This document shows, in pieces, positions 1 to 64,000 of a stretch of DNA of 64,000 nt; position 1 is the stretch's first letter; each line of letters begins with the position of its first letter. Under the pieces are notes generated by a model. That model ran no database searches, was not told where the DNA came from, and saw nothing but the letters and a program-made list of their open reading frames with translations. The stretch lies in the NCBI RefSeq assembly GCF_014860165.1, contig NZ_JACZKG010000072.1, positions 124,001 to 188,000 on the forward strand, given 5' to 3'. Source of the DNA: Devosia sp. (GTDB lineage: Bacteria > Pseudomonadota > Alphaproteobacteria > Rhizobiales > Devosiaceae). The position numbers and the translations under genes were made by a program.

Positions 1-40
1 GCCAGGCGTCATCAAAGGTTAGGCGGAGGCCTTTGCTCAT
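1..40 (-). CDS. N-terminal fragment of a gene running off the window edge (MSKGLRLTFDDAW...), possibly enoyl-CoA hydratase-like
   Basis: ATG on minus strand at 40, overlaps nothing, immediately downstream of the ligase stop; only 13 codons visible. Confidence 0.3.
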   Translation of the reverse strand, partial: MSKGLRLTFDDAW

Positions 41-41
41 G

Positions 42-1904
42 TCAGGCGCCTTTGCGGTTGAGGATGAAGATATCGGGGCCGGGCGCGTCACTATGGAGCG
101 CGGCCACCAGGTCGGCACGATGCGTGCGCACCGCGCGCTGGTTGATCGAGCCCTTGTCGGTGATCTCGCCTTTGTCGATGTCGGGCGCCGCCGCCATGAG
201 CAGGGCGCGGGCAACATGATTGGAGCTACCCGTCGATTTCTCTGCGAGTGCCGCAAGATTTCCGGCAAATTTCTCGCGGACTGCCGGGTGATCGACGATG
301 GCCTGGGCTTCGCTGCCCGGCGGCAGGCCGGCCAGGCGGGCGCAGGCATCGAGGTCCGGGATGATCATCGCGCCGATGAAGTTGTGATCGAGGCCGGTCA
401 GCACGACGTCGCGGATCAGTGGCGCGCAGGCGCCGATGACGGAAGCGCGTACCGCCGAGAAATTGACCCAGGTGCCGGTCGAGAGCTTGAAGTCCTCGGT
501 GACACGTCCGTCGAAGACCAGGCCCTTGGACAGATCGTCGGGATCGGCATAGCGAACGGCGTCACCGATTTTGTAGAAGCCCTCCTCATCGAAGGCTTCG
601 GCGGTCTTTTCGGCGTCGCGCCAGTAGCCGGGGGTGACGTTGGGGCCCTTGAGGCGCAATTCGGTCTTGTCGCCATTGGGCACCAGCTTCACCGTCATGC
701 CGGCGGCGGGCAGGCCGATATGGCCGGCGGCTTCCACCGGCCAGGTGGTGGTGAAGGCAAAGGGCGCCGTCTCGGTCGAACCATAGCCGGTGATGATCAG
801 GATGCGCTCGCCGGTTTCGGCGCGGGCGGCATGGTCGAGCCCGTCGAAGACATGCTGCGACAGCCCCGCCCCGGCATATTGCAGCAGCTTCAGCCGCGCG
901 AACAGGTTGCGCCGCGCTTCTGGATGATCATCGAAGGCGGCGACGAGGAATTCATAGGCCTTGGGCACGTTGGTGAAGAAGGTGGGCTGCACATGGCGCA
1001 GGTTTTCCAGCGTGCGGCCGATGCGCGCCGGGGTGGGCTGGCCATCATCGATGTAGAAACTGCCGCCGTTGTAGATGGCGATGCCGGTATTGTGGCTGCC
1101 GCCGGCCACGTGGTTCCACGGCATCCAGTCCAGCAGTACCGGCGGCTCATCTTCCAGGAAGGCCAGGGCGGTGCGGATCATCTGCTGGTTGCAGGCCATC
1201 ATCCGGTTGGTGGTGATCACCCCCTTGGGCAGGCCCGTCGAGCCGGATGTGAACAGCACCTTGGCCACCGTATCGGCCGTGATGGCGTCATGCGCCGCGG
1301 CAACCGCGGGGGTCACCATCGTCTTGAGCAGGTCGTCGAACAGCCGCACCGGACGCCCTGACGGCGGCGGATTGCTGCGCACGATCAGCGGAATGTCCGA
1401 GGCGAAGGTAGCCTCGATCGCCGGAGCAAAGCGGGCGCCATCGCTGGCATAGACCATGCCGGGCGTCAGCAGGCCGGCAATGTGCTTGAGCTTGCCATAG
1501 TCGGTCGAGACCAGCGAATAGGCCGGCGATATGGGCGCATAGGGAATGCCCACCCAGATGGCGGCCATGCCGAGCAGGAAATGCTCGATCTCGTTGCCGG
1601 AAATGATCATGAGCGGGCGCTCGGGCGAGAGGCCCGCATCGAGCAGCGCCTGGCCCAAAGGCTGGATACGCTCGAACACCTGGGCGAAGGTAAGCTTGCG
1701 CCAGCCCTCGCCTTCGCGGTCGGCGATCAGCACGGTGTCCGGCGTCTTGATGGCCCAGGCTTCCAGCGCGTCGACGATGGCGCGCGGATAGGCGCCCAAC
1801 GTCTCGACAGAGCGCAGGATGGTCGTGCCGTCGGCGCGATGGTCGGCTGCGGCAGCCATGTTGCCCAGCCGGACCGGGCGCATGGGGGTGCCCAGATGGT
1901 TCAT
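42..1904 (-). CDS. AMP-dependent acyl-CoA ligase, feruloyl-CoA synthase-like
   Basis: 620 aa; ANL motifs VLFTSGSTGLPKGVITT, ITGYGSTETAPFAF, YKIGDA; FcsS-like architecture. Confidence 0.8.
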   Translation of the reverse strand: MNHLGTPMRPVRLGNMAAAADHRADGTTILRSVETLGAYPRAIVDALEAWAIKTPDTVLIADREGEGWRKLTFAQVFERIQPLGQALLDAGLSPERPLMIISGNEIEHFLLGMAAIWVGIPYAPISPAYSLVSTDYGKLKHIAGLLTPGMVYASDGARFAPAIEATFASDIPLIVRSNPPPSGRPVRLFDDLLKTMVTPAVAAAHDAITADTVAKVLFTSGSTGLPKGVITTNRMMACNQQMIRTALAFLEDEPPVLLDWMPWNHVAGGSHNTGIAIYNGGSFYIDDGQPTPARIGRTLENLRHVQPTFFTNVPKAYEFLVAAFDDHPEARRNLFARLKLLQYAGAGLSQHVFDGLDHAARAETGERILIITGYGSTETAPFAFTTTWPVEAAGHIGLPAAGMTVKLVPNGDKTELRLKGPNVTPGYWRDAEKTAEAFDEEGFYKIGDAVRYADPDDLSKGLVFDGRVTEDFKLSTGTWVNFSAVRASVIGACAPLIRDVVLTGLDHNFIGAMIIPDLDACARLAGLPPGSEAQAIVDHPAVREKFAGNLAALAEKSTGSSNHVARALLMAAAPDIDKGEITDKGSINQRAVRTHRADLVAALHSDAPGPDIFILNRKGA

Positions 1905-1921
1905 GTCGTCCTCCCTTAATA

Positions 1922-1940
1922 TAGTTATGTCGCATAACTA
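1922..1940. promoter_or_regulatory. 19-bp perfect dyad TAGTTATG-TCG-CATAACTA, candidate MarR-type operator of the ligase gene
   Basis: 8-3-8 perfect inverted repeat 18 bp upstream of the ATG at 1904. Confidence 0.6.
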
Positions 1941-2054
1941 AGTTGGGCGCAAGAGGGCATGGCTTTGGCCGCTACCTTGCGGGCGGCGCGGCATGGTTCC
2001 ACGGAAGCATGCCGACAAGCCAGCGTCGAAGGTCCTATCGCACCTGGCGCAGAC

Positions 2055-2846
2055 TCATCGCGTGCGCAGCGGGATGCAGAGGGGGCGGCCATAGGCGGGA
2101 TCGGTGATGACCATGGCATCGACGTCGAACACCCGGGCGATGAGATCTTCGACCATCAGCTCCTCCGGCGGGCCGCTGGCCGCCACCACGCCGTCCCGCA
2201 GGAAGACCAGCTGGTCCGCATAGCGCGCGGCGAGATTGAGATCGTGCAACACCAGCACGATGGTGCGGCCGAACTGGGAATTGAGCTGGCGCACCAGATC
2301 GAGGCAATCGAGCTGGTGCGACATGTCGAGATGATTCACCGGCTCGTCGAGGCACACCACTTCGGTTTCCTGCGCCAGCACCATGGCGATCCACACCCGC
2401 TGCAGCTGCCCGCCTGACAGCGAGCCGAGGTGACGCTCGCGCAGGTGGGTGACGCCCGTCCCCGCCATCGCGGTTTCGAGCGCCCGCGTATCGTCGGGAC
2501 TCCAGGGCTGCAGCATGGACTGGTGCGGATAGCGGCCCAGCCGCACCAGTTCCTCCACGGTCATGTCCTCGGGCGCCGAGGGGCTTTGCGCCAGAAGCCC
2601 GATCTGGCGGGCCAGCATGCGCTCGCCCAGTTTCGCTATATCGGTGGTTTCGAGCAGGATGCGGCCGGCGCTCGGCTTGTGCAGCCGGCGGATCGCCCGC
2701 AGCAAAGTGGACTTGCCGCAGCCATTGGGTCCGGCCAGCACGGTGATCTTGCCGCGCGGAATGGCCAGGGACAGCGTGTCGAGAACGCTGGTATTGCCAT
2801 AGGCCAGGGTGAGGCCATCGACGGCAATGGCTGGACTATCCGTCAT
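2055..2846 (-). CDS. Iron-siderophore ABC transporter ATP-binding protein (FecE/FepC type)
   Basis: Walker A GPNGCGKST, signature LSGGQLQRV, Walker B VVCLDEPVNHLD. Confidence 0.92.
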   Translation of the reverse strand: MTDSPAIAVDGLTLAYGNTSVLDTLSLAIPRGKITVLAGPNGCGKSTLLRAIRRLHKPSAGRILLETTDIAKLGERMLARQIGLLAQSPSAPEDMTVEELVRLGRYPHQSMLQPWSPDDTRALETAMAGTGVTHLRERHLGSLSGGQLQRVWIAMVLAQETEVVCLDEPVNHLDMSHQLDCLDLVRQLNSQFGRTIVLVLHDLNLAARYADQLVFLRDGVVAASGPPEELMVEDLIARVFDVDAMVITDPAYGRPLCIPLRTR

Positions 2847-3870
2847 GGCGTTGCCTGCTCATCAAGAGGAAAAGGAAATAGGGTGCGCCGATCACCGCGG
2901 TTACGGTTCCGGCCGGGACCTCGACCGGGCTGAACAGCACGCGCACGATCAGGTCCGCCCCGATGAGCATGATGGCGCCCAAGAGGAAACTGGCGAACAG
3001 TCCCGCATGGATGTTGCGGCCCACCACCAGCCGCGCCAGATGCGGCGCCATCAGCCCGATGAAGCCGACGCCGCCCACAAAAGCGACCGAAACCGCCGTA
3101 AGGCCCGCGGCGAGGGCAAAGATCAACACCCGGAATATCGGCAGGTCGAGCCCTATGCTGCGCGCCGACACTTCGTCGAGGTCGGCTGGCGGCATCTTGC
3201 GCGCGGCCAATACCGCCAGCGCCAGCAAGGGCAGCAGCATCAGCAGCGTGATCTGGATTTCGCTCCAGTTGATTTCGTTGACCGCCCCGGCAATCCAGCG
3301 CGCCGCCTGGCTGGTCCGATAGATCGGCCCGATCAGCATCATGACCATGACCAGCGCCTTGAACACCGCGGCAATGGCAATGCCGAACAGCAGCAGGCGC
3401 ACTGCCGATGCCGATTGCCGCCCGCTCAGCAGGAAGACCAGACCAATGCCCAGCACAGCGCCAGCCATCGCCGCCAGCGGCTGGTAGCCAATGGAGGTGA
3501 CGAGCGTATTGGATTCGTTCGACAGCACCGCGAGGAAGACAACGACGCCCAAAGCGGCCCCGTCGATGACCCCCAGCACGCCCGGCGATGCCAGGGCATT
3601 GCGGGTGATCTTCTGCAGCAGGAACCCGGCAACCGCCATGCCGCCACCGGCCAGCGCCGCGATCGCCACGCGCGGCAGGCGCAATTGCAGCACGATGAGT
3701 TTTTGCGTCTTCTCGCCGGCACCCAGAATGACTGAGGCGACCTGATCGAGGGGAATCCAGCTCGAACCAAAGGCCACGCCGCTCAAAGCCAGCAAGAGGC
3801 CGATCGAGCCGAGAACCGCCAAGGCAATGGGCGCGCGTGCGGTTGTCAGAGTTGAGGTCAAGCCGCTCAT
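2836..3870 (-). CDS. FecCD-family ferric siderophore permease
   Basis: Multi-TM FecCD motifs, FVGLMAPHLARLVVGRN-like segment; overlaps the ATPase gene. Confidence 0.92.
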   Translation of the reverse strand: MSGLTSTLTTARAPIALAVLGSIGLLLALSGVAFGSSWIPLDQVASVILGAGEKTQKLIVLQLRLPRVAIAALAGGGMAVAGFLLQKITRNALASPGVLGVIDGAALGVVVFLAVLSNESNTLVTSIGYQPLAAMAGAVLGIGLVFLLSGRQSASAVRLLLFGIAIAAVFKALVMVMMLIGPIYRTSQAARWIAGAVNEINWSEIQITLLMLLPLLALAVLAARKMPPADLDEVSARSIGLDLPIFRVLIFALAAGLTAVSVAFVGGVGFIGLMAPHLARLVVGRNIHAGLFASFLLGAIMLIGADLIVRVLFSPVEVPAGTVTAVIGAPYFLFLLMSRQRHDG

Positions 3871-4901
3871 GCTGCCCTCCGGCGCAGCAGGGCCACCAGC
3901 ACGATGCCCCCCAGCACCGCCGTGATTGCCCCGACCGGCGCCTCGACCGGAAAGATCACGAAGCGCGCGGCAACATCGGCCAGGACAGCATAGATGGCGC
4001 CAATCAGCGCCGCGGCAATGATCTGCCGGCCATGCCGCAATCCGACCAGCCGCCGCGCCGCATGGGGCACGACCAGGCCCACGAAACTCACCGGCCCGGC
4101 CATGGCGACCGATGCGCCCGTCAGCAGCGAGACCGACACAAAGCAGCCAATCCGCACCAGGGTGAGAGGCACACCCAGCCCCTTGGCGGTTTCGTCATCC
4201 GCCTGCAGCGCATCGAGCGGCCGCGCCAGCAGCAGCGCCAGGGCCGCCCCGGCAAGGATGAACGGGCCGCCGCTGAGCGCCAGCGTCATGGGCCGGTCGA
4301 CGAACGACCCGGCCAGCCAGAACAGCAGGTTCTGCAGCTGCGCCTCGTTATTGGTGAGGATGATCTGGACGATCGATTGCCCCAGCCCCGCAATGGTGAC
4401 GCCGATCAGCACGATACGGATCGGCGACAGGCCGCCCGCCCCTGCCGCAATCGCAAAGACCACGAGGCTGGTGACCAGCGCCCCCAGAGCCGCCGTCAGC
4501 GACAGGCCGATCAGTGAGCCGACGCCAAAGACTGCGCTCGCCACCACCACGGCCAGGGAGGCGCCGGCATTGAGCCCGAGCGTATCGGGCGAGGCGATGC
4601 GGTTGCGCGCCAGGGTCTGCACCTGCACCCCGGCAATGGCGAGGCCCGCGCCCACCAGCGGCGCGATGATCGCACGCGGCAGCCTCAGGCTGGTGATGAC
4701 GGTCGCCGCCTCCGAACCATCGAAGGCAAACAGCGCCGCGAATGCCTGCGGCAGCGAATAGATGCGGTAGCCGACCGTGACGCTGAGCACCATCGCGGCC
4801 ACCAGCGTGATGAGCAGGCCGCCATAGACCAGCCCAAGCGACGTGGATCGCGGGAGCGGCGTGGCGTTGGACGAAACCTCGTGCAGAACGTTGGCTTGCA
4901 A
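3867..4901 (-). CDS. FecCD-family ferric siderophore permease (second subunit)
   Basis: GPVSFVGLVVPHAARRLVG, RLPRAIIAPLVGAGLAIAGVQVQ; start (TTG 4901) uncertain. Confidence 0.9.
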   Translation of the reverse strand: MQANVLHEVSSNATPLPRSTSLGLVYGGLLITLVAAMVLSVTVGYRIYSLPQAFAALFAFDGSEAATVITSLRLPRAIIAPLVGAGLAIAGVQVQTLARNRIASPDTLGLNAGASLAVVVASAVFGVGSLIGLSLTAALGALVTSLVVFAIAAGAGGLSPIRIVLIGVTIAGLGQSIVQIILTNNEAQLQNLLFWLAGSFVDRPMTLALSGGPFILAGAALALLLARPLDALQADDETAKGLGVPLTLVRIGCFVSVSLLTGASVAMAGPVSFVGLVVPHAARRLVGLRHGRQIIAAALIGAIYAVLADVAARFVIFPVEAPVGAITAVLGGIVLVALLRRRAA

Positions 4902-4905
4902 AGTT

Positions 4906-4946
4906 GATCTTCAAAGTCAGGTTGACATCTCGCGCTTTCGAAGATC
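4906..4946. promoter_or_regulatory. Inverted repeat GATCTTCAAAG / CTTTCGAAGATC in the divergent siderophore promoter region
   Basis: Near-perfect dyad between the divergent permease and binding-protein genes. Confidence 0.4.
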
Positions 4947-4982
4947 ATTTTATGACTGTCACTGTCAAGTTCGAGAATTGTT

Positions 4983-5900
4983 ATGAAGCTTTTTCGCCGC
5001 GCGGTTCTGGCCGGTATTGCACTGGCCGCACTGCTCGCCATGCCAGCCATGGCCCGGGAAATCACCCATGCCATGGGCGTTACCGAGGTGCCTGATAATC
5101 CCCAGCGCATCGTTGTCCTGACCAATGAAGGCACCGAGGCCCTGCTTGCCGCCGGCATTACCCCTGTTGGTGCCGTTCGTTCCTGGCTGGGCGACCCCTG
5201 GTATGCTCACATCGCCGCCCAAATGGCCGACGTCACCGTGGTGGGCGAAGAATCGGCGGTCAATCTCGAAGCGATCGCCGCGCTCGAACCCGATCTGATC
5301 CTGGGCAACAAGACGCGCCAGGAAAAAATCTACGACCAGCTTTCCGCCATTGCCCCCACCGTCATGTCCGAGCGCCTGCGCGGGGACTGGAAGATCAACA
5401 TGGCGCTCTATACCGATGCCGCCGGCAAGGGCGCCGAAGGAGAGGCCGCCCTGGCGGCCTTCGACGCGCGCGTCGACAAGATTGCCGAAGCGGCAGGCCC
5501 GGCTCTCCAGGAGCGCATCTCGCTTGGCCGCTTCATGGCCTCGCTCACCCGCATCTACTACAAGGACACCTTTGCCGGGCTGATCCTCGGCGAAATCGGC
5601 TTTGCGCGACCGGCCGTGCAGGACAAGGACGAGTTTGCCGACGATGTCGGCAAGGAACGCATTCCCGACTTCGACGGCGATCGACTGTTTTACTTCGTCT
5701 ACGAGACCGGCGATGGCGCGGCGGAGGCCCAGGCCAATGACTGGACCAGCGACCCGCTCTGGCAGAACCTGCCGGTGGTGAAGGCCGGCAAGGCCCATGC
5801 CGTGGACGATGCTGTGTGGAACACCGCCGGTGGCATCATCGCCGCCAACCTGCTGCTCGACGACCTCGAAGAGATCTACGAGCTGGCGCCGACCCGCTGA
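4983..5900 (+). CDS. Periplasmic ferric-siderophore binding protein
   Basis: Signal peptide, then REITHAMGVTEVPDNPQRIVVLTNEGTEALLAAGITPVGAV (class III SBP). Confidence 0.9.
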   Translation: MKLFRRAVLAGIALAALLAMPAMAREITHAMGVTEVPDNPQRIVVLTNEGTEALLAAGITPVGAVRSWLGDPWYAHIAAQMADVTVVGEESAVNLEAIAALEPDLILGNKTRQEKIYDQLSAIAPTVMSERLRGDWKINMALYTDAAGKGAEGEAALAAFDARVDKIAEAAGPALQERISLGRFMASLTRIYYKDTFAGLILGEIGFARPAVQDKDEFADDVGKERIPDFDGDRLFYFVYETGDGAAEAQANDWTSDPLWQNLPVVKAGKAHAVDDAVWNTAGGIIAANLLLDDLEEIYELAPTR

Positions 5901-5905
5901 CACCA

Positions 5906-5927
5906 AGGGGTCGCTGCGGCGGCCCCT
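5906..5927 (+). promoter_or_regulatory. Intercistronic hairpin between the two binding-protein genes
   Basis: AGGGGTCGC-TGCG-GCGGCCCCT, 9-bp stem with one G-U wobble. Confidence 0.5.
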
Positions 5928-5947
5928 CCCCTTTCCGGATTTTCCCA

Positions 5948-6865
5948 ATGACCAACCGATTGCTTACCACGGCACTGCTTGCGCTTGCCCTCACCATCCC
6001 CGCTCAGGCCCGCGAAATCACCCATGCCATGGGCGTCACCGACGTGCCCGATGCGCCAGTACGGATCGCCATTCTCACCAATGAGGGGACAGAAGCCCTG
6101 CTGCATCTGGGCGTCGTGCCGGTCGGCGCCGCCCAGTCCTGGGAAGGCGACCCCTTCTATCCGCACCTGGCTGACAAGCTGGTCGATACCGTCTCGCTCG
6201 GCACCGAGACCGCCATCAATCTCGAAGTGCTGGCATCGCTCGAACCCGACCTGATCATCGGCACCATGGTCCGGCAGGAGAACATCTACGAGCAGCTCTC
6301 GGCCATTGCCCCCACCGTCATGTCGACCACCATTGGCTCGGCCTGGCTCGACAACTACCAGTTCTACGGCGACGTGGTCGGCCGTGGCGACGAGGCCAGG
6401 GCCAATGTCGCGGCGCTGCAGGCCAGGGGCGCTGAACTCGGCGCCGCCATTGGCGATGCGATCAATGAGAAAATCTCGCTGGTGCGTTTTGCGCCGGGCC
6501 GCACCCGCATCTATTCCGACCACTCCTTCCCCGGGGTGGTCCTCGATCTCGTCGGCTTCCAGCGCCCTGCTTTGCAGCGTAGCGCCGAGACCTTCGTGCA
6601 GATCGGCAAGGAGCGCATTCCCGAAATGGGCGGCGATAGGATTTTCTATTTCGCCCCTGACGACGACAATGCCGAATCCCTGGCCAATCTCGAAGAATGG
6701 CTGAATGATCCGCTGTTCCTGCAGCTTGAGGCGAGCAAGGCCGGCAAGGTTGCCCGCGTCGGTGAGCTGGCCTGGAACCTGGGCGGCGGCATCTATAGCG
6801 CCTATATGATGCTCGACGATCTGGCCGAAATCTACGGCGTCACCCTGCCGCCGCAGGCCGACTAG
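5948..6865 (+). CDS. Periplasmic ferric-siderophore binding protein, tandem paralog
   Basis: MTNRLLTTALLALALTIPAQAREITHAMGVTDVPDAPVRIAILTNEGTEALL; start refined from ORF-track 5816. Confidence 0.9.
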   Translation: MTNRLLTTALLALALTIPAQAREITHAMGVTDVPDAPVRIAILTNEGTEALLHLGVVPVGAAQSWEGDPFYPHLADKLVDTVSLGTETAINLEVLASLEPDLIIGTMVRQENIYEQLSAIAPTVMSTTIGSAWLDNYQFYGDVVGRGDEARANVAALQARGAELGAAIGDAINEKISLVRFAPGRTRIYSDHSFPGVVLDLVGFQRPALQRSAETFVQIGKERIPEMGGDRIFYFAPDDDNAESLANLEEWLNDPLFLQLEASKAGKVARVGELAWNLGGGIYSAYMMLDDLAEIYGVTLPPQAD

Positions 6866-6870
6866 CACTC

Positions 6871-7737
6871 ATGCATAGGTTCTGCACCGATCACGCCATT
6901 GGCTGCGGCGAGCCGCTGCCTGGCACCGCGGCCCTGGCCGAACGGCACCTGTTCATGCGCTGGCCCAAAGGCAACTGGCGCCGCCCGCGCTTTGAGACCG
7001 TGGGACTGTCCTATGAGTTGCGGACCCAGATGCGGGCAGCGACCGGCGACGGCCGCTATGTCGGCCTGGTCGATACCGGTGACGGAGAGGCGCTGGAGCT
7101 CCTGTCCTTCCCCGATGCCACCAGCATCGTGCCGCGCGACCAGGCGCATGCGGCCGAGCTGATCGCCCGCTGGCGGGATGGTCACCCCCTGGGCGGCGAA
7201 CCCCTGCCGCGCCGCGTGATCCTGTGCTGCACCGACGCCAAGACCGATGCCTGCTGCGCGCGCTATGGCTTTCCGGTGTTCAAGGCCCTTGTGGCCGCCG
7301 CGCCCGCCTTCGATCTCGACGTGCTGCAATGCACCCATATCGGCGGCTGCCACTTCGCCCCCTCGGTCATCGTCATGCCGGACCGGCAGCGCTATGGCCG
7401 GCTGACCCCCGCTGCCGTTCCCGAATTCCTGGCCATGGTCGCCCGCCACGACATCTACCTGCCGGGCTACCGGGGAAATCCGGGGCTCAGCGAACTCGAA
7501 CAGTCCGCCGAAGCTGCGGCGCGCCGCTGGGCCGACGGTCGCTACCCCATCGAGCGGATCGAGGTCGCCGAGGTGAAGATGCTGGACGAGGACACGGCCA
7601 CCATCGAGGTCCGGCTCAACGCCGAACCCATCACCATCAATGCGCAGCGGCAGATATTCCCGGTCTATGGCAACTGCCGCGACATGGACGGCGAAGCGCC
7701 GGACAAGGCCCGGTGGGTCGCCTGGGCAAGCCCCTAG
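6871..7737 (+). CDS. Sucrase/ferredoxin-like family protein (thioredoxin-like ferredoxin)
   Basis: Cys-rich motifs CCTDAKTDACCARYG and LQCTHIGGCHFAPSVIVMPD; follows the SBP genes by 5 nt. Confidence 0.75.
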   Translation: MHRFCTDHAIGCGEPLPGTAALAERHLFMRWPKGNWRRPRFETVGLSYELRTQMRAATGDGRYVGLVDTGDGEALELLSFPDATSIVPRDQAHAAELIARWRDGHPLGGEPLPRRVILCCTDAKTDACCARYGFPVFKALVAAAPAFDLDVLQCTHIGGCHFAPSVIVMPDRQRYGRLTPAAVPEFLAMVARHDIYLPGYRGNPGLSELEQSAEAAARRWADGRYPIERIEVAEVKMLDEDTATIEVRLNAEPITINAQRQIFPVYGNCRDMDGEAPDKARWVAWASP

Positions 7738-7746
7738 AGGCTTGGG

Positions 7747-10221
7747 CTACGCCCGTGGCATCTGGTGAATGCTGACCTGCGGAATTGCCGACAGGTCCTG
7801 CGCGACCACCGGCTGGCCATCCAGGCTCAGGCCAGCCGACCAGTCCAGCATCAGCTCTGGCTTGCGCGGCATGGACAGCGACAGCCGCCCGGCCTGGGCA
7901 TCCAGAGACAGGCGGCAAGCCACCACCTGCTCGGTGAACGCCTCCAGGTCATCAGTCTCACTCACGATGACGGCCCATCCCTGCTGGTGCCCGTGGCACC
8001 GGTATTCGAGACCCGCGGCAGGCCCGGTCGTGATGGCCTCCAGGGCGCCGGTCGCCTTGTAGGCCACCAGGGCTTCGCCCGATTGCAGGATCAGCGTATC
8101 GCCATCGAGGCGATGCACGATGCCGCTGCGCGCGGCATAGGCATGGGTGAACTTCAGGCGGGCATCCGCTTCGAGCCGATAGAGCAGCATGGCCACATTG
8201 CCGGCCTGTCCGATCCGCGGCAGGGTGCCGTTTCCGGCCCAGTAGGACGGGCGCTGTTCGCCCCAAGGATCGTCCTCGCCCGGATGGTTGATCCAGCTGC
8301 GGGCCATTGGGTGAGCGGAAAAGCGCAGGTCGAGCACATGCTGCTGGTGGCCATAGCCTCCGGCCTTCGCACCGCTATTGGTGGAGAGCTGCACATGCCG
8401 GGTCTTGTAGAGGGTCAGCAGGCTCGCCGGACCGTAGCCCTGCAGATACCGCGCCGAGACCACCTCCCCCGCCGCCGGCTCCACATATTGCTCCAGCGCC
8501 GCCGGGGGTTCGTAGCGCCCCGCCGCAAACAGCGGCAGCGAGGCCACCCCACGGTTCAGCCAGCCCTTGCCAAAAGCCACCGCGGCAAACGGCGCCAGCT
8601 CGGTCAGCGGGCCGGCGCGCAACTCCTTGTCATAGGCGCGGCCCATCGAACCGGCCGGCACGCCGTTGAGGCTGTGCAGGGCCACCATGGTGAAGATGCG
8701 GTCGCATAGCACCCGCGCCCGTTGCGCCAGGGGCTCCGGAGCCAGTTCGGCCAGTGCGAGCAGCCCGATGAAGTCGACCGGGTAATAGGCCGACGAATTC
8801 CACTCGGCCAGCCCCTCTTCCTCCACGGCATCAAACCAGCGGCCCAGCCGCTCGGTGGCACGCTCCGCCTGTTCCCGGCCGGGGCGGCCCGACGCGGTGA
8901 ATATCCTCTCCGGCCAGGCGAGGCCGGCCAGCAATTGCGAGACGTGAAAGCACAAAGCGTGGTTCTCGCTCCAGAACCACATGACGTCATTGCCCTTCTC
9001 GTCCACCCAATAGCGAAAATCGAGCAGGGCCCTTTCACTGCGCAGGCGCAGATCGGCGGGCAGGCTGGCCGCGTGGCGCTGATAGGCCCATAGCAGCGGC
9101 ACCGATACGAAATCGGCGCAATCCCGCCTCTCCTCGATCGCCAATAGGGTTTCCTCGATGATCGGCCGCAGGCGCGGGTCATCGGCGCGGCCGGTTTCCA
9201 GCAGGGCGACCGCCGTCCCCATCCGCATTTCGCCATGCAGCGCCGCATGGTCGAGCGCGATCCGCTTTCGGGCCGCTAGGTCTCCGGGCAGCGGCTGTGG
9301 CACCGTCTCGTGCAGCACTGCACAGCCAATACTGCGCGCCACCCGCGATTCCCCGGCGATCAAGGTCAGCGGCAGCGTGTGATAGCCATCAGGCAGTTCC
9401 TGCCCCTGGCATAGCGGCAATTCGGTTGTGCCGGCCCTGAGGGTGAGCCGGCGATCGAGCAGCACCGCATGGGTATGGGAGGTCGATGTGACCTGGACAT
9501 GAATATCGACGTCGATGCTGGCGGGGGTATCGAACAGCAGGATCACCTGGCCGTCCCGATCGACCACATCGCCCTTGCATCGCGCCTGGCTGGCCAGGGT
9601 CTTGAGGGCATCGACCTGCTTGCCCATGCGCGCCCCGGGCAGAGTGACCGCGAGCGCCACATCGTCGAGCAGGACCATCTCGAAGAACCACTGCACGTCC
9701 CGCTCGGCCATGTCCTCGGTCAGGACGACGATCTCGCTGCCGCCAGCCTTGAGCGGCAGGTGCACGACCGTGTCTTGGGTGCTGTTGCGGGTGAACGGCT
9801 CGAACCGCCCGGCCAGTTCGCCATCGACCCAGATATGGACCCCACCACGGGTCGATAGCTGGAACGAGCAATATCGACTTTCGGCCGCTGTGACCCAGCT
9901 GCGGCACCAGCGCGCCAGGCGCGTGGGGCGGTGGCGGAACTGGGTGAATTCCACCCGCCGGTTGCTACCCGGGAGATAGAGGCTTTCCACCGGCCAGTCC
10001 GTTCTGAGGCGAACCCGGCGCGTGGCCACGTCGCGCCAGGTCGCCACCCGGCACGGCAGGTCGCCGACATCGACGAAACCGTTGACATAGCGGTAGTTCT
10101 GCTTGTCGTGCGCGACTGCCGGCTCGCCCGGAAAATACTGCGCCTCAACCGGCGAGAGCTCCCAGGCATTGAGGCTGTCGCCCTTGGAGATGGTAAGCAG
10201 GGGAGCGGGCATGGCGATCAA
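7747..10221 (-). CDS. 824-aa protein of unknown family; putative carbohydrate-active enzyme with N-terminal beta-rich and central helical region
   Basis: Long ORF co-directional with the upstream ABC operon; segments such as YWVDEKGNDVMWFWSENHALCFHVSQLLAG and EWNSSAYYPVDFIGLLALAEL resemble alpha/alpha-barrel glycan enzymes. Confidence 0.6.
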   Translation of the reverse strand: MIAMPAPLLTISKGDSLNAWELSPVEAQYFPGEPAVAHDKQNYRYVNGFVDVGDLPCRVATWRDVATRRVRLRTDWPVESLYLPGSNRRVEFTQFRHRPTRLARWCRSWVTAAESRYCSFQLSTRGGVHIWVDGELAGRFEPFTRNSTQDTVVHLPLKAGGSEIVVLTEDMAERDVQWFFEMVLLDDVALAVTLPGARMGKQVDALKTLASQARCKGDVVDRDGQVILLFDTPASIDVDIHVQVTSTSHTHAVLLDRRLTLRAGTTELPLCQGQELPDGYHTLPLTLIAGESRVARSIGCAVLHETVPQPLPGDLAARKRIALDHAALHGEMRMGTAVALLETGRADDPRLRPIIEETLLAIEERRDCADFVSVPLLWAYQRHAASLPADLRLRSERALLDFRYWVDEKGNDVMWFWSENHALCFHVSQLLAGLAWPERIFTASGRPGREQAERATERLGRWFDAVEEEGLAEWNSSAYYPVDFIGLLALAELAPEPLAQRARVLCDRIFTMVALHSLNGVPAGSMGRAYDKELRAGPLTELAPFAAVAFGKGWLNRGVASLPLFAAGRYEPPAALEQYVEPAAGEVVSARYLQGYGPASLLTLYKTRHVQLSTNSGAKAGGYGHQQHVLDLRFSAHPMARSWINHPGEDDPWGEQRPSYWAGNGTLPRIGQAGNVAMLLYRLEADARLKFTHAYAARSGIVHRLDGDTLILQSGEALVAYKATGALEAITTGPAAGLEYRCHGHQQGWAVIVSETDDLEAFTEQVVACRLSLDAQAGRLSLSMPRKPELMLDWSAGLSLDGQPVVAQDLSAIPQVSIHQMPRA

Positions 10222-10272
10222 CCGGTCAGGATATTGTGGTCAAGGCGTGGGCGTGGCGGGTCGGCGCCGCCA

Positions 10273-11325
10273 CTACGCGACTGCGCCCACCAAGGATAGT
10301 TCCTCGGCGAAGTGGCAGCGCACCTGGCGACCGCCGGCGACCTCTCGCAGGGCCGGGACCTCGGCACTGCACCTGGGCTGGGCATAGGGGCAGCGCGGGT
10401 GAAAGCTGCAGCCGGAGGGCGGATTGGCGGCATTGGCGATCTCGCCCTTGAGCGGGACGCGCTTGCGGGTGCGATTGCCGCGCGGATCGGGCTGCGGCAC
10501 TGCCGCCATCAGGGCCTCGGTATAGGGGTGCAGCGGGTTCGAGAATAACTGCTCGGTGGGCGCCACTTCCATCATCCGCCCCAGATACATCACGCCCACA
10601 CGATCGGCGATATGCTCGACCATCCCCAGATCGTGGGTGATGAAAAGGTAGGTGAGGCCGAACTGCTCCTGCAGGTCCTGCAGCAGGTTGATATTCTGTG
10701 CCGCGACCGACACGTCCAGCGCCGACACAGCTTCGTCCGCAGCGATGAAGCTCGGATTGAGCGCGAGGGCCCGGGCAATGCCGATGCGCTGGCGCTGTCC
10801 GCCCGAAAAGGCATGGGGATAGCGATTGAGGAATTCGGGGCGAAGGCCGACCACCTTGAGCAGTTCCGCCACCCGGTCGCTGATCTCGCCGCGATTGCTG
10901 TTGCCATGGATCACCATGGGCTCGCCCACCAGCTCCAGCAGCGTCATGCGCGGATTGAGCGAGGAATAGGGATCCTGGAAGATCATCTGCATCTCGGCGC
11001 GCAGCGGCCGCATCTCGCGGTCGGAGAGGGCGGAAATATCCACCACCTTGCCGCTGGCCCGCCGAAACAGTATCTGCCCCTCGGAAAGCTCATAGGCCCG
11101 CAGCATCAGCCGCGCGACGGTAGACTTGCCCGAGCCGCTTTCACCCACCAGGCCCAGCGTTTCGCCGGTTCGGATATCGAGCGATACGTCATCGATCGCC
11201 TTGACGTTGCCAACATGGCGCTTGAGCCAGCCGGCATGGATGGGAAAATACTTCTTGAGCCCACGCACGGAGACCAGCACGTCGTCAGGCAGCGTCGCCG
11301 CCGAGGTTGCCGGAATATCAGACAT
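10273..11325 (-). CDS. Oligopeptide/oligosaccharide ABC transporter ATP-binding protein (DppF/OppF type)
   Basis: [29 protein letters not shown]-terminal Cys motif GCSFHPRCPYAQPRC. Confidence 0.92.
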   Translation of the reverse strand: MSDIPATSAATLPDDVLVSVRGLKKYFPIHAGWLKRHVGNVKAIDDVSLDIRTGETLGLVGESGSGKSTVARLMLRAYELSEGQILFRRASGKVVDISALSDREMRPLRAEMQMIFQDPYSSLNPRMTLLELVGEPMVIHGNSNRGEISDRVAELLKVVGLRPEFLNRYPHAFSGGQRQRIGIARALALNPSFIAADEAVSALDVSVAAQNINLLQDLQEQFGLTYLFITHDLGMVEHIADRVGVMYLGRMMEVAPTEQLFSNPLHPYTEALMAAVPQPDPRGNRTRKRVPLKGEIANAANPPSGCSFHPRCPYAQPRCSAEVPALREVAGGRQVRCHFAEELSLVGAVA

Positions 11326-12358
11326 GGGCGGGCTCCTGGACTGCGGCGAACTGCTCGGCGATATGGCAACGCGACATCTGCAGCCCGAACATCTTCTCAG
11401 GCGGCACGGTCACGTCGCAGAGCCCGGGCACCATATGGGCGCAGCGCGGATTGAACGCACAGCCAGATGGTACGCTGAACGGGTCGGGCACCATGCCCGG
11501 AATTGTCGGCAGGCGGCGGCCCTGGTCGACGCCCAGGCGCGGGATGGAACGCAGCAGGGCCTGGGTATAGGGGTGCTTGGGCGCATAGAAGATGTCATCG
11601 ACCGTGGCAGTCTCGACCATCCGGCCCAGATACATGACCGACACGCGGTCGGCGATATCGGCCACCACACCGAAATTGTGGGTGATGAAGATGATGGCCA
11701 TGCCCAGCTCCGACTGGAGCTGCTTGAGCAGTTCGAGAATCTGCGCCTCGGTGGTTACATCAAGCGCCGTGGTGGGCTCGTCCGCAATCAACAGGCTGGG
11801 ATCGCAGCTGATGGCCAAAGCGATCATGGCCCGCTGCCGCATGCCGCCCGAAAGCTGATGGGGAAAGGCATCCACCATCTGCGCCGGGCGCGGCATCTGC
11901 ACCTTGGCGAGCAGGTCGATGGCCCGCTCGCGCGCGGCGGCACGGCTAAGCCCCTTGTGCAACTGCACTGTGCGCATGATCTGCGTGCCGATGGTGTGGA
12001 CCGGCGACAGCGCCGTCATCGGCTCCTGGAAGATCATGCCGATATGCTGGCCGCGCACCTGGCGGATAGCCCGGCTGTTGCGGTCGAGCGCCGACAGCTC
12101 GTATTGCTCGCCACTGCGGGGCCGGAAGCGAATGCTGCCTTCCGGCGCCACCGCCCGCTTGGGCAGGAGGCGCATGATGGCACGCGCCGTGATGGACTTG
12201 CCCGAGCCGCTCTCGCCCACGATGCCGAGCACTTCGCCCTTGTTCACATGGTATGAAACGCCGTTGACGGCCTTTACCAGCCCTTCCCGCAGCGGGAAGT
12301 GCACATGGACATTGTCGAGTTCGAGCAGGCGCTCGGGCGGCATGGTCTGAGAAGTCAT
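11318..12358 (-). CDS. ABC transporter ATP-binding protein (DppD/OppD type)
   Basis: [46 protein letters not shown]; start refined to [16 protein letters not shown]. Confidence 0.9.
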
Positions 12359-12362
12359 GGTT

Positions 12363-13490
12363 TTACTGCCCATAGGGATCGGCCGCGTCGCGCAGGCCAT
12401 CACCCAGGAAATTGAAGGCCAGCACGGTCACCACCACCGCAACGCCCGGCGACAGCAGCCACGGGGCCAGCGAGATGGAGCGCAGGTTCTGTGCGTCCTG
12501 CAGCAGCACGCCCCAGCTCACCACCGGTGGCCGCAAGCCCAGGCCGAGGAAGCTCAGCGCCGTTTCGCCCAGGATCATTTCGGGGACGGCCAGCGTCAGC
12601 GCCGCGATGATATAGGACGTCATCGAAGGCAGCATATGCTTGGTGATGATGCGATATTCACTGGCGCCGGCGAGCCGGGCGGCAAGCACGTAATCCTCGT
12701 TGCGGATGGCGAGGAACTGTCCGCGCACCACCCGCGCCAGGTAAGTCCAGCCGATCAGCGCCAGGATGAAGGTGATCAGCACATAGACAAAGATGGGATC
12801 CCAGGCGATCGGCAGCGCCGCAGCCAGACCCATCCAGAGCGGGATAGTGGGGATGGAGCGGATGAACTCCATCAGCCGCTGAATAGAGCTGTCGATCCAT
12901 CCCCCGAAATAGCCCGAGATGGAGCCCAGGGCCAGGCCGAGCACGAAGGCGAAAGCTACGCCCACCAGACCCGCCGACAACGAGACGCGCGCGCCATGAA
13001 TGAGACGCGAGAACACATCGCGCCCCAGATCGTCCGTACCCAGAAGATTGACCTGCTGGCGGCGACCCTCGACGCCGAAGAGATGGATTTCGGTCGTGAA
13101 CAGGCCGAACATGGAATAGGCATCGCCGGCAAAGAAGAAGCGTATCGGCAGCACTTCCTCCGTATCGTGCACATAGGTGACGCGCGTGGTCTCTGCATCG
13201 CGCGTCCGTTCCAGAGCATAGACGAACGGGCCGACAAACTGTCCCTCGTGGAACAGATGCACGCCGGTGGGCGGCGCCAGGGTGCGCAGGCGCTCGAACG
13301 TCACCGGATCATAGGGGGCCACGAATTCGGCAAACAGGGCGCTGACCCCAAGCAGGATCAGGAACCACATGGACACGACCGCCAGGACGTGTTTGCGGAA
13401 CCGGCGCCAGATGAGCTGCCAGGGACGCGCGCTGTAGAGCTCTTCCTTGCGCTTGTTGATCGGTTCGTCGGCGATGGATTGTTCGGTCAT
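12363..13490 (-). CDS. ABC transporter permease (DppC type)
   Basis: DDLGRDVFSRLIHGARVSLSAGLVGV and GLGLRPPVVSWGVLLQDAQ. Confidence 0.92.
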   Translation of the reverse strand: MTEQSIADEPINKRKEELYSARPWQLIWRRFRKHVLAVVSMWFLILLGVSALFAEFVAPYDPVTFERLRTLAPPTGVHLFHEGQFVGPFVYALERTRDAETTRVTYVHDTEEVLPIRFFFAGDAYSMFGLFTTEIHLFGVEGRRQQVNLLGTDDLGRDVFSRLIHGARVSLSAGLVGVAFAFVLGLALGSISGYFGGWIDSSIQRLMEFIRSIPTIPLWMGLAAALPIAWDPIFVYVLITFILALIGWTYLARVVRGQFLAIRNEDYVLAARLAGASEYRIITKHMLPSMTSYIIAALTLAVPEMILGETALSFLGLGLRPPVVSWGVLLQDAQNLRSISLAPWLLSPGVAVVVTVLAFNFLGDGLRDAADPYGQ

Positions 13491-13499
13491 GGCCCGGCC

Positions 13500-14486
13500 T
13501 CAAGCGTAGCGGATGCGCGGATCGAACCACGCCAGCAGGATGTCGGAGAAGAGCGTGCCCACCACGGTGAACAGGCTCAGGATGAGAATGAAGCTGCCGG
13601 CAAGGTACATGTCCTGCATCTTGAGCGCCTGCAGCAGCAGAGGGCCCGTCGTCGGCAGGTTCAGCACCACGGCCGTGATGACGTCGCCCGAGAACAGCGC
13701 CGGCAGGGCCCAGCCCACCGTGGAAATGAAGGGATTGAGCGCCACACGGACGGGGTAGTTCCACACCACCTGTCGCTCCGACAGACCCTGTGCATAGGCG
13801 GTTTCGACATAGGGCTTGCCCATCTCGTCCAGCATGTTCGCCCGCATGACGCGGATCAGGCCTGCGGCGCCGCCGGTTGAGAGCACGACCAGCGGAATCC
13901 ACAGATGCTGGAGCAGGTTGATGACCTTGCCCATGCTCCAGGGCGCGTTCTGGTACTGCGTCGAAAACAGGCCCCCCACGTCCATGTTGAGATAGACAAA
14001 GCTGATCCACATCAGGATGAGCGCGAGCAGGAAATCGGGCGTTCCCTTGCCCAGGAATCCGAACACGGTGAAGACATAGTCCAGCACTGAATACTGCCTG
14101 GTGGCGGAATAGACGCCGACTGGGATGGCGATGGCCCAGGTGATGACCAGGCTGATTGACGACAAGGCCAGGGTGATGGCCAGGCGGTCCCAGATCAGGC
14201 TGGATACGGGCGCGTTCCATTCCAGCGAATAGCCAAAATCGCCGCGCAGCACGATGGCGGTGATCCAGCGCCAATATTGCAGCAGGATCGGATCGTTGAG
14301 GCCCATGCGGTCACGCAGGAGTGACTCCTGGACTGCTGTCAGGTGTTCCCCGGACTGTCGCAGCTGCGCGGCATAGGCGGTGACGTAGTCTCCCGGCGGG
14401 AGCTGAATGATGAGAAATGCAATCAGCGAGATAAAGATCAGCGTTGGAATCGCCAACAGGGTACGCCGAACGATGAAGGCGATCAT
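13500..14486 (-). CDS. ABC transporter permease (DppB type)
   Basis: MIAFIVRRTLLAIPTLIFISLIAFLIIQLPPGDY; RVMRANMLDEMGKPYVETAYAQGLSERQV. Confidence 0.92.
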   Translation of the reverse strand: MIAFIVRRTLLAIPTLIFISLIAFLIIQLPPGDYVTAYAAQLRQSGEHLTAVQESLLRDRMGLNDPILLQYWRWITAIVLRGDFGYSLEWNAPVSSLIWDRLAITLALSSISLVITWAIAIPVGVYSATRQYSVLDYVFTVFGFLGKGTPDFLLALILMWISFVYLNMDVGGLFSTQYQNAPWSMGKVINLLQHLWIPLVVLSTGGAAGLIRVMRANMLDEMGKPYVETAYAQGLSERQVVWNYPVRVALNPFISTVGWALPALFSGDVITAVVLNLPTTGPLLLQALKMQDMYLAGSFILILSLFTVVGTLFSDILLAWFDPRIRYA

Positions 14487-14524
14487 GCACTGTCTCCTTG
14501 GTCACCGGCCTGAGACAGGCCGAT

Positions 14525-14554
14525 GCCGGCCACGGCATATTCACCGTGGCCGGC
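14525..14554 (-). promoter_or_regulatory. Intercistronic hairpin after the substrate-binding-protein gene
   Basis: GCCGGCCACGG-N8-CCGTGGCCGGC, perfect 11-bp stem between SBP stop and permease start. Confidence 0.65.
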
Positions 14555-14566
14555 TTCTAGCTGCGA

Positions 14567-16471
14567 TCAGTTCTGGTCGAGCCAGTATTGCTGGGTACGG
14601 GACAGGCCGACCTCGCGGAAGATGTCGTCCATGACCAGGCCCGGCTGTACGTTGTGCATCTTGTTGGACACCACGTTGACCACGGTGCCCTCGCCATGGA
14701 CGCCAATCACATAGCCGCCCTCGACAAAGGTGCGGATCAGTTTGGCCATGGCAGCATCGGCTTCCTCGATCGTGCCGGCGCTGGAGGCGACATCCCACAG
14801 GTCGAACATGGTGCGGAAGTCACTGCCCTCGGGTGGCTCGATGCCGCTTTCGCCATTGGTCGTGTACCAGACATAGTGCTGAGCGGCGTAGGTGTCATTA
14901 CCCATCATCACCCGCGGATCGGCGGGAACATAGGTCAGCCGGTCGAACGCGATGTACTGCATGTCGAACGCATTGTTGGCACGATTGGTATCGAGCTGGG
15001 TGCGATCGATGATACGCGGCAGCAGCTCTACGCCTATTTCGACATAGGTTTCGGCCAGCAGCTCCAGCGTCTTGGCATGAGCCATGTCACCGGCTTCCAC
15101 TACGAGGGTCATCCGCTTGCCATCGGGGCGCAGGCGGAAGCCTTCGCTGTCGCGCTCAGCCAATCCCGCCGCGTCGAGCAGCTCGTTGGCCATGTCAGGA
15201 TCATATTCGGTCCAGTGGCTGGCCAGATCTTCCTGATAATAGGGAGAGCCGCTGACCGGTGCCGCCTGGATCGGCTTGGCCAGACCCGACTGGGTCAGCT
15301 CGATGACCAGTTCACGATCGACGCCGATCGAGAGGGCATGGCGCACATTCTCATCGGCATAGAGCGCGTTGAGGACCTCGTCGGTGGTGTTCATGTTGAG
15401 CACCATCGACCACACGGTCGAGCCCAGCCAGGGGACGACCTGGTAGTTCCCGCGCTCTTCGTTCTCCTTGTAGAAGTCGAAGGGCTGGGACATGCCGCGG
15501 TCCTGCGCGTCGATCTGGCCCTGGGCCACCATCAGCGCCAGCGTCTGCGGGTCCTGGAACAGTCGATGGTCGATGCGATCGATATAGGGGAGCTGATTGC
15601 CCTCCTGATCGACGGCCCAATAGTAGGGATTGCGCACCATGCTCACGGTTTCGGCCGGAGCAGGGGTCTCGATCTTCCAGGCGGTCAGCACTGGCAGGTC
15701 GGGATTGGCCCACCAGGCGGTGGCAACACCCTTGGAACCCCAGAGATCCTTCCAGCTCGCCACATTGAAGCTGGCTGCCGCAGCGGCCAGCTCGGCCTCG
15801 CTGGCATAGTTGTTGTTGAAGGCGCTGAGATAATGCTTGGGGAAGACGAAGCTGGGGCGGTCCAGGCTCGGCTCGCCAGTGGAGTCCTTGGCCAAGATCT
15901 GCAGGAAGTAGACATAGGGCTGGGCAAACTTCACCGTGAAGGTGCGCTCGTCCTTGATTTCGAGTTCCATCGGGACGCCGCCCGGCGCAAAGGTCGCGTC
16001 GATGGTGGGCACGATCTCGGGATTGAGGAAGACGTCCTTGTACCAGAACTCGACGTCTTCGGTGGTGACCGGATGGCCGTCTGACCACTTGAGCCCTTCA
16101 AGCAGGGTGAAGGTGAATTCGGTCGAGGATTCATTGACCGAATAGCTCTCGATATAGCCAGGGGTCAGCTGGGCAACGCCGTCGGGGCCGGCGGCCCATT
16201 TGAGCACCCGCTCTTCCATCAGCTTGGTCGGACCCCAGCGATCACCCGGGCCGCTATAGGCGCGATGCCAGGTGCCGCCATATTCGCCCACGGAAAGGGC
16301 ATTGACCACGGTAGGCTTGGCCGGCAGGCGCTCGTCGACCGGCGGCAGCGTGCCCGCCTCGACCAGCTCGGTGAGCATCGGAGCCTCCTGGAACGCCCAG
16401 GCAGAACCTGCCAGGGCCGTAGCCGACATGGCAGCGATCGCCAGGCGCGCGATCCACTTATTGGCACTCAT
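14567..16471 (-). CDS. Family 5 extracellular solute-binding protein of the Dpp-like importer
   Basis: Signal peptide MSANKWIARLAIAAMSATALAGSAWA; SBP_bac_5 features; start refined from 16519. Confidence 0.88.
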   Translation of the reverse strand: MSANKWIARLAIAAMSATALAGSAWAFQEAPMLTELVEAGTLPPVDERLPAKPTVVNALSVGEYGGTWHRAYSGPGDRWGPTKLMEERVLKWAAGPDGVAQLTPGYIESYSVNESSTEFTFTLLEGLKWSDGHPVTTEDVEFWYKDVFLNPEIVPTIDATFAPGGVPMELEIKDERTFTVKFAQPYVYFLQILAKDSTGEPSLDRPSFVFPKHYLSAFNNNYASEAELAAAAASFNVASWKDLWGSKGVATAWWANPDLPVLTAWKIETPAPAETVSMVRNPYYWAVDQEGNQLPYIDRIDHRLFQDPQTLALMVAQGQIDAQDRGMSQPFDFYKENEERGNYQVVPWLGSTVWSMVLNMNTTDEVLNALYADENVRHALSIGVDRELVIELTQSGLAKPIQAAPVSGSPYYQEDLASHWTEYDPDMANELLDAAGLAERDSEGFRLRPDGKRMTLVVEAGDMAHAKTLELLAETYVEIGVELLPRIIDRTQLDTNRANNAFDMQYIAFDRLTYVPADPRVMMGNDTYAAQHYVWYTTNGESGIEPPEGSDFRTMFDLWDVASSAGTIEEADAAMAKLIRTFVEGGYVIGVHGEGTVVNVVSNKMHNVQPGLVMDDIFREVGLSRTQQYWLDQN

Positions 16472-16751
16472 TGATTTCGTCCCTCGTGCTTCTGCCGAAA
16501 CTGCACCCGCGGGTGACATGCGGCATCGTGAACCCTTTTAGGGTAGGCTGATCCAAATTGAAAAATTTGCATGATCACCTCCCTGTCATCCTCTGTTCCA
16601 GCGTTCGCTTGTACAATTGGCTTGTCTCATTGGCGCGTTTTGTGCTGTTACATGTACAGTCTATGCGCCAGTTTCTCCGTGGCGCAATATGAAATAATTT
16701 GCATTGCAGCCATTGTCGGAAGTGAGCGAGGGGGCCTCGCGGGAAACTTGA

Positions 16752-17963
16752 ATGGAAGATTGGCAATTGAATCAAGGTCGTAGCGGCGTGTCGCGTCGTG
16801 CTGACACAGCGCCACTTTCGGCACGAAAAAATTCACAAGCCGGTTACTTACGCCTGCTGGCCGAGGCGATGATGGGGGGCGAATCCCTGCAGCGACCCGC
16901 CCTGGCCCAAAGGATCGGCCTGTCCAAGCTGGCAGTCTCGGAGCTTCTGGCAGGCCTTGAGGTCCGTGGCCTTGTGCAGGTGGAGGGCAAGCTGGGCGGT
17001 GCGCCGGGCCGCTCGCAATTGTCCTATGCGCTCAAGGCCGATGCCGCGCTGGTGCTGGGCTTCGATGTCGGCGGCACCAAGATCGCCGGTGCCATCGCCG
17101 ATCTGCGTGGACAGGTGCTTGCAGAGACAACCGAACCGACCGTGCAGTCCGGTGCGGCCGATCTTGTCGCCCAACTGGGCAGCATGGCGGACACGCTGTG
17201 TGCACAGGCGGGCGTGCCTAGATTCCGCCTGCGCGCAGGCGCTGTCGGCATCCCGGCGGCCGTCCACCCGATCACCGCCGACTTGAGCCTTGCCGGCAAT
17301 CTTCCGGGGCTGGAGGGTGGCAATCTGCGTTCGAGTCTGCGCGACGCACTGGGCGTCAACGTTCTCATCGACAACGATGTCAACCTGGCTCTTCTCGCCG
17401 AAATCGGCCAGGGCACCGACCCGCGCCGGGGAAATGCCGCCTTCATTGCCCTGGGAACCGGCATCGGCGGCGCGCTGATGATCAACGGCCACCTGTTGCG
17501 CGGTGCGCATGGTGGCGCCGGCGAGCTTGGCTATATGCCCCTGTGGCAGATCGACGGGCCGGGCGTCCCATCGCTCGAAGAAAGGGTTGGCGAGGCAGGC
17601 ATTCGTCGCGACTATGTGAGCCGGGGCGGTGACGCTGCCCATACCGTGCGCGATATCTTTGCCGCTGCAGAGCACGGCAACAAGACTGCCCGGGACGTCC
17701 TGGACGCTGCCGCCCACCACGTGGCGCGGGCCGCCCTCGCCCTCTTGGCATTGCTCGACCCCGATCTGCTCATCTTCGGCGGCAGCATCGGATCCCGCCC
17801 AGAATTCATCGAGCGCGTCGAGCGCCTGGTGTCCGCCACCTGGTTGCGACCGATCCAGGTTGTCCGCAGTCGCAGCGGCGGCAGGGCCGGCCTGCTCGGG
17901 GCGCTGGACCTAGCCCGGGGGGCCCTGCTGGAAGAGCTGTTCGGAACCCTTCCGACGCGCTGA
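16752..17963 (+). CDS. ROK-family transcriptional regulator
   Basis: N-terminal wHTH, then LGFDVGGTKIAGAIADLRG and FIALGTGIGGALMINGHLLRGAHGGAGELGYM. Confidence 0.9.
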   Translation: MEDWQLNQGRSGVSRRADTAPLSARKNSQAGYLRLLAEAMMGGESLQRPALAQRIGLSKLAVSELLAGLEVRGLVQVEGKLGGAPGRSQLSYALKADAALVLGFDVGGTKIAGAIADLRGQVLAETTEPTVQSGAADLVAQLGSMADTLCAQAGVPRFRLRAGAVGIPAAVHPITADLSLAGNLPGLEGGNLRSSLRDALGVNVLIDNDVNLALLAEIGQGTDPRRGNAAFIALGTGIGGALMINGHLLRGAHGGAGELGYMPLWQIDGPGVPSLEERVGEAGIRRDYVSRGGDAAHTVRDIFAAAEHGNKTARDVLDAAAHHVARAALALLALLDPDLLIFGGSIGSRPEFIERVERLVSATWLRPIQVVRSRSGGRAGLLGALDLARGALLEELFGTLPTR

Positions 17964-19010
17964 TCAGCCGATCCGGCGCACGCTGCCACGCACGGTCAGC
18001 CGGCATCCGAGCTCGAGCCGGTGGGCCGGCGGATTGAGCGCCACGTTCACGATACGCTGTTCGAGCAGGTGCAGGGCCGCCGACCCCATATATTCGAGCG
18101 GCACGCTGACAGTCGTCAGTGCGGGCGCAGTGAACTCGCCGATCGCCACGCCGTCAAAGCCCACGATCGAAACCTCCTCGGGCATCTTCACACCGGCCCG
18201 GTCCAGCGCCGTCATCACGCCCAGCGCCAGGTTATCCGCCGCGCAGAAGATCGCCGTGATCCCCCCCATGCCGCCGTGCTGGTCGAGCCAGTCATCGATG
18301 GCCTTGGCGCCCAGTTCCGGCAGGTAGCCTTCCGCCAGATGTACGTAGGCTGTGTCGAGGGGCAGTCCATTGGCGCGGAAGGCATCCAGAAAGCCGTCGC
18401 GGCGGCGCCGAATGGTGGAGCGCCCCTCCCAGGTCAGATGCATGATCGACCGGTGCCCCTGGCCGATCAGCCAGTTGGTGGCGTAGCGCGCCCCGAAGCG
18501 ATTGCCCGGCGTCACGCTGTCGATTTGCATTTCGTGGTCTTCGCCATTCATCAGCACCGCCGGAATGCGGGAGGCGGCTATTTCATGCAGCAGGTCGGGG
18601 CGGTCCTCGTTGAGCAGCAGGATGCCATCCACCTCGGCCGAGCGCGCCACGTCAACCACATGGGAACCACCCACCGACGGCTTGTCGACCTCCAGGGGGA
18701 TCACGCGGATGGCGCGCCGCTCGCATTCACGGGTCAGTGCACTGAGCAGCGTCCAGGAATAGAGGTTGTGCTCGTTATGGGGCAGCGTATCGCTGGGCAC
18801 CGCCAACAGCACGCTGCGCAACACGGCGATGGCGGCCTTCTCCCGCCGCCGCGCCAGATAGCCCAGCGTATTGGCTGCGTTCAGGACGCGTTCGCGCACA
18901 TCCGCGGAAATGGGCGCCGTGCCATTGAGCACATGCGACACGGTCGAGACCGCCACATCGGCCGCCTCGGCAATGTCCTTGATGCCCACTTTGCGGCTCG
19001 GATCACGCAC
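17964..19010 (-). CDS. LacI-family transcriptional regulator
   Basis: GIKDIAEAADVAVSTVSHVLNGTAPISADVRERVLNAANTLGY. Confidence 0.95.
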   Translation of the reverse strand: MRDPSRKVGIKDIAEAADVAVSTVSHVLNGTAPISADVRERVLNAANTLGYLARRREKAAIAVLRSVLLAVPSDTLPHNEHNLYSWTLLSALTRECERRAIRVIPLEVDKPSVGGSHVVDVARSAEVDGILLLNEDRPDLLHEIAASRIPAVLMNGEDHEMQIDSVTPGNRFGARYATNWLIGQGHRSIMHLTWEGRSTIRRRRDGFLDAFRANGLPLDTAYVHLAEGYLPELGAKAIDDWLDQHGGMGGITAIFCAADNLALGVMTALDRAGVKMPEEVSIVGFDGVAIGEFTAPALTTVSVPLEYMGSAALHLLEQRIVNVALNPPAHRLELGCRLTVRGSVRRIG

Positions 19011-19065
19011 GCTCTGTCCTGTCCAATGCCTGCCCGCACAGTGCGAGGCAGCGATGCCGCCTCAG

Positions 19066-20172
19066 CTAGAAATGCGGATCATAGTTGAAATAGAGCGGAT
19101 TGGACAAAGCCACCATGTTCTGGCTTTGCGCCATCGAATTGGGCACTTCCGGATAGGGCGCCTGCGGCCCTTCGATCTCCACCCGATAGTAGGACCGCTC
19201 ATCCGGTGCCGGCGTGTCCGTGAAGCGGACAGACCGGCTCGCGGCATCGGTAACCAGGCTCGCGAACTCGCCCCGGTTCTTGATCACGCGCACCCGGTAA
19301 GCGGCGCCCGGAATGCCGCCTCCGACCAGGCGCACCTCGAAGGTAACCGGGCCGCCAGTGGGCCTGGCATTGTCCCCCATCATCATGTCGAACTGCCCGC
19401 TGCCGAGATCGGCATAGAACTCGACACGGGGATTGTAGGGATTGGAGCTGACCGAGGCCCGCCCGCCCTGGAGCGCGGCGAGGATAGCCGGCTTGGTGCG
19501 GGCCGTGGCGAAAATCCAGGTCGTGGGTGTGCCGACATAGTTGGCCGAGCCCTCTATGGTCTGCGGCACGATGAGCGCGGGGTCGTTCGGGATGCCGTGA
19601 TGCGCATCGCTACCGCCGCGCGCGCCGATCATGCGGCCCGACAGCAGCTGGTCGTCCCACATGCGGACGCTTAGGACGTTCTTGGGCCAGATGCTGGTAT
19701 TCCAGATCTCGACGGAATCGGCGAGGTCCCATGAAAAGCCATAGTGGTTCTTGTGGTTGGGGTGGTTGGCGGACCAATGCACGCCCAGCTCCTGCTTGAG
19801 CCGAAGCAGGTCCCAATCCCGCGCATTGCGGGCGTCGAAGATGCGCTGATGGTCATAGGGTTCCGCCGACAGGATATTGACGTGGCCGCGCGGCGCCGTC
19901 AGTTCGGCGCCGTAGAACAGCAGCAGCCGGTCCGAGACATAATCCGGGTCGGCCCAGGTATGCTGGGCGACCGAGCCACTGACATGCACGTCATGGTCCG
20001 TTACCACGAGATAATCGAACCCCAGCCGCTCGGCAAAATCGATGATCCTTGATTGCGGATTGTTGGTGGAATCGGTGCTGTGCCGGGAATGCATGTGCCA
20101 ATCGCCCTTGAGCCACATGCCAACTGTCCGCTGGGCAAAGGGGGGCAGGGCATCCGGAATGGCGGGGATCAT
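19066..20172 (-). CDS. PHP-domain metallohydrolase, CehA/McbA-like
   Basis: KGDWHMHSRHSTDS, LVVTDHDVH, ARGGSDAHHG metal-binding motifs. Confidence 0.85.
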   Translation of the reverse strand: MIPAIPDALPPFAQRTVGMWLKGDWHMHSRHSTDSTNNPQSRIIDFAERLGFDYLVVTDHDVHVSGSVAQHTWADPDYVSDRLLLFYGAELTAPRGHVNILSAEPYDHQRIFDARNARDWDLLRLKQELGVHWSANHPNHKNHYGFSWDLADSVEIWNTSIWPKNVLSVRMWDDQLLSGRMIGARGGSDAHHGIPNDPALIVPQTIEGSANYVGTPTTWIFATARTKPAILAALQGGRASVSSNPYNPRVEFYADLGSGQFDMMMGDNARPTGGPVTFEVRLVGGGIPGAAYRVRVIKNRGEFASLVTDAASRSVRFTDTPAPDERSYYRVEIEGPQAPYPEVPNSMAQSQNMVALSNPLYFNYDPHF

Positions 20173-20287
20173 GGCGTCGTCCTGGCAGTGGGTTGGAACC
20201 GGCTTCGGCGCTCAGCGAAGCGGGTCGGGATATCTGGCGCAAACGGTAGGTGAGGTCGCCCCCCGCCGCAAGCGGGAGGCCTGCCCC

Positions 20288-23200
20288 CTACCCCTCCTGG
20301 TCGATCTTGAGGGTGCGGATCTGGAACGGGCGGAATGACAGGGTCACGCTGCTATCGTCTTGCGCCAGCACTGACGTGACGGCTTCGTGCAGGTCCGTCT
20401 CGCTGATCCGCGCGGCGCGCGGCAGCGACAGGGTGACGACCCCCGCTTTGCCCTGCGTCTCCCACAGCCGCAGGATCGTTCCGGTTCCCGACTGGCAGGC
20501 CTTGACGGTCTCGATCGTCACCTGATCCGAGTTCAGCGCCACGACGGGCAGCACGTCCGGCTGGCTCTCCGCCGCTCCGGCGAGCAGTTGCAGCGGCTGG
20601 TTGAAAGCCGTCGCCGCATTGTGGACCGCCTGCAGGTCGCCATCATGCACCAGCAGTGCATAGCGGAAGCGATGCTCGCCCCGATCCGCCTCCGGCCAGG
20701 GAAAGATCGGCGACTTGATCAGCGTCAGCCGCAGCACGCTGCCCTTGGCATCATACCCATACTTGCAGTCATTCAGCGCGGCGACGCCGAAGCCGGCTTC
20801 GCTGAGGTCGACCCAGCGATGCATCGACGTCTCGAAGCGCGCGCGCTCCCATCTGGTATTGGCATGGGTGGGGCGCGAGACGTGGCCGAACTGGGTTTCG
20901 GCCCGGCTGGTATCGGTACGGATATCGAGCGGGAAGCCGACCTTGAGCAGGGTCTGGCTCTCGCGCCAATCGACAAAGCTATCGAATTCGAGCTGGCCCG
21001 AACCGGCCGCCAGCGAGACGACCTGCACGATGCGGGACTGCTCATAGGTCCATTCGAAGCGGATGGCCGCGCGGTAGGGTCCGCGCTCGACCACCTCGGC
21101 GCTGACCAAGGCATCGACCGGCCAGCTGCGATCCTCGAAATAGTCGTCGATATCCCAGGCATCGAAATCGATCGGAATATCCTGGTGCGCGACAAAGGCA
21201 TTGCCCGCCTTGCCGGGCATGATGGCTTCGCGGCCGCGGCGCTTGTCGAACAGCGACACCAGTTGCCCCTTCCGGTTGAACACGGCGCGCAGCACCGCAT
21301 TTTCCAGCAGGGTGGAGGACACCGAGAGACTCGATGGCGGCAAGGGCGCTTCGATGTCGGTCAGCGTGACGTCCAGCGTCGAGAACCCGGCAATCCCCGC
21401 GATCGGCACCGCGCAGGCCTGGGTGCCATCGGCCAATTCCAGCGCCTGCGCGGCAATGTCGATACCCCCGACGTGCGCCGCCTTGGTGCCAGCAGGCAGA
21501 TGCAGCAGACCTGACCGCGTCTGGCTGGCAGCATTGAATACGAGATGCCGGCCCTGTTCGGCCAGGGCCCCGGCCAGCCGCTGCAGCAACGCCTCCGCCT
21601 GCGCGAAGAAGCCGGCATATTCGGCGTCGCTGTCATCATAGACCGGCCCGATCGACGTGCCCGGAAGGATATCGTGGAACTGGTTGAGGAGGACCACCTC
21701 CCAGAGCTGCTCAATCTCGTCATGGGGATAGGCCACGCCCTGCTGGCGGGCCATCACAGCAAGCAGTTCCAGCCGATGCAGCATCTGTTCGGCGCGGCGA
21801 TTGTTCCGCTTGTTCTTGGCCACCGAGGTCAGCGTACCGCGATGGTATTCCAGATAGAGTTCGCCCACCCAGCGCGGGAACGCCTCCGGTTCCTGGCGCA
21901 TGCGCGCCACCAGGCGCTCGAAATAGGGCGCCATGGGCTCGTGGCGAATCTTGGGGCAGCCGGGAATGCCGCGCTCCATCCGGCGCACATTTTCCAGCAT
22001 GCCGCGGGTCGGGCCGCCGCCGCCGTCACCATGGCCATAGACCAGGAACAGCTCGTCATGCAGCCCCTGCTGGCTGAACCGCTTCCAGGTCCCCATGACG
22101 TGGCTGGGAACGAGATCGGGGCAATAGGTGGTGTTGATCCCGTCATATTCGTAGCGCTGCGTGGTCAGGAAATAGGTGGGCACCTGCGTGCCATCCAATC
22201 CCTGCCAGAAGAAGATCTCATGCGGCATGCGGTTGGTGTCGTTCCAGCTCATCTTGTGGGTGATGAAGATGTCCAGACCCGCCTGCGTCATTAGCTGCGG
22301 CAGCGCGGCAGTGTAGCCAAATGTGTCCGGCAGCCAGACGATGCGCGGCTTCACGCCGAATTTTTCCTGGTGGTAGCGGGAGCCCTTGACGATATGCCGG
22401 ACGAGGCTCTCGCCGGACGCGATCACCACATCGGGCTCGAGCCAGAGTGCGCCTTCGATCTCGAAGCGCCCTGCCTTGACCTGGCCGGACAGCCGGTCGA
22501 ACAGCTCGGGATAGTCCCTGTCCAGATAGTCCAGCAGAACGCCCTGATTATACATGAAGCGGTAATCTTCATATTCGTCCATCAGCGCGAGCGCATTGGC
22601 CATGGACCGCGCCATCTTCTGGCGGGTCTCGCGCACGCGCCACAGCCAGGCCACGTCGATATGGGTATGGCCGGTGGCGACAATCTCGGGCATGGCGTCG
22701 GCATCGGCCTCCGCATAGATCGCGTCGGCCCGCGCCCGCGCCGCCTCGAGGCTGGCGGCGAAACGTGCCGGGTCGCCCGGCCGAAAATCGATCAAGTCGA
22801 GCGCCTCGTCGATATAGCGCAGCAGCCGGGCCCGGCGGGCGTCGTCGGGCTTGAGCAGCCGGGCCACATCCAGCGGCACCTTGAGGTCGTAATAGACAAT
22901 TTCGGCCAGCCGATCGTGGATCACCAGCTCAACGCCAAAGCCGAGCTGCCGCCGGTCCTCGATCGTCCCGGCCTCGATCAGGATGTCGAAGACCTGTCCG
23001 GCCGCGGCATGGTCGGTCAACCTGAATTCGCGGTGATTGCCATCGCCGCCCTGGGCAATCCGGCCGTCGATCCGCACCAGCAGTTGCGGATCGCTGCGTC
23101 CCATCACCGAGCCGAACTGGGCGTGGATCCGGCCGAACAGGGCCTTTCCGGCAAGTGCGTCGGGCACGACGAGTTGCCCGCCAAACCAGTAATAGCCATC

Positions 23201-23383
23201 CGGCTCGCCCCAGATCAGGTCGCGATCGACCCTGGTCCAGGCAGAGCGATCCTCAACGGGCACGGTCCCGCGCTCGCCATTGCCGGCGGGACGATAGTGC
23301 AACGATGCAAAAACAGCAGATGGCGAAAAGATGCGCTCGCGCAGAACGGCGAGCAGACGATCGAGCTTGGCGAGGCGGGGCAT
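20288..23383 (-). CDS. GH38 alpha-mannosidase
   Basis: ATGHTHIDVAWLWRVRET, RIVWLPDTFGYTAALPQ; 1031 aa. Confidence 0.93.
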   Translation of the reverse strand: MPRLAKLDRLLAVLRERIFSPSAVFASLHYRPAGNGERGTVPVEDRSAWTRVDRDLIWGEPDGYYWFGGQLVVPDALAGKALFGRIHAQFGSVMGRSDPQLLVRIDGRIAQGGDGNHREFRLTDHAAAGQVFDILIEAGTIEDRRQLGFGVELVIHDRLAEIVYYDLKVPLDVARLLKPDDARRARLLRYIDEALDLIDFRPGDPARFAASLEAARARADAIYAEADADAMPEIVATGHTHIDVAWLWRVRETRQKMARSMANALALMDEYEDYRFMYNQGVLLDYLDRDYPELFDRLSGQVKAGRFEIEGALWLEPDVVIASGESLVRHIVKGSRYHQEKFGVKPRIVWLPDTFGYTAALPQLMTQAGLDIFITHKMSWNDTNRMPHEIFFWQGLDGTQVPTYFLTTQRYEYDGINTTYCPDLVPSHVMGTWKRFSQQGLHDELFLVYGHGDGGGGPTRGMLENVRRMERGIPGCPKIRHEPMAPYFERLVARMRQEPEAFPRWVGELYLEYHRGTLTSVAKNKRNNRRAEQMLHRLELLAVMARQQGVAYPHDEIEQLWEVVLLNQFHDILPGTSIGPVYDDSDAEYAGFFAQAEALLQRLAGALAEQGRHLVFNAASQTRSGLLHLPAGTKAAHVGGIDIAAQALELADGTQACAVPIAGIAGFSTLDVTLTDIEAPLPPSSLSVSSTLLENAVLRAVFNRKGQLVSLFDKRRGREAIMPGKAGNAFVAHQDIPIDFDAWDIDDYFEDRSWPVDALVSAEVVERGPYRAAIRFEWTYEQSRIVQVVSLAAGSGQLEFDSFVDWRESQTLLKVGFPLDIRTDTSRAETQFGHVSRPTHANTRWERARFETSMHRWVDLSEAGFGVAALNDCKYGYDAKGSVLRLTLIKSPIFPWPEADRGEHRFRYALLVHDGDLQAVHNAATAFNQPLQLLAGAAESQPDVLPVVALNSDQVTIETVKACQSGTGTILRLWETQGKAGVVTLSLPRAARISETDLHEAVTSVLAQDDSSVTLSFRPFQIRTLKIDQEG

Positions 23384-23536
23384 GGAACATTCGCTGGTTG
23401 ATACTCTCGCCTTCTAGCCAAGATCGCGCCGCATCGCCAGACGTTCGGGCAGCGCCATGCAACCGAATCCGCAGCGAAAGCAGGCCGCGGCTTCGGATGC
23501 GACGATGAATGAATGCGGACGCATATCGAGGCTGCG

Positions 23537-26079
23537 CTAACCGTCTTCTCGCAATCGGTCTGCGGGCCTTGCAGACATGGCGGACCAGGTCGTGGCGGCC
23601 CCCGTGGCGGTCGTCACGATGACGATGCTGGCCGCCAGCAGGCTCAGTTGCAGGGGCTGAACGGCAAAGCCGATTTCGAGCAGGAAGGTGGAGGCAGCCC
23701 AGGCGCCGGCGAGTGCGATCAGGCCCGCCAGGAGCGCGGCAATGGCGCCCAGGAGGGCATATTCAACCAGAAACGCCAGGATCACGAAGGAGCGCCGGGC
23801 ACCCAGCACTTTCATGACAACCGCATCGGCCTCCCGCTGTTGGCGACCGACACTGAGTGCGCCTGCCAGCACCAGCACGCCGGCGATGACGGCCGTTCCG
23901 CTGACCAGCGCGATAGCGCTGATCAGCCCGTCGAACACCGACTGCACGCGGGCCAGCGCGTCCCCCACGGGCACGAAGGTCAATTGCGGCAGGGCTGCTA
24001 TCAGCCCCGCTTCAACGGCCGATGCCGCGCCGGGCGACGCCTTGATGGTGCCGAAATAGGATTGCGGTGCGCGCTCGATCAGGCCGGGCGAGACGATAAT
24101 GCGGAAATTGAAATCTGGGCTACGCCAGTCGATGGCGCGGAAGCTGGCAAGGGTCACCGTCAAAGGCCGCCCGGCAATCGACAGGGTAATGGTGTCACCC
24201 AGCTCAAGGTTCAGAGCGTCTCGCATTTCGGTGCTGAGGGAGGCTTGGGGCTCGCCCGCATAGTCGGTCGGCCACCAGACGCCTTCGTCGATCACCGTGC
24301 CACCTGGAACCTCGGCAGACCAGGTCAGGGCCGTATCACCTCGGAACATGTCGGCGACGTCGCGGCGAACGTCTTCGCTCGATGGCGCTGGCACGCCGTT
24401 CAGTTCGGTAATGGTTCCTCGCAGCATGGGAATGGTCGTCAGCGTATCAACCTGCGGCGTTTCGGCGACGAAGGTGTCGAGCGCTGCCCGTTCGTCGCGG
24501 TCCATATCCAGCAGCACGAAATCGGGCGCCTCGGCACTGACCTCGGTGGCGATCTGGCCATTGATGTTGGACTGGGTGGTTACGATGAGCAGAAGCAGGG
24601 ACAGCCCCATGCCCATCGAGACCAGGACGGTGGTGGTCGGCGCGCCGGGGCGGATGATCGCCGAGATTGCCTGGCGCAACAGGCGTTGACGCGGCGCCGG
24701 CGCCTTGACCAGGAAGCGCCGCAGCAGGGCCGCCGCGAGACGCAGCACAGCAAAGGCAACCAGTGTGCCGGCAAAGTAGATGGCCACCAGCCGAAGATCG
24801 CTGGCGATGAGCAGGGTCAGGCCGAACAGTGCGGCAAAGCCTGCCAGGAGCGGCGCGACAAAGCCGGGCCTGAGCAGGGCCCGCCACGCAAGACCCTCCA
24901 TCGCGCTGCTCGATCCGGCGCGGAACAGCAGGGCGGGCCGGACGGCGCGTGCCTGCAGCAATGGCACCCAGGAAAAGATCAGTGCCGTGACCAGGCCGAT
25001 GACCCCGGCGACCAGCATGGACCGGAAGTCCAGCATCGGCGGCAGATCGATGCCGATCAGGCCCGAGAGCAAGGGCAGCAGTGCCAGGGTCGCCGCTGCG
25101 ACGATCACCAGGCCAATGCCAACGGCGATGAGCGAAAGGAGAACAATCTGCACCAGGAAGTGGAACAGCACGCGGCCGCCGTTGGCGCCGAGGGAACGCA
25201 TGGTGGCAATGGCCCCCTGGCGTTCGCCGATATAGGCCGCCACGGCATTGGCCGCCCCCAGACCACCCACCACCATGGAAGAGAGGGCCACCAGCAGCAT
25301 GAAATTGCCGAACACACCGATGAAGCGCGCGATTGTTGCCGTGGCCTGGCGGGGCGAGCGGATCTGCCAGTCGCCCTCCGGGAAAGCCTCATCCAGCGCA
25401 GTGCGCGCAGCCTCGAAATCGCTATCGTCCAGCAGGACCTTGTAGCGGAACTGGCTAAGTACGCCCTCCTCGCGCAAGCCGGCCGGTGCCAGCGCCGAGC
25501 TCGAAATCAGGGCCGGCGCCCCAAGCTGGAAGCCCGCCGTCGCCTGGTCGGGCAGCGCTGCGATAATGCCGCGCAGTTCGACATCGAGGGCCCCGATGCG
25601 GACGGTCTCCCCGACTTGCGCCCCAAGACGTAGCGCCGCCTGTTGGGATAGGAGCAATCCGAAGCTTCCATTCCGCTCGGCCAGCAGGTCGGCAATGTTC
25701 CCCTCCAGCGCGCCAGCAACCAGGCTGACCTCTCCCACCAGGGGGTAGGCGTCGGTTACCGCCCGAAGCGCGAGGAACACGCTCTTGCCATTGGCCACAG
25801 CCTGCGAATTGAGCTCGACTTCCCGGCTGACCGTCCCTAGCCCGTCGAGCGCCGCGACCAGCAGGTCGCCGACATCGCTGCGCTGGGACCGCAATTCCAG
25901 GTCGCCCCCTAGGATGAGCCGGGCATCACGTTCGATCGCTGCCTCGACGCTGCTGCGCACGGCACTGACGGTGCCAATGGCGGCCACGCCCAGAGCGAGG
26001 CAGGCAATCAGGATGACGAACCGCTGGACGCTGCCGCGCAGATCGATCAGCGCCACGCGTAACCAGCCTTGCAGGCGCC

Positions 26080-26083
<4 letters not shown>
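23537..26083 (-). CDS. FtsX-family ABC transporter permease (YbbP type)
   Basis: 848 aa, multiple TM FtsX segments, overlaps the ABC ATPase gene. Confidence 0.9.
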
Positions 26084-26781
<698 letters not shown>

Positions 26782-26829
26782 GGGCGGGGCCGGGGATTGG
26801 TCGGAACGGAAGGGTTCGAAGTGCAGCAC

Positions 26830-27474
26830 GTGAGGACAAGATGGTGGCAGCGCGCGGCTGGCGCAATGGTGCTGACCGCCGCGATGTCGGCACTGGCTCC
26901 GCCGGTTGCGGCCGAAGATATCAGGATAATGCTCTACGGCGACTCCCTGCTCGCCGGGCTGGGCCTGTCGGCCGAAGAAAGCCTCATGGGTCAATTGCAG
27001 GCGGCGATGGATGCGGAGCGGATCCAGGCGACGCTGGTCAATGCCAGCGTTTCCGGGGACACCACGGCCGATGGGTTGGCGCGGCTGGACTGGACACTGG
27101 GTGACGCCCCCGATGCGGTGATCCTGGGGCTCGGCGCCAACGATATGCTGCAGGGCTTCCCGGCAACCGATGCCCGGGCGAACCTTGACGCGATAATGGC
27201 CCGGCTTGATCAGCTCGGCGTGCCAGTATTGCTTTTGGGTATGAAGGCCAATCGCGGCCTGGGCAGCGACTATGTGGACGAGTTTGACGCCATCTATCCC
27301 GACCTGGCCCAGGAGCATGGGACCCTGCTCTATCCGTTCTTCCTTGGGGGCGTGGCGCTCGATCCTGACCTCAACCAGCGCGATCTGCTCCACCCCAACG
27401 CCGAGGGTGTCGCGGTGATCGTGGCTGGCATGATGCCGCTGGTGGAACAACTGGTCCAAAGCGTGGAGCCGTGA
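26830..27474 (+). CDS. Arylesterase / SGNH hydrolase (TesA-like)
   Basis: MLYGDSLLAGLGLSAEES, LGLGANDMLQG, LLHPNAEGVAVI; divergent from ybbA; likely GTG start. Confidence 0.88.
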   Translation: MRTRWWQRAAGAMVLTAAMSALAPPVAAEDIRIMLYGDSLLAGLGLSAEESLMGQLQAAMDAERIQATLVNASVSGDTTADGLARLDWTLGDAPDAVILGLGANDMLQGFPATDARANLDAIMARLDQLGVPVLLLGMKANRGLGSDYVDEFDAIYPDLAQEHGTLLYPFFLGGVALDPDLNQRDLLHPNAEGVAVIVAGMMPLVEQLVQSVEP

Positions 27475-27547
27475 CGGATCACGGAAGGCCTGTCAGATAT
27501 CGGTACCATCCATGCCCAGATGCCCCTTGGCGATCGCGGTGTCGAAC

Positions 27548-27778
27548 CTATGACTTTCCCAGAGCATCACGAAAGGCTTCGATGACGCGGGGATCCGGTT
27601 CGGAACGCTCGGCCTGCCCTGACTTCAGCAGCGCGACTGTCTTGGCGAGCTGATCGATATAGGCGCGGCAATGCTTGCACATGAGCAGGTGCATCTTGAC
27701 GCCGGCGCGCTGGCGCAGGGTCAGGGTGCCTTCCAGGTAATCGGTCGCGGTCTCGCTGAGTTCGCGGCAACTAAGCAT
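27548..27778 (-). CDS. Putative zinc-finger anti-sigma factor (zf-HC2/ZAS)
   Basis: 76 aa soluble protein with HLLMCKHC (HxxxCxxC), directly downstream of the ECF sigma gene. Confidence 0.82.
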   Translation of the reverse strand: MLSCRELSETATDYLEGTLTLRQRAGVKMHLLMCKHCRAYIDQLAKTVALLKSGQAERSEPDPRVIEAFRDALGKS

Positions 27779-27868
27779 GGTCAGGTCTCCGGGGCGCAGA
27801 CGGAAACGCCCGATCGTGATCGAATATGTAGGTGAGTGGCGCTAGTGCGCAAACTGTTACAGTCATGC

Positions 27869-28495
27869 TCAAGAGTTTCCCATCAGCGCTTCCAGTGCTG
27901 CCCGGATGCGGGCGCGCCCACGATGCAGCAGGATGCGATGGTTGGCTTCGCTGACCTCCAGGATAGCGCAGGCTTCCTCGGGAGAAAGACCTTCGAGATC
28001 ACGCAGGGTGACCACGGCGCGCTGATTGGCCGGCAGCGTTTCGAGCACGGCCATGGCATGTGCGAGCAGTTGCTTGCCACCCACGATGCGTTCCGGGTTG
28101 ATCTCGGACCACCGCCCCGGTGGAGATAGCCAGGAGCCGTCGCCCGAAAACCGATCGGGATCGACCGCCGGGTCATTATAGCCCATGTCCGAGAACGACA
28201 CCGAGCGACCGTTGCGCTTGGCCTTGGCGCGGGCGATGTTGGCGAGAACGGCGAACGTCCAGCTCTTGAGGGATGAGCGCTCCTCAAACCGCGCTATGCC
28301 CGATATGAGCGCAAGCCAGGTATCCTGCACCGCTTCTTCCGCCGCTGCGGGATCGCGCAGGAATGTCCGGGCAAAGGCCAGCATGGACTTTTGTTGTTCG
28401 GCCACGAGCTGGCGAAAGGCCTGCTCGTCTCCGCGCTTCAGCGCCTGGATCAATGCCCGCTCGTCGCGCCCGGACCCAGCAGCGCCCAAAACCAT
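27869..28495 (-). CDS. ECF-type RNA polymerase sigma factor
   Basis: Region 2 AEEAVQDTWLALISGIARFEERSSLKSWTFAVLANIARAKAKR; region 4 LPANQRAVVTLRDLEGLSPEEACAILEVSEANHRILLHRGRARIRAALE; start refined from 28630. Confidence 0.93.
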   Translation of the reverse strand: MVLGAAGSGRDERALIQALKRGDEQAFRQLVAEQQKSMLAFARTFLRDPAAAEEAVQDTWLALISGIARFEERSSLKSWTFAVLANIARAKAKRNGRSVSFSDMGYNDPAVDPDRFSGDGSWLSPPGRWSEINPERIVGGKQLLAHAMAVLETLPANQRAVVTLRDLEGLSPEEACAILEVSEANHRILLHRGRARIRAALEALMGNS

Positions 28496-28553
28496 GCATG
28501 CCCCCGGAATCCTTGGCCCGTGGGTAGCGGCCTTTTCCCGGATTCCGTTCCCA

Positions 28554-28579
28554 TTCGCAGGATTGCGACCGGCGGTTAC
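28554..28579 (-). promoter_or_regulatory. Candidate ECF autopromoter GTAACC-N16-CGAA upstream of the sigma gene
   Basis: Minus strand GTAACC (28579-28574), 16-nt spacer, CGAA (28557-28554). Confidence 0.7.
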
Positions 28580-28770
28580 AGAAATGTCTCCTGATCTGTA
28601 ACGCTGACTGCTGCCGACGGACGTGAGCACATGGGGCCGATCAGCACTCCTCGGTCCCTTTCCGTCACCGGTATCGTCCCTTCGCCGCGCGCAGATTGTT
28701 CGTGTGGCCAGGCGTCCATTCGTGCGCTTCGCCGCTTCGATCTGCTCACTATTCTGTGAAGAGCCACGTC

Positions 28771-28797
28771 GTAACGGTAATGCCCGTCAACCGAACT
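28771..28797 (+). promoter_or_regulatory. Candidate ECF promoter GTAACG-N15-CGAA upstream of the DUF2282 gene
   Basis: Plus strand GTAACG 28771-28776, CGAA from 28792; 50 bp before the ATG at 28847. Confidence 0.65.
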
Positions 28798-28846
28798 ATA
28801 GGGCACGGAGCCCTTCTGGTTCCGCCTCTGAAAGGGAGAACTCACC

Positions 28847-29140
28847 ATGAACCGTCGGACCTCGCTCGCTCTCGCCGCCTCGCTGCTCACCGCCGTCGCC
28901 GGTCTGTCCGTGCAGGGCGCTGTCGCTCAGGACGCCACCGAAAAGTGCTACGGCGTTGCCCTTGCGGGCCAGAATGACTGCGCCGCCGGCCCCGGCACCA
29001 CCTGCGCCGGCACATCTGTCATCGACTACCAGGGCAACGCCTGGAAGGCAGTTCCGGCAGGAACCTGTCTGACCATGTCCTTTGAAGGCGACCGCATGGG
29101 CTCGCTTGAAGCCCTCGATCGCGACCTGCCCCAGGCCTGA
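28847..29140 (+). CDS. bufA: DUF2282 protein, bufferin-type RiPP precursor (BufA1-like)
   Basis: Signal peptide plus [46 protein letters not shown] with 4 Cys. Confidence 0.88.
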
Positions 29141-29160
29141 TCGACGTCGCCCCCAAAGCA

Positions 29161-29188
29161 CCGGAGATCCGTCCCCTCGGATCTCCGG
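29161..29188 (+). promoter_or_regulatory. Hairpin between the precursor gene and the MNIO gene
   Basis: CCGGAGATCCG-TCCCCT-CGGATCTCCGG, perfect 11-bp stem. Confidence 0.7.
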
Positions 29189-29211
29189 CCTTCCCCAAAG
29201 GGAGATCGAGA

Positions 29212-30081
29212 ATGGACGCACCGCACCTTCCCCCACGCGCCGGTCTGGGACTCAAGCCCCAGCACTATGCCGAGATTCTTGAAAGCCGCCCCGATATCGG
29301 ATTTTTCGAGGTACACGCCGAAAACTATATGGGTGACGGGGGACCACCGCATCGGTACCTCGCAGCGATCGTTGATCGATATCCGCTCTCGCTGCATGGT
29401 GTCGGCCTGTCGATCGGCGGCGAGGCTCCGCTCAACCGGGACCATCTGCGCCGCCTGCGGTCATTGGTCGACCGCTACAAGCCACAATCGTTTTCCGAGC
29501 ATCTGGCCTGGTCGTCGCATGAGGAGACAAGCCTCAACGACCTGCTGCCGCTGCCCTATACCAATGCCACGCTGGACCGGGTGGTCGCCCATGTCGAAGA
29601 GGTCCAGCAGGCGCTGGGCCGCACCATGCTGCTCGAAAACCCGTCCACCTATGTGCTGTTCGCCGAAAGCACGATCGACGAGATCGATTTTCTGGCGGCC
29701 ATCGCCGAACGGACGGGCTGCGGGCTGCTGCTGGACGTCAACAATGTCATGGTCTCCTCGGTCAATCACCGGCTCGACCCCTTCACCTATGTCGAGCGCT
29801 TCCCCGTGCATGCTGTGGGCGAGATCCATCTGGCCGGCTATGACGAGACCACCGACGCCGCTGGCGAGCGGCTGCTGATCGATGCCCATGCCTCGCGGGT
29901 CAGCCAGGACGTCTTCGCGCTCTTTCGGCATACGCTGGGCCGAACAGGACCGGTGCCGACGCTGGTGGAGTGGGACAATAACGTGCCCGCCTTTTCGGTG
30001 CTGGCGGACGAGGCGCGCATTGTCGATCTTGCCATCACGGAGGTCTCCGCTCGCGGCGACCGCCAGGAGCGCGTTGCATGA
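29212..30081 (+). CDS. bufB: DUF692 multinuclear non-heme iron oxidative enzyme (MNIO, BufB-like)
   Basis: GLSIGGEAPL, MLLENPSTYV, GLLLDVNNVMV, GEIHLAGYDE, TLVEWDNNVPAF. Confidence 0.93.
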   Translation: MDAPHLPPRAGLGLKPQHYAEILESRPDIGFFEVHAENYMGDGGPPHRYLAAIVDRYPLSLHGVGLSIGGEAPLNRDHLRRLRSLVDRYKPQSFSEHLAWSSHEETSLNDLLPLPYTNATLDRVVAHVEEVQQALGRTMLLENPSTYVLFAESTIDEIDFLAAIAERTGCGLLLDVNNVMVSSVNHRLDPFTYVERFPVHAVGEIHLAGYDETTDAAGERLLIDAHASRVSQDVFALFRHTLGRTGPVPTLVEWDNNVPAFSVLADEARIVDLAITEVSARGDRQERVA

Positions 30082-30836
30082 CGATCGGGTCCGTTCGTCA
30101 GGCAGACTTTGTCGCCGCGCTGGTCGACCCGGCAAGGGCGGTACCATCAGGCATCGTCTCCTACCGCGGCGACAGCGACACCAAGCGCTTCGCGGTCTAT
30201 CGCAACAATGTCCATGTCGGACTGGTTGGCGTGCTGGCCGCCAAGTACCCGGTTTGTGCGCAGCTGGTGGGCGAAGAGTTTTTCACCGTCATGGCGCGCA
30301 TCTATGTGGCCGACCACAAACCCACCTCACCCATCATGATGCAATATGGTGCCGATTTCCCTGCCTTTATCGCCGACTTCGCCGGCGCGCGCTCGGTGCC
30401 ATATCTTTCCGACATGGCGGCGCTCGAGGAGGCATGGAGCATCGCGTACAATGCGGCAGATGACAGCCCGGCCGGCTTGGCCGAGATCGCTGCGATCGAT
30501 CCGGAAGTCTTGCCGGACCTGACTTTGAAGCCCCATGCGGCGACCGGCCTGCTCCGATCGGACTACCCGATCGGCTCCATCTGGTCCGCGCATCAGGCGC
30601 CGGGGGTAGCCGTTCGGGCGGGCGCAGAGGCCGTATTGATCACGCGGCCTGCACTGGACGTGAAAGTGACGGTCATCCCCACCGCAGATGCTGTCTTTGC
30701 GCATGACCTGCTGCAGGGCTCGGCTGTCGGCGACGCAGTGGAGCGCACACTGATCAGCCACCCCGAATTTGATTTCGGAAGCGCCTTGGTGGGGCTTTGT
30801 TCCCTTGGCGCATTTTCCCAACCGGCGTTGACGTAG
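30078..30836 (+). CDS. bufC: DUF2063 partner protein of MNIO (BufC-like)
   Basis: ATGA overlap with bufB; FAVYRNNVHVGLVGVLAAKYPVCAQLVGEEFF. Confidence 0.88.
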   Translation: MTIGSVRQADFVAALVDPARAVPSGIVSYRGDSDTKRFAVYRNNVHVGLVGVLAAKYPVCAQLVGEEFFTVMARIYVADHKPTSPIMMQYGADFPAFIADFAGARSVPYLSDMAALEEAWSIAYNAADDSPAGLAEIAAIDPEVLPDLTLKPHAATGLLRSDYPIGSIWSAHQAPGVAVRAGAEAVLITRPALDVKVTVIPTADAVFAHDLLQGSAVGDAVERTLISHPEFDFGSALVGLCSLGAFSQPALT

Positions 30837-30850
30837 AAAGCAGGCTCATC

Positions 30851-31351
30851 ATGCTGCAGAAAATTGGAAGTCTCTGTCAGGCTGCGGATCGGCTGATTGC
30901 GGCCATCCCCCACTCCATTAGCCTCCTGGTCTTGCGCGTGGCACTTGCCATTCCGTTCTGGCGCTCTGGCATGACCAAGTGGGACGGATTTCTCAATCTC
31001 TCGAGCGGAGCGCGCTACCTGTTCGAGCAGGAGTTCAAGCTCCACATCTTCGGGCAAGCCATAGCCTATCCGTTTCCCCTCACTGCTGCATTTCTGGCAG
31101 GCCTAGGCGAGGTCGTGCTGCCAGTGCTGCTCGTGCTGGGCCTGGGCACCCGATTTGCCGCGGCGGGCATTCTGCTCATGACCTTGGTGATACAGCTGAC
31201 CATTCCCGATGGTCTGATCAACTTCCATTTGCCCTGGGCCGCCATGGCGCTCGCGCTGATGGCCTTTGGCGGCGGACGGCTATCTGTCGATGCCCTCGCA
31301 ATGGGGATGATGCGGCAGACGCCAGCCCAGCGCGCACTCCACCCCTTGTGA
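30851..31351 (+). CDS. DoxX-family membrane protein
   Basis: LVLRVALAIPFWRSGMTKWDGF, LGLGTRFAAAGILLMTLVIQLTIPDGL; follows bufC. Confidence 0.88.
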   Translation: MLQKIGSLCQAADRLIAAIPHSISLLVLRVALAIPFWRSGMTKWDGFLNLSSGARYLFEQEFKLHIFGQAIAYPFPLTAAFLAGLGEVVLPVLLVLGLGTRFAAAGILLMTLVIQLTIPDGLINFHLPWAAMALALMAFGGGRLSVDALAMGMMRQTPAQRALHPL

Positions 31352-31412
31352 CGTGCGAGGCCTCGCGACCCGGTGTTACGGCCGTACAGCTGTTGCTCGC
31401 GCCCGAACGACC

Positions 31413-31859
31413 CTATCGCACGACCAGAACGGGGATGGTCGTATGGGCGAGCACCTCGGATGTCTGGCTGCCGAGAAGCACCTTCTGCACGCCGCGCCGG
31501 CCGTGCGAAGCCATGACGATGAGATCGCAGCCATTGAGCCTGGCATATCTGACGATTGCCTCGGCCGGAGCTTCATCAATTTCGTGGGCAAGCTCGGCAG
31601 TGATGCCAAATTCGGAGGTGCGTCGCTCGATATCGGCGAACCGCTCCTTCATGATCGCATCTATCTGCTGATCGTAGCGCGACACCGGATCATCGATCCC
31701 GCCCATGCGCGCGGCATTGACCATGTCGAGCCGCAATGGTTCTGAGACAGTCAACACGGTAACCTTGGCATTCAGAGGCCGAGCCAGCGCCAATCCATGT
31801 TCGAGCCCCTTGCTGGCAAGTTCAGAGCCATCGGTAGCGATCAGCACGTGCTTGTACAT
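31413..31859 (-). CDS. Universal stress protein (UspA family)
   Basis: MYKHVLIATDGSELASKGLEHGLALA ... LIVMASHGRRGVQKVLLGSQTSEVLAHTTIPVLVVR. Confidence 0.95.
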   Translation of the reverse strand: MYKHVLIATDGSELASKGLEHGLALARPLNAKVTVLTVSEPLRLDMVNAARMGGIDDPVSRYDQQIDAIMKERFADIERRTSEFGITAELAHEIDEAPAEAIVRYARLNGCDLIVMASHGRRGVQKVLLGSQTSEVLAHTTIPVLVVR

Positions 31860-32220
31860 TGCTTTCCCCCTGGTCTTGTTCCGCTATCCTGCACGGGAGT
31901 GACCCGAAGACAAGCAGCTTCACGACGGTTACGGACGGTGCCGTCTGGCCCTTGAGCAGCATTCAACCAGCCTGGATGGCGACGAGGCCCACGCGGCTTT
32001 TGCGCGACCGACACGGCGAAGCCCTTCCACAGAATGCGATCGGGTTCTGAGGGGCATCGCAAACGTTGTATTCGCACCACAAAATCGGCTCACAACATTG
32101 CGAGCGATTGCTCCCGTTAAGGTTTGCAGAGTATTGAGTTTTTGGTGCGGAACGGCCCACCGAGTCTGTTGCAAGACGCGGTGAGTTGGTCGTCACAGCG
32201 TCGCCGTGCATGGAGCTCAG

Positions 32221-33921
32221 ATGAACAAGATCGTGGTTTGCCTCGCCGTCGCCCTTGCCGGCTTTGGCGGTGCATTGCCTGCTTCGGCGCAGGACATTGC
32301 CGGCCTGGCGCTGAGCCCGGTCATCATCGCGCCGCCGCAGACGCCGCTCGCCCAGACCATAAAATCCGGGCTCGGCGCCGTCTATTATGGCGCGGCCAAG
32401 GACAGTCGCGCCTATCTCGAAGCCCAGAAGCTGTACTTCTTTTATGGCAACCGCCATTTCGAGCCGATCTGGCTCGATGAGGCCGCCAGTGGCGAAGTGG
32501 TGTTTTCCGAGCCGGCCCGCAAGATCCTGAAGCTCTTCGAGACCGCTGCCAGCGAAGGTCTGCGCCCCTCGGATTACCTGACGCCAGACCTCGACCCGGC
32601 CGGCGCCAAGGGCGACCCTCTCAAGATGGCCGCGCTCGAGACCGCCTTTTCCGGCGCCACCCTGCGCTATGCCAGCCATATCTATAACGGCCGCATCGAT
32701 CCGCAATCGGTGAGCGCCCTGCTCGACATCGCGCCCAAGCCGCTCGATACCACCGCGCTGCTGGTCGAACTGGCCTCGAGCCCTGACCCCGTGGCCGTGC
32801 TGGCGGCACTGGAGCCGGCTCACCCCGAATTCCTCGCCCTCAAGGCCGCGCTGGCAACCTTTGACGATGTCAATCTCGATCGTCCCACGCCCGTGGCCGA
32901 GGGGCCAACCTTGCGCCCCGGCATGACCGATCCGCGCGTGCCGGCGCTGCGCGACCGTCTCGGCATCCCTGCGCAGGATGGCCTGGTTTATGACGATGTG
33001 CTGGTCGACGCCATGAAGGCGTTCCAGGGCACGCTCGATCTGGACGTTGACGGCGTCATGGGCCCCGCCACACTGGCCGCGCTCAATGGCGGCGTCCCGG
33101 TGACACGCGCCGACATCATCGCCAATATGGAACGCTGGCGCTGGATGCCGCGTGAGCTGGGCACGTTCAACGTCCTGGTCAACATCCCCGAGTTCCGCCT
33201 GGCCATCAGCCGCGACGGCGTCGAGGAATACACCACCCGCGTTGTGGTCGGCACCACCAAGAACCAGACGCCGGTCTTCTCGGACAATATCCGCCACATC
33301 GTGGTGAACCCTTACTGGAACGTGCCCAGCTCCATCATCCGCGGCGAGGTCGCTCCGGCGGTGATGCGCAATCCGGGCTACATCGATAACCAGAACATGG
33401 ACCTGCTCTATAACGGCTCACCAGTCAGCCCCTGGCAGGTCGACTGGAGCCAGGTCAGCTCGACCAACTTCCCGTTCCGTGTGCGCCAGCGCCCCGGCCC
33501 CGGCAATGCGCTGGGCCAGATCAAGTTCCTTTTCCCCAACAAGCATGACGTGTATCTGCACGATACGCCGTCCAAGTCGCTGTTCGCCCGCTCCTTCCGC
33601 GCCTATAGCCACGGCTGCGTGCGCGTGCAGAACCCGATGGAATTTGCCGAGGCACTGATGGCCAACGAGCCCAATATCTCGCGGGCCTCGCTCGAAGCGA
33701 TGTTCGGCTCCTCCGAGCGCTGGGTCAATCCGGACCACCAGATCCCGGTGCACATCGCCTATTTCACCATCCGCGTCGACGCCGATGGGTCGCTCAAGTC
33801 CTTTGGCGACGTCTATGGCCACAATGCCAAGCTCATTGCGGCTATGGACCTGGTACAGCCCGAAATCGCCCCCGAGATCGTGGCCGAAGCCGCGCCGGTA
33901 GTGGACGCGCTGTCGCCGTAG
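32221..33921 (+). CDS. L,D-transpeptidase with peptidoglycan-binding domain (YcbB/LdtD-like)
   Basis: SHGCVRVQNPMEFAEAL YkuD motif; PG-binding repeat DVDGVMGPATLAALN. Confidence 0.92.
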   Translation: MNKIVVCLAVALAGFGGALPASAQDIAGLALSPVIIAPPQTPLAQTIKSGLGAVYYGAAKDSRAYLEAQKLYFFYGNRHFEPIWLDEAASGEVVFSEPARKILKLFETAASEGLRPSDYLTPDLDPAGAKGDPLKMAALETAFSGATLRYASHIYNGRIDPQSVSALLDIAPKPLDTTALLVELASSPDPVAVLAALEPAHPEFLALKAALATFDDVNLDRPTPVAEGPTLRPGMTDPRVPALRDRLGIPAQDGLVYDDVLVDAMKAFQGTLDLDVDGVMGPATLAALNGGVPVTRADIIANMERWRWMPRELGTFNVLVNIPEFRLAISRDGVEEYTTRVVVGTTKNQTPVFSDNIRHIVVNPYWNVPSSIIRGEVAPAVMRNPGYIDNQNMDLLYNGSPVSPWQVDWSQVSSTNFPFRVRQRPGPGNALGQIKFLFPNKHDVYLHDTPSKSLFARSFRAYSHGCVRVQNPMEFAEALMANEPNISRASLEAMFGSSERWVNPDHQIPVHIAYFTIRVDADGSLKSFGDVYGHNAKLIAAMDLVQPEIAPEIVAEAAPVVDALSP

Positions 33922-33932
33922 GGCCGTCTTCA

Positions 33933-33957
33933 ACCTCTCCCTTTGGGGGGGAGAGGT
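33933..33957 (+). terminator. Terminator-like hairpin after the L,D-transpeptidase
   Basis: ACCTCTCCC-N7-GGGAGAGGT. Confidence 0.55.
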
Positions 33958-34135
33958 GTGCCCCCCTTAACACCGCGTTTACAATTTCGCCTTGGTTGCG
34001 CCCGTTTTTGCCCTTAGTGTTCTAGGGATGAGGGGTCCGGCAAAGGCCAATTGTGTTCTCGTTAGCGTTAATCAATTCGATGATGTTTCGCGCTAACGTC
34101 CTACGACAACTGGCAATAACCGGGCAGAGTTTGGC

Positions 34136-35824
34136 GTGGCGGGGACATCCTTTTTGATACGGCACCATATCGCGCGGCTGTTTGTTGCCGCCCTTATGAG
34201 CATCACCGTCATCCTGCCGCAGGCCGTCGTGCCCGCCGCGGCCGCCAGCGAGCGTGCGCTCTACCTCTATTATACCCACACCAAGGAAACCGCCCGTATC
34301 GTCTTCAAGCGCAACGGGCAATATGTCCAGTCGGGGCTCAACGAGCTCAACCAGTTCCTGCGTGACTGGCGCCGCAATGAGCCCACCAAGATGGACCCGC
34401 GCCTGTTCGACCTGGTCTGGGAAGTCTATCAGGAGGTTGGCGGCAGCCAGCCGGTCAATATCGTTTCGGCCTATCGTTCGCCCGCCACCAACGCCATGCT
34501 GGCCGCCAATTCCAATGGCGTTGCCGACAATTCCCAGCACATGCGCGGCACGGCGATGGACTTCTTCATCCCCGGCGTGCCGCTGGCCAAGCTCCGTGCC
34601 GCTGCCATGCGCAAGCAGGTCGGTGGCGTCGGCTATTATCCGACCTCGGGCAGCCCCTTCGTGCATCTCGATACCGGTTCGGTGCGCGCCTGGCCGCGCA
34701 TGACCCGCGCCCAGCTCAAGGAAATCTTCCCTGACGGCAAGACCATGCATCTGCCCACCGACGGCACGCCGCTGTCGCAGGAGGGCTATCAGGTCGCCAT
34801 GGCTGAGTGGAAGCGCTGCCACGCCTATCCCTGCAATGGCAGCAGTTCGGGCACCCAGGTCGCCGAGGGCGGCAGCGGCCGCTCGCTGATGGACCTGTTC
34901 TTCGGCGGTGGCGACGATCAGCCGGCGCCGGCCGCTGCTGCGGCGCCTGCTCCCGTACAGGTCGCCTCCGCCGCGCCACAACCCGTCACGCCGCAGGCTG
35001 CCCCGATGCCCGCCCTGCGCCCAGCCTCGCTGGGTGGCGTCGCTGCCCCGATCGAGGTCGCGGCGGCCCCGGCCATGGGCGCCATCCCATTTTCCACCGT
35101 TGGCAGCATGCCTCTCGATCCCGCCGAACTGGCCCCGGCCAGGATCGCGCCGATGCCTGTGATGAAGTCCAATGCGCTGCAGGTGGCGACCGCCGCCGCC
35201 CTGCCCTCCGGCGACGCCGTCACGGCCCTCGCCGCGCTGACCGCCCCGGTGCCGCAGCCGCGACTGATCATGACCGAGCCGCCCCGTCCCGAGATCATGA
35301 CGGCATACCTGCCGACCACGCCGCAGGACCCGGGTGCGCAGCGCGCCCTCGAAATGATCATCCAGCGCGAGACCACGGCCGCCGTCCCGCCACCATCGCC
35401 GACCACGCGCCTGCCCATCCTGCCCTCGCTCACCGCGGCCACTGGCCTGCGGACGGCATCGCTGGGCGGCCAGCAGGCCAATGCCCTTGCCGGCCTGTTC
35501 AGCGGTACCTTTGGCGCAGCGCAACAGAACGAACCCATCGCCGCAGCCCTGGCCGAGCATATCGCCAAACGCCCGGCGCCAGGAGATATGCGCAACCCCG
35601 ACCTGATCACTCCCGATCTCGAACACGTGGCCGAAGTCTTCATGGCCCCCGACGCCATGACCTCGTCCCACTTCGCGATCATCTGGGATCACGACGAGGC
35701 CGATTTCGACCCCACCGCCGAGATGGGCCGTTACGTCACCGTCATGGCCGTTGGCGACTTCCCGGCAGGCCTGCCGCATACGCGCTTCGTCGCCGCCCGC
35801 CCCGTAGCCCTCGCATCCAACTAG
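34136..35824 (+). CDS. DUF882/peptidase M15-like protein with long Pro/Ala-rich C-terminal extension
   Basis: LNQFLRDWRRNEPTKMDPRLFDLVWEVYQEVG, SQHMRGTAMDFFIPG; GTG start. Confidence 0.85.
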   Translation: MAGTSFLIRHHIARLFVAALMSITVILPQAVVPAAAASERALYLYYTHTKETARIVFKRNGQYVQSGLNELNQFLRDWRRNEPTKMDPRLFDLVWEVYQEVGGSQPVNIVSAYRSPATNAMLAANSNGVADNSQHMRGTAMDFFIPGVPLAKLRAAAMRKQVGGVGYYPTSGSPFVHLDTGSVRAWPRMTRAQLKEIFPDGKTMHLPTDGTPLSQEGYQVAMAEWKRCHAYPCNGSSSGTQVAEGGSGRSLMDLFFGGGDDQPAPAAAAAPAPVQVASAAPQPVTPQAAPMPALRPASLGGVAAPIEVAAAPAMGAIPFSTVGSMPLDPAELAPARIAPMPVMKSNALQVATAAALPSGDAVTALAALTAPVPQPRLIMTEPPRPEIMTAYLPTTPQDPGAQRALEMIIQRETTAAVPPPSPTTRLPILPSLTAATGLRTASLGGQQANALAGLFSGTFGAAQQNEPIAAALAEHIAKRPAPGDMRNPDLITPDLEHVAEVFMAPDAMTSSHFAIIWDHDEADFDPTAEMGRYVTVMAVGDFPAGLPHTRFVAARPVALASN

Positions 35825-36061
35825 TCAACAGCAGGCACCGTCTGCGGCGGGAACCTCTGGCTGGCTGGGGCATTGGCACGGAAGCCACAACCCTGCGTGG
35901 CAACGGCACGACTATGGAACCCACCTGCCCTAATTCAGGCATCTTGCCCGCCTAGCAGTCCCATGCCGCAGTTTGGCGCAGGCGGGCTGCTGTTATTGCA
36001 AAGCACTGGCCTGAGGCCTAAAGAACTGAGTTAGCGCCGTATTTGGCAAAGGACCGCCCGC

Positions 36062-37993
36062 TTGGCCGACAAGCCCTCCACGCCCCTTCTCGACACTGTC
36101 CGCTCACCCGCCGACCTGCGCGCCATGCCGCGCGAAGACCTGCGGCAGCTGGCCGATGAATTGCGCGCCGAGATGATCGACGCGGTCTCGGTGACGGGCG
36201 GCCACCTGGGCGCCGGACTGGGCGTGGTCGAGCTGACCGTGGCCCTCCATGCCATCTTCGATACCCCGCATGATCGCATCATCTGGGATGTCGGCCACCA
36301 GGCCTATCCGCACAAGATCCTGACCGGCCGCCGCGACCGCATCCGCACCCTGCGCCAGAAGAATGGCCTGTCTGGCTTCACCCGTCGCGCCGAAAGCGAA
36401 TACGACCCGTTCGGCGCCGGCCATTCCTCGACCTCCATTTCTGCCGGCCTCGGCATGGCGGTGGCCAGCGAATTGCTGGACAAGCCGCGCAACGTAGTCG
36501 CGGTCATCGGCGATGGCGCCATGTCGGCTGGCATGGCCTATGAGGCGATGAACAATGCCGGCGCCATGGATGCCCGGCTGATCGTCGTGCTCAACGACAA
36601 CGACATGTCGATCGCCCCGCCCACCGGCGCGCTGCGGACCTACCTGGCGCGGCTGGTCTCGGGGCCGGTCTATCGCGGCACGCGCGAAGCCGCCAAGACC
36701 GTTGTCAGCAAGCTGCCAGCTTTCCTGCATGAACCCGCAAGAAGGACCGAGGAATTCGCGCGCTCCTTCTTCACCGGCGGCACCCTGTTCGAGGAGCTGG
36801 GCTTCTACTATGTCGGCCCCATCGACGGGCATGACCTTGAAAGCCTGTTGCCCATCTTCGAGAATGTGCGCGACGCCGCCGAGGGTCCGATCCTGGTCCA
36901 TCTGGTGACCCAGAAGGGCAAGGGCTATGCCCCGGCCGAGGATTCTGCCGACAAGTATCACGGCGTTTCCAAGTTTAATGTCATCACCGGCGCACAGGCC
37001 AAGGCGGCGTCCAACGCCCCCTCCTACACCTCGGTCTTCGCCGATAGCCTGATCCAGGAAGCCAATGACGATCCACGCATCGTCGCCATCACCGCTGCCA
37101 TGCCTTCGGGTACCGGCCTCGACAAGTTCGCCGAGATCCATCCCAGCCGCATCTTCGACGTCGGCATTGCCGAGCAGCATGCCGTAACCTTCGCGGCGGG
37201 CATGGCCAGCGAGGGCATGCGCCCGTTCTGCGCCATCTATTCCACCTTCCTGCAGCGCGCCTATGACCAGGTCGTGCATGACGTGGCCATCCAGCATCTG
37301 CCGGTGCGCTTCGCCATCGACCGGGCCGGCTATGTCGGCGCCGATGGTCCCACCCATGCCGGCAATTATGACGCCGCCTATCTGGGCGCCATCCCCGGTA
37401 TCGTGCAGATGGCTGCCGCCGACGAGGCCGAGCTGCGCCACATGGTGGCCACCGCCGCTGCCTATGACAATGGCCCCATCGCCTTCCGCTATCCGCGTGG
37501 CGAAGGCCTGGGCGTCGACATGCCGGCCCGCGGCCAGAAGCTCGCCATCGGCAAGGGCCGCATTGTCAGGCAGGGCGCCACCATCGCCATCCTCAGCTAT
37601 GGCACGCGTTTGGGCGAAGTCCTCGCCGCCGCCGACAAACTCGCGGCCCTGGGCCTCAATCCCACCGTCGCCGATGCCCGCTTCCTCAAGCCACTCGACG
37701 AGGAGCTGATCGCGAAACTGGCCACCACCCATGATGTGCTGCTGACCACCGAGGAGAGCTCCATCGGCGGCTTCGGCAGCCATGTCGCCACCTTCCTCGC
37801 GTCCAATGGCCTGCTCGATGGCAAGCTGCGTTTCCGCCCGCTGATGATCCCGGATCGTTTCGTCGAACATTCGAGCCAGGCCGACATGTATGCCGATGCC
37901 GGGCTCGACCGGGCCGGCATCGTCGCCACGGCGCTGACCACGCTGGGCTATGACAAGGCCGCCATGGCTGCGGCCCTGGGCCAGAGCAGCTAG
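36062..37993 (+). CDS. dxs: 1-deoxy-D-xylulose-5-phosphate synthase
   Basis: [59 protein letters not shown]; full length, TTG start. Confidence 0.97.
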
Positions 37994-39577
37994 TCAGCCC
38001 TTCCGCACGCTGGTCGAGAGCGCAATATCGGCCTCGAACACGGTGCCGCCCTCATTGCGGAACGTGTGCGTGCCGTCCATCTGCGCCACCACCCCCTTGA
38101 TCAGCCGCATCCCCATGCTGCTGCCCGCGTCGCGCTCGGCCTCGATACCGCCGCCACTATCGCGCACCGTAAGCTTAGCCCGGCCGTTCTCGCCGCGGCG
38201 CAGCCCGATGGTGATCGTGCCGCCGCCATCGGCAAAGGCATATTTGCAGGCATTGGTCACCAGTTCGCTCAGCAGCAGCGCCAGCGGCGTGGCGTGATCG
38301 CGATCCACCGGTATATGGGCGACCTCGTAATTGACCGCGGCATCGCAGCCATAGGCCGCCAGGACTTCGTCGACCACCGCCGGGATGAAGTCATGCGCGT
38401 CGATATCCTCATAGCGATCGTGCTTGTAGATATGTTCGTGCATGGCCGCCATGGCGGCGAACCGGCTCTGCAGGTCGAGCTTGGCGGCCTGCGGAATGTC
38501 CTGCATGCGCACCAGTGACTGCACCGATTGCAGGTTGTTCTTCACCCGATGGTGGATTTCGCGGAACAGCATGGTGTTGGCCTCGAGCGAGGCCTGCAGC
38601 GCCCGGGCCTGCGCCGCATCACGATAGAGCAGCCGCACGATCCAGGCGCAACCCAGCACCAGCCCGAGCACGATGGGCGAAACGATGATGAACACCGCCA
38701 CCACGGCGCCGTTGAAGTTCGCCCAGGTCTGCGCCGATCCCACCGAGGCGATGGCGATGATATTGGACCCCGGCACCTGGCGATAGCTCACCACCCGAGC
38801 CACCCCGTCGACCGGCGAACGCTCCGACGTATAGGTGCCCGTAGGAGCCTTGTTGAAGTGTTCGGTGAACAACGGCGTCTGGCTGAGATCGACCGGGCCC
38901 TCGGTCTGCGGAAAACGGGCGATCAACTGGCCATCGGTCCGGACCAGGCTGATCGTCGAACTCTCCTCGAAATCGAGGTTCTGCCACAGATCCTGCAGCA
39001 GCGATTCCGGGAACGACACCATGATGGCGCCGGCAAACTCCCGCTCCCGCTCCACCCGCTTGCTGAACACGAAAATGCGCTCCCCGGTTAGGCGGCTGAC
39101 CAGCAGTGGCGACGTGTAGAACGGCGCTCCGTCCCGCACCGCGAGGAAGTAATCGCGGTCCGCCACCGAGACTGCGTCCGCTCCGTCCACCGTCGAGTAA
39201 ATGGTCCTGGCCTGCGCATCGATGATATAGACCTGCGTGACCGACGGCAGCCCCTCCAGCACCGGTCCGAGGTCATCAATGCTGCCCGACATTGCCGGAC
39301 CGAGCGCCGCATCGACGCGCCGCAAGGTCTGGTGCGCCACCTCCGCAATCCAGAAGGCATTGCTCGACACCACCTGCGCCGCCGCGCTCGATCGCTCGAC
39401 CAGGCGCTCCTCGGTCTGCCTGATGCCGGTAGCAAGGAAGTAGCCGAATATAGCGGCAAAGGCCGCCAGAAAAACCAACATCAGGCCGATTGCGGCCGGG
39501 ATCGCGGAGATCGTCCGGCGGGCGATACGTGGCTGCTCCAGTCTGGCCTCCCCCAGTGCCGGATATGCCCGGCCCAC
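37994..39577 (-). CDS. Sensor histidine kinase with dCache-like sensor and HisKA_2/HWE-type kinase domain
   Basis: Two TM segments, FREIHHRVKNNLQSVQSLVRMQ, LLLSELVTNACKYAF. Confidence 0.88.
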   Translation of the reverse strand: MGRAYPALGEARLEQPRIARRTISAIPAAIGLMLVFLAAFAAIFGYFLATGIRQTEERLVERSSAAAQVVSSNAFWIAEVAHQTLRRVDAALGPAMSGSIDDLGPVLEGLPSVTQVYIIDAQARTIYSTVDGADAVSVADRDYFLAVRDGAPFYTSPLLVSRLTGERIFVFSKRVEREREFAGAIMVSFPESLLQDLWQNLDFEESSTISLVRTDGQLIARFPQTEGPVDLSQTPLFTEHFNKAPTGTYTSERSPVDGVARVVSYRQVPGSNIIAIASVGSAQTWANFNGAVVAVFIIVSPIVLGLVLGCAWIVRLLYRDAAQARALQASLEANTMLFREIHHRVKNNLQSVQSLVRMQDIPQAAKLDLQSRFAAMAAMHEHIYKHDRYEDIDAHDFIPAVVDEVLAAYGCDAAVNYEVAHIPVDRDHATPLALLLSELVTNACKYAFADGGGTITIGLRRGENGRAKLTVRDSGGGIEAERDAGSSMGMRLIKGVVAQMDGTHTFRNEGGTVFEADIALSTSVRKG

Positions 39578-39611
39578 CTTAGCAACGATCGGCGAGGTGG
39601 CCAGTTGCAGT

Positions 39612-40076
39612 CTAGTCGACGTAATTTGTCGGCACGCCGGTGGCCAGCTTCACGGTTTCCATCGAAATATAGGCCGACATGTCGAACAGTTCGATCCTGC
39701 CGACCAGGCGCCGATAGATCACGTCGTAATGCTCGACATTGGGCAAGACCAGCTTGAGGATGTAGTCGAAATTGCCGGTGAGCCGATGCACCTCGACGAT
39801 CTCGGGGATGGCACTCACCGCCGCATGGAACTGGTCGAGCCAGCCCGCCTCGTGCTTGCCGGTACGGACGATCACGAACACCGTGGTCGGCAGGCCCATC
39901 TTCTTGCGATCGAGCAGCGCCACGCTGCGGGCAATATAGCCCTCCTCGCGCAGCCGCGTGATCCGTCGCGAGCAGGCCGAAGCCGACAGCGCCACTACGT
40001 CGGCAATGTCGTTCACCGCCATCTCGGCATTGGCCTGCAACAGGTCGAGAATTCTGCGGTCACGATCATCAAGCAT
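39612..40076 (-). CDS. Lrp/AsnC-family regulator
   Basis: [48 protein letters not shown]. Confidence 0.93.
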
Positions 40077-40236
40077 GCGCCATTTCTGCACGATCAAGCG
40101 CAATGACGCAATTGCTAAGCGTGTTTCCCCGCAGAGTCACCCACGATCTGCACAATCCGTGAGAGCAGCGACCCTTTTCGCACGCCGCTTGCGCGCGGTC
40201 TGCAGCACACTGATGCCAACAAGAGGAGCCAGGGAC

Positions 40237-40947
40237 ATGAAGACAATCGGCCTGATCGGCGGCATGAGCTGGGAATCCACCGCCGTCTATTACCGCCTCA
40301 TCAACGAGGCAGTTCGCCGGCAGTGCGGCGGCCTGCACTCCGCCGAGATCGCCATGCGCTCGCTCGATTTTGTCCGCGTCGTCGAGCTGCAGCAGGCCGG
40401 CAAATGGGACGATGCGGGGCGTCTCCTCGGCGAGGCAGGAGCTGGCTTGGCGCGCGCGGGCGCGGCTTGCGTGCTGATCTGCACCAATACCATGCATCTG
40501 GTGGCCGACCCTGTCGCCGCCATGAGCGGCGTGCCCCTGATCGACATCATCGACGAGACCGCCGCTGCCCTGCGCGCCGATGGCCGCCGCCGGCCGCTGC
40601 TGCTCGCCACCCGCTACACCATGGAACACGGCTTCTACGCCCAGCGCATGGCCCGCCATGGCATCGATGTGGTCGTGCCCGACGGCGATGACCGTGGCCT
40701 CGTGCATGATGTCATCTTCAACGAGCTCTGCCAGGGCCAGGTGCGCGACGGCTCGCGCGCCCGCTATCTCTCCATTGTCGAGGCCGCCCGGGGCCGGGGC
40801 ATCGACTCGGTCATCCTCGGCTGCACGGAAATCTCGCTGCTGGTCGATCCCGTCGCCCTGCCGCTTCCCGGCTATGACTCCACCGCCATCCACGCCGCGG
40901 CGGCGGTCCGCTTCGCACTGGCCGACGAGTTGGAACGGGCTGCGTAA
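40237..40947 (+). CDS. Aspartate/glutamate racemase family protein
   Basis: MKTIGLIGGMSWESTAVYYRLINEAV; CTNTMH and GCTEI motifs. Confidence 0.92.
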   Translation: MKTIGLIGGMSWESTAVYYRLINEAVRRQCGGLHSAEIAMRSLDFVRVVELQQAGKWDDAGRLLGEAGAGLARAGAACVLICTNTMHLVADPVAAMSGVPLIDIIDETAAALRADGRRRPLLLATRYTMEHGFYAQRMARHGIDVVVPDGDDRGLVHDVIFNELCQGQVRDGSRARYLSIVEAARGRGIDSVILGCTEISLLVDPVALPLPGYDSTAIHAAAAVRFALADELERAA

Positions 40948-40948
40948 C

Positions 40949-41719
40949 ATGTGCCGCTTCCTCGCCTACATGGGGGAGCCGGTCTTCCTCGATACCCTCC
41001 TGATCGAGCCGGCCTCTTCGCTGGTCAGCCAGTCGCTCGCTGCGCGCCAGGCCAAGACGACGGTCAACGGTGACGGCTGCGGCGTCGGGTGGTATGGCGC
41101 CCGCCCCGACCCGGGCATCTATCGCGGTACACTGCCGGCCTGGTCCGATGCCAATCTCGCCTCGCTCTGCCGGCAGGTCAGCGCCCCGATGTTCCTGGCC
41201 CATGTCCGCTCAGCCACGTCGGGCGAAGTATCGATGGCCAACTGCCATCCCTTTGCCGCCGGCCGCCACCTGTTCATGCACAACGGCCAGATCGGCGGCT
41301 ACGACCGCATCCGCCGCCCGGTGGAAGCCATGATTCCCGACGATCTCTATGCCCGCCGCCGCGGCAATGGCGACAGCGAAGCCATCTTCCTTGCCGCCCT
41401 GGGCCATGGTCTCGACGCCGACCCGGTGGCAGCGATCGCCCGCACGCTCGGCAACTGCCTGCGTATCATGCAGGCGGACGGCGTCGACCAGGCGCTGCGT
41501 TTCACTGCCATCCTGGCCGATGGCGAGAAGCTCCTGGCCATGCGCTGGGCCAGTGATGACCGTCCGCCCTCGCTCTATTGGCGGCGTTTCACCACGGGCA
41601 TCGCCATCGCCTCCGAGCCCTTCGGCGACAGCGGGGACACCTGGCAAGCCGTGCCGCCGGGCACCGCGTTGACCGCCACGCAGGACGATGTCTCATTCGC
41701 TGAATTCGCCGTCGCCTGA
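40949..41719 (+). CDS. Class II glutamine amidotransferase (YafJ/EgtC-like)
   Basis: MCRFLAYMGEPVFLDTLLIEPASSLVSQSL, NGDGCGVGWY, LFMHNGQIGGY. Confidence 0.9.
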   Translation: MCRFLAYMGEPVFLDTLLIEPASSLVSQSLAARQAKTTVNGDGCGVGWYGARPDPGIYRGTLPAWSDANLASLCRQVSAPMFLAHVRSATSGEVSMANCHPFAAGRHLFMHNGQIGGYDRIRRPVEAMIPDDLYARRRGNGDSEAIFLAALGHGLDADPVAAIARTLGNCLRIMQADGVDQALRFTAILADGEKLLAMRWASDDRPPSLYWRRFTTGIAIASEPFGDSGDTWQAVPPGTALTATQDDVSFAEFAVA

Positions 41720-41816
41720 CCCATTTCAACGGCCTTTGAGCGGCTTTGACCGCTTCACCCTAAGACATTGTCAAGCACTTGCTGGCTTGGTGACTGCAAC
41801 AGAAGAAGGGCCGTTC

Positions 41817-42047
41817 ATGAGCATCTCTGCCATCAACATCGGCACCAGCGCCATGCACCGGGCCGCCGACCGTTTCGAAGCCAGCGCTGGCCGGGTGGCC
41901 CGCTTCGGCACCGGCCTGGGCGGCGAGGTTGACCTCGCCACCGAGATGGTCGACGTCATGATGGCCGAAACCGACTTCAAGGCCGCCACCAAGATCGTCC
42001 GTGTTGCCGACGAAATGGCCGGATCGCTGCTCGATATCTTGGCCTAG
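41817..42047 (+). CDS. 76-aa flagellar rod/hook-like mini protein
   Basis: MSISAINIGTSAMHRAADRFEASAGRVARF...VDLATEMVDVMMAETDFKAATKIVRVADEMAGSLLDILA joins N- and C-terminal rod-like helices. Confidence 0.65.
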   Translation: MSISAINIGTSAMHRAADRFEASAGRVARFGTGLGGEVDLATEMVDVMMAETDFKAATKIVRVADEMAGSLLDILA

Positions 42048-42051
42048 GCCC

Positions 42052-42909
42052 TCACGGATCCCGAGACTGCTGGCGCAGCCAGTCGCAGAAGCTGCGCGGC
42101 GCCGGGCGTTGGTCGCCTTCGCGGATCAGTGCGAAATACCAGTCGGGTCCCCTCAATACCGTGTCCAGCGGCGCCACCAGCAAGCCGGCCTCCAGCAACG
42201 GCCGGAACAGCGTCGGCGACAGCAAGGCCACGCCCTGCCCGTTCACCGCCGCATTGGCGATGAGCTCGAAGATCGAGTAGTCGACGCCGACAAAGCGCAG
42301 GCCATCAGGCATCGACCGCTCGGCCCTGGCGAACCACTTGCTCCAATCGGGATGCGGCAGGAGATCGAATTCCGTCAGGTCCTCGGGCTTGGCCAGCGTC
42401 CTTGCGCCAAGCAGCCCGGGCGCCAGCATCGGCGTGACGTCGACCGGCGTCAGCGCATATTCGTCGAGCCCGTCCCATCCCCCGCGCCCGGTCCGGATCG
42501 CGACATCGAACTCCGTCGGGTCACGCAGGTCCGAGGATATGTCGAGTTCGATCGCAGCCCCTCCCGGTGCGCGATAGTCCGACAGTCGCGGCGCCAGCCA
42601 ACGCGAGGCAAAGGTCGGCGGTGCCGTCACCCGCAGGGGCGCGGCCGATGCCCGAAAGGCATCGACAGCATCGTTGACGCCATCCAGCGCATGCCGGACC
42701 CGGCTTGCCAGTGCCACCGCTGCCGGCGTGGGCACCACCCCCCGGCCGACGCGCGTGAACAGGGCCTGGCCAAGCTCGGCTTCCAGCGTGCGAATGCGCA
42801 GGCTGACGGCGGCAGGGGTGAGAGCCAGGCGATCCGCCGCGCCGGCAAAGCTGCCCGCGCTGACGCACATTTCGAGAATTCGCAGCGATTCAAGCGACGG
42901 ACGAATGAT
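42052..42909 (-). CDS. LysR-family regulator; start extends upstream of the ATG-initiated ORF, probably non-canonical
   Basis: RPSLESLRILEMCVSAGSFAGAADRLALTPAAVSLRIRTLEAELGQALFTRVGRG; in-frame TGA at 42924-42922; no ATG/GTG/TTG between it and M at 42870. Confidence 0.8.
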   Translation of the reverse strand: MIRPSLESLRILEMCVSAGSFAGAADRLALTPAAVSLRIRTLEAELGQALFTRVGRGVVPTPAAVALASRVRHALDGVNDAVDAFRASAAPLRVTAPPTFASRWLAPRLSDYRAPGGAAIELDISSDLRDPTEFDVAIRTGRGGWDGLDEYALTPVDVTPMLAPGLLGARTLAKPEDLTEFDLLPHPDWSKWFARAERSMPDGLRFVGVDYSIFELIANAAVNGQGVALLSPTLFRPLLEAGLLVAPLDTVLRGPDWYFALIREGDQRPAPRSFCDWLRQQSRDP

Positions 42910-43002
42910 CAGTTTCCCTTGTCATAGGGGCAAGGAATGCGCGTTTTATGCCGAAGGCGCCCTGGTGCAGAGTCACCTTCGTCAAACGATAGGAGCTCTG
43001 CC

Positions 43003-43890
43003 ATGCCACCGCAATCGAGCAATGCGGCCTTGACAGCCGGACTGATCGACGTGTTCGCCGATACCGCATTGAGCGGCAATCCCCTGGCAGTCGTCGAGGG
43101 TGCCGATGCCCTGTCGGAAGCCCAGATGCGTCGCATAGCCGGTGAATTCAACCAGGCCGAAACCACCTTCATCATGCGCAGCGACCGCGCCGATCTGAAA
43201 CTGCGATCCTTCACCGCCGCCGGGGCGGAAGTCGGCGGCGCCGGCCACAATGCGCTAGGTGCCTGGCTCTGGCTGGCCGAGGACGGCAAGCTCGGCCCGA
43301 TCGAGGGGCCCCGGCTGTTCCAGCAGGAGATTGGCGGCGAGGTGCTCCCCATCGAACTGCGTCCGGTGGATGGACGCATCTTCGGACGCATGAACCAGTC
43401 CGCCCTCAAGCTCGGGCCGGACCTGACCGACGTCGCCGCCCTGACGGCGGCTCTGGGCCTTGCTCCCGAGGACGTTCTCTCTGAGCCCGCACCGCGCGTC
43501 GGCGATACCGGCGTGGCACACCTGCTGGTCCGCCTGCGTGATGCTGCGGCCGTCGATCGCGCCGAACCTTCCGCCAAGGGGCTTCTCAAGGTCCTGGGCG
43601 CAGCGGCCGCAGAGGGGTGTTATGTCTACGCCTTCGATCCCGCCGCGCCAGCGCACGCCTATGCCAGGTTCTTCAACCCCACCGTAGGATTGTGGGAAGA
43701 CGCCGCCACCGGCACCGCCGCCGGCCCGCTCGCCGCCTATCTGGCAAGCCAGGGCCTGATCTCTGGCCCCATCGACATTGAGCAGGGCACCCGGATGGGC
43801 CGAAAGAGCATCCTGCGCGTCAGCCTCGCCCCGGAGCCCCAGATTTCGGGAGCCGGCATCATCGTCATGCGCGGGACACTGACTCTCTAG
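43003..43890 (+). CDS. PhzF-family epimerase/isomerase-like protein
   Basis: IDVFADTALSGNPLAVVEGADAL, GAEVGGAGHNALGAW, WEDAATGTAAGPLAAYL. Confidence 0.9.
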   Translation: MPPQSSNAALTAGLIDVFADTALSGNPLAVVEGADALSEAQMRRIAGEFNQAETTFIMRSDRADLKLRSFTAAGAEVGGAGHNALGAWLWLAEDGKLGPIEGPRLFQQEIGGEVLPIELRPVDGRIFGRMNQSALKLGPDLTDVAALTAALGLAPEDVLSEPAPRVGDTGVAHLLVRLRDAAAVDRAEPSAKGLLKVLGAAAAEGCYVYAFDPAAPAHAYARFFNPTVGLWEDAATGTAAGPLAAYLASQGLISGPIDIEQGTRMGRKSILRVSLAPEPQISGAGIIVMRGTLTL

Positions 43891-43910
43891 AGCCCAACGT
43901 CCAAGAAAAC

Positions 43911-43934
43911 GCCGGGCGAGGCACCTCGTCCGGC
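43911..43934. terminator. Hairpin between convergent phzF and gapR genes
   Basis: GCCGGGCGAG-GCAC-CTCGTCCGGC, 10-bp stem with one G-U wobble. Confidence 0.55.
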
Positions 43935-43993
43935 AGGATAACTTGCTATCTCAGGGCTGCGGGCGAATGACCGCCTGCGGACCAGCCGGGACC

Positions 43994-44257
43994 TCAGTCT
44001 TCCGGCGGCGCTGCCACCATGCCCAGTGCCGCCATATACAGCTCCAGGATCGCCTCCTGTTCGGCCCGCTCATTGGCGTCCTGCTTGCGGATGGCCACGA
44101 TCTTGCGCAGGATCTTGGTATCAAAGCCATTGCCCTTGGCCTCGGCATAGATTTCCTTGATGTCGGCTGATATCGCCGCCTTTTCTTCTTCCATGCGCTC
44201 GATACGCTCGATGAACGCCCTGAGCTGATCCTGGGCAACGCTGTCTTCGACGGCCAT
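43994..44257 (-). CDS. gapR: DUF2312 nucleoid-associated protein GapR
   Basis: [51 protein letters not shown]. Confidence 0.93.
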
Positions 44258-44430
44258 GGCACTTCCTTTGAGTTTGCTGGCCCCGTTCAATCGCACCCGG
44301 ACCGATGGTTCAACCCCTTTGTCCGCCAATCCACATGGCTGCGACCACGCATGGCCGCAATTCCGTCAAATCGCCCCTTTTGCCATTGACCAATGCCTTA
44401 CCATGGGCTCAAAGAAGGCACGTTTTTCCG

Positions 44431-45000
44431 ATGTTTGCTGGCACCACATTGCATATCCCCCGTCTCGGCATGACCCTGATCGGCGCGATGCTCGCAAGCC
44501 TCGCCTTTTTCGCCACGCCCGCCCGTGCCGACCTGCGCGTCTGCAACGAGAGCAGCAATCTGGTGTCGGTCGCCCTGGGCTATCGTGCCGAGCGCGGCTG
44601 GATGAGCGAAGGCTGGTGGCAGACCCCGCCCGGCGATTGCCGCGTGCTCTACCAGGGCGACCTCGAGCGGCGCTTCTACTATCTCTTCGCGGTCGACGAT
44701 ATCGGCGGCGGCGCCTGGGACGGTTCGGTCTTCATGTGCACGCGTGACGAAACCTTCACAATATTCGGGGTTGAGGATTGCCTCGCCCGCGGTTATGAGC
44801 GCACCGGTTTCTTTGAAATCGATACTCAAAACCGCACCGACTGGACCTTGCAGCTCACCGAGAGTGCCGATGGCCCGGCCGTCGTGGGCCCGGACGGTAG
44901 CGAAGACCTCGAAGATCCCACATTCCTTGTCGATCCCAACGACGTCACCACAGACGCTCCGCAGGACGACATAACGACGCAAGAAACGGACACGCAATGA
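44431..45000 (+). CDS. DUF1036 domain protein
   Basis: ADLRVCNESSNLVSVALGYRAERGWMSEGWWQTPPGDCRVLYQGDLERRFYYLFA. Confidence 0.9.
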   Translation: MFAGTTLHIPRLGMTLIGAMLASLAFFATPARADLRVCNESSNLVSVALGYRAERGWMSEGWWQTPPGDCRVLYQGDLERRFYYLFAVDDIGGGAWDGSVFMCTRDETFTIFGVEDCLARGYERTGFFEIDTQNRTDWTLQLTESADGPAVVGPDGSEDLEDPTFLVDPNDVTTDAPQDDITTQETDTQ

Positions 45001-46436
45001 GACGCATGAGACGCGCGAAGATCATCGCCACGCTCGGGCCCGCCAGCCACGAAGAAAAGATGATCGAGGAACTGGCCAAGGCCGGCGCGGACGTGTTCCG
45101 CATCAATATGAGCCATGCCAGCCACGATCTGCTCAAGCAGACCGTCGAGCGCATCCGCAATGTCGAGAAGCGCCTCAACCATCCGCTGGGCATCCTGGTC
45201 GATCTGCAGGGTCCCAAGCTGCGCGTCTGGAAGTTCGCCGACGGCGCCGTAAATCTGGTTGCCGGGCAGAAATTCACGCTCGACAGCACCAAGGACGACA
45301 ACGGCAATGCCGAGCGCGTCTACCTGCCCCACCCCGAAATCATCGAGAGCGTCTCGGTCGGCGATCGCCTGCTGCTCGACGACGGCAAGATCGCGCTCAA
45401 GGCCACCAAGGTGGGCAACGGCGCCATCGAGACCGAGGTCATCTATGGCGGCAAGCTTTCCGACAAGAAGGGCGTCAGCCTCCCCGATACGCTGCTGCCA
45501 ACAGGCGCGCTGACCGAGAAGGACCATGCCGATCTGCTGGCAGGCCTGGCCGTCGAAGCCGACTGGATTGCCCTCTCCTTCGTGCAGCGCCCCGAGGACA
45601 TCATCGATGTCCGCAAGATCGTGCAGGGCCGCGCCGGCGTCATGGCCAAGATCGAAAAGCCCCAGGCCATCGATCGCCTCGAGGAAATCATCAAGCTGTG
45701 CGACGCCATCATGGTGGCGCGCGGCGATCTGGGCGTCGAACTGCCGCTCGAAACCGTGCCGGGCCTGCAGAAGCGCATGATCCGCATGGCGCGCCGCTAT
45801 GGCAAGCCGGTGGTCGTCGCCACCCAGATGCTGGAATCGATGATCTCGGCCCCCGTCCCCACCCGCGCCGAAGTCTCGGACGTTTCGATCGCCGTGTTCG
45901 AAGGTGCCGACGCTATCATGCTCTCGGCTGAATCGGCCTCCGGCCAGTATCCGGTCGAGGCCGTCGCCACCATGAACAAGGTGGCCGTGGCCGTTGAGGG
46001 CGACGCCAATTATCGCGGTATCATCCGCGCTGCCCAGACCGAGCCGGAGGCCACCGCTGCCGACGCCATCTCGGCGGCGACGCGCCAGGTTGCCGAAACA
46101 CTCGACCTGGCCGCCATCGTCACCTACACCGCCTCGGGCTCCACCGGCATCCGCGCCGCCCGCGAGCGGCCATCCAAGCCCATCATCGTGCTCTCGCCCA
46201 ATATGCGCACCATCCGCCGCATGTCGGTGGTCTGGGGCGTCCACTGCGTGCAGACCGAGGATGCGGTGAGCCTGGAAGACATGGTCGACCGCGCCTGCGT
46301 CATCGCCTACCAGGAAGGCTTTGCCCGCCCCGGCGACCGCATCGCCATCACCGCCGGCATCCCGCTGGGCACGCCCGGCGCCACCAACATGCTGCGCATC
46401 GCCTTCGTCCGCCAGGACGGCGCCGGCTCCAGCTGA
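44997..46436 (+). CDS. pyk: Pyruvate kinase
   Basis: AKIIATLGPASHEEKMIEEL, MVARGDLGVELPLE, MLESMI; ATGA overlap with DUF1036. Confidence 0.96.
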   Translation: MRRMRRAKIIATLGPASHEEKMIEELAKAGADVFRINMSHASHDLLKQTVERIRNVEKRLNHPLGILVDLQGPKLRVWKFADGAVNLVAGQKFTLDSTKDDNGNAERVYLPHPEIIESVSVGDRLLLDDGKIALKATKVGNGAIETEVIYGGKLSDKKGVSLPDTLLPTGALTEKDHADLLAGLAVEADWIALSFVQRPEDIIDVRKIVQGRAGVMAKIEKPQAIDRLEEIIKLCDAIMVARGDLGVELPLETVPGLQKRMIRMARRYGKPVVVATQMLESMISAPVPTRAEVSDVSIAVFEGADAIMLSAESASGQYPVEAVATMNKVAVAVEGDANYRGIIRAAQTEPEATAADAISAATRQVAETLDLAAIVTYTASGSTGIRAARERPSKPIIVLSPNMRTIRRMSVVWGVHCVQTEDAVSLEDMVDRACVIAYQEGFARPGDRIAITAGIPLGTPGATNMLRIAFVRQDGAGSS

Positions 46437-46459
46437 GCCGGAACGCGACGCAAACCCAG

Positions 46460-46483
46460 AAAGGCCCGCGCAAGCGGGCCTTT
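46460..46483 (+). terminator. Rho-independent terminator of pyk
   Basis: AAAGGCCCGC-GCAA-GCGGGCCTTT perfect 10-bp stem followed by T. Confidence 0.85.
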
Positions 46484-46529
46484 TGCATTTCGCGATCTTC
46501 CTGTCATGGTGCCGACAGGAGGAGAGGGC

Positions 46530-47594
46530 ATGCAGGGCATCGACCTATCGCGCGGCTTCTATGCCGACATCGTGCGGCCCTGGCTGAACGAGGCTGCACC
46601 CGGCCTCCGCCATTCCGCGGCCCTGATGGGCTATGGCTCGGAACTGCTTGGCTTTGACGATGAGACCTCTAGGGACCACAATTGGGGACCTCGCGTCCAT
46701 ATCTTCGTAGCCCCGGAAGTGTTCGCCGAGCACGCGCGACGCCTGGTCGACGACTTTTCCAGGGTCGCGCCAAGCAACTATCTTGGGGAACCCATCGGCT
46801 GGCGCAGCCGGCCTCACCCACCGGCCAATGGCCCTCAATCGGCGGGTGCGCTTGGGGACGGGTTGGAGGTCCATACGATCGAGGCGCTGTTGGAGGGCCA
46901 TTTCGCCATTGGGTCGACCGAGAACCTCACCCCGGCGCAATGGCTTGGCTTCGCCGAACAGAAGCTCCTCGCCTTCACCTCGGGAGCTGCGTTTCACGAT
47001 GACGATAACCGCCTTGGCGAGGTCCGCGCGCGCCTGGGCTACTTTCCCGATGACGTGTGGTTCTACAAGATTGCCTGTCAGTGGCGCCGCATCGCCGAGG
47101 AGCAGGCCTTTGTCGGCCGCGCCGGTCAGGTCGGGGACGACCTCGGCTCGCGGGTCATTGCCGCGCGGCTGGCCCGGGACGTGATGCGGATGGGCTTCCT
47201 GCTCGAGCGACGCTACGCCCCCTATTCGAAATGGCTCGGCAGCGGCTTTGCCCGCCTCCCCATCGCCCAGCCCCTCCTTCCACACCTGCAGCAGGCCTTG
47301 CTTGCAGGCCATTGGCCGGAGCGACAGGATGCCCTCGCCGCGGCCTATCTCGAGCTGGCGCGCTGGCAAAATGCCATTGGCGTCGCCGCCTTTGAACCCG
47401 TCCTGGGTCCCTACCACGAACGGCCATTTACAACGATCAACGCCGATGACGCCGTGGCGGCGGCACATGCTGCCATCGAGGACGTCTGGATCGGCCAGTT
47501 GCCAATCATCGGCGCCCTCGATCAGGTCAGCGACCTCACACCACTGCTCGAAGACCCCCGCCGGTCCCAAAGCCTGATGGCCGCCATCACCTGA
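46530..47594 (+). CDS. DUF4037-like nucleotidyltransferase-fold protein
   Basis: LMGYGSELLGFDDETSRDHNWGPRVHIFV. Confidence 0.75.
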   Translation: MQGIDLSRGFYADIVRPWLNEAAPGLRHSAALMGYGSELLGFDDETSRDHNWGPRVHIFVAPEVFAEHARRLVDDFSRVAPSNYLGEPIGWRSRPHPPANGPQSAGALGDGLEVHTIEALLEGHFAIGSTENLTPAQWLGFAEQKLLAFTSGAAFHDDDNRLGEVRARLGYFPDDVWFYKIACQWRRIAEEQAFVGRAGQVGDDLGSRVIAARLARDVMRMGFLLERRYAPYSKWLGSGFARLPIAQPLLPHLQQALLAGHWPERQDALAAAYLELARWQNAIGVAAFEPVLGPYHERPFTTINADDAVAAAHAAIEDVWIGQLPIIGALDQVSDLTPLLEDPRRSQSLMAAIT

Positions 47595-47603
47595 CGGCCA
47601 GGC

Positions 47604-48017
47604 CTATCGTTCCATCAGCGTCTTGAGCACCAGTAGGTCCGACATCATCCATTCCTCTTCCGACGCGAACATTTCGTCCGACACCAGCGGCTGTTGTACC
47701 GATGTATGGGTCAGCACGGTGCCCGCTCCGTTGCGGATGACCCGGACAAAGGCGGCGTGGATCACCTGCGGACCCACCTGCATGCGATAGTCCAGCACGA
47801 AGAACGGATTGGGTGCCGTGAAGTGGACCAGCACCTTGCCGCGGGGGCCGTCATAGGCCCAGCTATGGGGGCCTGCCGCTGGTTCAGGGCGTCCGTTCTG
47901 CACCAGGGTCCAGCCCGCCAGATTGGCCGGGTCGGCCAGGAATTTATAGACATCATCGGGCGGACGGGCGATCTCGACCGTTAGCGTTCGGGCCTTGAGC
48001 AACCGTGTACCTCTCAC
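47604..48017 (-). CDS. SRPBCC/polyketide cyclase-like protein
   Basis: LTVEIARPPDDVYKFLADPANLAGW; paralogous to the next gene. Confidence 0.75.
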   Translation of the reverse strand: MRGTRLLKARTLTVEIARPPDDVYKFLADPANLAGWTLVQNGRPEPAAGPHSWAYDGPRGKVLVHFTAPNPFFVLDYRMQVGPQVIHAAFVRVIRNGAGTVLTHTSVQQPLVSDEMFASEEEWMMSDLLVLKTLMER

Positions 48018-48087
48018 TCAGCGGCCGGCACACTTGCGCAATTAACGTGCATTATCAAGCGCTTCCGCAGTTCCGAGCCTGATATGG

Positions 48088-48495
48088 CTAACGGCGCCGC
48101 GACTCCAGCAACGCCTTGAGGGCCAGAAAATCTGTGGTGATCCATTCGATGGCCGACGCAAATGCTTCATCATCCATGCCCGGCCGCTGGAAGAAGGTGA
48201 AGGACAGTTCGGTCCCCTCCTGGTTGGGCATGACGCGCATGGGCGTCCAGAGCAGCTCATCGCCCGGCACGAACATGGCATGGTCGAGCACCCCGAAGGG
48301 ATTCAGCGGCGTGAAGCGGAAGTGCCGCATGCCGCCGACATTGGTCATGCCCTCCCAGTCGCCATTCTCAAGCGGGCGGTAGCTATGCCTGTCCACCGCC
48401 GCCCATTCGCCATAATTCCGCGGCTCGGCCAGATAGCGGTAGGTCGCCTCATAGGGGTGGTTGATCGAAACCGAAATCGTATGCGAGCGCCGCAT
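48088..48495 (-). CDS. SRPBCC/polyketide cyclase-like protein (tandem paralog)
   Basis: HTISVSINHPYEATYRYLAEPRNYGEWAAV. Confidence 0.75.
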   Translation of the reverse strand: MRRSHTISVSINHPYEATYRYLAEPRNYGEWAAVDRHSYRPLENGDWEGMTNVGGMRHFRFTPLNPFGVLDHAMFVPGDELLWTPMRVMPNQEGTELSFTFFQRPGMDDEAFASAIEWITTDFLALKALLESRRR

Positions 48496-48532
48496 CGGTC
48501 CTCCCCGGCAACGCCTGACGGTAGAAAAACAA

Positions 48533-48552
48533 AAGCCCGCTTTCGCGGGCTT
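48533..48552 (-). terminator. Rho-independent terminator of rpmJ
   Basis: AAGCCCGC-GAAA-GCGGGCTT then TTGTTTTT on the minus strand. Confidence 0.85.
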
Positions 48553-48580
48553 CAGTCAACAGCGCAGACATACGTCGCGT

Positions 48581-48706
48581 TCAGCCCTGGCGGGCCTTGT
48601 AGCGCTTGTCCACCTTGTTGATGATGTAAACCCGGCCGCGACGGCGGACGAGCTTGTTCGCGCGGTGGCGAGTCATCAGCGCCTTCAGCGAGTTACGGAC
48701 TTTCAT
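48581..48706 (-). CDS. rpmJ: 50S ribosomal protein L36 (absent from ORF track because of its size)
   Basis: [41 protein letters not shown], 41 aa. Confidence 0.95.
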
Positions 48707-48885
48707 CGGTCATTCCTCAACGTCAAATAAAAGAGGCGCCAAGGCGCCCGGAAACTTGGGGGCATACATAGGGAAATTGCCCCAGCCTGTCAACGCAGCA
48801 AAACCAGGCTTTTTGCCCCGGCGCCGCGCTTTCCCACACCGGCCTTGCCCGCCCTCCATTAACCCCTCATACGCAAAGCCGGGCT

Positions 48886-49431
48886 ATGCTGAAAGGCCCG
48901 AAACAGTCACCCAGCGATATCGTCATGGCCATCGAGGAAATTACCAAGCGCGGCGTTCTGGTCGCCGACTCCTCTGCCCATATGGCATCCCTGGTTGCAG
49001 TCATGCTGCGCAGCCTGGGCCGCAAGGATATCCGCGAAGCCTATGATGCCAGCAAGGCGATGATCGAGCTGAAACGCCGCGCCTTCGACATCGTCATCAT
49101 CGATGATGCCCTGGACGGCATGGACGGCGTCGCCTTTACGCGCAGGCTCCGTGCCATGACCGATTGCCAGAACCGCCTGGTCCCCGTCATCATGATGAGC
49201 GCGGCCCCCGACGCCAAGCGCATTGCCGAGGCGCGCGATGCCGGCGTCACCGAATTCCTGCGCAAACCCTTTGCCGCCAACCACCTGCAATCGCGGCTGG
49301 CCAATATCGAGGCCAATCCGCGCGGCTTCATCGAAGCGGCCGAATACAAGGGACCCGACCGCCGCCGCAAGGTGGTCGATGTCGGCGGCAAGGACCGTCG
49401 CGAAGGCGAGAAGGTTCCAAAGGCCGGGTAG
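48886..49431 (+). CDS. Single-domain response regulator with basic GPDRRRK tail
   Basis: VLVADSSAHMASLVAVMLRSLG, DIVIIDDALDGMDG, FLRKPF; start 48886 or 48925. Confidence 0.87.
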   Translation: MLKGPKQSPSDIVMAIEEITKRGVLVADSSAHMASLVAVMLRSLGRKDIREAYDASKAMIELKRRAFDIVIIDDALDGMDGVAFTRRLRAMTDCQNRLVPVIMMSAAPDAKRIAEARDAGVTEFLRKPFAANHLQSRLANIEANPRGFIEAAEYKGPDRRRKVVDVGGKDRREGEKVPKAG

Positions 49432-49479
49432 TGCCGCTACCGCGCGGACCGCGCGCCGGGCGTCCCAACAAACGCGATC

Positions 49480-49563
49480 GTCACCCTCGGGCCTGACCCG
49501 GGGGCTCTGTACTGACCGAACGTGCAGCAAGTGTAGGGCCCTCGGGTCAAGCCCGAGGGTGAC
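49480..49563. repeat. Long imperfect inverted repeat (28-bp arms) between convergent genes, REP-like/bidirectional terminator
   Basis: GTCACCCTCGGGCCTGACCCGGGGGCTC ... GGGCCCTCGGGTCAAGCCCGAGGGTGAC; followed by CCGGCGC-AA-GCGCCGG at 49577-49592. Confidence 0.75.
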
Positions 49564-49600
49564 GTCCGGCGGGTGACCGGCGCAAGCGCCGGCCCCAAGG

Positions 49601-50623
49601 CTAGACCCCCAACACCGCCTCAACCGGCACTTCGATTTCGCGCCAGCGGTGGCAGGCCACCAGCCGCCCGTCTTCGATCCGCTCCAGCGGCGGCCGCGTC
49701 TCGGCGCAGAACGGCTTGGCGAACCGGCATCGCGTCCGGAACGTGCACCCCGATGGCGGGTTGATCGGCGACGGAATTTCGCCCTTGAGCGCGTCGATAT
49801 TGCGCTGTCGTGCCAGGCGCGGATCGGGGATCGGTACCGCCGTCAGCAGCGCCCGCGTATAGGGATGCTTGGGGTCTTCATAAATCTCGTCGCCCGTGGC
49901 CAGCTCGACGATGCGGCCCAGATAGAGCACCAGGATACGGTCCGACACGTGCCGCACCACGCTCAGGTTATGAGAGATGAAGATCAACGTCAGCCCGAAC
50001 TCGTCCTTGAGCTCGGCGAGCAGATTGAGGATCTGCGCCTGGATCGACACGTCTAGCGCCGAGACCGGCTCGTCGCAGACGATGAGCTTTGGTTCGGTGA
50101 TCAGCGCCCGGGCGATGCCGATACGCTGCGCCTGCCCGCCTGAGAACTCGTGCGGGTAGCGGTTGATCATCTCGGGCAGCAGCCCCACCGCCTCCATGGT
50201 CTTGAGCACGCGGGCGCGGCGCTCGTCCTTGTTCAGCTCCGGCCGCAGCGTGCGCAGCGGATCGGCGATGATTTCGCCCACCGTCATACGCGGGTTGAGC
50301 GAGGCCAGCGGGTCCTGGAAGATGATCTGCAGGTCCGCCCGGCGCTGGCGCATCTCCTCGGCCGGCAGCCGGGTCAGGTCCTGCCCCAGCCACAGCACCT
50401 GCCCCTCATCGGGCGCCAGCAGCTGCAGGATGCAGCGGCCCAGCGTGGACTTGCCGCAGCCGCTCTCGCCCACAATGCCCAGCGTCTCGCCCTGGCGAAT
50501 GGTGAAGTTGATATTCTCCAGCGCGGTCAGCGTCAGTCGCCGGCTGAACAGGCCGCCTGAAATCGAAAAGGTCTTCTTGAGATCCTTGATCTCGAGCAGG
50601 TTGATCGGGGTCTGGTCCATCAC
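49601..50623 (-). CDS. Oligopeptide ABC transporter ATP-binding protein (OppF type)
   Basis: GESGCGKSTLGRCILQLL, FSGGQAQRIGIARAL, GCTFRTRCRFAKPFC. Confidence 0.93.
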   Translation of the reverse strand: MMDQTPINLLEIKDLKKTFSISGGLFSRRLTLTALENINFTIRQGETLGIVGESGCGKSTLGRCILQLLAPDEGQVLWLGQDLTRLPAEEMRQRRADLQIIFQDPLASLNPRMTVGEIIADPLRTLRPELNKDERRARVLKTMEAVGLLPEMINRYPHEFSGGQAQRIGIARALITEPKLIVCDEPVSALDVSIQAQILNLLAELKDEFGLTLIFISHNLSVVRHVSDRILVLYLGRIVELATGDEIYEDPKHPYTRALLTAVPIPDPRLARQRNIDALKGEIPSPINPPSGCTFRTRCRFAKPFCAETRPPLERIEDGRLVACHRWREIEVPVEAVLGV

Positions 50624-51630
50624 GCGACCTTTCCATAGGCCATCGGGCCTTCATAATGGCAGGCCTTCTCGCGGCCATTGCCGGTATCGGCCAGCGGCGG
50701 CCGTTCGACCAGGCACCGATCGAAGGCAAAAGCGCAGCGCGGATTGAACGAGCAGCCCTTGGGCAGGTGTTCGAGGCTCGGCGGCAATCCCTGGATCGGG
50801 TCGAGCCGCTCGGCCCGCTTGGCGATATGCGGCGTCGAATGCAGTAGGCCCAGCGTATAGGGGTGGCGCGGATCGTAGAACAGGTCGTCGACACTGCCCT
50901 TCTCCACCGCCCTGCCGCCATACATCACCATCATGCGGTCGGCCACGCCGGCCACCACGCCCAGGTCATGGGTGATCAGCACCAGCGAAGTCCCGAAATC
51001 CTGGGTCAGCGTCTTGAACAGGTCGAGCATCTGCGCCTGCACGGTCACGTCGAGCGCCGTGGTCGGTTCGTCCGCGATCAGGATCTTGGGCTGGCACAGC
51101 AACGCCATGGCGATCATCACCCGCTGCCGCATGCCGCCGCTCAGCTCGTGCGGATAGGCATTGGCGCGTTTGACCGGTTCGGGAATGCCGACCCGCTCCA
51201 GCATCTCGATCGAGGTCATAACCGCCTTCTGCTGGTCGAAGCCGCGATGCTTGACCAGCACTTCGCTGAGCTGCGTCTTGACCTTGAGCGTGGGGTTGAG
51301 CGACGTCATCGGATCCTGGAAGATCATCGCGATATCCTTGCCGCGATGCGTATCCAGCTGGCTGGGTGCCATGCCGATGAGGTTGATATCCCCCATCATG
51401 GCCCTGCCGCCGGCCCGGCCGTTCTTGGCCAGCAGGCCCATGATCGCGAGGAAGGCCTGGCTCTTGCCCGAGCCGGATTCCCCGACCACGGCCAGCGTCT
51501 CGCCTTCCGACAGCGAAAAGCTCATGTCGCGCACCGCATGCACCTCACTCTGGTGCAGCTCGAACGTGACCGACATGTCTTCGACTTTGAGGACTTGTTT
51601 CATCTCAGCGATCCTTGGGGTCGAGGGCAT
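50620..51630 (-). CDS. Oligopeptide ABC transporter ATP-binding protein (OppD type)
   Basis: [56 protein letters not shown]. Confidence 0.93.
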
Positions 51631-52525
51631 CGCGCAGGCCGTCGCCGATATAGGTGAGGCAGAGCAGCAGGCTCACCAGCACCACGGCCGGCCCGATCAG
51701 CATCCAGGGCAGCGTCTCGGCTACGGGCGCGCCGAACGAGATCAGCGTACCCAGCGATGTCTGTGGCTCCTGCACGCCCAGGCCCAGATAGGAGAGGAAG
51801 CTCTCCGTGAGGATGATCTCGGGCACCGTCAGGGTGGCGTAGATCACCACCGGGCCGGTGAGATTGGGCACGATATGGCGGAAGATGATGGTCCAGGGCT
51901 TGGCGCCACCGGCCTTGGCCGCCTCGACGAATTCCCGCTCCTTGATCGACATGGTCTGCCCGCGCACGATGCGCGCCATGGTCAGCCATTCCAGGCACCC
52001 GATGCCCACGAACAGCAGCACCGGATTGCGCCCGAAAATCACCACCAGGATGATCACGAACAGGATGTAGGGCAGCGCATACATGATATCGACGAAGCGC
52101 ATCATCACCGCATCGACCTTGCCGCCGAAATAGCCGGCAATGGCGCCGTAGCAGACCCCGATAAACACCGAGACCAGCGTCGCCACGCCCGCCACGATCA
52201 GGCTCATCTGCGTGCCTTGCATGATGCGGGCCAGCATGTCGCGACCATTCTGGTCGGTGCCGGCAAAATGCCCGGCCTCGAAATTGGGCGGCTTGCGAAT
52301 GCCGCTCCAGTCGATCTTGTCATAGGTCCAGGGCAGGAAATATGGGCCCACAAACGCGAACAGGATGATGAAGCCGACCACGAAGATCGACAGCACCGCC
52401 GCCTTGTTCCGCGCCAGCCGCCTGATGGCGTCCTGCGTCAGCGACCGGCCCTTGGGCGCGTCGAGGGTTTCGAGCTTGCGCGCATACTCGCTGAGAACAG
52501 CGTCCTTGCCAGTAATGCCGGCCAT
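51605..52525 (-). CDS. Oligopeptide ABC transporter permease (OppC type)
   Basis: GTDQNGRDMLARIMQGTQMSLIVAG, LGLGVQEPQTSLGTLISFG; start refined from 53179. Confidence 0.92.
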   Translation of the reverse strand: MAGITGKDAVLSEYARKLETLDAPKGRSLTQDAIRRLARNKAAVLSIFVVGFIILFAFVGPYFLPWTYDKIDWSGIRKPPNFEAGHFAGTDQNGRDMLARIMQGTQMSLIVAGVATLVSVFIGVCYGAIAGYFGGKVDAVMMRFVDIMYALPYILFVIILVVIFGRNPVLLFVGIGCLEWLTMARIVRGQTMSIKEREFVEAAKAGGAKPWTIIFRHIVPNLTGPVVIYATLTVPEIILTESFLSYLGLGVQEPQTSLGTLISFGAPVAETLPWMLIGPAVVLVSLLLCLTYIGDGLRDALDPKDR

Positions 52526-53472
52526 CAGCGGTACCTCACCTTGGGGTCGAGCCATGCATAGAGCACGTCGACGATCAGGTTCACCGCCAGGATGATGAAC
52601 ATGTACAGAATGGTCGTCCCCAGCACGAGACCGTAGTCCCGGTTGAGCGCGGCGCTGATGAAATACTTGCCGATGCCCGGCAGGGCGAACACCTGCTCCA
52701 CCACCAGAGAACCGGTGAGCAGATAGCTCAGCCCCGGCCCGAGATAGGAGACCACAGGCAGCAGCGCCGGCTTGATGGCGTGCCGCGCCAGGATCAGCCG
52801 CGTCCCCAGGCCCTTGGAGCGGGCGGTCCGCACATAATTGGTGCCCAGTACCTCGATCATCGAACCGCGCATCAGCCGCGCCGTGCGCCCGGCATGGGGC
52901 AGAACAAGCACCGTGATGGGCAGCACCAGATGGGGGATCGACCCCGCCTGCCAGCCGCCGGCCGGGAACCAGTCGAGATAGACGCCGAACACCAGTTGCA
53001 TGATGGCCGCCATCAGGAAGTTGGGGACCACCAGGCCCACCATCACCAGCAGCACCAGCACATAATCGGGCCACTTGTTCTGGTTGACCGCGCTGAGTGC
53101 CCCGGCAACGAGGCCGACAATGGTGCCGATGACAAAGGCCGAAAAGCCCAGCATCAGCGTGAAGGGCAGGCCGATCCACAGCATCTCGGCGACGGTGAAG
53201 TCGTTATAGACCATCGAAGGTCCGAAATCGCCCTGCAGCAGCCGTCCGACATAGATGAAATATTGCTGGATCAGCGGCAGGTCGAGATTGTAGTGCGCCC
53301 GCAGGTTGGCCAGCGTGGTCGGCGGCAGCGCGCGTTCACCGTCAAAGGGACCGCCGGGCGCCAGCCGCAGGATGAAGAAACAGGCAGTAACGGCAATCAG
53401 CGCTATCGGAATCGCCGACAGCACGCGCCGCGTCACATATCCAAACATGGATTTAGGACCTTTCACATCCAC
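52525..53472 (-). CDS. Oligopeptide ABC transporter permease (OppB type)
   Basis: MFGYVTRRVLSAIPIALIAVTACFFILRLAPGGPF; ATGA overlap with oppC. Confidence 0.92.
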   Translation of the reverse strand: MDVKGPKSMFGYVTRRVLSAIPIALIAVTACFFILRLAPGGPFDGERALPPTTLANLRAHYNLDLPLIQQYFIYVGRLLQGDFGPSMVYNDFTVAEMLWIGLPFTLMLGFSAFVIGTIVGLVAGALSAVNQNKWPDYVLVLLVMVGLVVPNFLMAAIMQLVFGVYLDWFPAGGWQAGSIPHLVLPITVLVLPHAGRTARLMRGSMIEVLGTNYVRTARSKGLGTRLILARHAIKPALLPVVSYLGPGLSYLLTGSLVVEQVFALPGIGKYFISAALNRDYGLVLGTTILYMFIILAVNLIVDVLYAWLDPKVRYR

Positions 53473-53512
53473 TTCGGCGCGGCGTCAGCGCGTCATCGGG
53501 TGGATAAAATAA

Positions 53513-53542
53513 CGGCGCCGCCCCTCCCAAGGGGCGACGCCG
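53513..53542 (-). promoter_or_regulatory. Intercistronic hairpin after the oppA-like gene
   Basis: CGGCGCCGCCCCT-CCCA-AGGGGCGACGCCG, 13-bp stem with one mismatch. Confidence 0.65.
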
Positions 53543-53557
53543 CAGGGTTCTGGAAGC

Positions 53558-55174
53558 TTACTCGGACTTGCTCAGCCAGCGCGTGCGGTGAATGTCCGCA
53601 GCGTTGCTGACGAAGCCGGTGACCTTCGGCGACACCACGTTCTGGGCGATGTACCAGTAGATGGGCATGGCGCCAGTTTCATCCATGGCGATCTTCTCGG
53701 CATCGCCGAGCAGCTTGGCGCGAACGGCCAGATCCTGCTCGGTGGTCGCCTGGTCCATCAGGGCATCAAACTCGTCGTTCGAATAGCGGCCGTAGTTGTT
53801 GCCCCAGTTCATCGTGCCTTCCTGCTCGATGCCCTGGCGCAGCAGGTCGAGCGTATTGGACGGATCCGAGTAGTCGAGCAGCCAGCCGGCACGGCCGATC
53901 TCGAAGTCACCGGCACGCAGGCTGTCGTAGTGCACGGCGGTTTCCGAGTTGAACAGTTCGGCCTTGACGCCAATCTGCTCCCACATCGAGCTGATCGCCA
54001 CGGCGATACGCTGGTGGTTGTCGTTGGTATTGTACTTGAGCTGGACGGCCAGCGGGGTCTCGGCCGTGTAGCCGAGGCCTTCCATGATCGCCTTGGCTTC
54101 TGCCACGCGCTCTTCATAGGAGAGGCCAATCCATTCGGGCTGGTAGGGCTCGACGCCCTCGTAGTTGGCCGTGCCCGGGGGGACCCAGCCATAGGCCGGC
54201 ACTTCGCCGGTGCCCAGCACGTCCGGACCGATCACATCGCGGTTGATGGCCATGGACAGCGCCTTGCGGACGTCTGCATTGTCGAATGGCGGCTTTTCCT
54301 GGTTGATGACGTAGTAGTAGACGCCCAGGAACGGAGCGAAGTAGTCCTGGCCGGGCAGGTTGGTCTTGATCCATTCGGCCTGGTCCGACGGAATGTCGGT
54401 CAGGATGTCATATTCACCGGCGCGATAGCGCGACAGGGCTGCGGCCAGGTCGTCCTGCACGAAGTAGTTCACTTCGTCGATCTGGACGTTTGCAGCATCC
54501 CAGTAGGTCTCAGACTTGACCGACTTGATGTAGCTGCCCGGGACCCATTCCTTGGGCGTATAAGGGCCGTTCGAAACGATGTTCTCGACCTTGGTCCAAT
54601 CGTCGCCGACCTTGTCGATCACGTGCTTTGGCACGGGATAGGCGGTGTAGTGGGTCAGCGCCTGGAGAAAGAACGGGGTCGGACCTTCGAGCGTGATTTC
54701 GACAGTCTTGTCGTCGATGGCCTTGACGCCCAGCTCGTTGAAGTCCGTCACAGTGCCTTCGGCGATTTCCGAACCGTTCTTGATCGGGAACTGCAGATAG
54801 GCATAGTCCGAAGCCGTTGCCGGGTTGAACAGGCGCTGGAAGGCAAAGACGAAATCGCCGGCGGTCACCGGAGTGCCGTCGCTCCACTGGATGCCATCGC
54901 GCAGCTTGAACGTATAGACCAGGCCATCGTCGGAAATGGTGTAGCTCTCGGCCTGGCCCGGAATGGCCTCGGCATTGGCGTCTTCGGCCATCAGGCCTTC
55001 AATATAGTCGCCGATGATGCGGTTTTCCCAGTCGCCCGACGCCTGATGCGGGTCGATCGAGCCCGGCTCGGAGCCGTTCATCATGTTGAGCGTCACGGCG
55101 GAAGCCGCACTGCTCATCAGCAGCGCCATCGCGCCGGCCGTCGTTACGGCTTTGAGGGTTTGAGTGATTTTCAT
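53558..55174 (-). CDS. Oligopeptide-binding protein (OppA type)
   Basis: Signal peptide MKITQTLKAVTTAGAMALLMSSAASA; LNMMNGSEPGSIDPHQASGDWENRI. Confidence 0.92.
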   Translation of the reverse strand: MKITQTLKAVTTAGAMALLMSSAASAVTLNMMNGSEPGSIDPHQASGDWENRIIGDYIEGLMAEDANAEAIPGQAESYTISDDGLVYTFKLRDGIQWSDGTPVTAGDFVFAFQRLFNPATASDYAYLQFPIKNGSEIAEGTVTDFNELGVKAIDDKTVEITLEGPTPFFLQALTHYTAYPVPKHVIDKVGDDWTKVENIVSNGPYTPKEWVPGSYIKSVKSETYWDAANVQIDEVNYFVQDDLAAALSRYRAGEYDILTDIPSDQAEWIKTNLPGQDYFAPFLGVYYYVINQEKPPFDNADVRKALSMAINRDVIGPDVLGTGEVPAYGWVPPGTANYEGVEPYQPEWIGLSYEERVAEAKAIMEGLGYTAETPLAVQLKYNTNDNHQRIAVAISSMWEQIGVKAELFNSETAVHYDSLRAGDFEIGRAGWLLDYSDPSNTLDLLRQGIEQEGTMNWGNNYGRYSNDEFDALMDQATTEQDLAVRAKLLGDAEKIAMDETGAMPIYWYIAQNVVSPKVTGFVSNAADIHRTRWLSKSE

Positions 55175-55326
55175 GCTCGTCCCATCTCCTTGTGGAATTC
55201 CTGAAATCGTTTGTTCCCGCAATCTTGCTGCTGCGGAGTTCAATAGTCTTGCGGCCGGGAGTTTTGACCCCCCGGTCAAGATTGATGGACGGTATTACGC
55301 AATTCCGTCCACTGACAAGCAAAAGA

Positions 55327-55342
55327 TTGACCTAAACGTCAA
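55327..55342. promoter_or_regulatory. Candidate MerR-type operator TTGACCTAAACGTCAA upstream of oppA
   Basis: Similar to the two sites at 61598 and 61699. Confidence 0.4.
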
Positions 55343-55426
55343 GCCCGGCGGAATTATCAACACACTGCGCCACCCCCTTGGGGCAGAACAGCTTTGCCTT
55401 GTGGTTACGATTGAGAGAATGGCGTG

Positions 55427-55585
55427 CTAGGCGCCCAGCAATCCGGCCTGCTGTGCCAGGTAGATGACGACCGCGACCGCGACCAGTCCCAGCCATGGCG
55501 CCCAGCCGGGCAAGCCCGGCTTGCGCGGCGGCTTGGGCTCGGGCTTCTTTTCCGGGCGACGGAACTTGACGACATTCTCGGTCAT
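55427..55585 (-). CDS. 52-aa single-TM membrane protein
   Basis: MTENVVKFRRPEKKPEPKPPRKPGLPGWAPWLGLVAVAVVIYLAQQAGLLGA; ATGA overlap with the thiolase gene; not in ORF track. Confidence 0.6.
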   Translation of the reverse strand: MTENVVKFRRPEKKPEPKPPRKPGLPGWAPWLGLVAVAVVIYLAQQAGLLGA

Positions 55586-56865
55586 GCGGCGCTTTCCACC
55601 AGGGCAGCGACACCCATGCCGCCAGCCGTACAGACGCTGAGCAAAGCGCGTTTCCCTGGCTTCGTCGAGAGCAACTTGGCGGTCAGGCCCAGAATGCGCG
55701 CGCCGGTCGCCGCGAAGGGGTGGCCATAGGCCAGGCTCGACCCCTTGATGTTGATCTTGTCCGGATCGATCAGCCCCAGCACGCTGTCACGCCCGAGTAC
55801 TGTTTTGCAGTATTCCGCATCGTTCCAGGCCTTGAGCGTGCACAGCACCTGCGCGGCAAAGGCCTCATGCAATTCGAAATAGTCGATGTCGGCAAAGCCC
55901 AGGTTCCGTCGCGCCAGCATTTCGCTGACCGCAATGGTCGGCGCCATCAGCAGACCCTCGCCATGGGCAAAGTCATTGCCCGCCACCCGCCCGGTGGTGA
56001 GATAGGCCAGCACCGGCAGACCGCGCGCCTTGGCCCATTCCTCGCTCGCCAGCAGCACTGACGAGGCGCCATCGGTCAGTGGCGTCGAATTGCCCGCTGT
56101 CAGCGTGCCATGGCCGGAATTCTTGTCGAAGGCGGGCTTCAGTGTCGCCATCTTTTCGATATTGGCATCGGCCCGCACATTATTGTCGCGCACCAGACCG
56201 GCACACTGCACCAGCAGGTCGTCGTGGAAGCCTTCGTCATAGGCCTTGGCGGCGTTGCGATGGCTGGCCACGGCCAGCGCATCCTGCGCCTCGCGGGTAA
56301 TGCCCCATTCGCGCGCCATCAATTCGCAATGCTGGCCCATCGACATACCGGTGCGTGGCTCGTTGACCGACGGCGCCACCGGCGTCAGCTCGCCAAACGA
56401 AAACCCCTTGAACGCCTTGAACTTCTCGCCGGTCGACCGCGCCTTGTTCACATCGAGCAGCCGGTGCTGGAACTTGTTGCCGAAGACGATCGGGCTGTCG
56501 CTGACCGTATCGGACCCAGCGGCAATGCCGCTGTCGATTTCGCCGCTGGCAATCTTGGCGGCCAGCGCCAGCGCCGCCTGCAGGCTCGTGCCGCAGGCAA
56601 TCTGCATCGTCGTCCCCGGCGTCCGCGGCGAGAAACCCGCATCGAGCGTCGCCTCGCGGGCGATGTTGAAGTCGCGCGAATGGCCGACGACAGACCCCGC
56701 CATCACCTCGTCGATCTTCTCACCCTTGAGCCCATATTTGTCGGCCAGCCCGCCCAGCACGGTGCCGAGCATGGAGAGGTTGGTCTCTTCCACATAGGCG
56801 GTATTGCCCCGCGCAAAGGGAATGCGCGCCGAACCGACGATGGCGACTTTGCGAAGTTCAGTCAT
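55582..56865 (-). CDS. fadI: Acetyl-CoA C-acyltransferase (thiolase, FadI-like)
   Basis: MQIACGTSLQAALALAAKIASGEID, YFELHEAFAAQVL, VCTAGGMGVAALVE. Confidence 0.9.
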   Translation of the reverse strand: MTELRKVAIVGSARIPFARGNTAYVEETNLSMLGTVLGGLADKYGLKGEKIDEVMAGSVVGHSRDFNIAREATLDAGFSPRTPGTTMQIACGTSLQAALALAAKIASGEIDSGIAAGSDTVSDSPIVFGNKFQHRLLDVNKARSTGEKFKAFKGFSFGELTPVAPSVNEPRTGMSMGQHCELMAREWGITREAQDALAVASHRNAAKAYDEGFHDDLLVQCAGLVRDNNVRADANIEKMATLKPAFDKNSGHGTLTAGNSTPLTDGASSVLLASEEWAKARGLPVLAYLTTGRVAGNDFAHGEGLLMAPTIAVSEMLARRNLGFADIDYFELHEAFAAQVLCTLKAWNDAEYCKTVLGRDSVLGLIDPDKINIKGSSLAYGHPFAATGARILGLTAKLLSTKPGKRALLSVCTAGGMGVAALVESAA

Positions 56866-56866
56866 A

Positions 56867-58828
56867 TCAAGCTTTCCCGTCCTTGCGCGCCTTCATCGGA
56901 CCACCCAGGAACGGCGCGAAGCCCGTGCCCATGATCACCCCGATATCGGCCAGTCCGTCATTGGCAACGACGCCCTCGGCCACCACCACCTCGGTCATGT
57001 CGACCAGCGGCTTGACCAGTTCACGCCCAAGCCCGGCAAGATCGGCATGGCTGGGCGCCTCGCCCTTCTGCGCCTTGCCATCCACCCATTTGTAGAAGCC
57101 CTCGCCGGTCTTGCGACCGAGCTTGCCCTCCTTGATCAGCGTGTCGAACTTCGACCCCTCGGGCACGGCATGCCCCAGTTCGGTCGCCACCGACCGGCCG
57201 ACATCCAGCCCCACCGTGTCCATCAGCTCGATCGGCCCCATCGGCATGCCGAAGGCCACCGCGGCGGCATCGAGCAATTCCTTGCTCTCGCCGGCCTCTA
57301 CCCGCTGCACCGCGCCCAGCATGTAGGGCATCAGCACCCGGTTCACGAGGAAGCCCGGCGCCGATTTCACCACCACCGGCGACTTGCCGATGGCCAATGC
57401 AAAGGCCGCGCCCTTGCCGATTTCGGCATCGGTATTGAAAGTCGAACGGATCACTTCCACCAGCGGCAGTTGCGCCACCGGGTTGAAGAAATGCAGCCCG
57501 ATCAGCCGCTCCGGCGCCTTGAGCTTCTCCGCAATGCGTTCGAGCTCGATCGATGATGTATTGGTCGCCAGGATCGCCCCCGGCTTGAGCTTGTCTTCCA
57601 GCCCGCCAAAGATCGCCTGCTTGACCTCGAGCTTTTCCACCACCGCCTCGATGATCACATCGGCCCTGGAAACACCCTTGCCCGTGGGATCAGCCTCGAG
57701 GCGCAGCACCGCCGCATCGATCTCGTGCTTCTTCTTGAGCCGCTTCTTGAACAGCTTCTTGCCGCGATCCAGAGCCGGCTTGATGCGTTCCATGTCGAGG
57801 TCCTGCAGCGTCACGCTCATGCCGCGCAGCGCGCACCAGGCGGCAATATCGCCCCCCATCACGCCCGCGCCGATCACATGCACCCGGGCAAACTTGGCGC
57901 CCTTGGTTCCCTGCTTCTTGAGCGCTTCGGAGGCAAAGAACACCCGGCGCAGATTGGTCGCCGTATCAGACCCCATCAAGGGTACGAAAGCGTCGATCTC
58001 GCCACGGCTCATCGCCTTCCAGTCATTGCCATGCTTCTCGAACAGGTCGATCAGGGCAAACGGCGCCGGATAGTGCTCCACCCGTGCCTTCTTGCCGGCC
58101 TGCTCCCGCATCTTGCTGGCGACATAGCCACGCAGTGGCCCCATCGCCATGATCTTCTTGGCAAGGCCCGCCTCGCTCGACCGGCGCTTGCCCAGCACCG
58201 CCTTGCGCGCTTCCCAGCGCAGCATGTCGCGATGGCGCACCAGCTTGTCGACGAGGTTCATGCCCCGCGCCGCCCCGGCCTTGAGCATGCGCCCGGTCAG
58301 CATGATCTGCATCGCGTCGACCGGCCCCGCCTGGCGGATCGACCGTCCTGTGCCGCCGAAGCCCGGAAAGATGCCCAGGTTCACTTCCGGGAAACCAATG
58401 CGCGTCTTGTCGTCATTGACAGCCACGCGATAGTGGCAGGCCAGCGCCAGCTCCAAGCCACCGCCAAGGCAAAAGCCATGGATGCCGGCCACGACCGGAA
58501 TCTTCAGCGCCTCGATCCGCGCGAACAGCGCATGCGTCCGCCGCAGCGCTTCGGGCAGCACCGAAAAATCGCTCATCGCGTCGAATTCGCTGACATCGGC
58601 CCCAGCGATGAAGCCGCTATCCTTGCCACTGAGCAGGATGACCCCGACCAGTTCCCCGGTTTGCGCCAGTTCCTCGAACCGCTCGACAAGCTGTTCGAGC
58701 TCCATGATCGCCGCCCGGCTCAGCGTATTGACCGGGGCGCCCGGCGTATTGATCGTGAGCCAGCCCAGATTCTCCACGTCGCGGTGGAAACTCCAGTTCT
58801 TCGTCTCAGGCATCTGCGGCTGGATCAT
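56867..58828 (-). CDS. Bifunctional enoyl-CoA hydratase/3-hydroxyacyl-CoA dehydrogenase (FadJ/FadB-like)
   Basis: VAGIHGFCLGGGLELALACHYRV, VIGAGVMGGDIAAWCALRG, ATNTSSIELERIAEKL. Confidence 0.93.
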   Translation of the reverse strand: MIQPQMPETKNWSFHRDVENLGWLTINTPGAPVNTLSRAAIMELEQLVERFEELAQTGELVGVILLSGKDSGFIAGADVSEFDAMSDFSVLPEALRRTHALFARIEALKIPVVAGIHGFCLGGGLELALACHYRVAVNDDKTRIGFPEVNLGIFPGFGGTGRSIRQAGPVDAMQIMLTGRMLKAGAARGMNLVDKLVRHRDMLRWEARKAVLGKRRSSEAGLAKKIMAMGPLRGYVASKMREQAGKKARVEHYPAPFALIDLFEKHGNDWKAMSRGEIDAFVPLMGSDTATNLRRVFFASEALKKQGTKGAKFARVHVIGAGVMGGDIAAWCALRGMSVTLQDLDMERIKPALDRGKKLFKKRLKKKHEIDAAVLRLEADPTGKGVSRADVIIEAVVEKLEVKQAIFGGLEDKLKPGAILATNTSSIELERIAEKLKAPERLIGLHFFNPVAQLPLVEVIRSTFNTDAEIGKGAAFALAIGKSPVVVKSAPGFLVNRVLMPYMLGAVQRVEAGESKELLDAAAVAFGMPMGPIELMDTVGLDVGRSVATELGHAVPEGSKFDTLIKEGKLGRKTGEGFYKWVDGKAQKGEAPSHADLAGLGRELVKPLVDMTEVVVAEGVVANDGLADIGVIMGTGFAPFLGGPMKARKDGKA

Positions 58829-58876
58829 GCTGTCTCCTCTTTGGATGTGCGGCTAGCTCAACCTGCCTGACCACCC

Positions 58877-58962
58877 TCCGGGTCATTCCCGCGAAGGCGG
58901 GAATCTCCGCTTTCTTTTCTTGCATCGCCAACAGGGATTCCCGCCTTCGCGGGAATGACCCG
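58877..58962. repeat. Perfect 28-bp inverted repeat with nested palindrome (REP-like)
   Basis: CCGGGTCATTCCCGCGAAGGCGGGAATC - 30 nt - GATTCCCGCCTTCGCGGGAATGACCCGG. Confidence 0.85.
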
Positions 58963-58971
58963 GTGAAAGTC

Positions 58972-61440
58972 CTATTCCGCCGCCACCCGGTGCTTGCGCT
59001 CCGCCGCCAGTTCGTCGGCCGCGAAGTCATCCACCTGCACCACCCGGTTGGTCGCCTCATCCGCCGCCCGCATGATCCCGGCTTCGTTGCTGTTGAGCAC
59101 ACCGGCTGCCACCGCATCGTCGATTGCATCGCGATCCAGCCGCCGCTCGATCACACCCTTGCGCGCCGCCTTGACGAACTTGGCCTCGATCTCCTCGGCC
59201 TCGGTCACCTTGATCAGCGCATCCTCGAGAACGCCCGTCACATCCTGCGGGTCCATCGAAACATAGGTCCCCGTGGTCAGCCGGTCGCGGAAGGCGCCGG
59301 GTCGCAGCACGGCCCGCACGAAGCGATAGTTTACCCGGTCGCTCGCCGGCTTGGCATGCCGTCCCAGCGGGAAGCAAAGTACGCGCATCGCCCAGGCGAA
59401 GATGGCATTGGGGAAGTTGGCGAAGACTTCGCCAAACGTATGCTCGATGGCGGCAATCCGGTCCGCCATGATGGCGTCGACCAGCGGCTTGTCCTCGGCA
59501 ATGCGGCCCTCATCCTCGAACCGGCGCAGCGTCGCCGACATCAGGTAAAGATCGCCCAGGATATCGGCCATGCGGCCGGAAATCTTCTGCTTGCGCTTGA
59601 GCTGCCCGCCCAGGAACACCGTGGTCCAGTCGGCCGTCAGCGCAAAAGCCTGCGAATAGCGATGCAGCTTGCGATACCAGCCGGCCATCGGCCCGTGGTT
59701 GGGCGTCGAGGCGAAGGCGCCGTTCGAAACGCCATGCAGGAAGCTCGCCGCGATATTGCGCAGCATGAACTTGGTATGCCCACCAAATGCCACGTCGAAC
59801 TGGTCGAGGCCGACCTTCTTGTCCTTGTTCTGCGCCGCCTCGATTTCCTTGTAGAGGAACGGATGCGCCCGCAGCACGCCCTGGGCAAAGGTCATCAGCG
59901 TGCGCGTCAGGATATTGGCACCCTCGACGGTGATCGCCACCGGCGTCGCCATATAGCCGCCGAACAGGTAATTGCCCGGTCCGTCCTGGATGGCGCGGCC
60001 ACCATGGATGTCGAAACTGTCATCGACGCTGTCGCGCATCGCCTCGGTGGTGCGATATTTGAGCAGCGCCGAAATCACCGCCGGGCGCTGGCCTTCATCG
60101 ACCATCGACGCCGTCAGCCGCCGGCTCGCCTCATAGGTATAGGCGCGCTTGACCATCTCGCCGAGCGGCTCGGCCACGCCTTCCATGATGCCAACGGGAA
60201 TGCCGAACTGCCGCCGCACCCGCGCATAGGCCGAGGTGACGCGCAGAGCCTGCTTGATCGATGTGGTGCCGATCGCCGGCAGCGAAATGGCCCGCCCGGT
60301 CGACAGGCATTCCATCAGCATGCGCCAGCCCTGCCCGGCATAATCGATGCCGCCGATCAGGAACTCCATCGGCACGAACACATCCTTGCCGCGCACCGGG
60401 CCATTCATGAAGGCCTGCCGCGCCGGGAAATGCCGGCGGCCGATCTCGACGCCCGGATGGTCATGCGGCACCAGCGCCAGCGTGATGCCGATATTCTCGC
60501 CGCGACCCAGCAGGTTGTCCGGATCCTTGAGGATGAAGGCCAGGCCCACCAGCGTGGCGATCGGCGCCAGCGTGATGTAGCGCTTGTCAAAGCTCAGGCG
60601 GACGCCGAGCACTTCCTTGCCCTGATACATGCCCTTGCCGACAATGCCGATATCGCGCATGCCGCCGGCATCGGAACCCGAATGCACGCCTGTCAGCGCA
60701 AAGCATGGCACTTCCAGCCCCTTGGCGAGGCGGCCGAGATACTTTTCCTTCTGCTCATGCGTGCCGTATTTTTCCAGCAATTCGCCCGGTCCGAGCGAAT
60801 TGGGCACCATGACGGTAATGCCCGCCGCCACCGAGCGGCTGGCGATCTTGGAAACGATCATCGACTGCGCCTGCGCACCGAAGCCGAGCCCGCCATGCTC
60901 CTTGGCGATCAGCATGCCCAAAAAGCCCTTGTCCTTGAGGAACTGCCAGACCTCGGGGCTGAGGTCGGCGCGATTGTTGCGCGTATCCCAGTCGTCGATC
61001 ATGGCGCAGACCTCGTTGGTCGGGCCATCGATGAAGGCCTGCTCTTCCGCGGTGAGGGTCAGCGGGCGGATGGCATTGAGCTTGGTCCAGTCCGGACGGC
61101 CTGAGAACAGCTCGGCATCCCAGCCGACGGTGCCGGCATCCAGCGCTTCCTGCTCGGTGCGGCTCACCTTGGGCAATATGGATTTGACGGCGCCATAGAT
61201 GGGGGTGATCAGCAGTGGCTTGCGGATGGCTTCGACGCTGAGCACCAGCAGCACCGCGCCGATCACCAGCCATAGCCAGCTTCCGGCGCCCAGGCCATAG
61301 CTGATGCCATCATCAGGGAAACCGAGGCCCGACAGCAGCCCGATCGCCAGCGCCGCCAGGCCCCAATGCCAGAGCGGGCTTTCCCGCATGGCCAGCACGG
61401 CAAAGACGATGAGGCTGATCGCAATTAGCGCAAAGGTCAC
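58972..61440 (-). CDS. fadE: Acyl-CoA dehydrogenase FadE
   Basis: 822 aa, N-terminal TM, CFALTGVHSGSDAGGMRDIGIV, ARVRRQFGIPVGIMEGVAEPLG. Confidence 0.93.
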   Translation of the reverse strand: MTFALIAISLIVFAVLAMRESPLWHWGLAALAIGLLSGLGFPDDGISYGLGAGSWLWLVIGAVLLVLSVEAIRKPLLITPIYGAVKSILPKVSRTEQEALDAGTVGWDAELFSGRPDWTKLNAIRPLTLTAEEQAFIDGPTNEVCAMIDDWDTRNNRADLSPEVWQFLKDKGFLGMLIAKEHGGLGFGAQAQSMIVSKIASRSVAAGITVMVPNSLGPGELLEKYGTHEQKEKYLGRLAKGLEVPCFALTGVHSGSDAGGMRDIGIVGKGMYQGKEVLGVRLSFDKRYITLAPIATLVGLAFILKDPDNLLGRGENIGITLALVPHDHPGVEIGRRHFPARQAFMNGPVRGKDVFVPMEFLIGGIDYAGQGWRMLMECLSTGRAISLPAIGTTSIKQALRVTSAYARVRRQFGIPVGIMEGVAEPLGEMVKRAYTYEASRRLTASMVDEGQRPAVISALLKYRTTEAMRDSVDDSFDIHGGRAIQDGPGNYLFGGYMATPVAITVEGANILTRTLMTFAQGVLRAHPFLYKEIEAAQNKDKKVGLDQFDVAFGGHTKFMLRNIAASFLHGVSNGAFASTPNHGPMAGWYRKLHRYSQAFALTADWTTVFLGGQLKRKQKISGRMADILGDLYLMSATLRRFEDEGRIAEDKPLVDAIMADRIAAIEHTFGEVFANFPNAIFAWAMRVLCFPLGRHAKPASDRVNYRFVRAVLRPGAFRDRLTTGTYVSMDPQDVTGVLEDALIKVTEAEEIEAKFVKAARKGVIERRLDRDAIDDAVAAGVLNSNEAGIMRAADEATNRVVQVDDFAADELAAERKHRVAAE

Positions 61441-61597
61441 GGCATGCCCTCCATGGCGTTGCTCGCGCCACGCGGGCCAAGCAACTCAATCCCCAGAACG
61501 CCAGACCATCAGCCGAATCATCAGGCTTGGTCGTTGGGCCTGCCGCGCCGGGATCATAGCGCGGAGCACCCTTATTGTTGAGACCAGTCTAGCAAGG

Positions 61598-61613
61598 TTT
61601 ACGTATACGTCAA
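61598..61613. promoter_or_regulatory. Candidate MerR-type operator TTTACGTATACGTCAA
   Basis: Reverse complement TTGACGTATACGTAAA matches site 2 at 13/16. Confidence 0.6.
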
Positions 61614-61698
61614 CCAAGCGCCGTTTACGTCGTCGTGTTCAGTCCTCCAACTGTCCTGCACGTCAACGCAGCGACCCGCCAAAAGTTCGGGCAGCTGT

Positions 61699-61714
61699 TT
61701 GACGCTAACGTAAA
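61699..61714. promoter_or_regulatory. Candidate MerR-type operator TTGACGCTAACGTAAA
   Basis: Second copy in the fadE/fadD divergent region. Confidence 0.6.
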
Positions 61715-61783
61715 GCCGTGAAATATTCGTCACACTAAAGGGCCTCGAGCCCACAAGCCGAAAATCGGCACCCGGAGGAAATC

Positions 61784-63493
61784 ATGGCCACGCTTGAAAC
61801 CGCCGCCCCGCTTCGTCCCTGGATAGCCAGCTACCCTGAGGGCATCCTTTGGGATGTTCCGATCGATACGCGGCCGGTACACGAGCAGGTCCTCGCCGCC
61901 TGTGCGCGCAATCCCTCCGCGGTCGCCCTCGATTTCCTCGGGCACACCACCAGTTTCGGTGACCTGGCCAAAAAGATCATCGCCTTCGCCGGCGCCCTGC
62001 AGCACCAGTTCGGGGTCAAGAAGGGCTCGCGCGTCGCGCTGATGCTGCCCAATACGCCCTTCTACCCCATCGCCTATTACGCCGTGCTCCGCGCCGGCGG
62101 CACGGTGGTCAACTGCAACCCGCTCTATACGGTCCACGAGCTCAGCCACATCACCGCCAATGCCGGCGCCGACCTGATGGTCACGCTCGATCTGCAGCAG
62201 ATCTACGAAAAAGCCGAGAAGCTGGTTGAGGCCGGCCACGTCAAGTCGCTGGTGGTCTGCCACTTCCCCGACGCGCTGCCGCTGGTCAAGAAGGTCCTGT
62301 TCTCGGTCGTCAAGCGCAAGGATCTGGCCCGGCTCGGCGCCTCGCCCATTGCCGACCGCATCACCCATTTCAACGACATGATCGGGCGCGACGAAACCCC
62401 CGATGCCGTCGTCATCGATCCAATCAAGGACGTGGCGGTCCAGCAATATACCGGCGGCACCACCGGCATTCCCAAGGGCGCCCTGCTCACCCATGCCAAT
62501 ATCGCGGCCAATATGAGCCAGATCGACAAATGGGGCTGCGGGCTGTTCTATCCGCCCTCCAAGGTGGTCGCCGTCCTGCCCTTCTTCCATATCTTCGCCA
62601 TGACGGTCTGCATGAACGTGCCGCTCTGCAACGGCACCCAGGTGGTCATGCTGCCGCGCTTCGAGCTCAAGGCGCTGCTCAACGTCTTTGCCCGCACCCG
62701 CGCCAATGTGCTGCCCGCCGTGCCCACCTTGCTCAATGCCATTGCCCGCGCCGACAGCGTCAATACCGAGCAGCTGGCAAGCCTGGAAGTTGCCATTTCC
62801 GGCGGCGCCGCCTTGCCCGACGAAGTCCGCGCCGCCTTCGGCAAGAAATCCAAGGCCATCCTCGCCGAAGGCTATGGCCTCACCGAAGCCTCGCCCGTCG
62901 TCTGCTGCGCTGCCCTGCGCGTGCCGAGCAAGCCCATGTCCATCGGCCTGCCACTGCCCGGCACCGATATCCGTTTCGTCGACATCGACAGCGGCAAGGT
63001 GGTCGGAACAGGCGAAAATGGCGAGCTGCAGGTCAAGGGCCCGCAGGTCATGGCCGGCTATCACAATAACGAGGAAGCCAGCCGGGAAGCCTTCATGGAT
63101 GGCTGGCTGCGCACGGGCGATGTCGGCCACATGGACGAGGACGGCTATGTCTTCCTCGTCGACCGCATCAAGGACCTGATCATCTGCTCGGGCTTCAACG
63201 TCTATCCACGCGTCATCGAGGAGGCGCTGATGACCCATGAGGCGGTCGAGGAGACCAATGTCATCGGCGTGGCCGACGAATATCGGGGCGAAGCCCCGGT
63301 CGCCTTCGTCAAGCTCAAGGCCGGTCACGTGATCGGCGAGGAAGCGCTCAAGAAATTCCTCACCGAGCGCCTCAACAAGATCGAAATGCCCAAGCAGATC
63401 ATCTTCAAGGACGCGCTCCCCAAGACCCTCATCGGCAAGCTCAGCAAGAAAGAACTGCGTGAGGAATACGCGCAGACGAGAGCCAGAAAGTGA
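61784..63493 (+). CDS. fadD: Long-chain fatty-acid--CoA ligase
   Basis: QYTGGTTGIPKGALLTHANI, EGYGLTEASPVV, DGWLRTGDVGHMDEDGYVFLVDRIKDLIICSGFNVYP. Confidence 0.93.
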   Translation: MATLETAAPLRPWIASYPEGILWDVPIDTRPVHEQVLAACARNPSAVALDFLGHTTSFGDLAKKIIAFAGALQHQFGVKKGSRVALMLPNTPFYPIAYYAVLRAGGTVVNCNPLYTVHELSHITANAGADLMVTLDLQQIYEKAEKLVEAGHVKSLVVCHFPDALPLVKKVLFSVVKRKDLARLGASPIADRITHFNDMIGRDETPDAVVIDPIKDVAVQQYTGGTTGIPKGALLTHANIAANMSQIDKWGCGLFYPPSKVVAVLPFFHIFAMTVCMNVPLCNGTQVVMLPRFELKALLNVFARTRANVLPAVPTLLNAIARADSVNTEQLASLEVAISGGAALPDEVRAAFGKKSKAILAEGYGLTEASPVVCCAALRVPSKPMSIGLPLPGTDIRFVDIDSGKVVGTGENGELQVKGPQVMAGYHNNEEASREAFMDGWLRTGDVGHMDEDGYVFLVDRIKDLIICSGFNVYPRVIEEALMTHEAVEETNVIGVADEYRGEAPVAFVKLKAGHVIGEEALKKFLTERLNKIEMPKQIIFKDALPKTLIGKLSKKELREEYAQTRARK

Positions 63494-63882
63494 ACCGTTC
63501 CGTCCCCGAAAACCGCGACCTCTTCGCCATTGCCGATCTCGCCAAGGAGTTCGGCATCTCGACCCGCGCCATTCGCTTCTACGAAGCCAAGGGCCTGCTG
63601 GCGCCCGAGCGCGTCGGCGCCACCCGTATCTTCCGCCGCCGCGACCGCGCCCGGCTGATCCTGATCCTGCGCGGCAAGCGCCTCGGCTTCTCGCTGCGCG
63701 ACATCTCCGACTATCTCAGCCTCTACGACGCCAATCGCAGCCAGCAGGTCCAGCTCCTGACGGCCAAGATCGACGAGCGTCTGGTGTCGCTCGAGGCGCA
63801 GTTGCAGGACCTGCAGACAACGATTTCCGAGCTGAAGGAGATCAAGAAGCTGGCGGATGAGCGACTGGTGAAGGCGGGGTAG
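63490..63882 (+). CDS. MerR-family regulator (LiuR-like)
   Basis: FAIADLAKEFGISTRAIRFYEAKGLLAPERVGATRIFRRRDRARLILILRGKRLGFSLRDI; GTGA overlap with fadD. Confidence 0.9.
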   Translation: MNRSVPENRDLFAIADLAKEFGISTRAIRFYEAKGLLAPERVGATRIFRRRDRARLILILRGKRLGFSLRDISDYLSLYDANRSQQVQLLTAKIDERLVSLEAQLQDLQTTISELKEIKKLADERLVKAG

Positions 63883-64000
63883 TGACCGCTGGGCCCGCGG
63901 ACCGGCCGCTCCCCTGCCCTTTTTGCCCTTCCCCTGCCAACAAGGTCGTGCGCGCTGCCTAGCTAGCGCCCGCCCCGCGGCTTCACGTTCTTCGTCATCA

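Follow-up and report, generated by a model that had tools for sequence, protein, structure and literature searches.

Bufferin operons are metal-binding-peptide operons, and it is already known that they can stand under ECF16 control beside SigF-NrsF. In Caulobacter crescentus (sigF-nrsF/CC3254-3257), the sigma gene adjoins a DUF2282-DUF692-DUF2063-DoxX operon and promoters of the type GTAACC-N16-CGAA, the sigma-F motif of this species, precede both the sigma gene and the operon (Kohler 2012, PMC3511200). The same four-gene operon in Sinorhizobium meliloti (RpoE7-EcfR7/SMb20530-27) is preceded by the ECF16 promoter TGTAAC..GCGAAT (PMC6180224). The consensus for the ECF16 group is (T/C)GTAAC-N17-CGAA, and the Brucella system BcrS-AbcS-BcrXQP constitutes a hypochlorite response (PMC8315932).

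The locus described here lies in a 64,000-nucleotide stretch of Devosia DNA, the whole of which is referred to as the window. It contains a complete bufferin (Buf1) operon, comprising the DUF2282 precursor, MNIO maturase, DUF2063 partner and DoxX genes, next to an ECF sigma factor gene (Table 1). In C. crescentus the adjacent sigma factor is SigF with NrsF and in S. meliloti it belongs to ECF16, whereas the Devosia operon adjoins a different ECF sigma factor, labelled sigma-Z in this analysis, with a zinc-finger anti-sigma factor, and SigF is encoded elsewhere. The promoter type is familiar and the regulatory arrangement is unfamiliar. The best explanation, to which we assign a probability of roughly 0.6, is that SigF would act in trans at the bufA promoter P3 and probably also at P1 upstream of sigma-Z, with sigma-Z acting at P2 following a deletion.

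Table 1. Features of the sigma-Z/bufABCD locus, in window coordinates.
Feature	Position	Strand	Description
Second junction	27491..27528	.	Far side of the anti-sigma gene; ~4.5 kb missing relative to G079
anti-sigma-Z	27548..27778	-	76 aa; zf-HC2 33.6 bits; NCBIfam NF052368 58.5 bits
sigma-Z	27869..28495	-	ECF sigma factor, 208 aa; Sigma70_r2, Sigma70_r4_2
P1	28579..28554	-	GTAACC-GCCGGTCGCAATCCTG-CGAA, N16; ECF16/sigma-F-type, upstream of the sigma-Z gene; exact match
Inverted repeat	28575..28602	.	GTTACAGA-N12-TCTGTAAC; made up of the P1 and P2 -35 elements standing back to back, by direct reading
P2	28597..28622	+	TGTAACG-N15-GGAC; sigma-Z-type; ~225 nt upstream of bufA
Junction	28636..28640	.	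Left aligns with the sigma side and right with the bufA side of G029, where 7.3 kb lie between
Palindrome	28746..28759	.	TCAC-N6-GTGA, TCACTATTCTGTGA; candidate operator, 11 nt before the -35 of P3
P3	28771..28795	+	GTAACG-GTAATGCCCGTCAAC-CGAA, N15; sigma-F-type promoter of bufABCD
bufA	28847..29140	+	Bufferin precursor, DUF2282, 97 aa; PF10048 84 bits
bufB	29212..30081	+	MNIO maturase; NF050167 386 bits, over cut-off
bufC	30078..30836	+	DUF2063 partner protein; PF09836
bufD	30851..31351	+	DoxX-family membrane protein; PF07681

Predicted promoters between sigma-Z and bufA

The intergenic region is predicted to hold three ECF promoters of two classes. An earlier note on this DNA had described GTAACC-N16-CGAA on the minus strand upstream of the sigma gene and GTAACG-N15-CGAA on the plus strand about 50 bp before bufA. 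The first is present exactly as claimed (P1) and the second, P3, was confirmed with its end 51 nt from the bufA ATG. The SigF-type motif given in the note is likewise correct, being that of Kohler 2012 (PMC3511200) and agreeing with the ECF16 consensus (PMC8315932). Read with its preceding T, P1 is TGTAACC-N16-CGAA; it lies 58 nt from the sigma-Z ATG (28495), giving a predicted 5'UTR of ~52 nt. Both P1 and P3 match (T/C)GTAAC-N16/17-CGAA at promoter distance, and P2, on the divergent arm, matches the sigma-Z-type pattern TGTAACG-N15/16-[ACG]GAC.

GTAAC-N15..18-CGAA occurred three times in the 64-kb window against 0.36 expected, a number that 0/100 shuffles reached. A genome-wide scan with the slightly narrower GTAAC-N15..17-CGAA, which the same note had proposed, gave 33 matches in the 4.46-Mb genome. 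Given this rarity, two such motifs in one 351-nt intergenic region are far above chance. The third window match, GTAACC..CGAA at 11758..11732 (-), has a spacer one base longer and is probably due to chance. No sigma-70-like promoters or terminators were found in the intergenic region, nor was any terminator-like site seen between P2 and bufA.

GTAAC[C/T]-N16-CGAATGG was found upstream of the orthologous sigma gene in three close Devosia species (loci L032/L041, L033/L044 and L034/L042), where the spacer sequence differs, and GTAAC..CGAA was absent before sigma-Z in the more distant Devosiaceae orthologues. A P2-type site occurs on the divergent arm of 7/10 Devosiaceae sigma-Z orthologues, the window included, and in the relatives the gene that it faces encodes either a CDP-alcohol phosphatidyltransferase or a DUF6789 membrane protein. 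In other phyla, 23 regions upstream of genes for sigma-Z relatives gave 15 sites of GTAACG-N15/16-[ACG]GAC, a pattern framed after inspecting the homologues, in 10 regions against 0.16 expected. Such sites frequently stand back to back in the stretch that separates the sigma gene from a divergent one, and GTTAC..GTAAC pairs equivalent to the P1/P2 repeat are found there; none of the 23 regions contained GTAAC..CGAA. The GTAACG..[ACG]GAC pattern was not seen in the Streptomyces relatives. Genome-wide, TGTAAC-N16/17-VGAC had seven matches in the Devosia genome, P2 being the sole one that looks correctly placed.

Sigma-Z is distinct from SigF

Membership of sigma-Z in ECF16 (SigF) was ruled out by its 25% identity to the SigF of this genome and by the lack of NrsF: an NrsF/DUF1109 six-helix membrane anti-sigma factor was not found in the sigma-Z operon. 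The partner protein has H-x3-C-x2-C within MHLLMCKHC, a zf-HC2 domain over the cut-off and no evident membrane domain; its short zf-HC2 domain with this motif would place it among the ZAS-type zinc-binding anti-sigma factors. It resembles the RsrA-type zinc-binding anti-sigma factors (e.g. SigR-RsrA) in being short and carrying H-x3-C-x2-C, although the similarity is weak (TIGR03988, 21.8 bits vs a cut-off of 62.5).

Sigma-Z was detected in 10/136 genomes of the family at the threshold used and in 0/384 genomes of other Alphaproteobacteria at E<=1e-38. Outside Devosiaceae, most of its closest relatives belong to other phyla, and those at 40-50% identity occur in Acidimicrobiaceae, Dormibacterota, Acidobacteria, Planctomycetes and others. 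No motif published for the sigma-Z group was found in the literature searched. Judging from a dN/dS of ~0.06 against orthologues, sigma-Z is under strong purifying selection, which suggests that it still has a target, bufABCD being the obvious one.

The SigF-NrsF pair of this genome

The single NrsF of the genome is encoded on contig C5 together with sigF (185 aa). GTAACC-N16-CGAA stands before sigF, and a divergent GTAACG-N16-CGAA precedes the gene for a 106-aa methionine-rich secreted protein, on an arm that also carries genes for a cytochrome b561-like protein and a molybdopterin oxidoreductase. Across 47 Devosiaceae sigF loci (three duplicates), the exact GTAAC..CGAA motif was present on the auto arm of 45 and the divergent arm of 46. 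By gene content, C5 was identified with the Brucella BcrS-AbcS/BcrXQP type of locus (PMC8315932), with which it shares an ECF16 sigma-NrsF pair, a divergent Met-rich peptide, b-type cytochrome and molybdo-reductase, and back-to-back GTAAC..CGAA promoters; the Brucella locus differs in that no bufferin operon adjoins it. Elsewhere in the Devosia genome (L008, L021, L026), scan matches lie a short distance before two MsrA genes and farther, ~160 nt, before one MsrB start, and these genes are likely part of the SigF regulon. Msr genes are a theme of ECF16 regulons, which the MsrA/MsrB sites of this genome match.

The bufA promoter and its sigma factor

A sigma-F-type motif was found before bufA at 35/50 Devosiaceae bufA loci, at -71 to -101 from the ATG (chance ~0.005). 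Its occurrence was strongly associated with NrsF (33/37 loci in NrsF-positive genomes vs 2/13 in NrsF-negative genomes, p=2e-6), the loci being non-independent and the co-occurrence mainly a between-genus pattern: genera g1, g5, g6 and g15 have both motif and NrsF, and genera g4, g9, g12, g13 and g16 have neither. The association with sigma-Z was not significant (12/13 loci with vs 23/37 without, p=0.08), and those 23 bufA loci keep the motif in genomes without sigma-Z. Scoring of each promoter as F minus Z, using F training sites chosen by exact pattern, gave +12.6 bits for P1, -16.6 bits for P2 and +1.2 bits for P3. The last margin is small because CGAAC contains GAAC, so that the assignment of P3 rests on phylogeny, which points to an old, ancestral sigma-F (ECF16) promoter of bufABCD.

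The earlier note had assigned both arms to one sigma factor, that of the neighbouring gene. The first part holds in so far as both arms carry sigma-F/ECF16-type motifs that a single sigma factor could fire. The neighbour is probably the wrong one, given its distance from SigF, a zf-HC2 anti-sigma factor rather than NrsF, a bufA motif that follows NrsF and not sigma-Z, and a canonical sigF-nrsF on C5; in addition P2, a promoter of the adjacent sigma factor's own type, had been overlooked. Autoregulation through P1 is possible but is not the better reading.

In its full form this alternative holds that sigma-Z itself reads GTAAC..CGAA, autoregulating via P1 and driving bufA via P3, which would account for the perfect motifs on both arms and the adjacency of the genes, CGAA and CGAC differing by one base. 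We consider it unlikely, since the bufA motif is independent of sigma-Z, NGAC sites but none with CGAA were seen for the relatives in other phyla, the distant Devosiaceae orthologues lack the motif before sigma-Z, and the same genome encodes a canonical SigF with the exact motif. Two NrsF-negative genomes carry the bufA motif. G126 is 84% complete and NrsF is present in sister species. G100, a 96%-complete assembly, has sigma-Z and an F-type bufA motif, and a search of it for SigF/NrsF found none; it would fit sigma-Z reading the bufA motif, unless there is an assembly gap. The bufA promoter of G029 also ends in a sigma-Z-like -10. What drives P1 is the least certain step in the scheme with SigF at P3, as sigma-Z may use both CGAA and CGAC.

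A palindrome upstream of sigma-F-type promoters

A palindrome with the consensus TCACG-N4-CGTGA was found in 32/35 sigma-F-type bufA promoters (0.01 expected), no more than 45 nt before the -35 and mostly about 4, 11 or 15 nt from it; in 33/35 Met-rich-peptide promoters it precedes the -35 by 4-5 nt. It is usually not adjacent to the -35 of sigF itself and is absent from P1 and P2. Rhizobiaceae bufA promoters are also preceded by the palindrome, among them that of S. meliloti BL225C, in which the ECF16 promoter has the sequence reported for Rm1021 (PMC6180224); this inverted repeat, observed in BL225C in the present analysis, is a further likeness between the S. meliloti and Devosia operons. 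Across the class, the exact composite of palindrome and ECF16 promoter occurred in only 3/385 genomes, and the other palindromes outside Devosiaceae were confined to Rhizobiaceae bufA promoters, often in a variant form.

In genera without SigF-NrsF (L138, L143, L177-L180), the GTAAC motif is absent from bufA and several loci keep TCAC-N6-GTGA ~118-137 nt upstream, a pattern that suggests SigF-independent regulation of bufA.

The palindrome is apparently new to the literature. Its presence 4-15 nt before the -35 of nearly all sigma-F targets suggests a second DNA-binding protein in ECF16 regulation; a dimeric co-regulator binding the palindrome would be a simple guess, and none was named in the literature searched.

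Juxtaposition of sigma-Z and bufA

Alignment with related genomes located two junctions around the sigma-Z genes. The window up to 28636 corresponds to G029 L104 3541-3876 and from 28640 to L104 11188-11549; past the anti-sigma gene, the window up to 27490 corresponds to G079 L113 up to 2035 and from 27529 to L113 from 6491. The genes lost at 27491-27528, which follow the anti-sigma gene in relatives, encode SDR, fatty-acid-hydroxylase-like, TVP38-like and pyridine-nucleotide-disulfide-reductase-like proteins. Sigma-Z and bufA occur in the same orientation at distances of 5.1 kb in G050, 7.7 kb in G029 and 1.6 kb in G027, with intact or remnant genes between them; in G050 and G029 a single contig carries both. 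The DUF6789 and CDP-alcohol transferase genes were not found in the window's genome, in searches without a positive control. P2 stayed on the sigma side of the junction and P3 on the buf side, and because ~7 kb between sigma-Z and bufA are missing, P2 now reads toward bufABCD. It appears that sigma-Z reached the bufA operon through P2 after the intervening genes were lost.

The G029 locus has features of its own. An nrsF-like gene (L104:10578-11180, -) adjoins bufA with no room for sigF beside it, making it an orphan anti-sigma gene, and another sigF-nrsF lies on contig C25. Its bufB (L104:11761-12627) contains an in-frame TGA and the bufA promoter ends CGAC, not CGAA. Given a second buf operon in G029, this locus is probably a decaying copy.

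Loss of the ancestral targets of P2, its distance of ~225 nt from bufA and the lack of a P2-type promoter at most Devosiaceae bufA operons would also fit a bystander role for sigma-Z, in which SigF at P3 alone drives bufABCD and P2 is a non-functional remnant left behind when the divergent genes were lost. This is more doubtful again than a sigma-Z that reads CGAA, as sigma-Z and its anti-sigma factor are intact with strong purifying selection, the consensus of P2 is still perfect and no other plausible sigma-Z promoter was seen in the genome. An assembly error joining two loci, in a draft of 87 contigs with 3% contamination and an arrangement unique among the 10 sigma-Z genomes, is very improbable because both flanks match related Devosia, the distances in G050 and G029 (5-8 kb) and G027 (1.6 kb, remnant genes) form a graded series, and the lost genes were not found elsewhere in the genome.

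Regulatory model and implications

Under the preferred reading, with SigF at P3 and probably P1 and sigma-Z at P2, envelope oxidant or metal stress would release SigF from NrsF; the pair encoded on C5 would then serve P3 in trans, and P1 would fire as well. As P1 is of the sigma-F class, SigF would probably raise sigma-Z. Thiol or metal stress would release sigma-Z from its cytosolic zinc-finger anti-sigma factor and P2 would fire. P2 would be the cognate divergent promoter of sigma-Z, which in relatives is predicted to drive the DUF6789 membrane protein and other genes, and deletion of these former genes would have left it reading into bufABCD. If P1 is SigF-driven, the bufferin operon would be the target of a feed-forward loop. 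The motifs and their conservation, the missing genes, the real sigF elsewhere and the purifying selection on sigma-Z are read from the genomes, and it is from sequence that we infer the sigma-promoter pairings and the stress signals. A broader proposal can be made only tentatively: two unrelated systems, the membrane-sensed SigF-NrsF and sigma-Z with its cytosolic zinc finger, may meet at a single bufferin operon in a deletion-made feed-forward loop, the divergent promoter of sigma-Z having captured bufA, and the ECF16 target promoters of these bacteria may carry a fixed-distance palindrome for a co-regulator.

This look-alike arrangement with a different sigma factor is a warning against pairing promoters with the nearest sigma gene. 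A second DNA-binding protein at the palindrome would concern the ECF16 control of both bufferins and hypochlorite-defence peptides, and the sigma-Z/bufA locus would be an example from nature of regulation rewired by a deletion.
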